A stretch of 64,000 nucleotides of DNA from positions 2,919,001-2,983,000 of the forward strand of contig NC_092673.1 of the NCBI RefSeq assembly GCF_964355755.1, given 5' to 3'. The notes beneath the pieces are model-generated. The model worked only from the letters and a program-made list of their open reading frames with translations. It was not told the DNA's origin and did no database searches. This document shows, piece by piece, positions 1-64,000 of the stretch (the first letter of the stretch is position 1; each line of letters starts with the position of its first letter). This DNA is from Antedon mediterranea (Eukaryota; Echinodermata; Crinoidea; Comatulida; Antedonidae). Position numbers and translations under genes: made by a program.

Positions 1-136
1 TAAACCTTAAGTTATCTTTGACCGTTGACCGAATACTAGATAGCATGCCCTCTGTTGCTCTCTTCATTTTGCCAAGTATTTCGTCCAGTAATTGCATAAT
101 TAATTTATTTAAAAATTTGTTTAAAATCATTGTTAG

Positions 137-1490
137 GAAGCAAGTCATATACCAGGCGTTGGATCAAAACTTGCAGATAAGATAACCGAGATAGTTGAGA
201 GTGGTCACTTACGAAAGATAGATCATGTTTGCAAAGGTGAAGAAATGGAAGCATTGAATAAATTCAATAATATTTGGGGAGTAGGACCAACAACGGCTCA
301 AGGCTGGGTGCAACAGGTAAGTATTGTACATATAAATAAAACACTTCAATTAAAGACCACATTTTGAACCGAAACTGAAAAAGGCTGCTCCCAAATATGT
401 ATATTCCATTTCTTGAAAGTTTGTAAGGAAGAGTTCATTCATTTAGAGGGGTGTTAATTCAATGAGGACGGAGGTATGCAACCCAGGATGCTGTCTACCG
501 ATTGCCATATATAACATATATACAGAATCCACTTCTACTTTAGAGATTCTCTCATTATCGTAAACTTTATATTTTATTCTCTTAAATTTTGATTTCATGA
601 ACATCTAAACTAAAGTCCACCAACATAGCGGTAACAAAAATAAAGTCCACCAACATAGCGGTAACAAAAATAACTAACATAATCGTACAAAATCTGTATC
701 CGTAACATACAAACACCATCTCCGGTTATCGCGTACGTTGGTTAGGGTCCTTGCGTTGCGTCGCTAGTGGGAACCACGCTTTAGGGTCATGTCAAAAAAA
801 TATGATGATGATAATAGTAATAAATAATAATGTTTTATTCAGGGATATCGTAGTCTGGATGATGTGATGAAAAATATAACGTTAAATCGACAACAGACAA
901 TTGGTATGAAGTATTATGATGAATTTCTTGAGCGTATGCCAAGGGAAGAAGTCCAAGAAATACAAACAGTTGTAAGATTTTCTAGCTATTATAAAAAAAC
1001 AATCTTTTATCGCTGCTTTTTTTCATTATGGTGATTTCCGAGCAATTCAAGCATATCAAAGTAGAGCGATACTTGATGTAAGGATTTAGTTCAAAGCAAT
1101 CAAAGTTAATTTACCTTACCAAAAGCTCATTATGTTTATGAAAAATCCCCAGAGAACTCGGTGTTTGTTTCGCAATTAAATCATTTTAATAACTTTGAAA
1201 ATTTATTCCTCTGAGACTGATATTGTTTAGATTAATATCACGGAATATCACCATTGATGATATATAGATAGTATTAAATTATTGTATCTAATTCTTACAA
1301 GTTTTATGTTCCTCTTTTAAGGTTACTAATACGGCACATGAAATCAACTCTGGTTATGTTTTAACAACATGTGGATCATTTCGTCGAGGTAAACCAACAT
1401 GCGGCGATATTGATATATTAGTCTCTCATCCAGATGGCAAATCGCATAAAAATGTTCTTGGAAAACTGCTGGATGCACTAAGGCTAAAAG
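137..1490 (+). CDS. POLL: DNA polymerase lambda, internal exons (5' part of the gene as seen here)
   Basis: Three exons: 137-316, 843-971 and 1322-1490, all with AG/GT borders; phases 0, 0 and ending in phase 1. They encode a helix-hairpin-helix segment (SHIPGVGSKLADKITEIVES), NIWGVGPTTAQGW, the FLERMPREE stretch, and the palm start CGSFRRGKPTCGDIDILVSH. The GDID pair corresponds to two of the three catalytic metal-binding aspartates of family X polymerases. Family knowledge: Pol lambda fills gaps in base excision repair and non-homologous end joining in the nucleus. Similarity to vertebrate Pol lambda is closer than to Pol beta (for example SGHLRKIDH and LERMPREE). Upstream exons (BRCT, 8-kDa domain start) lie before the window. 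The next exon is ~37 kb downstream at 38614 and completes the split codon (g|at, Asp). The gene is therefore 5'-partial here: 279 residues in total from six exons. Confidence 0.93.
317..842. other. POLL intron, with a MITE-a end fragment
   Basis: No coding signal. 'Aaagtccaccaacatagcggtaac' style sequence is directly duplicated at 613-671 (about 29-bp unit, two copies). A right-end fragment of MITE family a lies at about 730-784. Confidence 0.6.
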
Positions 1491-1556
1491 GTAAGAAATT
1501 TAATATTCTATTGTAACACGTAAATAAAATTGCGTAAGTTTGCTGTACCCATCATT

Positions 1557-1866
1557 TTCGTGGAATAACTACGCAAATATTCAACCAATTGGAACGCTCG
1601 CCTTGGAAAATAACTATGCATATATTCAACCAATTGGAACGCTCGCCTTAGAATAACTACGCAATTGTTCAACCAATTGGAACACTCGCCTTGGAATAAC
1701 TACGCATATATTCAACCAATTGGAACGCTCGCCTTGGAAAATAACTACGCATATATTCAACCAATTTGAACGCTCGCTTTGAAATAACTACGCAAATATT
1801 CAACCAATTGGAACACTCGCCTTGGAATGACTATGCAAATATTCAACCAATTGGAACACTCATCTT
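1557..1866. repeat. Tandem repeat, ~42-45 bp unit, about 7 copies
   Basis: Unit begins AACTACGCATATATTCAACC and continues AATTGGAACGCTCGCCTTGG. Copies differ by small indels (GAAAAT against GAAT). It lies just inside the 5' end of the 37 kb POLL intron. Confidence 0.85.
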
Positions 1867-2240
1867 CATGGAAATGAGGTGAATAGTATATCGCCAACCT
1901 TCGACCTCTTCGTCATGAATTAAATTGCAATACTGTTATCATATCGTTACAACAGCCTTTCGGCTAAGTCCCGCATTTCCCCTATTTCACATTATTTAAA
2001 CAGGATGTCAGAATGGAATTTTGTATTTCTGCTATTTCATGCAAGTTACTGTAATATATATGTTCTTTAAAAGGGATTACTGTTTGTTTTTAAATTCTAA
2101 AGAAATAGGTTGAGAGGAATTGAAACATATACATTATCTAAACTGAATCTTGTTGCCACCCCAACCTTCTTATCATCTGTCATACTAGATGATACTGTCT
2201 AAAAAATAATTGCTGTTAAAAACAAAGCCTCCAGTCCAGC

Positions 2241-2386
2241 TTAACCTCTGTCTACACTATCAAACATTATGTGACAACAAAATGTGATGTGCCCATATAT
2301 GGACATGGTGATGTCATATCACTACCATATTTGGGCACATCACACTTTTTTTGTCAGACTAGTTTTATAGTTTAGACAGAGCTTTA
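2241..2386. mobile_element. MITE family b copy
   Basis: Terminal inverted repeats of the CTCTGTCTACACTATCAAAC type, with the b interior (TGTGATGTGCCCATATATGG...GGGCACATCACA). Near full length at ~145 bp. Confidence 0.8.
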
Positions 2387-3325
2387 CAAAAGACTTACAG
2401 TGGGTAACCTTCAGCAAAATTATGCGTACTGCTCTTCAATTTATTCTATTAACTTTTTCACAGTAATCTTGCATGTATTGAAGATTATGAATCAAATTGC
2501 TTCATTTTAAACCTAATAGAAAGTGAAACGAAAATGATAAAAATTTTCCTGTGGTTCTGCATAAATCAGTTATAATGCAGCAGTAAAGTGTAAAAGGAGG
2601 TTTGGCCAGATGTGGGCCTGGCGAATCATTAGGCTTTTAATTGTAAATCAAAATACAATTTAAATGTATGTGGACCAGCTTGATAACCTTTGGCATTAGG
2701 CCTAATTTATTCCATTCATTATTTTGCTTGAATTAAGTTGGTCTAGGTTCTTCTAGACCGAAATTAGTAAAAAGATAACAATTTTGGCACATATGGCGTT
2801 TCATACGTATAATACATGAGCTCATTTTGATCAAATTTTTGACTGCTTACAAAAGACAACTTGGGGCAAGTCTAGTATTAAGGTTAAGAAGCAAATTTCT
2901 TCATTTGAATTAACGGAATAATCGTAGAGCAACATTATTGCTCCATTTAATAATAATAATAATAATTACAGTTTTACTTTGTTGTGGTCTATCCAAAATA
3001 AATCCATAATAGTAGATTGATTCCATTTATGTGCAATAAATTAAATATTGTTTGTTCATTCAATTAATCTAAACTAATTCCTTACCCAAGGCTTTAAACA
3101 AATCACCTAAAGACTTTATTATACCAGATAATGTTTCAATAATAATAGATTATCTTTGCTAACTTTATCACTTTAATTTAAAAATTTAATATCATGCGAT
3201 TAATCATGACGTAAGAACAGTATTATTATGAACATTTCTGTAAAAAAAATAAACTCTCATGCAGGTGTAATATTTTAAAATGAGAGGAGATGAATCTAAT
3301 GTGCAGTTAGTTGGTTAGTGTAATT
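2387..3325. other. Unassigned AT-rich intronic DNA
   Basis: No gene seen. 2740-2825 (TCTAGACCGAAATTAGTAAA...TTTCATACGTATAA) recurs at 58845-58925, so it is a dispersed repeat of unknown class. Confidence 0.5.
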
Positions 3326-3479
3326 TATATAACACCTATATAAATTCCTGTCATTTGATTGGACGAATGTGGGTCACATGGCGTGCAATAGTACGCACTA
3401 TTCAACGATCGTTAAATAGTACTTTTTGAAACATTTTTGTGTACGAAAAAAAAACGTCTAGATGTTATATAAAACAAAT

Positions 3480-3617
3480 AATGAATGTTTTGTATTCGTG
3501 TAATGGTACAAATAATGGCACTTGGTGAATGATGAAAGGTTATATCAACTCGGCTTTGCCTCGTTGATATAACCTTTCATCATTCACCTCGTGCCATTAT
3601 TTGTACCATTGCACTCA
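3480..3617. repeat. Long inverted repeat (hairpin), arms ~60 bp
   Basis: GGTGAATGATGAAAGGTTAT at 3523-3542 pairs with ATAACCTTTCATCATTCACC near 3568-3588, and pairing extends outward with a few mismatches through GGTACAAATAATGGCAC / GTGCCATTATTTGTACC to AATGAATG/CATTCATT. The loop is about a dozen bases (TCGGCTTTGCC). Confidence 0.8.
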
Positions 3618-3953
3618 TAAACATTCATTATTTGTATAATATTCATATTAGGACATGGTCTGATTTCTTAGTGAAATACTTACTGTTATCATTCATTCCC
3701 AGAGCACAATATATAACAGTTAGAACTTAATTTTGTAATAATTTATTGCATTTTTATGTAATAAATATTTTTTTTAAATTTTACATTATTTTCTCTATGA
3801 AGGCAATGTATGTATGTAGTTTTAGGGTAAACTATAGTAAATTGATTGATCATTTTAATCTAGCCTATTATTGAGTTTATGTATTTTGATGAAAGAGTCT
3901 CAAGAGGCAGGTAGGGAGGGGGGAGGCAGATTTTACTTGAGTTATCTAATACA

Positions 3954-4113
3954 CCATGTCTACACTATCAAAGTAGTTTGACAAAATAAGTGTGATGTGC
4001 CCAAATATGGTAGTGATATTCCTAAATATGGTAGTGATATGACATCATTATGTCCATATATGGGCACATCATATTTTATCACATAAAGTTTGATGGTGTA
4101 GACAGAGCTTCAC
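3954..4113. mobile_element. MITE family b copy
   Basis: Both ends visible (TGTCTACACTATCAAAGTAG ... TGGTGTAGACAGAGCTTCAC). It contains a duplicated AATATGGTAGTGATAT block. Confidence 0.8.
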
Positions 4114-4610
4114 ACCCCTAGTTAAAGTAGGTTTATTGTTTCAAATTCTGTATTCATGGAGTAGTAGTCATACACTTTGATTGACATAATCAACTTGTAC
4201 AAAGAGAGATGGATGCCGGCATTTACTAATAAATGTTTCTGTTACAGCATCCGCAGGCAGGTAATCTCAAATTTCAAAACAACTTCGTTTCGTTGCACTA
4301 CAGTAAAACAAATTATTATCTATAGTGTCATGACTATTTACTGGTTTGACATTTGTATTTCGCCTGCTGCTTCTGTAGTACATCATGATCGTCATCAACT
4401 CACTGGTATTCGCACCCTGTGGATATAGCCAATTGATCATTTAAGTTGCTCATCCGTGTGGGTTTTCACGGACATTCAACTTTTTTTAATTACAGAGCTT
4501 GTTTTTATATATTGTGTGACAATTAATCGGTGATTCCCTTCGTTGTTGTTAATCCAGTGTGTGTAATGATGTTATAACTACCAATATAATTCGCTGATTA
4601 TAAAACCGCA

Positions 4611-4925
4611 TAAAGCTTGGTTCCCACTAGCGACGCGACGTAACGCAACCTACGCAACGTACGAAAATGCCCTTCTAAAGCGTGGTTCCCACTAGCGACG
4701 CAACACAAGGACGTAACGCAACGCAAGTGAATTGACCAATATCACAAGCGATGGCTTATTCGCTTGTGATTGCTAACTGTCTATAACTTCGCTTGTCATT
4801 GGTTAAAACGCTTGCGTTGCGTTTACGTCCTTGCGTTACGTTCTAGTGGGAACCAAGCTTAATAATTGTGTTTGCCCCGGCCGTAATACGTCGCTGCGTT
4901 GCGTCCTAGTGAGAACCACGCTTTA
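4611..4925. mobile_element. Nested MITE family a: one copy inside another
   Basis: Outer copy ends: AAAGCTTGGTTCCCACTAG at ~4613 and CTAGTGAGAACCACGCTTTA ending ~4925. A complete ~185 bp copy in the opposite arrangement occupies about 4677-4861 (AAAGCGTGGTTCCCACTAG ... CTAGTGGGAACCAAGCTTAA), splitting the outer one. Confidence 0.75.
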
Positions 4926-5500
4926 GAAAGAAATATAGAGAATAAAAAAAATGGTATTGAAATTTAATATTATACAAATACGTACGCTAAAAAAAGCACT
5001 ATTGAACGACCGTTCAATAGTTCGCTATGCACGCCATGTGACCCACAGTCGTCAGGAATCTATTTAGGTGCTATATAATATCAAATATTACGTATATATC
5101 CAATAACATTTATTCAATTAATAATAATTAATTAACTCTTATGCTATGATTTTATCCAAATTCCCTCACTTGCACTGATGAAGGGCTAGTGTTGCCCGAA
5201 AGCTCTGCTAACTTTTCTGGCTGTTTACTTTATCGTTTTGATTTAGCTTTTCGCTTTTTTTTTTGTATCTCCATTGAGATCCAGCCACTGATACCCACAG
5301 CATTGTCATTTTTTTCAGTAATTTGCCTTTGGATTCAATTAATAATAATATATATCTGTAATCGTTGCACGTAATACCGTCTTACATAATCATTTTCTAA
5401 CACAATTAATATTATAAGTAATGCCCAGCTACAGGTAATATGTGTGTAATAATGATTGATAGATGCAGCTTACACGAAGCATAAATAAATGAGCCATGTT

Positions 5501-5654
5501 AATCTCTGTCTACACTATCAATCTTTATGTGACAACAAAATGTGTTGTGCCCATATATGGACATGGTGATGTCATATCACTACCATTTTTAAGCATATCC
5601 CTACCATATTTATGTAAAACTAGTTTGATAGTGTAGACAAGTGCTTTATACACC
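5501..5654. mobile_element. MITE family b copy
   Basis: Starts CTCTGTCTACACTATCAATC and ends GATAGTGTAGACAAGTGCTT. Diverged in the right arm. Confidence 0.75.
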
Positions 5655-5655
5655 A

Positions 5656-6184
5656 AGTGTTGTAGATCGTATGTGTAGCCTACGTACAGTTTTTTTTTTA
5701 AATATCATTTCATTATTTATTCGGTCTGTTTCAGTATATACATAACAAAAAAAACTGAAATTGGGGAGACCAGGGTCAACCTAAGGGAACTTAATCACTG
5801 TAGCTGTTAATATTTTAAATCTTAAAATCCCAATTGACTTTTACCTGGGACCATTTATCATAGTAGACCTAAGTTTAATCGTGGGTCTAATTGATAGGTG
5901 CATGCTTTATAATCGTATTAAGAACCATATCCGGATTGTGCACACGGATGATGCGGACACAAATGATGACACGTCACATGACGTAATCACCAGAATACGT
6001 GTTGTCAAATAGATAAAGAAATAATAATAAAAATGATGAATGATCTTTACCTCACTATTATTCCGACAAGTTGTGAGAAAAAAGATAATGATTTGTTTTG
6101 ATTAGAATATGGTGACGTTGGCGACGGTGTCATGTGACCATACCCTTTGATTTTAGTAGTATGACGATTGTGATATTATTATTG
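5656..6184. other. Unassigned intronic DNA
   Basis: Nothing recognisable beyond short CG-containing stretches (GATGATGCGGACACAAATGA...). No open frame of note. Confidence 0.4.
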
Positions 6185-6395
6185 CGAGAAAAATGTGATA
6201 TACTGAAATTTAATTAATTTGAAACGATACTGATGAGGAAATCTGTGAGAATGAGAAAAAGTCGCCCAACCGAGGCTCGAACCGGAACCTTCTGCTTGAT
6301 ATGCAGATGTCCTAACCATTAGACCACTGGTGCTTTCATGGTATTGTTCAAACTCGATTGGATAGCGACTCTTTAAAATTCTCGTTTATATATAT
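6185..6395 (-). mobile_element. tRNA-derived SINE
   Basis: Read on the - strand: AGTGGTCTAATGGTTAGGAC (A-box-like) followed ~35 nt later by GGTTCGAGCCT (B box), then a body reaching TCACATTTTTCTCGC. The same family is at 15300-15500 in the other orientation, including the shared flanks GAATTTTAAAG / TCATCA...CGTTTCAAATTAATTAA. Confidence 0.7.
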
Positions 6396-6479
6396 AAATA
6401 TGGAACACCGTTTACGCAACATTTCGATGATATGAATTTTATGACGCGATATGTGAATGAAATGCATCGATATGAATTG

Positions 6480-6675
6480 AATGGCGCGACATATGAATGA
6501 AATGTTTTGAATTGAATACTTTGAATTGAATGTTTTGAATGAAATGTTTTGAATGAAATGTTTTGAATTGAATGTTTTAAATAAAATGTTTTGAATGAAA
6601 TGTTTTGAACGAAATGTTTTGAACGAAATGTTTTGAATGAAATGTTTTGAATGTAATGTTTGAATTGAATTGAAA
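6480..6675. repeat. 14-bp tandem repeat
   Basis: About 12 imperfect copies of TGTTTTGAATGAAA, degenerating at the left edge. Confidence 0.85.
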
Positions 6676-6791
6676 AGTCAAACTATTGGCGGCGTATGTC
6701 ATTCCCGCTCGCGATTTTTTTTCAACCTCTTAGGCCTAAGCCTAAGCCTGGACACCCTCATCTTCTTTCCACGCTGTCATCAATATGGATC

Positions 6792-6870
6792 CTTTACAGA
6801 GAATCCTAACAGACCTGAAACATTGGAATATTTATTTTCGAACCCAGATCTGTTAGGATTCTCTGTAAAG
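6792..6870. repeat. Perfect 22-bp stem with 35-nt loop
   Basis: CTTTACAGAGAATCCTAACA plus GA at 6792-6813 is exactly complementary to 6849-6870. No second copy was noticed in the window. Confidence 0.8.
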
Positions 6871-7020
6871 CAAACACCTATCAAGTGATGATTATTAAAG
6901 TAGCCTAAATATTTAAATGTCTTGGGTTCGCCTGCCATTTTTTTAGTTCACGGGTTGTGTCCACTTAATCGGTAGAACCATACCCTTCAAAACAACCTTA
7001 GATCCGCCACTTCGATATCC

Positions 7021-7567
7021 CTCAAGCTTGGTTCCCACTAGACGCAACGAAAAGACGTACGCTACGCAAGCGAATTGACCAATTACATGTGACAGTTGGA
7101 CTAAAGGCCCATTTACACTAGGGCGATAACCATCGACGACAAAAAGATAAATATGCATTTTTCATACCTAAAACAAAAGAATTTTAAAAAGTTTTCATCC
7201 TAGAATTAGAGGATTATCATCTATGCTGCCTTTTATGAAAATAATATTTCCACACGTCCAATCAAATGACGTCATGATTAGTAAGAGCAATAATATCGTT
7301 ACAATACAACGATTTTATTGTTTTCATTGATCATGACGTCATTTGATTGGTTTTTCAAAAATAATATTTTTATTAAATACAGCATATATGATTATCCTAT
7401 ACTGTAGTTCTAGAATGAAAAATGTTCTAATTTCTTTCGTTTTATCAAACAAAAATCTATGTTTATCTATTTATCGTCGATCGTTATCGCCCTAGTGTAA
7501 ATGGGTCTTAAACTTGTGATTGGTCATTCGCCTTCGTTGTGTTGCGTCCTTGTGGAAACCAAGCTTT
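7021..7567. mobile_element. MITE family a copy split by a MITE family c insertion
   Basis: Family a left half at 7021-7093 and right half at 7512-7567 (GTGATTGGTC...GGAAACCAAGCTTTA). Between them lies family c, entered separately. Confidence 0.75.
7094..7511. mobile_element. MITE family c copy, full length (~418 bp)
   Basis: Ends TAAAGGCCCATTTACACTAG...CTAGTGTAAATGGGTCTTAA. The interior is a long imperfect palindrome centred near 7300, with two TGACGTCA sites (7267-7274 and 7335-7342) flanked by CCAATCAAA/TTTGATTGG. Confidence 0.8.
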
Positions 7568-8165
7568 ACTTGATAGTATTGCAATAAAAATGATAAATTT
7601 GTTTGCGGAAATATTTGGATTGTTGTGTATGTAGCGGTTTTATTCAGATGTATCGTTCTATAATGTCTTCCTCCCAGCAAAACCTTGGTACCGTCAGTAA
7701 AAGAACCTCACAGTGTTACGTTTGTTAGGCTATTAATTAAATCAAAGACTAATACCCGTTTGATTAATAGTTTACGTTTCAATGTAGGTTAGAGAAATGG
7801 ATATTACAGTTGATATTGACTCGTTTTAAACGGAAGTCTTCACAATTAATTTGGATTACACAGTTTTATGTGGCCGTTCTGTCACTTTTAAATACCCAGT
7901 GGCGTTAATATGTAGAATGTTCTTTGAAGAGCCTCGACCGGTTATCTCAGGTTAAGCACGTAGTGTATGTAACATTGAGGAGAAAATTCCGTTTTATGCT
8001 CTTAAAAAGAAAACATGCTTTATTGTTGTTGTAATGAATATGTATCAGTTTGTTTGCCATTGACTACGGTAATTTTTTTGGGCAATCTTTTCATATAATT
8101 TGTTATGTTCTGGAAGTTAGTGTTAGAGTGTGATAGATATCTACCCTTGACTCCGCAGTCCTCTT
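7568..8165. other. Unassigned intronic DNA
   Basis: No gene or repeat recognised. Confidence 0.4.
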
Positions 8166-8368
8166 CCATTGTGTTAAGACCAAATTACACAGACGAGCGG
8201 TAACGGTAAGCGGAAAACCGCGTAGTTTGTCCCATGTAAATCTGCATCTATCTACCTTTAGCAGAAACCGCCCGTCCATTCCGTGTTGTGTGTAAATGGT
8301 CATAAAGAATAACATAGATTCTATATGTTTGTTACCGTTACAGCTCGTCTGTGTAATTGGACTTTATG
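8166..8368. mobile_element. MITE family d copy
   Basis: Ends AAATTACACAGACGAGCGGT ... AGCTCGTCTGTGTAATTGGA. The interior has CCGCTTACC-type and TTTGTCCCATGTAAATC blocks shared with 12037-12224 and 37613-37884. Confidence 0.75.
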
Positions 8369-8399
8369 CTCTGGCCGCCAGATTTGAAGAGTCACATCA

Positions 8400-8416
8400 C
8401 CCCCCCCCCCCCCCCC
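8400..8416. repeat. Poly-C run
   Basis: Uninterrupted run of about 17 C, prone to assembly length error. Confidence 0.9.
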
Positions 8417-8417
8417 T

Positions 8418-9527
8418 TAGCAGCACTCATTCATTTATGTGTTGTTTAATATTATGTAATGTTTGCTGAAGAAAACTAAAATTTAATATCGTCACTTTGA
8501 CGAATTATAGTGATCATTTTTATAATTTTTTAAAATATGCACGTACGTTAAAATACGATCGCAAAAAAAAATAAACAAAACACGTGAATAACTATAGGTT
8601 TTTATGATGTATGGTCGTTTCATCATCATGGTGTTATAAACTCGTATATTTTTTTTTGCTGATTACTTTTTTAATTGTTACTGTAACCTAGGGTAACCAA
8701 GGATGAGCATATATTAAGTTCATTACCTAGTTTTATCAGTGACTTGTAATGTCAATTAATACCATTCTTATTTTTTAATGCTTTATTTCTTTTCACAAAT
8801 GCTTTGCATACGTTTTTTATTTTCATTTGTACTTGACCGGAAAATCATAATGAGCCATTTTCTGACAGTAATGATTAATTATCGGCGTGTTTCGTAGCTA
8901 CACGCTTAGAAACACACTACACTTCCATAATATACGGTTTCAAATATAATTATAAATTTAGATTTTTAAAATACGTTTTCTGAACAGGTCATTATAAGGT
9001 GTAGTCAATAAGTGATTAATTGATATGTAACCTAGGTTACGGTGCGTCGTTCGAATGATGCACGCGTGAATCATATATAAATATAGCATAGTAATCAATG
9101 ATATTTTATTTGCTGTATTTCACAGAAAATAGACACGTAGAATTGAATAGTTAAGATTAAATAAATCTAAAATCTATATTGTATCTGTAATATGCGTTTA
9201 GTATGGTGGGCCGACGTTGCCTAAAGTATCATGTCAATCATTTTCCTATAATTGCTTTGAATTATTACATCACGAGTTTAGGGCGAATTGCATGTTAAGA
9301 ATTGTTATGATGTTATTTGATTTTTAAAATAGATTTTCTTATATTTGGATGTAGGCCTAATTATTTTTCCAAATGTGTTTCGATTATTGAGGAACCCCCT
9401 GCCTCAGCTGCTAAGCTCCCGTTCCGGGCCAACAAAATTCTAATTCATGAAATATCATAAATGGTTAATCCAAATCAACTCGCTAGCTTTGTATGGTTTA
9501 ACCCAGTTAACTGATTAGTGATATTTA
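8418..9527. other. Unassigned AT-rich intronic DNA
   Basis: Nothing gene-like. Two CCTAGGTTAC/GTAACCTAGG-type motifs (8684-8697 and 9029-9038) were seen. Confidence 0.4.
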
Positions 9528-9728
9528 AGCTTGGTTCCCACTAGGACGCAACGTAAGGACGTAAAGGCAACGCAAGCGAGTTGACCAATGACAAGCGACA
9601 GTTCGAATAATCCATCGGTTGTCATTGGTCAAATCCATTACGTTTCGTTACGTCGTTGAGTTACATTTTACGTTACATTACGTCACGTCGTTGTGTTGCG
9701 TCTCTATAGGGAGGGAACAACGCATTAC
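9528..9728. mobile_element. MITE family a copy
   Basis: Starts AAGCTTGGTTCCCACTAGGA. The right end is degraded (GGGAGGGAACAACGCATTA). Confidence 0.75.
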
Positions 9729-9979
9729 ACAGCTGACTATATAGTCTGTGATTATTCCGAATATTTTAACTACATCGTTGGCAAAGAGGAATTCCATTAT
9801 TGAATTCTCATTAATACCCATTCTGACATGATAATGAAGTTATTAAATTATGTATACAACTAGTTTTTAATACACTAGCACCGCAATGTGAACGTGACAA
9901 CCAGCCGCAGTATACCTAACGTTTGGCATTAAAATAAAGCAAAGAATTAGAAAAATAGTAATTAAAACGCCATAAACCG

Positions 9980-10130
9980 TCTGCTCAACAACTGCTTGGA
10001 TGTCGCGCGTGCCCAGCTCTGAGACCGACAAATCCCTGGGCTTTACGGAAGGATTAACCTAACAGGGTTTTCCTACGAGACTGCGTTAAGTGGATCAACG
10101 CCCTCGCCAGATTATTCGGCTAAATTTAGT
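9980..10130. other. GC-richer block of unknown origin
   Basis: TGCTTGGATGTCGCGCGTGC to CGCCCTCGCCAG stands out from its AT-rich surroundings. It has no continuous open frame and matches no RNA family I recognise. Confidence 0.3.
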
Positions 10131-10202
10131 ATTTATTAATGATTTTTACTGTTTAACTACTGTAATTGTTCTCTGCAGCAAGGCCTTTTCTAGGTTTTTA
10201 AA

Positions 10203-10362
10203 TTCTGCGTCTTCCGAGTAGGCCTATGCCTGCTCGTATGCCTTCCGAGTAGGCCTATGCCTGCTCGTATGCCTTCCGAGTAGGCCTATGCCTGCTCGTA
10301 TGCCTTCCGAGTAGGCCTATGCCTGCTCGTATGCCTTCCGAGTAGGCCTATGCCTGCTCGTA
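10203..10362. repeat. 31-bp tandem repeat, 5 copies
   Basis: Unit GCCTTCCGAGTAGGCCTATG plus CCTGCTCGTAT, nearly identical between copies and therefore recent. Confidence 0.95.
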
Positions 10363-10387
10363 TAAGATAAATTAGATAACACGTTAA

Positions 10388-10616
10388 GCTTGGTTCTCAC
10401 TAGCGACGCAACGCAAGGACGTAACGCAACGTAAAGCTTGGTTCCCACTAGAACGTAACGCAAGGACGTAAACGCAACGCAAGCGTTTTAACCAATGACA
10501 AGCGAAGTTATAGACAGTTAGCAATCACAAGCGAATAAGCCATCGCTTGTGATTGGTCAATTCATTTGCGTTGCGTTACGTCCTTGCGTTGCGTCGCTAG
10601 TGGGAACCACGCTTTA
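10388..10616. mobile_element. MITE family a: a left-end stub followed by a complete copy
   Basis: The stub AAGCTTGGTTCTCACTAGCG at 10388-10433 is cut off by a full copy at 10434-10616 (AAAGCTTGGTTCCCACTAGA ... CGCTAGTGGGAACCACGCTT). Confidence 0.8.
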
Positions 10617-10638
10617 CGGCTGGGGCAAACACAATTAT

Positions 10639-10822
10639 TAAGCTTGGTTCCCACTAGAACGTAACGCAAGGACGTAAACGCAACGCAAGCGTTTTAACCA
10701 ATGACAAGCGAAGTTATAGACAGTTTGCAATCACAAGCGAATAAGCCATCGCTTATAATTGGTCAACTTGCTTCGTTGCGCGTACGTCCTTGCGTTGCGT
10801 ATCTAGTGAGAACCACGCTTTA
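10639..10822. mobile_element. MITE family a copy, full length
   Basis: TTA-flanked. Interior AACCAATGACAAGCGAAGTT...AAGCCATCGCTTATAATTGG is nearly identical to the neighbouring copies. Confidence 0.85.
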
Positions 10823-10977
10823 CGTTGTAAATCTACACATTTATTTTGGAAATTAACCCAAATTAAACTGGCCTATCTCGATTTATAGATCCTTTAAAAT
10901 ATACCATGAGAGGATAAAACATCTGGTCATGAATACCAATTCTGTAATAATACGCTCAGATTCAAGCACGCCCTCTT

Positions 10978-11160
10978 AAGCTTGGTTCCCTCTAGAACGT
11001 AACGCAAGGACGTAAACGCAACGCAAGCGTTTTAACCAATGACAAGCGAAGTTATAGACAGTTAGCAATTACAAGCGAATAAGCCATCGCTTGTGATTGG
11101 TCAATTCACTTGCGTTGAGTTACGTCCTTGTGTTGCGTCGCTAGTGGGAACCACGCTTTA
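10978..11160. mobile_element. MITE family a copy, full length
   Basis: Junctions TTAAGCTTGG and CCACGCTTTAA. Third nearly identical copy within 750 bp. Confidence 0.85.
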
Positions 11161-11831
11161 AAAAGGGACTACTTTTGCCCAATAAATGTCTATGCGTCTT
11201 AAAGGAATATCTTTTTTCAGTATAAGATCTTTACTTTCTTGATTACAAATAATACATTCACTTGTCAACATCCGATGACGTCTGGATCATCAGAATGTTT
11301 CCCCAGTCGCGCGTATATACCTACCAGTAATTTCGTTTAATAGCCTGCCCTTTGTCGCGCGCGCACTTTTTAACTATATAAGGAGGTGCGTCAATTTGCA
11401 GACAGATTAATTTAACTTGATAAACCAGCGAGGAACCTAACAATTAAAAAACTGAATTTAATTAATAATAATCACCTTTCGGATATTATTTTCTAGATTC
11501 CATCTCTTGTTAAATGTGACTGGCCGTCTGGCGGATTATGCAACGTCCCTTTGCTTACTGCAACCGACAAAATGAAATTGTTCAAGTCGAGTTTCTACGT
11601 CAAACTAGTCTAAAAAGTCATTAAACTGTACAAGTTTGTCGCCCTAAAGTTCAAGTTTACAACGCTGATAATGAATCATTTAATTAAATAATGGCCTGGT
11701 ACAAATGCTTTCTTTTAGTTGATAATAAAAAATAAACTTTTCTTTTTAATAATTTTCATTTTTTCCAACTGAGCATTCATTTTTTCCTATTGTAAATATA
11801 TGCAAAATGATTTATGTTCAACAATGCATAG
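11161..11831. other. Intronic DNA with an orphan TATA-like promoter motif
   Basis: TATATAAGGAGG at about 11376-11387 follows a CG-rich stretch (GTCGCGCGCGCAC). No reading frame or RNA family follows it. Confidence 0.25.
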
Positions 11832-11934
11832 TAAAGCTTGGTTCCCACTAGGACGAAGCGCAAGGACGTAGACGCAACGCAAGCGTGTTGTTGCGTTACG
11901 TCCTTGTGTTGTGTCTCCAGTGGGAACCAAGCAT
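11832..11934. mobile_element. MITE family a copy with a deleted centre
   Basis: Both ends present (AAGCTTGGTTCCCACTAGGA...CAGTGGGAACCAAGC), about 100 bp instead of ~183. Confidence 0.8.
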
Positions 11935-12036
11935 AATAAAAACATTGTTTTAACAGAACTCGATAATAATTGTGAATTATAGGGTGAGGGATGTTGCGAG
12001 TATGGTAACAAGATACGAATCAGGCGAAATCTGTAC

Positions 12037-12224
12037 CGCCGCATTTACACAGACGAGCGGTAAAGATAATAAACATAGAGAATCTATGTTATTCCTTATG
12101 ACCATTTACACACCGCGTGGAGTGGACGGTTTCCTGCAGGATAGATAGAGATTTTACGTGGGACAAGCTACGCGGTTTGCCGCTTACCGTTACCGTACCG
12201 CTCGTCTGTGTAAATTGGCCTTCA
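12037..12224. mobile_element. MITE family d copy
   Basis: TTTACACAGACGAGCGGTAA ... TACCGCTCGTCTGTGTAAAT, followed by TGGCCTT. Confidence 0.8.
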
Positions 12225-12708
12225 TCGTGTGTTCATTTATTTTGTCAAACATAGGCCTATAATAATAATACAATAGAAATGTGTTTTTATCATAGCAGTT
12301 ATAGAATTGATGTTTGAAAGTTGTTGTAGATAACAACCTTTGTCTTGTCTGATTATGAAATACATTCTAATTGTAATTCCATGTTTTAGAGACTTAGGAT
12401 ATTTAATTATTGATGCCTTGTAAAACCACTGTCTACAAAACAACAACATTATTGCACAAGTTACACTTACAATAATGCGTCATTCATGGATGAGCTGTGT
12501 TCATACGCATTGCAATGTATTATTAATGAGTTGGGTCCAGTCCAATTATTAATTACCCCCTCCCCCTCCCTCCAAAGAAAAAAAAAGAAATCATCTCGGC
12601 AGCGTAGCCATATACTATTCATTTTCACCTCATTATTTAGTTTATACTTTTAATTAAATTAATTATGACCGAATTGGGTCACTCTTTCCTGGATCCTCGC
12701 TCGTTCAT

Positions 12709-13000
12709 AAAGCGTGTTTCCCACTAGCGACGCAACACAAGGACGTAACGCAACGCAAGTGAATGGCTTATTCGCTTGTGATTGCTAACTGTCTATAACT
12801 TCGCTTGTCATTGGTTAAAACGCTTGCGTTGCGTTTACGTCCTTGCGTTACGTTCTAGTGGGAACCAAGCTTTAATTTAAGGACGCAACGCAAGGACGTA
12901 AACGCAACGCAAGCGTGTTGACCAATGACAAGCGACAGTTCGAATAATCCATCGCTTGTGGTTGGTCATCTCACTTACGTTGCGCATTAGCAGTATACAC
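12709..13000. mobile_element. Two adjacent MITE family a copies
   Basis: The first, 12709-12872, is internally shortened and complete at both ends. The second, about 12883-13000, lacks both terminal repeats (GGACGCAACGCAAGGACGTA...CACTTACGTTGCGC). Confidence 0.75.
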
Positions 13001-14382
13001 AAGTGTTGTTGAATAAAGAATTCAATGAAATGTTGACATCTGCATCATGTGTGTTTAATCTGGCGAACTGTGATCTAGCGTGCTGCTCAACATCCTTCAT
13101 TCATCCGTTCGTCGGACGCAACTTATCAACTTTCATTATTTTCTTCTTCCATACAACTTTCGGTTTCGCTACACTGTTACGGAATGAATTATAAAATGAA
13201 TGGTTGTTCAATTCCTCCGTGTTAACATCTTTGTTTTTAGTGTACTGGAGTAAATTGAACACGCATTTAGTACATTACTTTTATTACACAACGCATTGTT
13301 GATTTTGAACACTGCTTAAAGATGTATTGTCCCCCTGAAAAAAATGATTTTTTTAATTTGTTTTGTATATGGCATTTTAATGTCACATAATAGTTATGAA
13401 CAAAAATTAAATCGAAAGAAAATTTATTTAACTGAAAAAGTCAAATAGTCAAATTGACTGCCAGCAATGGGTTTTTGGTTGGATTTGACAACAACAAAAT
13501 TGTCATTTTATATGATAAAACATTTTTTTTCCCGTTTTTTTTTTTACGGAAGGGATTAACTTTGTTTAAAATACAAAATAACATATTTAATTCAAGGTCT
13601 GATTTAATTAATCTTCATTTTTCATGTTTTAAGGGGAAAAACATTTTTTGTATAACAATTATTAAAATAGTAAAGTACCATAATTCTACAATAACAGAAT
13701 GAAGACTTATTTTTTATTCCTTGGTAAAATGCTAATTTTATTAGGAACTTACTGCAGTATAGCTAAGACCTTGTTCACACTGCCAACACACAACTTGCGT
13801 CACGATGCTTATAAAGAACATTGTATGCGACCCATTTTAGGTTTTAACTAACAACAACAATAACATTAAGCGTCAAAAAATAACATTTGTCTGTTGATCC
13901 ACGGATCTAGAGGGGGTAGGATTGTATGATGAGAGGCAGGGGAGGCATGATTTTAAACGCTTGCAATAATATATCAACTCGTCCACAGCAGCGATATGCG
14001 AACTGATTCAAATTTGTGTATGAATTGAACGGAGCTGAGCTAGATTAAAAAACAAGGCAGGCTCTGACGTCATTGATATTAAATCGCATTTGTAAGTGCT
14101 TTTAACTAAGATTAAGGCCATATTCATACAATATGTATCGTTTTCTCTGTGTTCACACTTAAGGTTTAGATGCATACACGTCACCATCTCCGTTTGGACT
14201 GTAAATCAAATTCAGCATTTTGCCTAAAATGTTTTACTTTTTTCGCCTTCTACAAAGAGCTTTGAAATGCATCGATTGTTATTCCAGTAAATATAATACT
14301 GTATGTTTTATATACGTTAGGCTTAGATGAAAGATTTTGGTAACAGGTCGGCCCTATAGCAATATCAAAGGTGGTAACCTTA
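13001..14382. other. Intronic DNA with one MITE end
   Basis: 13315-13335 (TTAAAGATGTATTGTCCCC) matches the end of the 17118-17678 element. The matching opposite-end sequence (GGACAATATATC) is at about 16293. Otherwise nothing. Confidence 0.4.
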
Positions 14383-14420
14383 AAGCTTTGTTCTCACTAG
14401 AGAGTGAGAACCAATCTTAA
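14383..14420. mobile_element. MITE family a remnant: two ends only
   Basis: AAAGCTTTGTTCTCACTAG is directly followed by AGAGTGAGAACCAATCTTA; the entire interior is missing. Confidence 0.75.
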
Positions 14421-14509
14421 TGTGTCCGTTTGCTATGCGGTTATGTCCGTATTCAACGGTTATCAAATTTAGTACCATTTGGCGCTTTACATTTAGACCA
14501 TTTAACTTT

Positions 14510-14692
14510 AAGCTCTGTCCACACTATTAAATGTTATGTGACAAAAAATGTGATGTGCCCATATATGGAGACGATGATGTCATATTACTACCATATTTAA
14601 GCATATCACTACTATATTAGGGCACATCACTACCATTGGGCATATCACACTTTTTTTGTCAAACTAGTTTGATAGTGTAGATAGAGGTTAAA
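14510..14692. mobile_element. MITE family b copy
   Basis: AAGCTCTGTCCACACTATTA ... GATAGTGTAGATAGAGGTTA. Contains three CTACCAT/CTACTAT blocks in its middle. Confidence 0.8.
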
Positions 14693-15044
14693 GTCATGTA
14701 TCATGGTGATTTTAATACGAATGAAGCAAGCGTGTGTATTATGTTGTAGTTTGGTGTGAACCATGCCACTGTAGTAATGTAAGCCTGTATCGTATGTTAC
14801 ACGCGTCGATATTCGTTATATCAGGCAAGTGCTTTTCTTAATAAATTAATTGATGGATGTTAGGACACGTTTGAGATTAATGACTTGTTTTCAGTTGTTG
14901 TCTTCAACTGTTGGATATTCAGCATATTGTTTTTTATTAAGTGCATTGGATTTTTATCTTCACATCCCTTATATAATTTATTGTGAAACGTATTGAAAAT
15001 TAACATTGAAGACGAATCAACGCACTTTTGCTTTACCGTAAATG

Positions 15045-15143
15045 ACCGAAGCGCCGCGCGGTATAATATGCGCCGCGGTAGAATAAGCTCCGCAGTAGAA
15101 TAAGCGCCGCGGTAGAATACGCGCCGCGGTATAATAAGCGTGC
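15045..15143. repeat. ~18-bp GC-rich tandem repeat, about 5 copies
   Basis: Unit GCGCCGCGGTAGAATAA. Its CpG density contrasts with the AT-rich flanks. Confidence 0.85.
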
Positions 15144-15299
15144 ACGGGTGGTGTAGATAAACACCGTATCATTCGTTATATTAAGAGCGCCGTGGCTGAC
15201 CATAATGTGTATATGGGTGTTATAGAGGAATTGTTTAGGCTATGCCATATAATTATTATAATATATAGAGAGGCCTATTTATTATATTATCAATTGAGG

Positions 15300-15500
15300 G
15301 ACTTGTGCTGTTCCTCCGTACCACGCCGAGAGTGTTAAGAGTCCTTATCCAATCGAATTTGAACAATACCATAAAAGCCCTAGTGCTCTAATGGTTAGGA
15401 CATCAAGCAGAAAGTTCCGGGTTCGAATCTCGACATTCTCACAGATTGCCTCATCATAATCGTTCCAAATTAATTAATTAGATTTCAGCATATCACCGGG
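15300..15500 (+). mobile_element. tRNA-derived SINE
   Basis: AGTGCTCTAATGGTTAGGAC and GGGTTCGAATCTC give A- and B-box-like motifs. The head carries a short deletion compared with the copy at 6185-6395. Confidence 0.7.
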
Positions 15501-16688
15501 CTGTTTTATTAGAATTCATCTGTGCCTGTTTATTTATTATAGAATATATATAATAGTTATGAAAACAACACACGAGCGTAGCGTACTTCATCGAGTAGTA
15601 GTTATGGGTATGTTGCATCAGCGATTGTGGTTGTGAAATATATTGTGTATACCGTTTAATCTGGGAGTTGTTATTAGACAACTCCCTGGTTTAATACTAT
15701 GCACGGTCAAAGCTTGCGTTTTTGTTGTAATTTCGATTTCGAAGAAAATGAAAAAAGTGCAGCCACCGTCGAATAAAATCCACACTTCGACAAACGTTTA
15801 TTGTTTTTGAATGACTATACAGAATTATCAAGAACTTGTTTAGTTCCAAACACATTAAGTCAAAGATCAATTAGCAATTATTGGTTAATTGGTAATACGT
15901 CATTACATGTTTGTTGACTTCATGGCATTGGAAGCCTTTTTATTATTGGAGAATTGTTATGTAACGATGAAGCAATATATGATTCTTTGCTGAGATGTTA
16001 TGGGCATATTGGTGGTGGTGGTGGTATTTACGAAGAAATATATATATTTTTTCACAATTGTTATTGTTCATGAGTAGGCCCTATCCCAGTTATTCAAAAA
16101 GACAAAAGACATTTTATTTTAAACAAAAACTATTGTTTGCCAGACAATTTAAGTATTTTTTTGCTTTAATTTACATTCATTCAGGTAAATAATTTTTTTT
16201 CGATACAGTTTTTGGTCAAAGTGAATAACTATTATTTGACATTAAAATGGCATATTTAAAAAAACAATTTTAAAAGATAATTTTTTAGGAGGACAATATA
16301 TCTTTTAAACTGTTACGTCAACAAGTCGAGCGGCGTTTTTTTTTGTAAGAAATATTTCGTTATTTATAAACAGGGAGGTTTACATATCCCTGATGAATAA
16401 GCTTATTTTATGAACAGTAAATGTGGCATGTGTATTGCCATTTACAAACATCTCCAGCGTATTTATAATCGATAAAAAATATACCAGCAACATCTGTATG
16501 TCAATAATACCTTGAAAACAGTTAAAATGATTTAATGTATTACAACGACGAAAATACAAATTTACCACCAAAACAACAATTGTGAACATACATAACATAA
16601 TACAAATAATGTTGCCGCACTGCGTTGTTAAGTGATTTACATCTGATTTACATATTTTTATACCGTATTATTTGTGTTTTTTTTATAT
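15501..16688. other. Unassigned AT-rich intronic DNA
   Basis: Short GTGGTGGTGG run at ~16010. No coding evidence. Confidence 0.4.
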
Positions 16689-16785
16689 AGCTCTGCCTAC
16701 ACGATGGAACTAGTCATCATGTCCATGGGCACATCACATACATATTTTGTCACATACAGTTTAATATAGTGTAGACAGAGCTTTA
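16689..16785. mobile_element. MITE family b copy, short form
   Basis: About 97 bp; AGCTCTGCCTACACGATGGA ... ATAGTGTAGACAGAGCTTTA, with most of the interior lost. Confidence 0.75.
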
Positions 16786-17117
16786 AACACTTGTCCGTCT
16801 ATATTTTTAGGGACTCTACAGCTCACTGTCGGTCGGTTGGTCGGTAAACACTAACTTGAGAACGCGACATGGCCTTGTTTATTATGGTTTTGATGAGAAT
16901 GTTCTTCAACCCATTTGAAAACAACATTTTAGTTAATTCTATATGTTTTTGCTTGGTTCATCATTAGGCCTACATCTAAATTGTATTTAATTGAGATTTC
17001 TAAAAGTAAATCGATCAAAACCGATTTGGTTTATTTTTTATTTTTCTAGTCGACAATACTTTACCATAATATCTTACACGATATTTATTTATGAAAATTA
17101 AAATGAGTTCTTTTACC

Positions 17118-17678
17118 TTAAAGATGTATTGTCCCTTGAAACACAATAAAATGAAGGTCAAAATATTCTAAATTTAAAGTGGCCATATCAAAGTAATACA
17201 GGTATTAAAGTTATTCACTTTAAGTCGAAAATTCGAGCCAAAAACAACAAGTTTACGTAATTAACAGGTAAATTAGTTTGATTACATTTCATCTGGAAAA
17301 TCGTCACGAGCAAAAGTAAACAAATATTTCAAACCATTAGTACGCATTATGCATATGCTAAATAAGGATATTATACAACTCGTCACGGTTAAGAAGGTAT
17401 TTTCACACAGATCATGAGTAAGTTTTATGATTATGCATACAGAGTAGCCAAACAAGCGCGTTTCATTATGGGATATGTTTTGATTGAAAACTTTGACTGG
17501 AAGTCAAAGTTATTTTTTTAACAAAAAAACGTCTGTATTTCAGTTAAACAATTTTTTTTTCGAAAAATTTTTGGTGATAGTTAATAATTATTATGATACT
17601 TCAAAATGACCCACGTTTTTTCGAAATCTTTTATTTTTTATTTTTTTGGAATTAGTCAAAGGGACAATACATCTTTAA
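17118..17678. mobile_element. 561-bp non-autonomous DNA transposon
   Basis: Perfect 18-bp inverted ends TTAAAGATGTATTGTCCC / GGGACAATACATCTTTAA. The outermost TTAA on each side could be a 4-bp target duplication (piggyBac-like) or part of the repeat. No coding capacity. Confidence 0.7.
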
Positions 17679-18059
17679 ACATAACAGGTTGTAGATATTA
17701 AATACTTCCGGACTGAGAAGATTTTCATAGTATTCTTATTATTACGAACAATCATTAAAATTAAAACTATTTTTCTATGTAAAATTTATATTAATAATTT
17801 CGATCCGTGAATAAGAATATCGAAGGCGGTAGTGCATACTTCCGGATAGATTCCGTTTCTATTCTATGAATTTTCGTAAATCTGAACAATCGGATTAAAA
17901 ATGTGTTTCTATGTAATGTTGTAAATAATAAATATTGTTTGTTTGTTGGCAAGATATTATATTATCGTAATTAATATTTATTACGTCATAACCTGGTGTT
18001 ATAATTGTCAACAACTAAAGAGCCGAATAATTTGAGAAATGTGACGGATTTTTACAAAA
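17679..18059. repeat. Diverged direct repeat
   Basis: ACTTCCGGA...TTCTATG(T)AA blocks at ~17705-17785 and ~17848-17925 are related at about 130-145 bp offset. Confidence 0.4.
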
Positions 18060-18280
18060 CGAACGAACGTCGTTCAACCGCCGTCAACCCGCACGCGAGT
18101 TCAACCGCCGCCAACCGACGCACGTTGAACCGCCATCAACCCTGCACGCCGTGCGTTGAACCGCCGTCAATCCTCACGTCGCGCGTTCAACCGCCGTCAA
18201 CCAACACGCGCGTCGTTGAACCGCCGCCGTCAACCCGCACGCGCGTCGTTAAAGCGCCGCCGTCAACCCGCACGTACGTG
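18060..18280. repeat. GC-rich CGCCGTCAACC tandem repeat
   Basis: Imperfect ~33-bp units built from GTTGAACCGCCGTCAACCCG and CACGCGCGTC. It opens a 99-codon frame without an ATG, with Pro/Thr/Arg repeats, which I do not regard as a gene. Confidence 0.75.
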
Positions 18281-19724
18281 TTAAATTTACCTGCATTTTT
18301 TTAATGAATTCTTTGAATACTATTTTTAGTAACATCATTATTATCTATAATAATAGGCCTACGTACATGTGTATTATTTCCTCATTATTTCTTCATTAAG
18401 TCTTTCAAAATAGACTCAGTTTCGTATGGCTTAGTTCTTGGTATAACAGTCGTAACTATAGACTTATTTCAATGGTCATTGTCCTACCAATTATTAAAAA
18501 AATATATATTTCTTTGAATATATATTTTTTTTTATACATCGTATCTATCGTTTCCTTCAATGAATCCTGGCTCTTCCAAACTTTGAAAAATAAAATCTTC
18601 ATAATTCTTTAAAAAAAAATAATGTGGTTTGTATTTTAAAAAAAATATTAATTCGATCTAAACTAATCTGCGTTTTTGTAAAAATCCATCACATTTCTCA
18701 TACAAAATAATTACATAGCATGTTGTGTTGTTGCAACCTTGGTGTCAGTGCCATTTCACTCGTCTACCACCCTATAATCTTTCTCCAGTAGCATAGGAGT
18801 AGGCCTACTTATAATACAACATCACATGTGTTTCACATGTATCTCCTACTATCTCAAACTATAACATAACCGTAAATGATTCACATTATTTGTGATACAA
18901 GATTATATTATTCCTGATATACTGGGCACATATTTTACTGTAGTAATGTGGAGATAGGCCTACAGTGGTTGAATAAGGGTATCTCAAATACTGTAATTGT
19001 TATTAGAACGCCGTTTTTGTTTGTTTGGAGGGTTTTTTTTCTTGGATATAAAATACACACTTCGTACCCGGTAAATCATGTTATAATAATGGGTTATAGT
19101 TCTCACTGATTATAAATTGTCTTCCGATAATCTTTCGAATCGTACAGTTACATTCTAGGAATACTCAATGTTTCTTACTAGTATACGTATAATATAACAA
19201 TATTAGTGTAGTTGAATACCATCCCGAGACTACCTGCGTTTAGAGGTCATGTGATTGTGGAATAATGTTCCTCATCTTTCTCGTTATACGTGTTTGTGCC
19301 GAGTATAGCTTCCAGTTGTTATAGGCTATATGAATATAATAACGGATTAATGATTATTTCTCACTCCAGCTTGCCGATTTCCCTTTCTATGGCGCTTTTG
19401 AAGTGTGAACAACCACTATTTTCCCTCCTCTTTTTCGTTATATTTTTCTCCTTTACACCACTGCGTCATTTATATCGCTCTTTAAATACTTTTGTTTGAT
19501 TGGAAAATTAATGTCAAAAGAATTTTTTGAGTACACACTTATCTCAATCAAACCTCTGTCTCCTATGAGCCGAACTCATTAAAATAAACAAATACGGTTG
19601 TAGGTCGTGTTTGACTGTCGATTTTGTGAGAGCAGAATAGTCGTTTATTCCCACTCCTGCTTATTCCAGGACAGTATACCTCCTTAATTGGCATAAGGAG
19701 TGCCCCCTAAATTGAGGTGTCCCA
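18281..19724. other. Unassigned AT-rich intronic DNA
   Basis: No gene or known repeat seen. Confidence 0.4.
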
Positions 19725-19883
19725 CTAGAACGCAACACAGTGACGCAAAGTGCTGTCTTGCGTAATCACAAGTATACAGTAGGAACCGACGACGCAATAG
19801 TGCTGCAAACATCGTGGCAGGCGCAAACACAATGATTGGAAGGGTATTTTCTTACGTTGCGTCGCTAGTGGGACCCAAGCTTT
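19725..19883. mobile_element. MITE family a, variant subfamily
   Basis: The interior (CGTAATCACAAG...GAACCGACGACGCAA...TGCTGCAAACATCG...AAACACAATGATTGGAAGGG) is shared with 38753-38947 and 39776-39934 rather than with the main family. Confidence 0.7.
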
Positions 19884-20486
19884 AAGAACGGGTATACAAT
19901 ACTTCCTATGTTATGGCATGATGATCATCCTCCTGCGTTCCTCTTTTATATTATATGTAGCCCTAAAATATAAGCATATATTGTGTTTTTTATTTCCGTA
20001 TTTGATACTTATCTTTAGCTCTTTAAGTTAATGCAAATGTATTTATTAGATATCAAAAACAAGAAATAATGATTGATTCGTGTTATAAGCCATGATTCTT
20101 ATCAGCGTACGATCGTAATGGATTTAATCAATTAATACTATATTGAATAATATAAGATCCGCCAGGGATCTGTGTTCGTTGGTGAAGCCATTATCGATGT
20201 AATGAAAGTCTACATTAAAAAATAATCAATTGTAATTTTTCACAAATCCATTATTGATATTCCAATTGCGTCATTCGTTTTATATTATCGTTGTTTAGTT
20301 CGCTAGCATTGTATTACATGGATGTGATATTTGTACTGAATAATGCGTCTCTGGAGACTGTGAAACGGATTGAACTTCGGTTTCTGGTTACAAACTTTGA
20401 TCGGTGCATGGCTTCCATTCGCTCTTCCTTCTTGTGGAATATTTCGATAGTCCTGTGATGATCCTAATTGGGTTGCAGAATCTGCA

Positions 20487-21815
20487 TCAGCTCATGTCAA
20501 CATCGCATCCTCTTCGATTGTATTATCTCAGCTCATGTCATGTCATCATCGCATCCTCTTCGATTGTATCATCTGCATCAGCTCATGTCATGTCGACATC
20601 GCATCCTCTTCGATTGTATCATCTGCATCAGCTCATGTCATGTCAACATCGCATCCTCTTCGATTGTATCATCTGCATCAGCTCATGTCATGTCAACATC
20701 CCATCCTCTTCGATTGTATCATCTGCATCAGCTCATGTCATGTCAACATCGCATCCTCTTCGATGGTATCATCTGCATCAGCTCATGTCATGTCAACATC
20801 GCATCCTCTTCGATTGTATCATCTGCATCAGCTCATGTCATGTCAACATCGCATCCTCTTCGATTGTATCATCTGCATCAGCTCATGTCATGTCGACATC
20901 GCATCCTCTTCGATTGTATCATCTGCATCAGCTCATGTCATGTCAACATCGCATCCTCTTCGATTGTATCATCTGCATCAGCTCATGTCAACATCGCATC
21001 CTCTTCGATTGTATCATCTGCATCAGCTCATGTCATGTCAACATCGCATCCTCTTCGATTGTATCATCTGCATCAGCTCATGTCAACATCGCATCCTCTT
21101 CGATTGTATCATCTCAGCTCATGTCATGTCAACATCGCATCCTCTTCGATTGTATCAACTGCATCAGCTCATGTCATGTCAACATCGCATCCTCTTCGAT
21201 TGTATCAACTGCATCAGCTCATGTCATGTCAACATCGCATCCTCTTCGATGGTATCATCTGCATCAGCTCATGTCATGTCAACATCGCATCCTCTTCGAT
21301 TGTATCATCTGCATCAGCTCATGTCATGTCAACATCGCATCCTCTTCGATTGTATCATCTGCATCAGCTCATGTCATGTCAACATTGCATCCTCTTCGAT
21401 TGTATCATCTGCATCAGCTCATGTCAACATCGCATCCTCTTCGATTGTATCATCTGCATCAGCTCATGTCATGTCAACATCGCATCCTCTTCGATTGTAT
21501 CATCTGCATCAGCTCATGTCAACATCGCATCCTCTTCGATTGTATCATCTCAGCTCATGTCATGTCAACATCGCATCCTCTTCGATTGTATCAACTGAAC
21601 CAGCTCATGTCATGTCAACATCGCATCCTCTTTGATTGTATCAACTGCATCAGCTCATGTCATGTCAATATCGCATCCTCTTCGATGGTATCATCTGCAT
21701 CAGCTCATGTCATGTCAACATCGCATCCTCTTCGATTGTATCATCTGCATATAGCTCATTTCATGTCAACATCGCATCATCTTATCTTCGATTGTATCAT
21801 CTGCATCAGCTCGCT
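20487..21815. repeat. 50-bp minisatellite, about 27 copies
   Basis: Unit CATCGCATCCTCTTCGATTG, TATCATCTGCATCAGCTCAT, GTCATGTCAA. Length variants of 45 bp (one TGTCA lost) and shorter (CTGCAT lost) recur. No stop codon occurs in any + frame of the unit and 50 is not a multiple of 3, so three long overlapping open frames arise (up to 522 codons); these look fortuitous. Confidence 0.97.
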
Positions 21816-21840
21816 TCTTTTATATTTTAGTATTCACATC

Positions 21841-21853
21841 TCCCCCCCCCCCC
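21841..21853. repeat. Poly-C run
   Basis: About 13 C directly after the minisatellite. Confidence 0.85.
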
Positions 21854-22275
21854 ATTGTTATGTGTGTTATAATCAATCATCAATACAATGTCTCTTAATC
21901 CTTCACATTTCAAATTTTCCAAACAAAAAATTTATACCATATTCTTTTTATTATGTACTAAAGAATACTTGAAAACAAGGGATTAAATTAGTTCCGATCG
22001 TCATGGTAACTAACTCCAAGGTATTAAATATTGTATTAACACATAATATAGTTTAATGCTTGGATGAAAATGAACGAGTTATGCTACATAAATCAATCAA
22101 TGCGTCCTATATCAATTTCTCAATTTACTTACTGAGCCAAAATGAAGGTAATTTATTGCTATTTATTAGAATTAGCTATAGTGATGATAAGTGAAGTTAG
22201 CTCCAGGTATTATTTTGTTTCTTGGGATGGGGATGGGAATGGTATTAGCGGGAGGCCGACGACTGAACATCGTCT

Positions 22276-22430
22276 AAAGCTCTATCTACACTATCAAACT
22301 TTATGTGACAAACAAAATGTGATGTGTTTATATATGGACATGATGATATCATATCATACCATATTTGGGCATATCACTACCTTATTTGTGTATATCACAC
22401 CTATGCCTAGATAGTGTAGACTAAGCTTTA
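22276..22430. mobile_element. MITE family b copy
   Basis: TAAAGCTCTATCTACACTAT ... GATAGTGTAGACTAAGCTTT. The target-adjacent TA/TTA is kept on both sides. Confidence 0.8.
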
Positions 22431-23948
22431 GTTTGGGAGTAAACTGGTAGTAGCTACCCATGGCGTATAATGTCTTCATACAGCTTCTCTAAACGAAGAA
22501 CAATTCATATAGGCGTAGCCTAATACATTAAGCCAAGGTAGATATTGGAACACCTTGTACAAAATTCTCAAAAATACGGATGTTACGTCTATAATGTGAA
22601 ATTATGACCTGTTTTTGAAAGTGAAAATTAATAGCGTGTCGTGTCCTGATCATTATGTTTGTCATTATAGACTCATGTTCCTTCCGCTCACTCTGCTGTT
22701 TGTTTTAACAGTTATCTCATTTTTCATCATAACAATAGGTTGCTGCTATTATTCATAAATCACGAACCTTTACAAAAATGTAGTTTTTACTTTAAAGACT
22801 TTATACCTCCATGTTTAACAAAATTGCATGGAAACGGTAAATGAATACATACACACCCCGGAGCCGTTCAAAAGGTGGCAAATAAAATTACAGAGAAAAT
22901 GGGCTTTTAGATATTTAAAATTTCAATAAAATTCATATAAAATTCCAAAAATGCTTTGCAGGAGATACCATTATACTGTTTACAATTAATAATATTAATT
23001 AATTAAACTTTTGGAAACCAATATTTATATTTCTGAAAAGGTCTGTAGGAACGAAACACTGGGTGAGAAGAGAGCAGGTTTATGTACATTTAGAGTTGAT
23101 TATTCAATTAGAAAAAGAAAAGTTTGGCAGAAAATCCAGAAAAGTAGGCCTAACTCAATATATCAAAATATCTACAGCTATATAATGTAAAATCCACTTT
23201 ATGGGAAGCTTCTAAATGGTTGCATTTACTCACTCCATGTAATGTATTCGTTTATTACTGTAATAATTATTGATTGTTTGAAAATTACGAAAATGCATGT
23301 ATAATGACATAATGACTGAGTCGTGTGTAAAGACGTTACAATGTGATTAACAATCTTTTGTAGGCTTTGATGTTTTCTATGAAATGTTTTCAACATGTAT
23401 CAGTCAATGTCACGCAACCTTTCTTACGTAGATAAATAACTTTATTAACATCAAAACATAGTCATTAATTTGCTTTCGGTAAAGTAATTTGTTTTGTTTG
23501 TTTGGGGATTTTTAAAAATTTTTCTCGGTATTAGTTTTGTATTTGATAATATCATTTTGATATTAGGTTTTTTTTATTGTCATTGTTATCTGTTGATAAC
23601 GTTATATCATAGTTTTCAGAATTCTTGCGGAATTCCTGTGGCCTAGTTATTGCAATCATTCCCGGACAAAAACACATGAAGGCTGCCTACGCTTTGTTGA
23701 ATTTAGGAATGCTCTCCGAATATATTCATACATATTATGTTGTACTGTTTAGTTAGCATACCTTCTTTTTTCTGAGTGAGATTCTGGTGGTATAGTTATA
23801 TGTCTAGTTCTTAATTCTGTGAGTGGGTATTGTACCTCCACGTTTATCTGCGCTTGTATTAGGACCTCTCGGAATACTAATTAGGCTACTCGTGTAACTT
23901 CTCCTGCTTTAAGAGATACTGGTAGGCATATAGGTGTTTGTTTACGTT
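22431..23948. other. Unassigned AT-rich intronic DNA
   Basis: Nothing recognised. Confidence 0.4.
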
Positions 23949-24757
23949 TAAGGTCCATTTACACTAGGATGATAACGATCGACGATATAAATAGATAATT
24001 ATGCATTTTTCATATATATAAAAAAAGAAATCTAACAAGTTCTCATCCTATAAACTATAGTAATGTTACCGGTGGGAATAAAGGACGCCTTGAAACTTTC
24101 ATCCGTCGGGCTGGTAAAATGATTGGTCTGGAACTGCCTTCCATTACCGATGTGCACCTAGAACACCTCCAGAAAGATTTCGAACGCATTGAGTCGGATG
24201 CCTCTCATCCTCTCCACAAAGTGATCATAGACCAACTTAATCCAAGTGGTAGATTGAGGCTCCTCAGTGTGAAAACAAATCGATATGCCAAATCCTTTAT
24301 TTCCTCCGGTATCATCCAGTACAACAGGAAGTCAAAAAGATAATATTATCTTGTATTTTTTTAGCTGTTTTTATATGAATGGTTATATGCTATATGTGTA
24401 TTTATTGTATTTTCTTTGTTTTTTTTATTATGACGAGCATTGAATTTCCTTTTTGAGGATCAATAAAAGTTATCTTATCTTATCTTATCTTATACTACTA
24501 TATTCTTCCTTTGATGATGTTCACACGTCCAATCAAATGATGTCAAGATTGATAAGAAAAATAATATCGTGACAACAATTTTATTGTTTTTAATAATCAT
24601 GACGTCATTTGATTGTGATTAAAAAATATGGGTTTTTTTTATCAAAGACAGCATAAATGGTTATCCTATAGTTCTAGAACGAAAAACCTTTATTATTTAT
24701 TTTGTTGTGTAATAAAAATGCATGCTTATCTTTCTCGTCCTAGTGTAAATGAGTCTG
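23949..24757. mobile_element. MITE family c copy interrupted by a LINE tail
   Basis: Left part 23949-24057 (TTAAGGTCCATTTACACTAG...) and right part about 24496-24757 (...TCGTCCTAGTGTAAATGAGT). The right part keeps CATGACGTCATTTGATTG. Confidence 0.75.
24058..24495 (+). pseudogene. 5'-truncated LINE, C-terminus of the reverse transcriptase ORF plus 3' end
   Basis: Open frame ending at 24343 encodes GNKGRLETFIRRAGKMIGLE...HPLHKVIIDQLNPSGRLRLLSVKTNRYAKSFI, typical of the extreme C-terminus of LINE ORF2 proteins in aquatic invertebrates. It is followed by a short 3'UTR and a TTATC microsatellite tail (about 24470-24492), as in CR1/L2-type elements. Class beyond 'LINE' is uncertain. Confidence 0.7.
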
Positions 24758-25096
24758 TATTTCTATGAGAATGACCTTTAAATTAAAAAGGAGATTTTTT
24801 GGTGTTCCGCCATCCAAACAAAGTTTTAAAACGTTATTATAATCTTTGTTCATCAAATAAAGGATTGACCCACTAATTTATTATATGAATTGAATTAGGT
24901 CATGTTTCATTCTGTCACACTTGACTGCTTTCAATATATTGCATATGTTATTAATCATTTGAAATCTTAACATCCGGGTTTTGGGTATCAATACTTCCTT
25001 ATCAATAATTCCACACGCAATAGTCTCCTTGTGGGGATAGTCCGATGAGACCGAACAAGGTAAATGGACTTGTGCCAGTGCCTTTGGATGCAACGT

Positions 25097-25230
25097 AAAG
25101 CTCTGTCTACACTATCACTTCAAATCAAACTTGACAAAAAAATGTGATGTGCCCATCATAATAGACATGATGATGTCATATCACTGCCATATTTGTGCAC
25201 ACCACACATTTTTTTTAACTAGTTTGACCT
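25097..25230. mobile_element. MITE family b copy, right end lost
   Basis: AAAGCTCTGTCTACACTATC ... TTTTTTTTAACTAGTTTGAC; the terminal TAGTGTAGACAGAGC is absent. Confidence 0.75.
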
Positions 25231-26246
25231 GGCACATCTTTATAAGCCTTTAAGCAGCTACGACGAGAGAGGTGGACATTTTGAGAACATTCGAGTTGTT
25301 TTTTGTTTTCATTTTTAAATTTTAAATTCTTTACTGTGATCACTTCGATATTTAAATGTCTTGTCAAAGTCACAGTGGTCGGTGGTTTTCCTTGATTTAC
25401 CATATCATTCAAGAACCGTAAAGATACATATTATGACTATGCACTATAATGTGTCACTATAATAATCACTAGTAGAAGATTATTTGGATTTGATATGGAT
25501 TAATATGTCGGGATTTGATAATAATCCCAAGTTAGTTTTAATTGCTCCTGATTTAAATAATCTTGAGTCGGCACACTTTCTTTCTTCTTCCCCATAATAT
25601 TGTCTTATTTTAAAAAAAATTACGATCTTTACCAAACACATTGAAATAATAGCACGACAACATTGTGGCAATTTAAGGACATACTTTAAAGACCAATTCT
25701 AGATCTCCTTAAAATCTGGCGCTTTTTTGCACGCCCCTTCTTTCGACGACAAAGGGCGTTAAAGACTTTCTAGTATAATTTTAGTTTGGGCCCATTGCCT
25801 AGCAGATCACTGTCTGCAAGTAATGTAATAATTTACATAACAAGACAACTGAAATCATGTTGATCAAAGACAATAAGAACGAAATATGAATCACTTAACA
25901 TCTAATAACGAGAGGATGTCTTAAAGATTTAAAATTCCAGTGAGTCAAAATGACTGTGCAGCGGCATTTAAGTTGAATTGACGTTTTGTGGGCACCATGG
26001 CTGCTTGTTGACATTTTGTATCACAGCCACGTGGATTACACACCGGCTTGACTAATTGACAGAATCGAAAGAAAGGGGGCTTTCAAATTCTTTATAATTA
26101 AGTTAATTAAGCAGTGGAGATATGGCTGTTGTTTTCTTTCCCTTTAAACAGATATGAATTATGTTGTAGCTGTTAGTATTTAGGCGTGCTTTGTTAAAAC
26201 CGAATGTCACTAACCAACGATATTATATATTGTAGGCCTGTAGCTA
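25231..26246. other. Unassigned intronic DNA
   Basis: No gene or repeat recognised. Confidence 0.4.
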
Positions 26247-26428
26247 AAGCTTGGTTCCCACTAGAACGTAACGCAAGGACGTAAACGCAACGCAAGCGTT
26301 TCAACCAATGACAAGCGAAGTTATAGACAGTTAGCAATCACAAGCGAATAAGCCATCGCTTGTGATTGGTCAATTCACTTGTGTTGCGTTACGTCCTTGT
26401 GTTGCGTCGCTAGTGGGAACCACGCTTT
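26247..26428. mobile_element. MITE family a copy, full length
   Basis: AAAGCTTGGTTCCCACTAGA ... GCTAGTGGGAACCACGCTTT; intact. Confidence 0.85.
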
Positions 26429-26949
26429 AGGACGAACATTTTCTGCAGTTTTGTAGTTCTGTTGGGAAGAAATACAGCCCCCTACTAGTGGCTCTTGCAT
26501 GGAAGCCTACATCAGCTAAAATATAAATCTGTATAATAAAGAAAGAAAAATAACAGCCAAAACAGCCAATCATATTTCCTGCATAGCCTAATTAACTTGA
26601 TTATAAAGAATTTGAACCCCTTTCGTATATTAACATAGGCTGTTAGAGTTGGCCCTTACGCCTAGTTATATTGCGAAATCAGATTTTTAATTGATGGGTT
26701 TCAATGGGGATTTCAAAACATACCGTATGCCTTAAATAATAAAAGGACCCGGGGCGAGTTATATCTCAACCCCTGGATCCACCTACGTTTTTTCTCTGAG
26801 ATTCTTGATCTGTGTTGTGTTTATTGCAAGTTTATCATTCATTATGTGACTTTAGTTTGTAATATGAGCGTTAGAGACATCGATATTTTATTAGGCCTAC
26901 TGGTCCTTGATTTTAGAAATAAACTACGAAGCGGAATACAGTAGAGTAT

Positions 26950-27135
26950 TAGGAGTTGGGTAGTTGAGTGGTTAGGACATTTGACTGTCACACAAGAGAG
27001 ACCGGGTTCAATTCTACTCGGCTGTAAATGAGTACCTGATTAAAAATACTAGGGAGGACAAGGCGCTGTGGAAAGTAACTGGCCACCCTCCACATAATGC
27101 CGAGGCAAAATGAGCTCCCCGATGAGCTCCTAACA
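26950..27135 (+). mobile_element. tRNA-derived SINE, second family
   Basis: GGGTAGTTGAGTGGTTAGGA (A box) and GACCGGGTTCAATTCTACTC (B box GGTTCAATTC). The body AAGGCGCTGTGGAAAGTAAC...GCTCCCCGATGAGCTCC contains a small palindrome. Confidence 0.7.
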
Positions 27136-27737
27136 GTTCATTACTCATTATGTTCAGAATTGAATACGGGACCTTTACCTGTTTTTGTTTTGTTGCTGTT
27201 GTTTTTGTATAATATTATGTACCATTATATGAGCGTGATGGAGATTGCGTTAACACTGGATAACTACTTATACCTGGTCTTGCATTATTTAGACTATAAC
27301 AGATGGCATTTTGATATAATATTGATTGATAATACAACAGCCATCATGATATTGATGATACACACGACGCAGGTAGTGAGTTTAGTCCAGATATAATCCT
27401 CCCGACTGTACGCGCTTAAATCACGCAGTTTTAAGTAGGTGCTTATTCGATGCGAACAAGCAGAACACGTCATAACGTGAAAATGATTAATGTGTGATAT
27501 TTAGGTGACAGACAGTGTACTGTTGTCAGTTTGTTAACTAAATACACGAATTGTAAAATATGATAAACACAATCTATTTGAGTCAAAGTGCAAGTCCCTG
27601 GTAGGCCTACAAAAATGTTTCAATTTCTTATGCAATAATTCTCGTGGTGTCGCTGACGAAATTACACTTTTCCCTGTGACAAAATAATGGTCTACTATCA
27701 TGCCTGCTTGAAAGTAAACCTGCGATGTTTGAAACAC

Positions 27738-27947
27738 TATTGCGTCGTCGGTTTCTACTTGTGATTACGCAATATTTTGCGTCGATACGTCGCTGCGTTG
27801 CGTTCTCTAGTGGAAACACGCTTTAGCTCCAGAACGCAAGGATGTGGACACAACGCACGAGTTAACACGTACACGCGACAGTTTGGATAAGCTATCGCGT
27901 CATGGCTCAGTAGTCACTTGCGGCGCGCTTGCTTCAGTGGGAACCAT
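27738..27947. mobile_element. Two partial MITE family a copies
   Basis: Right half of the variant subfamily at about 27738-27826 (GTCGTCGGTTTCTACTTGTG...TAGTGGAAACACGCTTTAG), then about 27827-27947 with an altered interior ending GCTTCAGTGGGAACCA. Confidence 0.6.
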
Positions 27948-27959
27948 TGAATTTAAATT

Positions 27960-28285
27960 TAAATTTATATTTATACTGGGTAACCTCTTCAGTCAAAGAC
28001 TGGTCTCCCAGAGGGCCCAGTTGGTGATAAGTGGCTGTGATGTACTAACTAACTAAACACCGGGGTAACCCCCTACTCGTCTCGAAAGATGTACTAGGTT
28101 CTTTAAAGTTCACACGAGCTAGATGTGTACACTGGACCTACGGTTTATAGTCCTTATCCGAGAAGACTCGTTCTACCACCAGAACCATGGAGTGAGTGAG
28201 CCTCGAACCCCTGCCGATGTTATGGCTACGTAATTACGGTTCCACTGTCTTAACCGCTCGGCCACTCACTCACTCACCAAGCTTT
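27960..28285 (-). mobile_element. tRNA(Ser/Leu)-like SINE, near full length
   Basis: On the - strand: GTGGCCGAGCGGTTAAGACA (A box), GGGGTTCGAGGCTCACTC (B box), then a body with GAACGAGTCTTCTC, GAGACGAGTAGGGGGTTACC and CTGGGAGACCAG, ending in an AAATTTAAATTTAAATT tail. 5'-truncated copies are at 42385-42565 and 48045-48250. Confidence 0.8.
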
Positions 28286-28629
28286 TAAAATTAAATACAC
28301 GTCATCGAAAGCAAAACTATGTTTCAACATTTGTTTAGTAAACATGCGTTGTCATAAATGAAAAACTTATGCCATGGAACATGGAAGATCGGTTCTCAAT
28401 ATGATTATCTATATAGGCCCTAAATGGCTGGTGAAATCTTAGGGAATGCACCGCCCAAATCAATTGGAATAACAAATGATTCACGAGTGCTACAACGTAC
28501 TTTTACCTACTAAAAATGATGACATTATGAATATGTGTTTACATGAAATGTTTTGATAAAATAACCAGACAAGCACTTGATTTGCTTGTTGCAATATATG
28601 ATTTAAACTGTATACAGTCAAAGTCGTTG

Positions 28630-28740
28630 ACTCCGCCCACTGTCTTGCCATTGGCTCGAAATATTGGCTTTGATTACGTAATGATCCTTTTTACACATGC
28701 CCGTGACTAACCGTGACGTCATAGTTCGTAATCTATAAAG
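28630..28740 (+). promoter_or_regulatory. Promoter of the PKI-like gene: GC box, CCAAT, CRE, TATA
   Basis: Reading toward the gene: CTCCGCCCAC (about 28631-28640, GC-box-like), CCATTGGC (about 28648-28655, inverted CCAAT), a perfect palindromic cAMP response element TGACGTCA at 28714-28721, and TATAAA at 28734-28739. The spacing is that of a compact cAMP-inducible core promoter. The ATG lies about 200 bp after the TATA, leaving room for a 5'UTR. Inference: transcription responds to CREB. Confidence 0.6.
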
Positions 28741-28938
28741 CACTGGTGCTTTACAAAGAGCTCATACACTAAAGCAACCTGACAAACAAAAGAGCTGGAA
28801 AATACGAGATTACATCATACCTAAATACAGACGTGTTTTATACTTGTGGGTATATACCAGCTTTTATTTCAGACTTTATCATTTGATATTTTCATCCAAC
28901 GAATTCAAGTAACTAATACTATAAACAACACAGTTGAA

Positions 28939-29388
28939 ATGGAAGAATTTGGCCAGGATACAACATGCTACTCTGAACGAAGAATGGCAAGGCGCAACGC
29001 ACTGCCGAATGTGATGGAAGGTATTGAGCCTAACCAGTTGCAGAACCTGAGAGTACCTCTTCTTGGTTTGCCGAACTATACCAGTGACGAGGAACACGAT
29101 GAAACCTGTGATTTACCCCATGTTACCACCAGTTCATCTGAATGTTTCTTGTCGATTTTGTCATACGATGTCGCCAATAACAAGCACAACGCAGCAGATG
29201 AACACAATGTGAGCATAGGAGGACAGCATTCGAATGTCATGGATAAGGACATTATGAACATTCCTTGTTATCGTCGTCGAAGGAACGCGTTACCCGACGC
29301 GTTAGCCATACTTGACGACAAAAGCCGACAGAGAATAAGCTCACTGGGATCAAAGCACCGCGGGAAATATGGATTAAGGCCGTGGTAA
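28939..29388 (+). CDS. PKA inhibitor (PKI)-like protein with two pseudosubstrate motifs
   Basis: Intronless coding region of 149 residues starting MEEFGQDTTCYSE. Seen: residues 14-25 read RRMARRNALPNV and residues 111-121 read YRRRRNALPDA. Each has Arg-Arg-Asn-Ala-Leu-Pro, the PKI pseudosubstrate core with Ala where a substrate would carry Ser/Thr; the first also has Arg at P-6. Residues 37-44 (LRVPLLGL) resemble the PKI leucine-rich nuclear export signal, and the Ala-to-first-Leu spacing of 16 equals that of vertebrate PKI alpha as I recall it. Family knowledge: PKI proteins bind the catalytic subunit of cAMP-dependent kinase and export it from the nucleus; they are ~75 residues with one motif. 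This protein is twice that length. An acceptor-like TTTCAG at 28866-28871 suggests a 5'UTR intron; an in-frame open extension upstream lacks ATG. Nested in the large POLL intron on the same strand. Function is inferred from the motifs only. Confidence 0.7.
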   Translation: MEEFGQDTTCYSERRMARRNALPNVMEGIEPNQLQNLRVPLLGLPNYTSDEEHDETCDLPHVTTSSSECFLSILSYDVANNKHNAADEHNVSIGGQHSNVMDKDIMNIPCYRRRRNALPDALAILDDKSRQRISSLGSKHRGKYGLRPW

Positions 29389-32102
29389 AAGAAACAGTTA
29401 TTTTCTTGCAGGACTTTTTTAAATGCATAACTCGTTTATTATAAACAATGATATATAAATACAAGTCAATAATCACAGCGGTATAATGTTCAACTAATGA
29501 TTTATAAGCAGGACTTATGTTCAACCAAACTTAGCAGACGAACTTTGAAATTTTAGAAACACACAGACTAACTACTGTACAAGTTACATACGTCAACATT
29601 TTCTTCACTCAAGTTCTTTTTTAGTCGGCAAGTTTTGTTCTTGGCGAGCCTACTTGACATTTCCAACTCGCATAAAGACTTTGAATGCACGGTCCAAGTC
29701 ACGGGGACTGTTTTTCTGGCGCCGCTTGTCTTACATTATATTGTAGTAATTGAGCATTAATGTAAAACCAATACTGTACTAACAAACTAAAATATTCGTA
29801 TATTTAAATTTTTAAATCACTAAATCACTGAATTAATATTATTTAATAACACGTACATTATCTTTAATATTATGTAAACATATGATAAGTCATATTATAC
29901 TACTATAGGAACAGAGAAATATTATATTCTTGGGATAATGCGAACAATGCAATCTTTATCATCGATAAGGCTCTGTAATCAAGTTGTTTTATTATTGTCT
30001 GTCTGAACCATTATTGCTAAACTTCATATTTCACGTGAGTTTTGCTGCCCTTATCTTATGTTGTTACGATTAGGCCTAGGTACATTTTGGAAAGTAATAA
30101 TACTGTACAGCAAGTAATAAAAGCTAAGCTTATCTTGGCAAATAAATGTCTTCACTTTCAACGTTGTTCATCACAAAACGGCCAGTTTTTCTGAGTAATT
30201 GCTATGGTATATAGCCGTAATGCTGCTATATACTCTAAATGAATATAAATCACAGATATAGACGAGTTTATTTCGCCTTCCGACAAACCGTTTATATTAT
30301 GTATGCATATGTGTCTTTCATGTTTTAGGAAAGATAATTTCGATATTAAAAGCATTTTTTCACGAATTGATTAATAAAGAATAAACTATTTAATATAAAT
30401 TATTCTGATTGTTGTAATATTTTGTTATGTATGTGGGCGTGACGGTTGCTAGACCTAAGGTGGGAGGTGTTCGTTGTCGAGTCATAGTGAGGTGTTCGGA
30501 CGTTTCTTAAGTAAACTCGGATATAGGCACAGTAATCACTTCCTCGTCGGTATCCAGAACACAGGATAGATACAGGTAGCAGTCCGTTCAGATGGGTATT
30601 AACGGGTATATACCTTAGTCCGTTCAGATGAGTGTTGTTATACTACAACGATGAAGCAGCAGAGTGTGTATGGTGCGCTAGATAAAACATAATTATCATC
30701 ATTACAGTGTGAACGTTATACAATGCAGTATTGATATTAGACCACATTGACGAATGTCAAATAGGCCTACCATAATAGTCATAATAATCATGGTATAATG
30801 ACTATCATAATAGTCATTATATCATTTGACTGATAGTTTGTGGTTTTTCGGGTTTTTATTAGTAACTCTATATCCCACAATTAATTGCAAGATTCCAGTT
30901 TTTGATGATTGGGGTATATCTTGTTTTCTTCTACAGAGAGTATGCTATGTTGTGTCGCACTGAAATTGCGTTCATTTAACATACAGCAACAATATAGTAT
31001 TGAAGCCATTGCCACTATAAATGTGCTATGTTGTTTTGGAGTGTTTTCCTCGGCCCAACGTCTCTGTTATATTGATACAGTGTGGTAAATGATTTAAAGT
31101 AAAGACGTCATTTCCGTTCTACAGGTTGAATGTTTTCATGTCTCTAGTAGTGCATACGATATGGCAACATTCGATAGCCCGATGTAGGCTAACAATTATA
31201 AGCAAGCCAATCTTTAACACACGTTTGTGCTTTTTTTACCTATATGTCAAATTACCAAGCACATATTTGGAATATTTAATGATTATATTCTTCACTCTCG
31301 GCAAACTGAGATTCAATTTTATATTAAAAACATTGAAAAACACGGACAGTGAAATGTCATTTATATGTATCACTTTTGCACCTCATTTCACAACAGTAGG
31401 CCTAAATGCTAGATCTTATTCAAAATAGGCCTACTCGTCGCGTCGTCAAAATTAATAGACAAGCGGTCGTTTAAAAAAAACTACTAATTGCGTGGCGCAC
31501 CTGTAGCGCGACGCAGTTATATATTTGTAAACGTCGTACGTCATGGTAACTTTACAGCCTACTCTATGAGAGCTATAGGCCTACCCAGAAATATTTCAAC
31601 CATTATTTACTGGTAGTCCTATCACAAATCTCAATACACACACTCTGAATAAGTTAACTTATTTCTCTATGCTTTCACCGATTAAGCTAGTTATGCCATC
31701 ACCGGCAGGCCTATCTACCGTAGGCTACACCATCAATTAAAAAAAATCATCCCTCGTTATTGAATTCTGAACGAGTAATGATAATTCGTTCCATATCATT
31801 AAACAAGATAACTATATAAGATTACAATGTACTTTATTGTAGACTGTATTGCTACTGTTGCCATGACTATTGTTGATTGCAGTAGCGGCATACTTCAGTA
31901 CCGTACCTAAACAAGTTAATATTACTGATTAGTTGAATTTCCTGAACATCTGGCACTTTGCTTGTTGTTAATAAAAGTGAATTCATGTATGGTTTCGGGC
32001 CAAGGTTGATAATAATGTTATAATAATGAATAACCTACTTTCAGATTGTTCATGTAAAGAAAAAAACAATAAACAAACATCTATGAGACATCTATGAGAG
32101 CT
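29389..32102. other. Intronic DNA after the PKI-like gene
   Basis: Presumably starts with that gene's 3'UTR. 30460-30620 has a repeated CAGTCCGTTCAGATG(A/G)GT element. No further gene recognised. Confidence 0.4.
30116..30121 (+). terminator. Possible poly(A) signal for the PKI-like gene
   Basis: AATAAA about 730 bp after the stop at 29388; it is the first clean hexamer I noticed downstream. Weak support, since an AT-rich region yields such hexamers by chance. Confidence 0.25.
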
Positions 32103-32302
32103 TAAAGCTCTATCTACACTATCAAACGTTATGTTTGATGTGCCAAAATAGTGATATGCTCAAAAAGGTATAATAGTCATATGACATCATCATGTCCAAA
32201 TATGGGCACATCACACTTTTTTTGTCACTTTAGTTGTAGGTATAAAAAATGCATATTTATCTTTCTATCGTCGACTGTTATCGCCCTAGTGTAAATGGCC
32301 TT
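32103..32302. mobile_element. Chimera: left end of MITE b joined to right end of MITE c
   Basis: Begins TTAAAGCTCTATCTACACTA with the b interior to about 32232 (CTTTTTTTGTCACTTTAGTT), then continues as c (AAAAATGCATATTTATCTTT...TATCGCCCTAGTGTAAATGG). Confidence 0.75.
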
Positions 32303-32889
32303 TAAAGATCCATATTTTGCGCGCGTGCACACGTAGTTCGTGTGCACGCAAAATAAATCAAAGTTATCAGTGTTGGTGGGACCGGGAAGCGTTTCGTATG
32401 GTTAGGGTTTTAATTCATAAACATTTAAAATATAAATTGCAATTGAGTGCCACTTTAAAAAAGGACAAGGTGACAGTGAGTTTGGAAAACCAAAAACAAA
32501 ATTGAGTCGAATGATGATATGGTCTGGGGAATAATTCCCTGGGAAAGTAGGCCTACCCTTTTCTTTTTTTTATTAAAAAAAGAATAAAACGGTTTTTTTT
32601 TTTATTTCCGTCAGCAATAAAAAAATTATGAAAACCACCTGATGTATTATATGGCAACCAATGAATGGTATTGTTCAGAAACTAGGTGCGTAATAACGAA
32701 TCCCTGATGAATTGTTATGCAATGACTCTACCACCAGAATACTTCATATCAAAATTCCCCTATAAAGAATCGGTTATTGCTTGCAGGCTCGATCATGTAG
32801 AGGCCTAACATTCCAGTAGTTCTGTGAAATCAAATACTGTAATGCGCTTCACATGTGCTCCTCAAGCATTCACCAATGAAATATATAGA

Positions 32890-35160
32890 ACGGTAAATCG
32901 GTAGCACTATTTGGGGTAATACATACCCGTCCTACTTAAACAAACTGTTATTGATCCAAAAGAAAACCGTAAGATACATAGCAAATGCTCCTTTATCCCA
33001 TTCCAATCCTTTATTGGTTATCCGCAACGAAGTTGCAGGATAACCTCTTGTGATTGTACGAAATCATTCTGTATGATTTTTGTGTAACGCTTTTCTCTAA
33101 AACTCGCAAACATAACATTTCGGTAACTATCTTAACATATTGACATTTACGTAACGTCGTCAAGCGAAGCTTTTCATGACGTTTACAATTGCGCAACGTG
33201 ACTTACGCGCGATTTAACGATTTTGTCGTATTTAACATAGCTCGACAACCAAATAACATTTCAACTTGAAACTTTGCAAAAGTTTAATTTATATCATGCG
33301 CTAACTTTCTGTTGAAAAAAAATTCCGTGTTTTAAACAAAGTTACGCGCGCACGCGCATTTAAAATTTCAAAATGCGCAAAATTAATTTCTAATCAACTT
33401 TCTACGCGTTTCATGTCGTTTTAAGCATGTCAAAAATTCCCGCGCGTGCGCACATTTTTACGTGTGCGGTGCACACGTAGCATTGAAAACGTATTTTTTT
33501 TCGTAATTTATGTTTTTCCAGCCTTTTCTAGTAATTTTACCAAATTTTAAACAATTTCGACTTAAAGATACGTCATACGAGCACGTCGAATTGAACAATT
33601 TGCGCGCGTTTTTTATGAAAAGGTTAAACAATTCGTTTAAAATATGCCTTTTTTTAAACAGTCGTAATTTCTAAACTAGACGGTCAACTTTTTGTGGATG
33701 ACATATTCTAGAAGTAGATGAGTTGTAGATATCGGATCAGGTATTAATATGGCTAACCGGACATTGTGACGTCATCGTATGGCCACGCGAATATAAAATT
33801 TAGGATTTTTGTATCTTTCGTCATAGCTCATCACATTGAATAGAGCGCATCTCCACTTATCCGTTTTCTATTTTCACCCCGATTTTGATATTGTCTAGGT
33901 CAATCAACTATCTTTCGCATGAGTTAAAAATATTTTAATTTTTTTGACGTCATCATGCCTAAAAATTTAAATCACGTGTGGCATTAATTTCATCTTTACA
34001 GTAAATTTTAATCTGTTATAGCTCGTAAGAATAAAATGTGATAATCACGATTAAAACTTTTCCTGGAAGCTATTGGATTGTAGATACGAAATTATGTAAA
34101 AATGTTGCCAATCGGATGTTGTGACGTCATCATATGGCCAGTTAAATAAAAAAGGTCGTATTTTCATCTTTTGCGTCATAATTCATTACATTTAAAAGAG
34201 CGCGCATCAATATTTAACGTATTCAAATTTCTTCTACACGCTAATACGTTGTTGCTGAGATAATTTCCTTTCGGAATTGCTAACTTCGCGTTTCATTTTA
34301 AAACCGTCAACATGTTAAAAATTGCAATAAATAGCGGGTCCCGTAATTTCACCTATTCTACACTGTATGTGATATGGATACAGATTATACTGTGTATACT
34401 ATATATGAATTTAAATAATAAAATTCAGCAATAACAACATATCATATTCTTCAGTTCAGGTCATAATGCCAACGTGAACACTTCCTTTTGTCCTCAACCT
34501 ATCCCTTTAATGTTAATGTTGCACCACTTGCGCGGCGGATAACCAAACTCGTCAAAGTGACGAGTTACATGTCTAGTTTTCTTCTTTTGGTCTTCTTAAA
34601 ATTCAGGATATTAACCATCTTCAACAAAGTGTTTTCCTCTATTCATGGCTAAACTCGATCCTGCCATCACACTTTGATGATTTATTTAGTTTCAATCTTA
34701 ATTTTCATAACCACAGTACTCGGAGCGCAAATCAAATACGTATTCCTTTTTTTAAAACTACTTCTTTTAAACATAGCATTAAGTTCACTGGTCCTAAACT
34801 TTGGGATAACGTACCAGTTAATATAAAAAGTGCTTTGTCTAAGAAGATTTTTTCTTTTAAATTGAAACGGCACCTGTTATCTAGTTATGTTTAATTATCC
34901 TTTCACTCATTGTAGTTTTGATATTTAGTCTTTTCGGTACCCTGAATCTAAAAGTCTTCATTACTGTTTTTGTCCTGTTTCCGGTTCCCGTGTTGTCCTG
35001 TTTTTGTTTTTTTTTTCATTTTCTATGGGCTGCCTTATACAAGCTTTGCTTTTTAGGAATGTTGCCCCTCTTATTTTAATAATTTTTACTGTTAATTTTT
35101 ATTTTCTATGAAAGACAAGAGAAATAAATGTTACTTTGATTGATTGATTGATTGAAAATC
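32890..35160 (+). pseudogene. LINE reverse-transcriptase fragment split by a 1.5 kb insertion
   Basis: 32915-33012 reads roughly WGNTYPSYLNKLLLIQKKTV RYIANAPLSHS in broken frame. After the insertion, 34575-34890 reads LKIQDINHLQQ...NQIRIPFFKTTSFKHSIKFT and GPKLWDNVPVNIKS. This is the characteristic GPKLWNxLPxxIK ending of LINE reverse-transcriptase proteins. The 3' end has GATT repeats at about 35139-35154. Confidence 0.65.
33016..34544. mobile_element. Insertion inside the LINE, with 10-bp inverted ends
   Basis: GGTTATCCGC at 33016-33025 and GCGGATAACC at 34535-34544. The interior is duplicated: GTGACGTCATCGTATGGCC (~33768) and GTGACGTCATCATATGGCC (~34121), each followed by a related GTCATA...AGAGCGC(G)CATC segment. 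No coding capacity seen; outer boundaries are not certain. Confidence 0.45.
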
Positions 35161-35215
35161 CTTTAGGGCACAATTTATTGAGAGACCTACTGTACCTTTA
35201 TAGTATGATGTATTT

Positions 35216-35373
35216 ATGCTTTGTCTGCACTATCAACATGTATGTGACAATGTGATGTGCCCATGGACATGATGATGTCATATCACTACCTTATTTGGGT
35301 ATATTACTACCACATTTGGGCACATCACACTTTTTTTGTCAAAATAATTTGATAGTGTTATAGACAGAGCTTA
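35216..35373. mobile_element. MITE family b copy
   Basis: GCTTTGTCTGCACTATCAAC ... GATAGTGTTATAGACAGAGC. Confidence 0.75.
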
Positions 35374-35589
35374 AGGCCTATTTGAGAATTATCATCTAAA
35401 GGCAGAGTATTGGCAAAAATACGTTAGGCCTATATAGTTTGTAATTGCTAGGCCTATATTCTTTTATACTATTAGTTTGTAAGCCACAATATACACTAAT
35501 ATAAACATGGTAGACCTACGGAGACAACTCCTGGAGTCGATGGAATTGTTATAACCGTGTCGTCATCCATTCATACCAATGTGTTGGTG

Positions 35590-36041
35590 TTTTTGAACTG
35601 AACTGAACTTTTATTGTATCTCTTTTAAATCAGAGGCACAGTCTCAATGAGATGTGCAACAAGTTTACAGTGAAAAATAATACATACACACTTAAATATA
35701 AATACAAAACAAGAAATTAGACATGAGAACAAAATTACAAAAAAAAAAATTTAAGAAAACTGAGACAGATTAAATACTAAGAAAATGGATAAATTAAGTT
35801 TGAGAAGGAATTGTATTATATATATCATTTCGTGTGTTCCAAGCCATGGTCAGAAAAATTTTGCAATGTTTGTCGAAAATAATACTTGCTGGGTGTTGAT
35901 CAACTGAAAGTAATCCTTCTTACTGCGCAGCTTGAGGCTAAAAACTGAATTCCATGCCGCGGTGCAATTCTTCTTCTTGTAGTTTCTACGTAAGTAGCCT
36001 CTGTAGTACATATCCTTTCTAATTTCCATGGTTTTATTCAT
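35590..36041 (-). other. Possible LINE 3' region, reverse orientation
   Basis: A 63-codon - strand frame (MNKTMEIRKDMYYRGYLRRN...) precedes an AT-rich 3'UTR-like stretch ending in AATAAAAG (about 35610, - strand). This resembles a LINE tail, but I could not match it firmly. Confidence 0.25.
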
Positions 36042-37612
36042 TTAAAATAACCGCAAAGAATGTCTATTTTGTTAACAAACGTTTGTGGCAAAAAAAAAAA
36101 AAAAACGTTTTTGCTCGTAATTTATGATTCATATCGTTGCTTCCTAATGTCAGATTTGCATAAAAATGTACTTCCAACTATTATTAGATATTCTTCTAAT
36201 CAACTAACACAATTTTTAAAATTGAAAATAAATATTCGTGCGCTTGTCTCTTTAAATGTAACATTATAGAAAGGTAGATTGATTTATCAATAAAAAAAAA
36301 CCTTCATTGAATGTTTTTTTCCATCTAAAATAACAATTCTGTGAATTTGTCAAATTGGAAGCTCACATCCTTGTGGTTTCAATATATAGGCCTATGTTGT
36401 ATTGACCAATAATTGTATTTTATACCATAAACTTTCCTTGCTTTGTGATTACATCATGTGATGACGTCACAATACGGAACACGGATTGATTTTTATTATT
36501 GGTTGTAATTTGCCACATTTTGTCTTTTCCCATGAGTAATGGTATAATGCATGGTACTGTTGGTATATCAAGGATAACGAGTATGGAGCGCCAAATACCT
36601 GCTATTTACTTTAACCCTAACGCTTTCAAACTGGATGCGATGGATATGTATGGCGCGCTAAGTAAAATAATTTGTCCGTGCTTACTCTAAGGTATCTCTA
36701 TTGCAATCTTAAGATATTTCTATTAAAAATAAGGAACCTTTATTGAACCAAGATATCTACTATCTTCCGAATAAATGACAGTGGCGCGCCATACTATATA
36801 CGGATGTTGTAGTGGATCTCTTCTTAGGCTTGTAAATCTTGTAGAATGGTCTGAACTTAGCGGCCTACTTTCCTCAGTGAATGTTTGCAAAATCGCCGTT
36901 ATCTGTTTGTCTATAGTCAGTTTTTATGTAAATCGATATAACATTTGTTTATTTTAATATTGTATCAATAACACGGCCGGTCGTGAGAAGTGTGTTTACA
37001 TTACGATAATTATAATTGTTTGTATACTAAGATTAGGACATCCTAAACAATCGACACTTATACAGATCCGCAAGTAGAGACAAAAACCATATTGCACAAA
37101 CCACTAATTCTTTAAGATTATATATTTCCGCTGGTATTTTTTGTTGTTTTAGTGTTCAGGGCTTAGGCCCATAGGAGCGTTTGGGAGCAGACTGATATTA
37201 TGTAAGACCTCTGTAAAAGGGAAATATAATAATTTTAATATACGTTGAATATTCATGAAATTAGCCCAGTTACTCTATTAAATACCTGTTAAATATGTCC
37301 ATACGTCTACCAAAATGACTATCATAGCCTAATATATTTAGTGTGAGTACCTTTATATTTTGTTGATTCTAGTATAGGCCTACATGTTGCATTCCGTGAT
37401 TCACGTAAAAGTGTTTCAATTAGATCTGTTCATCCCATAACACGAAAGCTATACATTATCAGGGAAGAGTGATCTGATATTATCATCACCATTTCATCAT
37501 GTTTTCATCACTCATTTTAATTTTGCATTAATTATTGAAAGAGAGTACGTCTAATTTATGGCACCTTTGGGCGCGGTTCTTGCTCGACTTCCCCTCGAAT
37601 TTAACTGATTTG
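36042..37612. other. Unassigned intronic DNA
   Basis: No gene seen. Poly-A of about 16 at 36092-36107. Confidence 0.4.
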
Positions 37613-37884
37613 TTAAAGCCAAACACAAACGAGCGGTAATAATGGTGAAACTATGTTATTTCTTATGATCACACACAACGCGGAGCGGACGGACGAGATA
37701 GATACAACAGATTCTACGTGGGACAAGCTACGCGGTTTTCCGCTTGCCGTTACCGTTCGATCGTATGAGTATATGGGCCTTTTTGACCATACAACGCGGA
37801 GCGGACGAGCGGTTTCGCTGGATAGATACAGGTTCTACATGAGACAAGATACGCGGTTACCGCTCGTCTGTATAAATTGGCCTT
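37613..37884. mobile_element. MITE family d copy with an internal duplication
   Basis: Begins with a degraded ACAAACGAGCGGTAATAATG end and finishes CCGCTCGTCTGTATAAATTG. The ACGCGGAGCGGAC...GATAGATACA...TTCTAC block is present twice (~37679 and ~37793). Confidence 0.7.
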
Positions 37885-38613
37885 TAACCATCTGGGAATC
37901 AAGTTAATTGATAATTGTCGTCTGATTATTGACTACGCGTCATCGAATGCGCAATAGCGCTCACTTGGGACAACATTAATTAGGTTGTGAGTCGTGATGA
38001 TTTACTGTTCCTGCTGAATGGATGAAGGACCTTTAGCAAAGTTCATTTTAAACCGTCGTTTATTTTGATATTTCCCTTCCTCCTACTATAACTATACTGA
38101 CGTTAGTACAACCAAGGCAATCTAACAGGATGCTGAGCTCTGGAGATCAAACGGTTTATATATGGCTGCCTGCTACACGATGAGTTCCACGCCCCTTAAC
38201 AGACATCGCGCCTCCGGTGAATATGTATATAGTACTGTTGGTATTATTTGTCCTGTTGGTATTATTTGTCGCAGCCAGACATAAGATCAAAGGACTGACG
38301 AGGCAAACCCAGTTTCATGCTGTTCGATCTCAAAGACATGCATGCATCTAATCATTATTGAATATTCTGATCTTCTGTGAAGAAGAAATGTTAAGTCTAC
38401 CAAAACCATTACATCTCATGTTTGTGCAATGAAGTATGGTTGAGGTTGATAACCACACCAAATGATTTTTTTCACAGTATAGTTTAGGTAAACGATAAAA
38501 TTAAACCCGCACGTGTTTATTGCGTAGATATCTCTTGATGGATAAACAGTTCATATACGCGCCACTGATTGCGACGCGTCCTAATTGAAAAAAATATATC
38601 CTACATTTTACAG
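37885..38613. other. 3' end of the large POLL intron
   Basis: 38125-38300 (CAGGATGCTGAGCTCTGGAG...GTCGCAGCCAGACATAAGAT) is a dispersed repeat also seen at 57830-57950 in a SUCLG1 intron. Confidence 0.5.
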
Positions 38614-39775
38614 ATATTCTGACTGATGACTTGGTTAGACAAGAAGATAACGAAGAACAACGGAAATATATGGGAGTCTGTAAGCTGAATAAGGAAAACG
38701 CTAAGGTAAGGTAGCTATGTTTAGTGGATGGGGAGAGTTCAGTCGTAATATTAAAGCGTGGCTCCCACCAGTGACGCAACGCAGCGACGTATTGACGCAA
38801 ATTGATGTATTGCGTAATCACAAGTGGGAACCGACGACGCAACAGTGCTGCAAACATCGCAGGTTTGATTTCATACAGGAGGGAGAAAACACAATTATTG
38901 GAAGGGCATTTTCGCACGTTGCGTCGCTAGTGGAAACAAAGCTTTAGCCATCTACCTTTCAGATAAAAACTTTTACAGTTTTGTTCAAAGTTGTTTATTT
39001 TCTAGCCTTCAAACAAATTTTTGTCCAACATTTGTAATATTCTGGAGATAACAATGGGATTAATGATGTGTTGTTGTTGTGAAGAAGATGACGTTGATGA
39101 CGTAGAAGATAAAGACATTGGAGATAATTACAAAGATAATGTTGAAGATAAGGCCAGGGGGACAATGATAGATCGAATGCAATATCAGGGAGTTGATGAC
39201 GATGATGATAATGCCGATGATACAGATGACAAGACACCTTTATGCATTGTTCATACACCGAACAATTTCAATTTAATCTAATGTAATAAATAATAATTTA
39301 TGGTAATCTATTTTTATTTAGCATCGCCGCTTGGATATTATCGTGTCTCCATGGGATGAGTATCACTGCGCGCTTGTACATTTCACAGGTTCTGACCATT
39401 TCAATCGCTCATTGAGGGCGCTTGCCATAAAGAAGGTTTGTTCAATTATTACCTACTGTATATTGTTTTTTTTTAAAGTGTACGATATCATTTATTATAT
39501 AACACCTAAATAAATTCCTGTCATTATATTGGACGATTGTGGGTCACATGGCGTGCAATAGTACGCACTATTAAACGATTAATTATTTGTATAATAATAT
39601 CTGTATTTAAATTCTGCAGGGTATGTCATTATCTGAGCATGCACTGAGGCATGGAGTGATACGAAGAGGCAAAGTAAAGGTTCATAATGGAACACCTTTA
39701 CCGGTCCACTCGGAGGAAGATGTGTTTACTCACCTTGGCTTGGAATACAGAACACCTCATGAACGCGATTACTAA
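38614..39775 (+). CDS. POLL: DNA polymerase lambda, C-terminal exons
   Basis: Exons 38614-38705, 39322-39435 and 39620-39775 (stop TAA 39773-39775). They read [11 protein letters not shown]...KYMGVCKL, then [35 protein letters not shown], then [16 protein letters not shown]...[20 protein letters not shown]. The RLDIIV aspartate is the third catalytic carboxylate; FTGS and HFNRS belong to the palm/thumb, and the ending matches the Pol lambda C-terminus, where human ends ERDW. The incoming phase fits the donor at 1490, so the two blocks belong to one gene despite the 37 kb gap. Oddities: a copy of MITE family a sits in the intron at 38753-38947, and another begins directly at the stop codon. 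PLPBP follows on the same strand about 1 kb downstream. Confidence 0.93.
38753..38947. mobile_element. MITE family a, variant subfamily
   Basis: AAAGCGTGGCTCCCACCAGT ... CGCTAGTGGAAACAAAGCTT, in the intron between the first two 3' POLL exons. Confidence 0.8.
39495..39600. mobile_element. Partial copy of the 3326-5085 element end
   Basis: TATATAACACCTAAATAAAT...GGGTCACATGGCGTGCAATA...GCACTATTAAACG, in a POLL intron only 20 bp before the last exon. Confidence 0.7.
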
Positions 39776-39934
39776 AGTAGAGACGCAACGCTACGACGTA
39801 ATTGACGCAAAGTGCTGTATTGTCTAACAAACATCGCAGGTTTGATTTCACGGTGGCGGGTGAAAACACAATTATTGGAAGGGCATGTTCTTACGTTGCA
39901 TAGTTTGCTTCGCTAGTGGGAACAAAGCTTTAGC
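39776..39934. mobile_element. MITE family a, variant subfamily, abutting the POLL stop codon
   Basis: The sequence after the stop reads AGTAGAGACGCAACG...; the left terminal repeat has lost its middle. The right end is intact (GCTTCGCTAGTGGGAACAAA, then GCTTTAG). Confidence 0.75.
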
Positions 39935-40791
39935 TGCCAAAAATTCCTGTGTTTTGTAAACCAGTATACTAACTTTGACTGCTATTTCTCACTATGTGTT
40001 CGAGGAGCATTACACATATTGATAAACCAGTAGTAGACTGCAGAGTAGACTGTTTAACAAAAAGTTTATTTGGTGTAAATAATACATATTTGTAATTGAT
40101 AGAAACATCGTATATACTAACTATAATTAATAATTTTCTAATTTACCATTAAATGATGATATATAATTAAAATGAATTTATTCACGACTATCATGAATTA
40201 AAGATCAGTTTGAAAGCGTAATCTTTAATCTGAACGTTTGTGGTTTCTTGGCGGTTTTTATCGTGGAGATACACTAGCGTAACATTAGCTGAATGGAGTG
40301 TGAACTAGAGCTTCTTTCTTGACGCACGTCAAGTTAGCTAACTTTGTAGAGGGCGACAAACAAATATTTGTTCATATTCACTGAACAAAACGTTAATTTT
40401 GATCATAGCGAATTACATATTTGGGATTTATTGCACCTCCCTGAACAAACAATTGTTCAATTGGCAATTTTAATATCGCATAATATTAAATATAATTCTA
40501 GAGTGAGATTTTGTTTTGAGGACAATACATTTTTTAAAAATACATATTTTATTGTTCCTGGCTGATAACATTTATTGGATCCACACCTTTTTAACAGTGG
40601 CATACAGTCCATACAATTAAACAATTTAACGTTAAAAATATACAAAAACAAGAGAAAAGAAATATTTAAAAAACTTTTTCCATAGCCTAGATTAAAACTG
40701 TTTGTCGCCCTCTAGTTTTTCCTATTTCAAAAGATTTGATTTTGTATTGGGAATATAAATATGACATAAATTGAAAATTTTACCTCATTAA

Positions 40792-43700
40792 ATGACGCTT
40801 AGATCAGCAATGACTGCAACCGTAGATATCAGCAAAGCATTGAGATCAGTATTAGAACGAATTGAAGTGGCAAGTCTCAAAAGATCAGACGTAAATACCT
40901 TTCTATTTATTGATTCTAGCTAAGCCTAACTAACTAAAAGGGCCAGACTGTGGCCGGGTGCCAGCCAGGCCTAGTAGGTAGGCTAGGCCTGGCCTTGATT
41001 GACCCTGACAGTGACACTTTAAACTGGCTAAACTGCATTAGGGGTGTATGTAGGACCTGGAAACATCCACATGACATTATTAGTAGGCCTTTTATGTATA
41101 ATGAACAAATCAAAGTGGACCCCAAAGAATCAACACAAAACAATCCCCATAAATGAACGAATTACGCGTAGATAGTAGACACACAGCGAAATATTGGTTG
41201 GGGTAATTTGTCATTTGTTTATTGGGGTTCGCTATGATTTAAATACATTGTCAGATGCTCACGCCAAATCGTATTTAGTAAAGTAAGTAAGTAATATTTA
41301 TTGCTTTCCAAATACAGTACAAATATATATAACAGTATAATGTAAATGCAATATAAAAAGAAACATTAAATATAAAAATACAAGACTAGACAAGAAAATA
41401 AGCATGGAAAGCAGGGGATGGCCCTTTAAGCCCAGAGGCTTGTTTCCAAAGGGGTCCCCAATTTATTAATTGATTAATTTCTACTTCCTTAGGGCATTCC
41501 AAAAATTGAACCTCGATTGGTTGCTGTGTCAAAGACGAAGCCTAAAGAAGTAATCCAGGTTGCATTCAACGCAGGGCAGCGTCACTTTGGTGAAAATTAT
41601 GTGAGTTAAATTATACACATAAAAATTAAAAATAATGCTATCGTTATGCAATCCATCCACCATTTTAAATTCTGTCTACACTATCAAACTAGTTTGACAA
41701 AAAAAGTGATGTGGCCAAATATTGCAGTGATATGACATCGTCATGTCCATATATGGGCACATCACATTATTTTGTCACACATAGTTTGATAGTGTGGACA
41801 GAGCTTTAGGAAACATCGTGATTAATATTTGCATTATTTGTGTAAAGGTTCAAGAAATACTTGAGAAGGCATGGGATGAAAATGTGCAAGAAACTTGTCC
41901 AGACATCAAGTGGCATTTTATTGGACATTTACAGACAAATAAAGTGAAGAAACTTCTAGGTAGGTACACATTTTCACAATAAATGTAATTTTAATGTCAT
42001 TTTTGTTTGATTCTGTATTGTGTTTTGATTTTTATGTTCTTTCCATATTTTTTTAATACTTTTTTTATATTTTTATAACATGTAAATACAACGCTTTCAG
42101 CTTCTGCTGTATTTTTTGTATACCGCAATAAATAAATAAGATTATTTTGAACAATATTCCATATTCATTCAACACTTTTTATTAAAACTTTAACAACTTA
42201 AAGGTGTTTTTCAAAATAAATTGTGAGTGCATGCGCAAACTTTTAATATGTTCTTGCTCAGCCGATTGTCTGACAAAATGTCATCTATGTTTTATTTTGA
42301 TGATGTCATCATGTTAAAAATTTGTAATATAGGTGGGACACTATAAACATTATGCACATTGTCACAGAATAACATACATCACCTGGTTCTGGTGGTAGGT
42401 CCAGTGTACACAACTAGCTCATGTGCATTTTAAAGAACCTAGTACGTCTTTCGAGACGAGTAGGGGGTTACCCCGGTGTATTAGTACATCACAGCCACTG
42501 ATCATCAACTGGACCCTCTGGGAGACCAGTCATTGACTGAAGAAGTTACCCAGTATAAATATATATTTCAATCAATCAATTGTATGTACAGTATTCTGTA
42601 TAAATAGTAAACTGTATAAATAGTAAACTGTATAAATAGTAAACTGTATAAATAGTAAACTGTATAAATAGTAAACTGTATAAATAGTAAACTGTATAAA
42701 TAGTAAACTGTATAAATAGTTTTCTCTCTAAACGGTAGATATACCAAACTTGTATATGGTTGAAACGGTCGATAGATTTAAACTAGCCAAAGAAATTGAC
42801 AAACACTGGGGATTGTTACAACGACCTCAGAGGTTAAAGGTCATGGTTCAAGTAAACACAAGTGGTGAAACAAGTAAGTTTAATTGCAGATATTGTCTGC
42901 CCCCACCCAGGAGTTTCACAATAATTGAATCATCTCCTGATTGGGTAAAACAAATTAGCACACCCATTGTTTTGATACTGCAAATGCCTTATTTTGTTCA
43001 ATAGCACCCTCTATGGTTTGGTGTATTTTTAAAGTTGTCATTATGCCCTCTATTGTTTGGCAATGCTTTCATGAAGTCTCCTGATATTTTTCATATAAAG
43101 AATGTTTATTTTTCTTTAGATAAAAATGGTGTAGCACCTGACAATTGCTGCACCCTTTATGAGGAAGTGAGAGAAAAATGTTCAAACCTAGAAACAGTTG
43201 GTTTGATGACTATTGGTGCATTTGACCATGACCTTAGCACTGGACCGAACCCTGATTTTCAGGTAACTTAATGTTATACATTTATCACTCCCAAATACCG
43301 GACTCTATAAAGACCAGAAACTCTCCCAATACCAGACACTCTCCCAATACCAGACACTCTCCCAATACCAGACTTTTCTTGAGGTTCAAAATGTCCCAAA
43401 TTCATTTTTACCATTAAATACACGTTCTGAATACCAGATTTTCCAGAAAACCAGACATAGTACGCCAGCCCAAAGGTGTCTAGTATTTAGAGAGTTGACT
43501 GTACAAGTTATTAAAGAAATGTATGGATTACAGTGTTCATAGCTGATATACAATTTATTTTTAAATATGTGTTTATTAAATTGAACGATAAATTGTTTTC
43601 CTTTTAGTGTCTTTTACAATGCCGTGAAAATGTTTGCAAGAAATTTAATCTAACTTCTGACCAGGTAGAACTTAGTATGGGAATGTCTAATGACTTTGAA

Positions 43701-44366
43701 CATGCAGTAAGTAACTACATACAAATTGGCGTATTTCTTAAGCTCTGTCTACAACTAGTTTGACAAAAAAAGTGTGATGTGCCCAAATGTGGTAGTGTTA
43801 TACCCAAATATGGTAGTTATTTACCCAAATATGCACATCACATTTTTTTTTCATAATGTTTGATAGCATAGACAGAGCTTTAAAACTAAAATATTATTTT
43901 TTTGTTATAAATCTAACTCTGAACCCATTTTTCAACAGCAAAACCTCAAGAGTTAGCTTGTAAATTGTGTAAAAAAACTTGTTTACACACAATCTTATTA
44001 CTGTACTATAAACCTTCTAGATGTATACAACTTATATGGTTGTACTGTATGTGCTAAATCCTTTATTTTTGTGTGATTACAATACCCCAGATACCAATAT
44101 ATTGTGATAATAAATTCATCACTTATATATTTCAGATAATCCATGGAAGTACAAATGTCAGAGTAGGTAGTACTATATTTGGCGCTAGAAACTATGGGCC
44201 CAAAAGCGAGGAAAAACAAATAACCGGCAACGAATTAAAGGACAAGAACGTACTACCCAAGAACGAGGAGATATCGACAACCAGCAACGACGAATTAAAG
44301 AATGCTACACAAACAAATCATATATCAAATCAAGTTGAAAAACTAGATATAAATGATAGTAAATAA
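40792..44366 (+). CDS. PLPBP: Pyridoxal phosphate homeostasis protein (PROSC/YggS family)
   Basis: Seven exons: 40792-40890, 41493-41600, 41848-41959, 42739-42873, 43120-43262, 43608-43706 and 44136-44366. Phases agree at every junction and give 308 residues. Diagnostic stretches: [10 protein letters not shown] with the PLP-binding lysine (Lys47 by this model), [85 protein letters not shown], and [17 protein letters not shown]. Family knowledge: a fold-type III PLP protein that carries and buffers pyridoxal 5'-phosphate, cytosolic and/or mitochondrial. The C-terminal tail after GARNYG is longer, polar and poorly conserved, as is usual. A second in-frame ATG (MTATVD) lies six codons downstream and could be the true start. 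Introns hold MITE-b copies, a SINE, a LINE tail and tandem repeats. Confidence 0.95.
41283..41470 (-). mobile_element. LINE 3' end (CR1-like)
   Basis: On the - strand: GGGGACCCCTTTGGAAACAA GCCTCTGGGCTTAAAGGGCC, then an AT-rich tail with ACTTACTTACTT at the end. This matches the usual 3'UTR style of CR1-group LINEs. In PLPBP intron 1. Confidence 0.6.
41667..41809. mobile_element. MITE family b copy in PLPBP intron 2
   Basis: TCTGTCTACACTATCAAACT ... GATAGTGTGGACAGAGCTTT. Confidence 0.8.
42385..42565 (+). mobile_element. 5'-truncated tRNA(Ser)-like SINE
   Basis: Body only (GGTTCTGGTGGTAGGTCCAG...GAGACGAGTAGGGGGTTACC...TGGGAGACCAG). PLPBP intron 3. Confidence 0.75.
42593..42722. repeat. 16-bp tandem repeat, 8 copies
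   Basis: Unit CTGTATAAATAGTAAA, almost perfect. Ends ~16 bp before the 3' splice site of PLPBP exon 4. Confidence 0.95.
43302..43385. repeat. 18-bp tandem repeat, ~3 copies
   Basis: CTCTCCCAATACCAGACA units in PLPBP intron 5, with related ACCAGA-containing sequence to ~43460. Confidence 0.85.
43739..43883. mobile_element. MITE family b copy in PLPBP intron 6
   Basis: TTAAGCTCTGTCTACAACTAG ... GATAGCATAGACAGAGCTTT. Part of the left arm is missing. Confidence 0.75.
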
Positions 44367-44371
44367 ATAAA
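44366..44371 (+). terminator. Poly(A) signal hexamer touching the PLPBP stop codon
   Basis: The stop codon lies in an AAATAAATAAAA run, so an AATAAA begins at its last base. If used, the 3'UTR would be only a few tens of bases. Other signals further down are possible. Confidence 0.35.
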
Positions 44372-44516
44372 ATGGTTTTTTTAATGTAGATATGTTAAAT
44401 ATAAATGATTTTCAATGCAATACGAGTAGTTTAAGAATAAGGCAGGAACAACCAATCATATTGAGGATTGAAGTTATTATGTGTGCTAATAGTATATATA
44501 TATATATTGACATAAT

Positions 44517-44670
44517 ACTGCTTGAAGGTTTGCATGGCGAAATCAAATGTTATATAAAGTTTGCGGTACACCACATATATTAGTTCTGAAATGAACTGTT
44601 GAGTTTCTCTCCATTTCAGAACTAATATATGTGGTGTACCATAAACTTTATATCTACGCCATATTCTGCG
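44517..44670. mobile_element. Palindromic element after PLPBP
   Basis: GGTACACCACATATATTAGT and ACTAATATATGTGGTGTACC form a long hairpin with flanking ATAAAGTTT/AAACTTTAT arms. A half copy is at about 59655-59735 (CAACAGTTC...GATTTCGCCATGCAAACC). Confidence 0.7.
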
Positions 44671-46420
44671 TTATCATTACTGTGTCATAGAACCAAGTTT
44701 CATAAAATAACTAGGAAAAATACCTAAAATATTTTCTTTCCAGAATTCAGTCATTATGTACCAATATTGCTATGTTTATACTGCATATATATGACCATAC
44801 ATTAGAATATACCTGCTTCTTTTATTTAAAGAACATGATTAAACAACTTGATTAGATATTAGAATTACTGCAATAAGGTATTATATTACAAATGTGTACC
44901 AAAGATCTTAGTAGTAAATTGTAAGATTATTTATCATCCTCTTGCTCTAGTTTCTCAAAACAGTAATTTCATCTTGTAGGCCTAATACCAATACTGTATA
45001 TTCTGTCTGTTGTTATTTTTTGTGTTGAAATATCAAGTGTTGTTGTGTTCGAAATGAACCAAGAACTACAGAATTAAATCTATTATTTATATCAACATAC
45101 TTATGCTCTGGTGTGATATTATTTTCATTCTCATGTAAAATGTAAAATTAGTTTATGGCAAAATGATATTTATAAATCATTTTAACTTTCTTGTATATAC
45201 TCGAACCATGTACACTTATAACTGCAATTAACTTGGTGTGTAGTTTTAATTCCAGGTTACACTTGTAAGAACCAGTAACCAAATCATGTTCTAAACTCCA
45301 ATGAAACCAATTTTACTGAGTTATCATACAACCAATAAACCAGTTACTACAATTAACTGGTTTTAATTGGCTTTTAACTGGAATTTTCTCCTGGGTCTGT
45401 GATAGTAGTTGATTGGTAGTTTTAATTCCAGTTCAAAACCAGTTAATTGTAGTAACTGATTGATGGTACAATAACTACCGACTGAGAACAAATACCAAAG
45501 TCCAGTTAAAATTCCAGTTATTGAAGTAGCTGGTTTAGTAGTAGTACGATAACTGTTTAAAACAGGTATTTAAGCATCCAATTGGTCCCAGTAGACTGTA
45601 GGGTTTAGAACATTAAGGTTACTGGTACTTATATGTGTCAACTGGGAACCGCTCAAGGACTAATTTTAGAGGTAAAAAAATCTCTGAGCTAAAGCCCAGA
45701 AGTTTTTCTTTCTTTTCAATAATACAATACTGTACCACACAAACATCAATGCATAATGATTGATTAAAGGTCTGATTCTGATCTTATATTTCAATATAAC
45801 ATGACGACAATGCAATACAGACACATAAGCACATAATTTAAGTTTCTTTATGGGTGATTTTAATTTACAAAATTCCAATACAATAAGCTACTGTATTATG
45901 TACGACATTGCTAGTAGCTTGTACTACAAGTACTGACACAGTTATAAGCCCATACTGTAAGCACCAACCCAGTTACAAGCCCAGTCATATTTTAAATATC
46001 TATTTCTGTACTAAAAACAACACAAAATGCACAAAACACAACTTGGATTTTACTCTTGTTTATATTTCTGCCAACAATTAAATTGTAATACATTATTCAT
46101 GTTCACAGTTTTCTTTATCTGATAAGTGTTTTATTTACTAAATGTTATACACCCCAAACATGGTAACCAATAGCTGGAATTTCAAATAAATCTATATCAT
46201 TGTAAGACCAACAGAAGAATTAGTTTAGTAGATAATGTATATTTATAACAGATGACAAAAAGCATCATCAACTTGCTTATTTACACTGTAGATCTCAAGA
46301 ATTAAATATTGAATATATTTCGTACATTGCAAGCTGGTTAACTTATTTAAATTGTTTCTTTTTTCAGAATAGGATATTCTTTAATACTCCTAGTGTTCTA
46401 CAAACTCATATTTAACAATA
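44671..46420. other. Intergenic region between convergent PLPBP and HSPA9
   Basis: No gene recognised. 45230-45560 contains repeated ACCAGTTA(C/A)TACAATTAACTGG-like, self-complementary motifs. Confidence 0.4.
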
Positions 46421-46426
46421 TTTATT
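46421..46426 (-). terminator. HSPA9: Candidate poly(A) signal of HSPA9
   Basis: TTTATT on the + strand (AATAAA on the transcript), about 355 bp past the stop. It is the nearest canonical hexamer I found downstream of the last exon. Confidence 0.35.
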
Positions 46427-46779
46427 AAATTATTTATACCAATTGCTTAATCAATTATAAAATATAGCAATGTTGAACTAGAAATGCAGACTGTATGCCT
46501 GATAAATGTAAATATGGAAAAGGAAATGTGGGTAACAACAAAGACAAAACAAGACACATTATAATGTATTTGCAATACAACTAGTTTGATGCAATGTATT
46601 AAGATATAAATCCAATATAATAAACATTGTATTATTTGAGAGTTGTATCCTTTACCCCAAAACACCCCCACAACAAACCGCTACAATAAACTATATTTCT
46701 TAGGGTGCCTTGTTTGTGGTAGGACGACTGGGGCGATTCAAGATGAGGAGATTCAAGAAATTATATTGTAGTCACTTGG

Positions 46780-55157
<8,378 letters not shown>

Positions 55158-55685
55158 TTTGTATAATTTTATATAATTTATTTTATTCTACTTTATCAGA
55201 ACTCACATGTGTGTAAAGACAACACGCTGATGAAATTTCTTTTTCGCGAGAAGGATTGAAATAGAGGGCGCACTTGACAATCGTTGCCGGCACATATTCG
55301 ATTTTTTTACAAAAAGTAATATAAATTTGTGTTTTTAATCATCATCAGATCTAAAATTATGATAAACTACTTTGACTACTATATTCCTGATAAAATATAG
55401 GTAATTATTTGAAGGTATGAAATATAACTGTATACTAAAATAACAAAATACATTATATAATAAACCTACAACTGTCTGGCAATTAAAGAAAGTTCTAGTA
55501 AATTTAAAGGGCATGCATGACCTGGATACATGAACAATGCTTTATTATTATATGACGCAACAGTAGTTGACTATTGGTTGCAAGTGAAACTCAACTGCAC
55601 AATATTGGACATTTTGAGTTAATATTGATACAATAGCATAAAATCTGATTGAAGCACATATTATTCATAAATTGGTTCCATTTCC

Positions 55686-55836
55686 ACTGTCTACACTATC
55701 AAAACTTTATGCGACAAAAAAAATGTGATGTGCCCATGGACTTGGTGATGTCATTTCACATATTTGGGTATATCACTACCATAATTTGGGCATATCACAT
55801 TTTTGTTGTCACAGATTGATAGTGTAGAAAGAGCTT
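55686..55836. mobile_element. MITE family b copy between HSPA9 and SUCLG1
   Basis: CTGTCTACACTATCAAAACT ... GATTGATAGTGTAGAAAGAG. Confidence 0.75.
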
Positions 55837-56286
55837 AAGAAAAAAAGATTGAAGACAAGACACGGACAAATTTAACATAATAAATATGTAAAACAAATTC
55901 ATAATTTCAATCCAATTTATTATATATAATACATTGTTTGTTGATATTGCTCTAATGATGGGCAGACTGATGACAAGACATAGAAATTACTGAATCCTCT
56001 TCGCCAACCCACAACACTACAATAGCTAAAACGTAGTGTATTATTTCAGTAAAGTAACTCTATTTATTATTTTTAAAGACTTCACCATTTGAAAAACATT
56101 TATAATTTAAGATTTTAAATAATAGATGTTACACAGCTATTAACAGTTACTATAATTTAAGTGTGACACAGTAGAGTCGTAAGTAAATTTAATAAAAATT
56201 GAATACAACAGGAGCATTGTGCATTGTGGTACTCTATGTGTACAAACAGCCTGCTTTTGTTTTTATGATTATATATCTTGCCTAAA

Positions 56287-56292
56287 TTTATT
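56287..56292 (-). terminator. SUCLG1: Poly(A) signal of SUCLG1
   Basis: TTTATT on the + strand, about 43 bp past the stop codon, giving AATAAA on the transcript and implying a very short 3'UTR. Confidence 0.5.
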
Positions 56293-56334
56293 CATTAAAA
56301 TCAACATTCAATTTCTATCGATCACTCCTCGCAA

Positions 56335-59300
56335 TTAAAGTTCTCTTTTCTTGAATTCCTGAAATAGAAAAAAAACAAACATTCTTTGTAAGTTCTTTTT
56401 TAGCTATAACTATGAGTTGTATTTTGAGTCATTTTATACCGATTATATAAACAAAAATAAATTCTTAAAATAATATTTATATTCATTATTTATTAGAGAA
56501 TGTTACATGGTTTTAAGCAATTCAGGCTATGCAAGATTTGCACAACAGAATTTTCACAATTTGAACCCAAACTAATATTATAAAACCTGTGATTCATACA
56601 AATATTTATAAATATATTAAAAGATTACATTTTTATTAGTTACAAAAACAATGGAAATCTGAAAAACCTTATGTAGGCGTAACCAGACCGACCCTAAAAA
56701 TATTTCCTATCCTTAACATTTTTTGGTCTGCTACGCCAACATAACCTTTTTTTTGTTGGCTTTGGGAAAAATTTAATTCTTCGATTATAGGAAATAAGTG
56801 CCTGTCATTATTGTAAACCAAATTAGTGATTCACACAATGCAACCATAGGATCCTACGCTGCCTCGGTACTTGGTTATAAGCAAGTAAATTATTCTATCT
56901 ACTGTACCTCCGCCATCAAGGATCCCATTTGAGCCGGAGACATCGTAACTGCCACGCCAGCTGCTCTTAATGCTTCAATTTTAGCCTCTGCACCTCCTTT
57001 GCCACCAGAGATGATGGCACCAGCGTGACCCATTCTCCTACCTGGTGGCGCCGTGAGGCCTGCGATGAATGATACTACTGGTTTACGATTTTCACCCTAG
57101 GATACAAGTGTCAATTTTAGATATAATGTCCATCTAAAGCTCTGTCTACACAATCTTTATGTGACAAAAAAGTGTGATGTGCCCAAATATGGTAGTGATG
57201 TGCCCAAATATGGTAGTGATGTGCCCAAATATGGTAGTGATGTGCCCAAAAATGGTAGTGATGTTCCCAAATATGGTAGTTACAGTATGTGCCCAAATAT
57301 GGTAGTTATGTGCCCAAATATGGCAGTAATTTGACAACATCATGTCCATATATGGGCACATCACATTCTTTTGTCACATAAAGTTTGATAGTGTTGACTG
57401 AGCTTTATACATTTTGAAAATGGATTTGTCTGGTTATGGTATATGCTGCTGCTTAATACCATAATAAATGTTCTACTAAACAAACCATGTTGTTAGCCTT
57501 TAGGAAATCAGCAGCTTTCTCTTCAGCTCCTCCTCCAATTTCCCCAATAAGAACGATGCCTTCTGTTTCTGGATCCTTAAGGAAGACATCAAGACAATCT
57601 ACAAAGTTGGTTCCATTGAATGGATCTCCACCAATACCTGTCAAATGAAATCAGACTCATTCTTAAGCTTGACCTCCCAGCAAATGTTTGGGTTATACAA
57701 GAGAGGATGGGGTTATACAAGAGGGGATGGGGTTATACAAGAGGGGATGGGGTTATACAAGAGGGGATGGGGTTTACAAGAGGAGATGGGAAGAGGCTCT
57801 GAAAGATGTGTACCCACATGCAAGGAAATCAACAGGATGCTGAGCTCTGGAGTGATCTAAACAGGGACAGCGCAGCGAAGAATATGTACATACTGTAGTA
57901 CAGTACTGTTGGTATATGTCGCAGCCAGACATAAGATTAAAGAACTGTTACCATCCTATCTTGGCAAGGCGAGCTCAGTGTCCTGTTTTTAGATTGCCTT
58001 GCCACATGTATCGTTGGCAGAAAAAGTATGTTTTTAATTTGTTTCCAACCTACCAACACACAGCGACTGGCCAAGTCCAACTGCAGTTGTCTGTGCTACT
58101 GCTTCATATGTTAATGTACCTGATCTTGATACAATACCTATGTTACCAGGTTTGTGGATGTGCCCTGGCATAATACCTATCTTACAAGCACCGGGCTAAA
58201 AAACAAAATAAATTAAATAAATACCAATTAGGTAAAAAATAATTGAGAAAAAAAATTATCTTAAATCTTGAAATAATTATTAAAGATTAAATTATTATTT
58301 TGTATTCTTTATACTATTTACAAGATTTGAAGAAAACTGCTAATTTTGTACTGTATTAGTGTAGTAGTGTATATTACCTTACCTGTTTTTTTGAGCATTT
58401 TAGTAGTTTTGGGAAGGATTTAATAATTAGCATACATACTTACTTTTATTATACCTGGACAGTTTGGGCCTACTAGTCTGGATTTACTTTGCCTTACTAA
58501 CTGATGTTTTACTTTCACCATATCCAACTGTGGAATTCCTTCTGTAATGCATACAATTAGGCCAATCTCAGCATCCATTGCTTCAATAATGGCTTTGGCA
58601 GCAAAAGGTGGTGGAACATATATAACAGTGGCGTCAGCACCAGTCGCTGACTTTGCCTAAAAAAGATTTAAAAATAAATGACGTTCAATACATATTTCAT
58701 TTACAATAAATTATTAATTAAAATCAAGATTGTGAGCCATTTGATAAATAGGCAAAATGCCTTAAAATGCCTCACAAGTTTGGTGGTGACATATACAAAT
58801 TATTAATTGTAAATGAATGGTTACAATATATTGCTTACTGTGTAGTCTAGGTTCTAGACCGTAATTAGTAAAAAGATAAATACATTGGCACATATGGCGT
58901 TTCATACGTATAAGACATGAACTTGTATTTTCGTTCTAGTGGTGAGGATGAATATTTCAAAATGACTATTAATTTCGCTATAATAGGTGGTTTCAGTAGG
59001 ACTCTATTTTTGAATACTTTCTGCTTTAAGGCTTCAACTCATTTTCCAATCGTGTATTCTTTTACAATTACAGTTTGAAGTGTTGCCTCAACCAATCACA
59101 ATTACTCGTTATAGACAGCACTGTCAAAGTTCATCACATTCTACTTGCCTCTTGAACGCTGTTAAATACTGGTAATCCTAGAGCGACTTCACCACCTTTT
59201 CCTGGTGTCACACCACCTACCATTTTAGTACCATACTCTAATGCTTGCTTAGTGTGGAAGGCACCCTGGAAAAAAAGACATCCTGAAAGTTAGTACAGTA

Positions 59301-60132
59301 ATACTATAAACATCAAATTGTAAAAAAGTATAGTAAAGTGGCCTCTGACTAAGGGTTGGTCGTAGTGTTAACACATATATTTCATGGGAAAGTGTCCCCT
59401 TGATTGTAAAAATACAAACCTGCTTTCCTGTGATACCCTGACATATCACCTTCGTATCTTTCGTTAAGCCCAAATTCTGCCTACTGTTGGTGTAGCATGT
59501 TCTTACTCCAGTGAGTCGCCGAGCTAGAAAAAATGTTATTGTTATTATTATTAACATGATTTCACAGGTAAATCCTTGCGCAATTTCAAATTGCGAAAAT
59601 TGTTTTTAAAAAATTGTACAGTATTTTGTTAAAAATGTATAAAACACAAAATATTGAAAACGTTGAGAAACTCAACAGTTCTTTTTTTATAACTTTATAA
59701 AAAATTTGATTTCGCCATGCAAACCTTCAAACAAATAACACTAATAAATAACATCACAATAAAATATAATAATTCGCATGTACATTTTATGTCATTCCAA
59801 CCCATCCCCGCCCCGCCCCGCCGCTTCATCCCCCGTGCTGTGGCCTGGCTGGGCCAAAACGTCCTCCTGCTGCTCCTCTTGGCCTGGCCTGTGGTGGACA
59901 GACCATGCCAGCAAGAAGGCCGGCCCAAATTCATTCGTCGGCCGGCGGGTCGGCCGGTCACATTTAATTCGTTTGCATTCTAGGCTAACGTAAAAATTTA
60001 ACTACATATTTGCAATCCATTTAATTTTCACTCTCCTAATTACTATTTCTCTAAGTTTAACACACTATAATTAATCACGTTTGTCGTAAAATTACCGAAT
60101 GTCTTTGCAAAAATTCTTGTGGAGGTAGCCAT
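56335..60132 (-). CDS. SUCLG1: Succinyl-CoA ligase (ADP/GDP-forming) alpha subunit, mitochondrial
   Basis: Eight exons in transcript order: 60132-60096, 59523-59420, 59265-59149, 58656-58444, 58195-58054, 57637-57486, 57096-56908 and 56358-56335; 325 residues (human 346). The N-terminus [16 protein letters not shown] fits a mitochondrial targeting peptide. CoA-binding part: [22 protein letters not shown] and [10 protein letters not shown]. Ligase part: [72 protein letters not shown], and [17 protein letters not shown] with the phosphohistidine (His279 here). Family knowledge: catalyses the substrate-level phosphorylation step of the TCA cycle with a beta subunit. The intron after 59149 has a GC donor (gcaagt); every other intron I read is GT-AG. 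Head-to-head with MED28. The last exon has only seven coding codons. Confidence 0.96.
57133..57406. mobile_element. MITE family b copy with an internal tandem expansion (SUCLG1 intron 6)
   Basis: Normal ends (AAAGCTCTGTCTACACAATC; GATAGTGTTGACTGAGCTTT). Between 57175 and ~57330 the ATGTGCCCAAATATGGTAGT unit is repeated about 7-8 times. Confidence 0.85.
57690..57790. repeat. 20-bp tandem repeat, ~5 copies
   Basis: Unit GGTTATACAAGAGGGGATGG in SUCLG1 intron 5, about 55 bp from exon 6. Confidence 0.95.
59810..59965. other. GC-rich block in SUCLG1 intron 1
   Basis: CCCGCCCCGCCCCGCCGCTT...GGCCGGCGGGTCGGCCGGTC. Open in several frames on both strands because of composition; no gene recognised. It resembles the CG-rich patch at ~54570 in style. 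Confidence 0.5.
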
Positions 60133-60386
60133 CTTGATCTTTTAAAATGTCGCCCTCAAGAAATACTTTTATAAACTAGAGTGTACATTATACATTGACG
60201 CGTTTCAGATCGTAAGTTTAGGATTAAACAGGGGCATTAAGATTAACAAAATAACGCGTTTTACATAAGTCAAAACGCAAAATGTCATTTATGACATTCC
60301 AGAAAAATGTAAATTTTGAAAGTTTTTTTATTGTGCATGGAAAGAAAAAAGTAGACAAGAAAAAAAACCTAAATATATCACATAAT
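60133..60386. promoter_or_regulatory. Shared divergent promoter of SUCLG1 and MED28
   Basis: Only 254 bp separate the two start codons. No TATA box at a sensible distance was evident for either gene. On the SUCLG1 strand the ATG lies within CAAGATGGCTAC, which matches the YY1-type element that often overlaps start codons of TATA-less genes. A GAGGGCG core (+ strand CGCCCTC at 60151-60157) lies just upstream. Transcription start sites are not visible from sequence, so the 5'UTRs may overlap this interval. Confidence 0.5.
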
Positions 60387-61593
60387 ATGGCCGCTGGTGG
60401 AGGAGAGAAGAACTTGGCCGAAGAAATGGAAAATGCATTCACTGTATGTTTTAGTTATAACAATGAAATATTGTTTAAAGTAACCATATCACTAGTTTAA
60501 CTCTAGGCCCCCATTATGCAGTATAAACTTTGAATACCCAGGCGTGTTCGACGCTGGAAGGGCCGTGCGGATGAACATAAACAATGAGGTCTACAGGGCC
60601 TAGCACACACACATAACTGTTTCTGCATTTTATGCACAACACACATTGAAGAGATGTTTTTCTATTGACCAGAAGTTGTCTAGGCCTAATTAATAATTGC
60701 GACAGGCTGTTACTTTTAAAACAATTTTAAATTATAAAAATTACTATTTTTAAATATTTAATATAGTAGATCAAATTAAAATGTATATTATTATAAAAGG
60801 AATGAAAACATTTGTTACTAATAGTCTAGAATAATAGCGTATTTATATTTATAGGTTACTAACATTATAATACTCTACTTCTAGTTCAGTGACCATGAAA
60901 AGTAAATTATTTATATTTCTTCTTAAAGGGTTGCTTATCAAACTTGACAAATCAAGAACATTTTAACATTGTAGATTATATGGAAGTAAAAACAGGTAAA
61001 AATAGTGACATCAATAATAATATTAATTTACACCAATATTACATCTTTATTCATAAAAACATCTTGATTTATTGAATTAAAATTGTTTTGTATTGTATTT
61101 CAAGGTGTGGAACAGGCTGTTCAAAAGTTCCTAGATGTAGCCAAAGAAATGGAAACATTCTTTCTTCAAAAACGTTTGTTACTTTCCAATAGTCATCCAA
61201 ACCAATTAGTGAGAGAGGTAAATAAACCTTTACAATTTACTGAAAGTCAGCAATGTAAATTATCATGAATTATTTTCTTGTTATTAATTTTAAAAACCCC
61301 ATTTCTTGCAGGAATGTGACGACTTGCAGGTTGAGCTCCGACGCAAAGATGTATTGATCCAAAAACAGATGAGACGATTACAGCACTGGCAGGGGGTTTT
61401 CCAATCATGTGAAAAGGGTGCACCTCCTCCCCCACCACAGCCACAACAGCAGCAACAACAAATGCCACAGATGTCCAGACAACAGTTCATGGGCACACCA
61501 GGTCATGGAAGTTTCCAAAACCAAGCTCATCAAAGCCCACTAGCTCACTTGGCCCAGGCTGCTTCAAATATAGGGGGTGGCTTTGATAGGTGA
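60387..61593 (+). CDS. MED28: Mediator complex subunit 28
   Basis: Four exons: 60387-60443, 60929-60995, 61105-61217 and 61312-61593 (stop included); 172 residues (human 178). Order: MAAGGG start, LAEEMENAFTGCLSNLTNQE, TGVEQAVQKFLDVAKEMETF, FLQKRLLLS, ECDDLQVELRRKDVLIQKQM, RRLQHWQGVF. These match the coiled-coil core of MED28 ([20 protein letters not shown] and LQRKDALVQKHLTKLRHWQ in human). The tail is Pro/Gln-rich (PPPPPQPQQQQQQ) and diverges from the vertebrate one. Family knowledge: a head-module Mediator subunit bridging activators and RNA polymerase II in the nucleus. The start chosen gives the MAAGGG N-terminus; in-frame ATGs upstream (60282, 60291) are open and cannot be excluded. Divergent from SUCLG1, convergent with LAP3. 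Confidence 0.93.
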
Positions 61594-61944
61594 TTAGGTT
61601 GCTGGAAGATGAATACATTAAAATACAATTGAAGGAACAATGGATGCTAAAAAGATTGCCATTAAAGTACCGCAGAGGTTGGACAAATATCTTTTACATC
61701 GAAGGGTCTGTTACAGTATTCCTTTCTGTACACTACAAAATGTGTGCGCTACAGATATTTTGTAACACATTACTGTACATACAGGTTACACACAAAAAAG
61801 TGTTGAGGCTCAGGTAGTAGTCAAGTTTAATATTCGTAAAAAGAAAAACATATTGGGACACACATCATCTCATACTATACTTTAGCTGGAAACAGCTATT
61901 TAAAAAGAAACAATAGAGATGTGTCTACTGTCCTCAATTATTGA

Positions 61945-61950
61945 AATAAA
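61945..61950 (+). terminator. MED28: Poly(A) signal of MED28
   Basis: AATAAA about 350 bp after the stop, followed within ~30 bases by a T-rich stretch (TGTAGTTTTATT). Confidence 0.5.
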
Positions 61951-62325
61951 CACTAATTCAAGTACATACTCTGTAGTTTTATTAAATTTTCTGTATTCTA
62001 TTAGTTATCATTGTATCTATTATTGTACACGTACATTAACTAAAAGATGTATGCCAACACACTTCACATTCCAAAGCAGTCAATAGATGATTAGTAATTG
62101 GAAACATAATTTTATTTTCATAGTTTTAATGGAAAAACACCATCATTATTGCTATTACTGTATTATTATTGCATAAAATCACATGCATCAATGATTTTGG
62201 TAGGAAAATGGACCATTCCATTTTGACAGTAGTCAGCAGCCAAAATATTTATGTATGCAGGAGAAGTAAATACCTATTATTACTTTTACATTGTTAAAAT
62301 GAGTATTGAAAAATTTAAAAAGATA

Positions 62326-62467
62326 AGCTCTATCACACTATCAAACTAGTTTGAGAAAAAAAGTGTGATGTGTCTAAATATGGTAGTGATATGACATCAT
62401 CATGTCCATATATGGGTACATAACATTTTTTTGTTCACATAAAATTTGATAGTGTAGACAGAGCTTC
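62326..62467. mobile_element. MITE family b copy between MED28 and LAP3
   Basis: TAAGCTCTATCACACTATCA ... GATAGTGTAGACAGAGCTTC. Confidence 0.8.
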
Positions 62468-62898
62468 AGAAAATTCAAGGTAAAAAATGACCAGCGACTG
62501 CAATATACACATTTATTTAGTACTATTTCGTAAACTAAACTAAAACTCCAAGTAGCCCGACACACAAGTTGTATATTGCAAATAGTTTGTTTTGTTCTTT
62601 GAATTGAAACCTTTCAAACAGTTATCTGGTGTTTTGTGGACGATGTTTTCTGGTATATGTCTCGGGCACCTCTGGGAGCAAGGATCTTGTCTGCCTTCCC
62701 CATCAACGGAAATCCACACATTCACAAATCATACAAAACTTTTTCACAATGGCGTTTTGGTTCAACATCCTCCCCACCTTTGTGATTGATATACAATACA
62801 GTGTTTATGAATGTTATTTAGATTAAAAAATTTAGCACCACTGACTTGACTTGATTCGGGCAATGATTATTTCAGTTTTATTTTGCTGCCCTCAATAG

Positions 62899-62946
62899 TC
62901 TAAAGCTCTGTCTACACTAGCAAACTAGTTTGACAAAAAAAGTGTG
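62899..62946. mobile_element. MITE family b end fragment beside the LAP3 stop
   Basis: TCTAAAGCTCTGTCTACACT...GTTTGACAAAAAAAGTGTGA, then it stops about 12 bp from the LAP3 stop codon. Confidence 0.8.
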
Positions 62947-62957
62947 AAGTCATATGC

Positions 62958-63912
62958 TTAATCCAGTGTGATGCCATTGAATTGTTCGGCAAACTCTACA
63001 AGCGTCCTCATTGGCCTTCCTATAAAACAAAAATTCATGAAACATTTGTTAAAGTACTTGGTCTAATGATGTCTAAGGCAATTCCTCAGCAATCTGTACA
63101 CATTGACAACAGGGGAAATCATTTATTTATCTGCAGTAGAACTCACTTAATAGGGGCATCCCATTGAAAAGGGTATGATCATAGCATACATACACTTCAA
63201 GTCACACTCATCTGGCATGAGGCTAATGCCTTTTGAATAGGAATGTTTCAACCCAGGAACGTTTCAACCCAGGAATGTTTCAACCCAGGAACGTTTCAGT
63301 CCAGGAACGTTTCAGTCCAGGAACGTTTCAACCCAGGAACGTTTCAACCCAGGAATGTTTCAACCCAGGAATGTTTCAACCCAGGAATGTTTCAGTCCAG
63401 GAACGTTTCAGTCCAGGAACGTTTCAACCCAGGAACGTTTCAACCCAGGAACGTTTCAACCCAGGAATGTTTCAGTCCAGGAATGTTTCAACCCAGGAAT
63501 GTTTCAGTCCAGGAATGTTTCAACCCAGGAATGTTTCAACCCAGGAATGTTTCAACCCAGGAATGTTTCAACCCAGGAATGTTTCAACCCAGGAATGTTT
63601 CAGTCCAGGAATGTTTCAACCCAGGAATGTTTCAGTCCAGGAATGTTTCAACCCAGGAATGTTTCAACCCAGGAATGTTTCAGTCCAGGAATGTTTCAGT
63701 CCAGGAATGTTTCAGTCCAGGAATGTTTCAACCCAGGAATGTTTCAGTCCAAAAGTTCAAAACATTGATCGTCTACACTACCTGACATTCCTTTGCTTAA
63801 ATATGGTACTTCATCTTTATTCAAAAACACGCCAGCAATATCAAGGTGTGCCCAATGAGGTACAGAGACAAACTCTTGAAGAAATGCAGCTGCTGTACAT
63901 GCACCTGCTGAC
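62958..63912 (-). CDS. LAP3: Cytosol (leucine) aminopeptidase, last two exons
   Basis: Two exons on the - strand: 63912-63782 (phase 2 in, phase 1 out) and 63019-62958 (stop at 62960-62958). They read SAGACTAAAFLQEFVSVPHW and AHLDIAGVFLNKDEVPYLSKGMS, then GRPMRTLVEFAEQFNGITLD. These align with the C-terminus of M17 leucine aminopeptidase (human: SAGACTAAAFLKEF, WAHLDIAGV and TGRPTRTLIEF). Family knowledge: a zinc hexameric exopeptidase removing N-terminal Leu and other residues in the cytosol. The metal-binding residues lie in upstream exons outside the window, so the gene is 5'-partial here. The intron 63020-63781 is largely a 16-bp minisatellite. A MITE-b end fragment lies just past the stop codon. 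Confidence 0.92.
63241..63752. repeat. 16-bp minisatellite, 32 copies, in the last LAP3 intron
   Basis: Unit AATGTTTCAACCCAGG with two diagnostic variable sites (AACG/AATG and CAACCC/CAGTCC). It has no stop in any + frame, so it yields three spurious long frames (up to 227 codons). Confidence 0.97.
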
Positions 63913-64000
63913 CTAAATATGCAAATAAATTAATCATAAGTAGTATTCATCAATTTGTGGATGTAATGGTATGGCAGGACATTGCCAGATATATTTTATT

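Follow-up and report, generated by a model that had tools for sequence, protein, structure and literature searches.

The three described PKI isoforms are proteins of 70-75 residues, and the affinity reported for PKI-alpha is 0.2 nM (PMC7723848). By the account in PMC5059767, every PKI isoform contains a pseudosubstrate motif, and according to PMC6143667 PKI, RI and RII all fill positions P-3 to P+1 of the cleft of the PKA catalytic subunit (PKA-C), the binding of PKI resembling that of RI. ARHGAP36, a protein outside the PKI family, inhibits PKA-C through an RRxA-hydrophobic pseudosubstrate, of which one is described there, and also drives PKA-C degradation (PMC5059767). A PKI with two such motifs was not found in the open-access literature searched; print sources or annotated proteomes may differ.

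The window analysed here, 64,000 nucleotides of the crinoid Antedon mediterranea (positions 2,919,001 to 2,983,000 of contig NC_092673.1), contains an uninterrupted coding frame for a PKI-like protein of 149 residues at 28939..29388 on the forward strand (ATG at 28939, stop TAA at 29386-29388). Translation bears out what a sequence-only reading had described: the peptide RRNALP occurs twice, at residues 18-23 and 114-119, with arginine at P-6 of the first copy (Arg15) and a run of four arginines in the second (112-115). Motif 1 (28990..29007, forward strand) has Ala21 as its pseudosubstrate alanine, arginines at P-6, P-3 and P-2, and asparagine at P+3. Motif 2 (RRRRNALP, residues 112-119, 29272..29295, forward strand) has Ala117 in that role, its arginine run at P-5 to P-2, Tyr111 in place of arginine at P-6, and, directly after the motif, Asp120 at P+3 as in PKI. 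Residues 18-22 and 114-118 both match the R-R-N-A-hydrophobic pattern of a pseudosubstrate. For a 149-residue protein of this composition, the chance expectation of RRNALP is 2.4e-5, and that of finding it twice is about 3e-10. The codons of motif 1 (AGG CGC AAC GCA CTG CCG) and motif 2 (CGA AGG AAC GCG TTA CCC) differ at 8 of 18 bases and in 5 of 6 codons without a single amino-acid change (six codons being a small sample), so that the peptide, not the DNA, has been kept. Differences of this kind speak against recent duplication of the DNA; they favour selection at the protein level, by way of an ancient duplication or convergence. The flanks of the two motifs share one identity across 41 positions.

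The same genome encodes a canonical PKI (C1:17350935) with GT/AG exon borders and one intron in its coding frame, at a junction placed by inference; its first exon scores 47.3 bits and the joined protein 55.2 bits against the Pfam model PF02827. Given this separate gene, the frame at 28939 would represent an additional PKI-like gene. PKI alpha, beta and gamma, the crinoid PKI and the new frame have in common RRNA followed by a hydrophobic residue at P+1 and (for motif 1) an arginine at P-6; a pseudosubstrate some 20 residues into the protein and leucines at +16, +20 and +23 from its alanine are likewise shared with the PKIs. The new protein departs from them in its length (149 residues against 70-75), its second motif, its lack of a P-11 phenylalanine and the proline in its export-signal core, and its coding frame has no intron whereas that of the crinoid PKI has one. 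PKIs are characterized by an arginine at P-6 and by a phenylalanine at P-11 that serves a hydrophobic pocket. The former is present in motif 1 (Arg15) and absent from motif 2 (Tyr111). In a gapless register, P-11 is occupied by Cys10 in motif 1 and Met106 in motif 2, with Tyr11 at P-10 of motif 1; MAFFT does align Phe4 with PKI Phe11, but only across a six-residue insert. Lacking this phenylalanine, motif 1 is predicted to bind more weakly than PKI-alpha. A search with the PKI family profile, proposed in the sequence-only reading, gives 14.4 bits (library-wide E 0.047), below the curated PF02827 cut-off of 25; the alignment sets residues 15-39 onto model positions 15-39, and residues 1-47 alone yield no PF02827 match. 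On the score and the P-11 position together, we do not claim membership in PF02827.

Anchored scores of the flanks, with the motif itself left out, were obtained for two motifs, two references and three spans (12 tests). The human PKI-alpha reference is the deposited 3wyg chain, with the residue at +13, which may be engineered, masked. The downstream flank of motif 1 resembles human PKI-alpha (P = 0.001), as does the two-sided span (P = 0.0017); the remaining 10 of 12 tests, including all six for motif 2, give P of at least 0.078. Against the genome's own PKI none of the motif 1 flanks is significant (P = 0.32, 0.14 for the downstream flank, and 0.08), and the upstream flanks of motif 1 are not significant (P = 0.32 and 0.41). 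When the downstream flank of motif 1 is slid along human PKI-alpha, none of 13 placements scores higher than the exact register, which has 16, and the other 12 score -3 or less; along the crinoid PKI the exact register scores -7 and is not the best, a slide of -3 giving -5. Motif 2 has no traceable PKI flanks in the tests against human PKI-alpha and the crinoid PKI.

The leucine-rich segment reported to follow the first pseudosubstrate alanine by 16 residues (LxxxLxxL) is there, as Leu37, Leu41 and Leu44 at +16, +20 and +23 from Ala21. Together with Leu34 at +13 it spans 29038..29070 (forward strand) with an export-signal-like spacing; in the crinoid PKI these four offsets are occupied by V, L, L and L. 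Hydrophobic residues fall at +16, +20 and +23 in 2.9% of shuffles of the stretch, and at +13 as well in 0.7%, and the leucine spacing alone is weaker evidence than the motifs. PKIs have a CRM1-type nuclear export signal 16-25 residues after the alanine. Its Phi0-Phi3 spacing is present here and fits class 3 (Phi-X2-Phi-X3-Phi-X2-Phi), but Pro40 interrupts the spacer between Phi1 and Phi2, Pro45 lies just past the candidate and Asn46 stands at Phi4, all of which speak against activity. The published consensus, as given in PMC4168985, excludes proline from the spacers, so nuclear export by the Leu34-Leu44 candidate is doubtful. The N-terminal half had been called a genuine PKI; motif 1 and the leucine spacing do sit in PKI register, but the family score, position P-11 and the proline within the export-signal candidate speak against so firm a label. 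That this half is homologous to PKI is likely but falls short of proof.

Motif 2 invites comparison with RI-alpha, where the X-Ala-hydrophobic of RRRRGAI likewise comes after four arginines (P-5 to P-2); motif 2 has asparagine at P-1 where RI has glycine. The RIIa dimerisation and cAMP-binding domains are absent from the frame in Pfam searches, in which PF02827 is the sole family at E up to 10. By description the protein may also be likened to ARHGAP36, with two RRxA-hydrophobic motifs here and one there. C-terminal to motif 2, KSRQRISSL (residues 128-136, 29320-29346, forward strand) resembles a basophilic kinase site, for which RxxS is the pattern; such a site could allow regulation of the second head.

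Both motifs fit the P-3 to P+1 cleft consensus, and the genome has its own PKA-C exons, the substrate-site exon being intact (stretch L039, which by numbering we take to hold E230, Y235 and F239). The explanation we prefer, held tentatively and at a little under an even chance, is that the product of the frame is a pseudosubstrate inhibitor, 149 residues long and disordered for the most part, that blocks the PKA catalytic subunit by placing each motif in its cleft and is possibly two-headed; that the product works like PKI, be it through two sites or one, is probable. Each RRNALP would occupy the substrate cleft with alanine replacing the phosphorylated serine, motif 1 binding in PKI fashion through its arginines at P-6, P-3 and P-2, and motif 2 through its RI-type arginine run at P-5 to P-2. 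Since Ala21 and Ala117 are separated by 96 positions, a single molecule could bind two catalytic subunits at once, or it might raise the local concentration of sites; binding of two kinases is physically possible because the sites are well separated along a chain that is probably disordered. AlphaFold2 run on the single sequence gives a mean pLDDT of 32.1, with all 149 residues below 50, which is compatible with disorder and no evidence for it alone. If this is true, the genome would have in this second, two-site gene a natural kinase inhibitor that is bivalent. It would offer a direct test of whether shut-off of cAMP signalling becomes sharper with valency, and would show PKI-type inhibition elaborated past its small one-site form.

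It may instead be that one motif binds usefully and the other is weak or auxiliary, the protein then being a monovalent PKI-like inhibitor with a tail. To this we give a low but serious probability: motif 1 alone has the P-6 arginine and PKI-like downstream spacing, and motif 2 has tyrosine at P-6, flanks without PKI similarity and a location within residues 105-149, which are without codon-usage support (see below). Yet both motifs keep their six residues despite synonymous differences, and it is motif 2 that has the PKI-like aspartate at P+3, where motif 1 has asparagine.

Searching the 354-Mb genome for RRNA-x-P-(D/N) with a degenerate DNA pattern gives 10 matches, 6 of which, by their codons, encode serine for an arginine. 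Of the four true RR matches, one is the canonical PKI, two are in our frame at a distance of 288 bases, and one lies on C5 within a 36-codon frame; three of the four are RRNALP, one from the canonical PKI and two from the frame at 28939. These figures bear on whether the arginine-rich motifs of a real protein might serve another role, as a basophilic kinase site, an import signal or a docking site, which is improbable. The failing PF02827 score, the generic nature of the basic runs YRRRR and SRQR, and the poor export-signal candidate would fit such a role, but a generic basic motif needs no double NALP. The wider RRNA-x-(P/H/Q)-D pattern has 28 matches against 42 for its reversed control, the own PKI and motif 2 among the 28; those at C2:6505408 and on C10 encode serine for an arginine by their codons, and 18 others, at C1:35150373-35151402, belong to a tandem repeat, mostly of 61-base spacing, that yields RRNALHD in three frames (first few translated), and RRNALHD in this minisatellite looks like coincidence. 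The matches on C5, C9 and in one of four further C2 copies lie in frames of 13 to 37 codons on translation. An RI-type pattern has 111 matches against 95 for the reversed control, and none of the four opened is clearly RI.

The frame is probably a real gene, for it is one rarely open by chance, its codon usage is exon-like, and its motif copies differ synonymously. Shuffling its single bases 20,000 times leaves it open twice, and from stop to stop it runs to 187 codons, the longest non-repetitive frame listed for the window after one of 217 codons at 51472-52125, which holds an Hsp70 exon. A codon model was built from the longest open frame at each of 25 kinase loci (25 of 129 matches; 8739 codons). 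On this model the frame scores 0.138 bits/codon, within the range of the 25 kinase frames scored leave-one-out (0.026 to 0.159, median 0.105); the genome's own PKI exons score 0.178 and 0.253, and the held-out Hsp70 exon 0.196. Among 177 window frames (at least 60 codons, outside two repeat regions; mean -0.079, sd 0.116), which include the 187-codon frame itself at 0.082, eight score above the 0.138 of the 149-codon frame. Single-base shuffles reach 0.138 in 146 of 5000 cases (2.9%), and the support of codon usage for coding is therefore no more than moderate. By part, the score is 0.21 for residues 1-46, 0.18 for residues 47-104 and 0.02 for residues 105-149; on this model of 25 kinase frames the C-terminal part, at 0.017 bits/codon, falls under all 25 of them and under both own PKI exons, and has no codon-usage support.

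On the best explanation the gene is single-copy and without an intron in its coding frame; the frame and the promoter region each have one match in the genome. Neither the whole protein nor either of its ends has a match among PDB sequences at E up to 10, where the first exon of the crinoid PKI finds PKI-alpha at E 0.0046, and a search of viral contigs for relatives found none. Genome-wide, COX1 has no match, innexin two (34.1 and 31.2 bits) and connexin none, with its controls equally silent. A chance or decayed frame with no present function, such as an old PKI retrocopy, is also improbable: the missing intron, the lack of a demonstrated homologue, the motif 1 flank values against the own PKI and the 2.9% of shuffles reaching the codon score would suit it, but 149 codons are open with two intact motifs, and a plain PKI retrocopy leaves the second motif unexplained.

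Upstream of the frame, all on the forward strand, lie TGACGTCA (28714..28721), which matches the consensus of a cAMP response element (CRE) and is identified by that match only, a putative TATA box, TATAAA (28734..28739), and a putative initiator read from the sequence, TCATACA (28762..28768), whose A at 28764 is 30 bases after the first base of TATAAA. No ATG occurs in 28764-28938, so the start of the frame is the first ATG of the predicted transcript. A splice-acceptor-like TTTATTTCAG at 28863-28872 leaves room for an intron in the 5' UTR, and the promoter would then be at another place; the closest AATAAA is 728 bases past the stop. When the stretch is simulated 20,000 times at first order, a CRE with TATAAA after it turns up in 3 runs. 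The octamer itself occurs nine times in the window (7267, 7334, 14065, 24600, 28714, 33767, 33945, 34122 and 36462) against an estimated 0.7 or so at 35% GC, and two of the nine copies have TATAAA within 60 bases downstream, so the CRE at 28714 is a lead, not a finding. The copies at 7334 and 24600 have TCATGACGTCATTTGATTG in common, and may be part of a dispersed repeat that spreads CRE-like sites. According to a review (PMC11083500), regulators of vertebrate PKIB include CREB, and on that ground control of a PKI-like gene by cAMP is plausible. A CRE beside a TATA box suggests that cAMP signalling would induce its own inhibitor. The fullest form of the proposal, a CRE-induced two-headed inhibitor that joins PKI-type and RI-type sites in one chain, captures two catalytic subunits and shuts off cAMP signalling cooperatively, is unlikely.

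Elsewhere in the window, long frames open in several reading frames at 20401-21972 and 63227-63916 consist of short repeated units and are probably not genes. A match to RSN1_7TM (PF02714) at 38504-38926 on the reverse strand, at 17.3 bits against a cut-off of 28.7, is probably chance. ARAGORN reports no tRNA in the window; Rfam models find a tRNA-like element at 6263-6333 (reverse strand, 32.7 bits) and a 5S rRNA-like element at 49255-49375 (reverse strand, 68.4 bits). The reverse strand at 51475-52125 encodes an Hsp70-family exon (PF00012, 137.6 bits).
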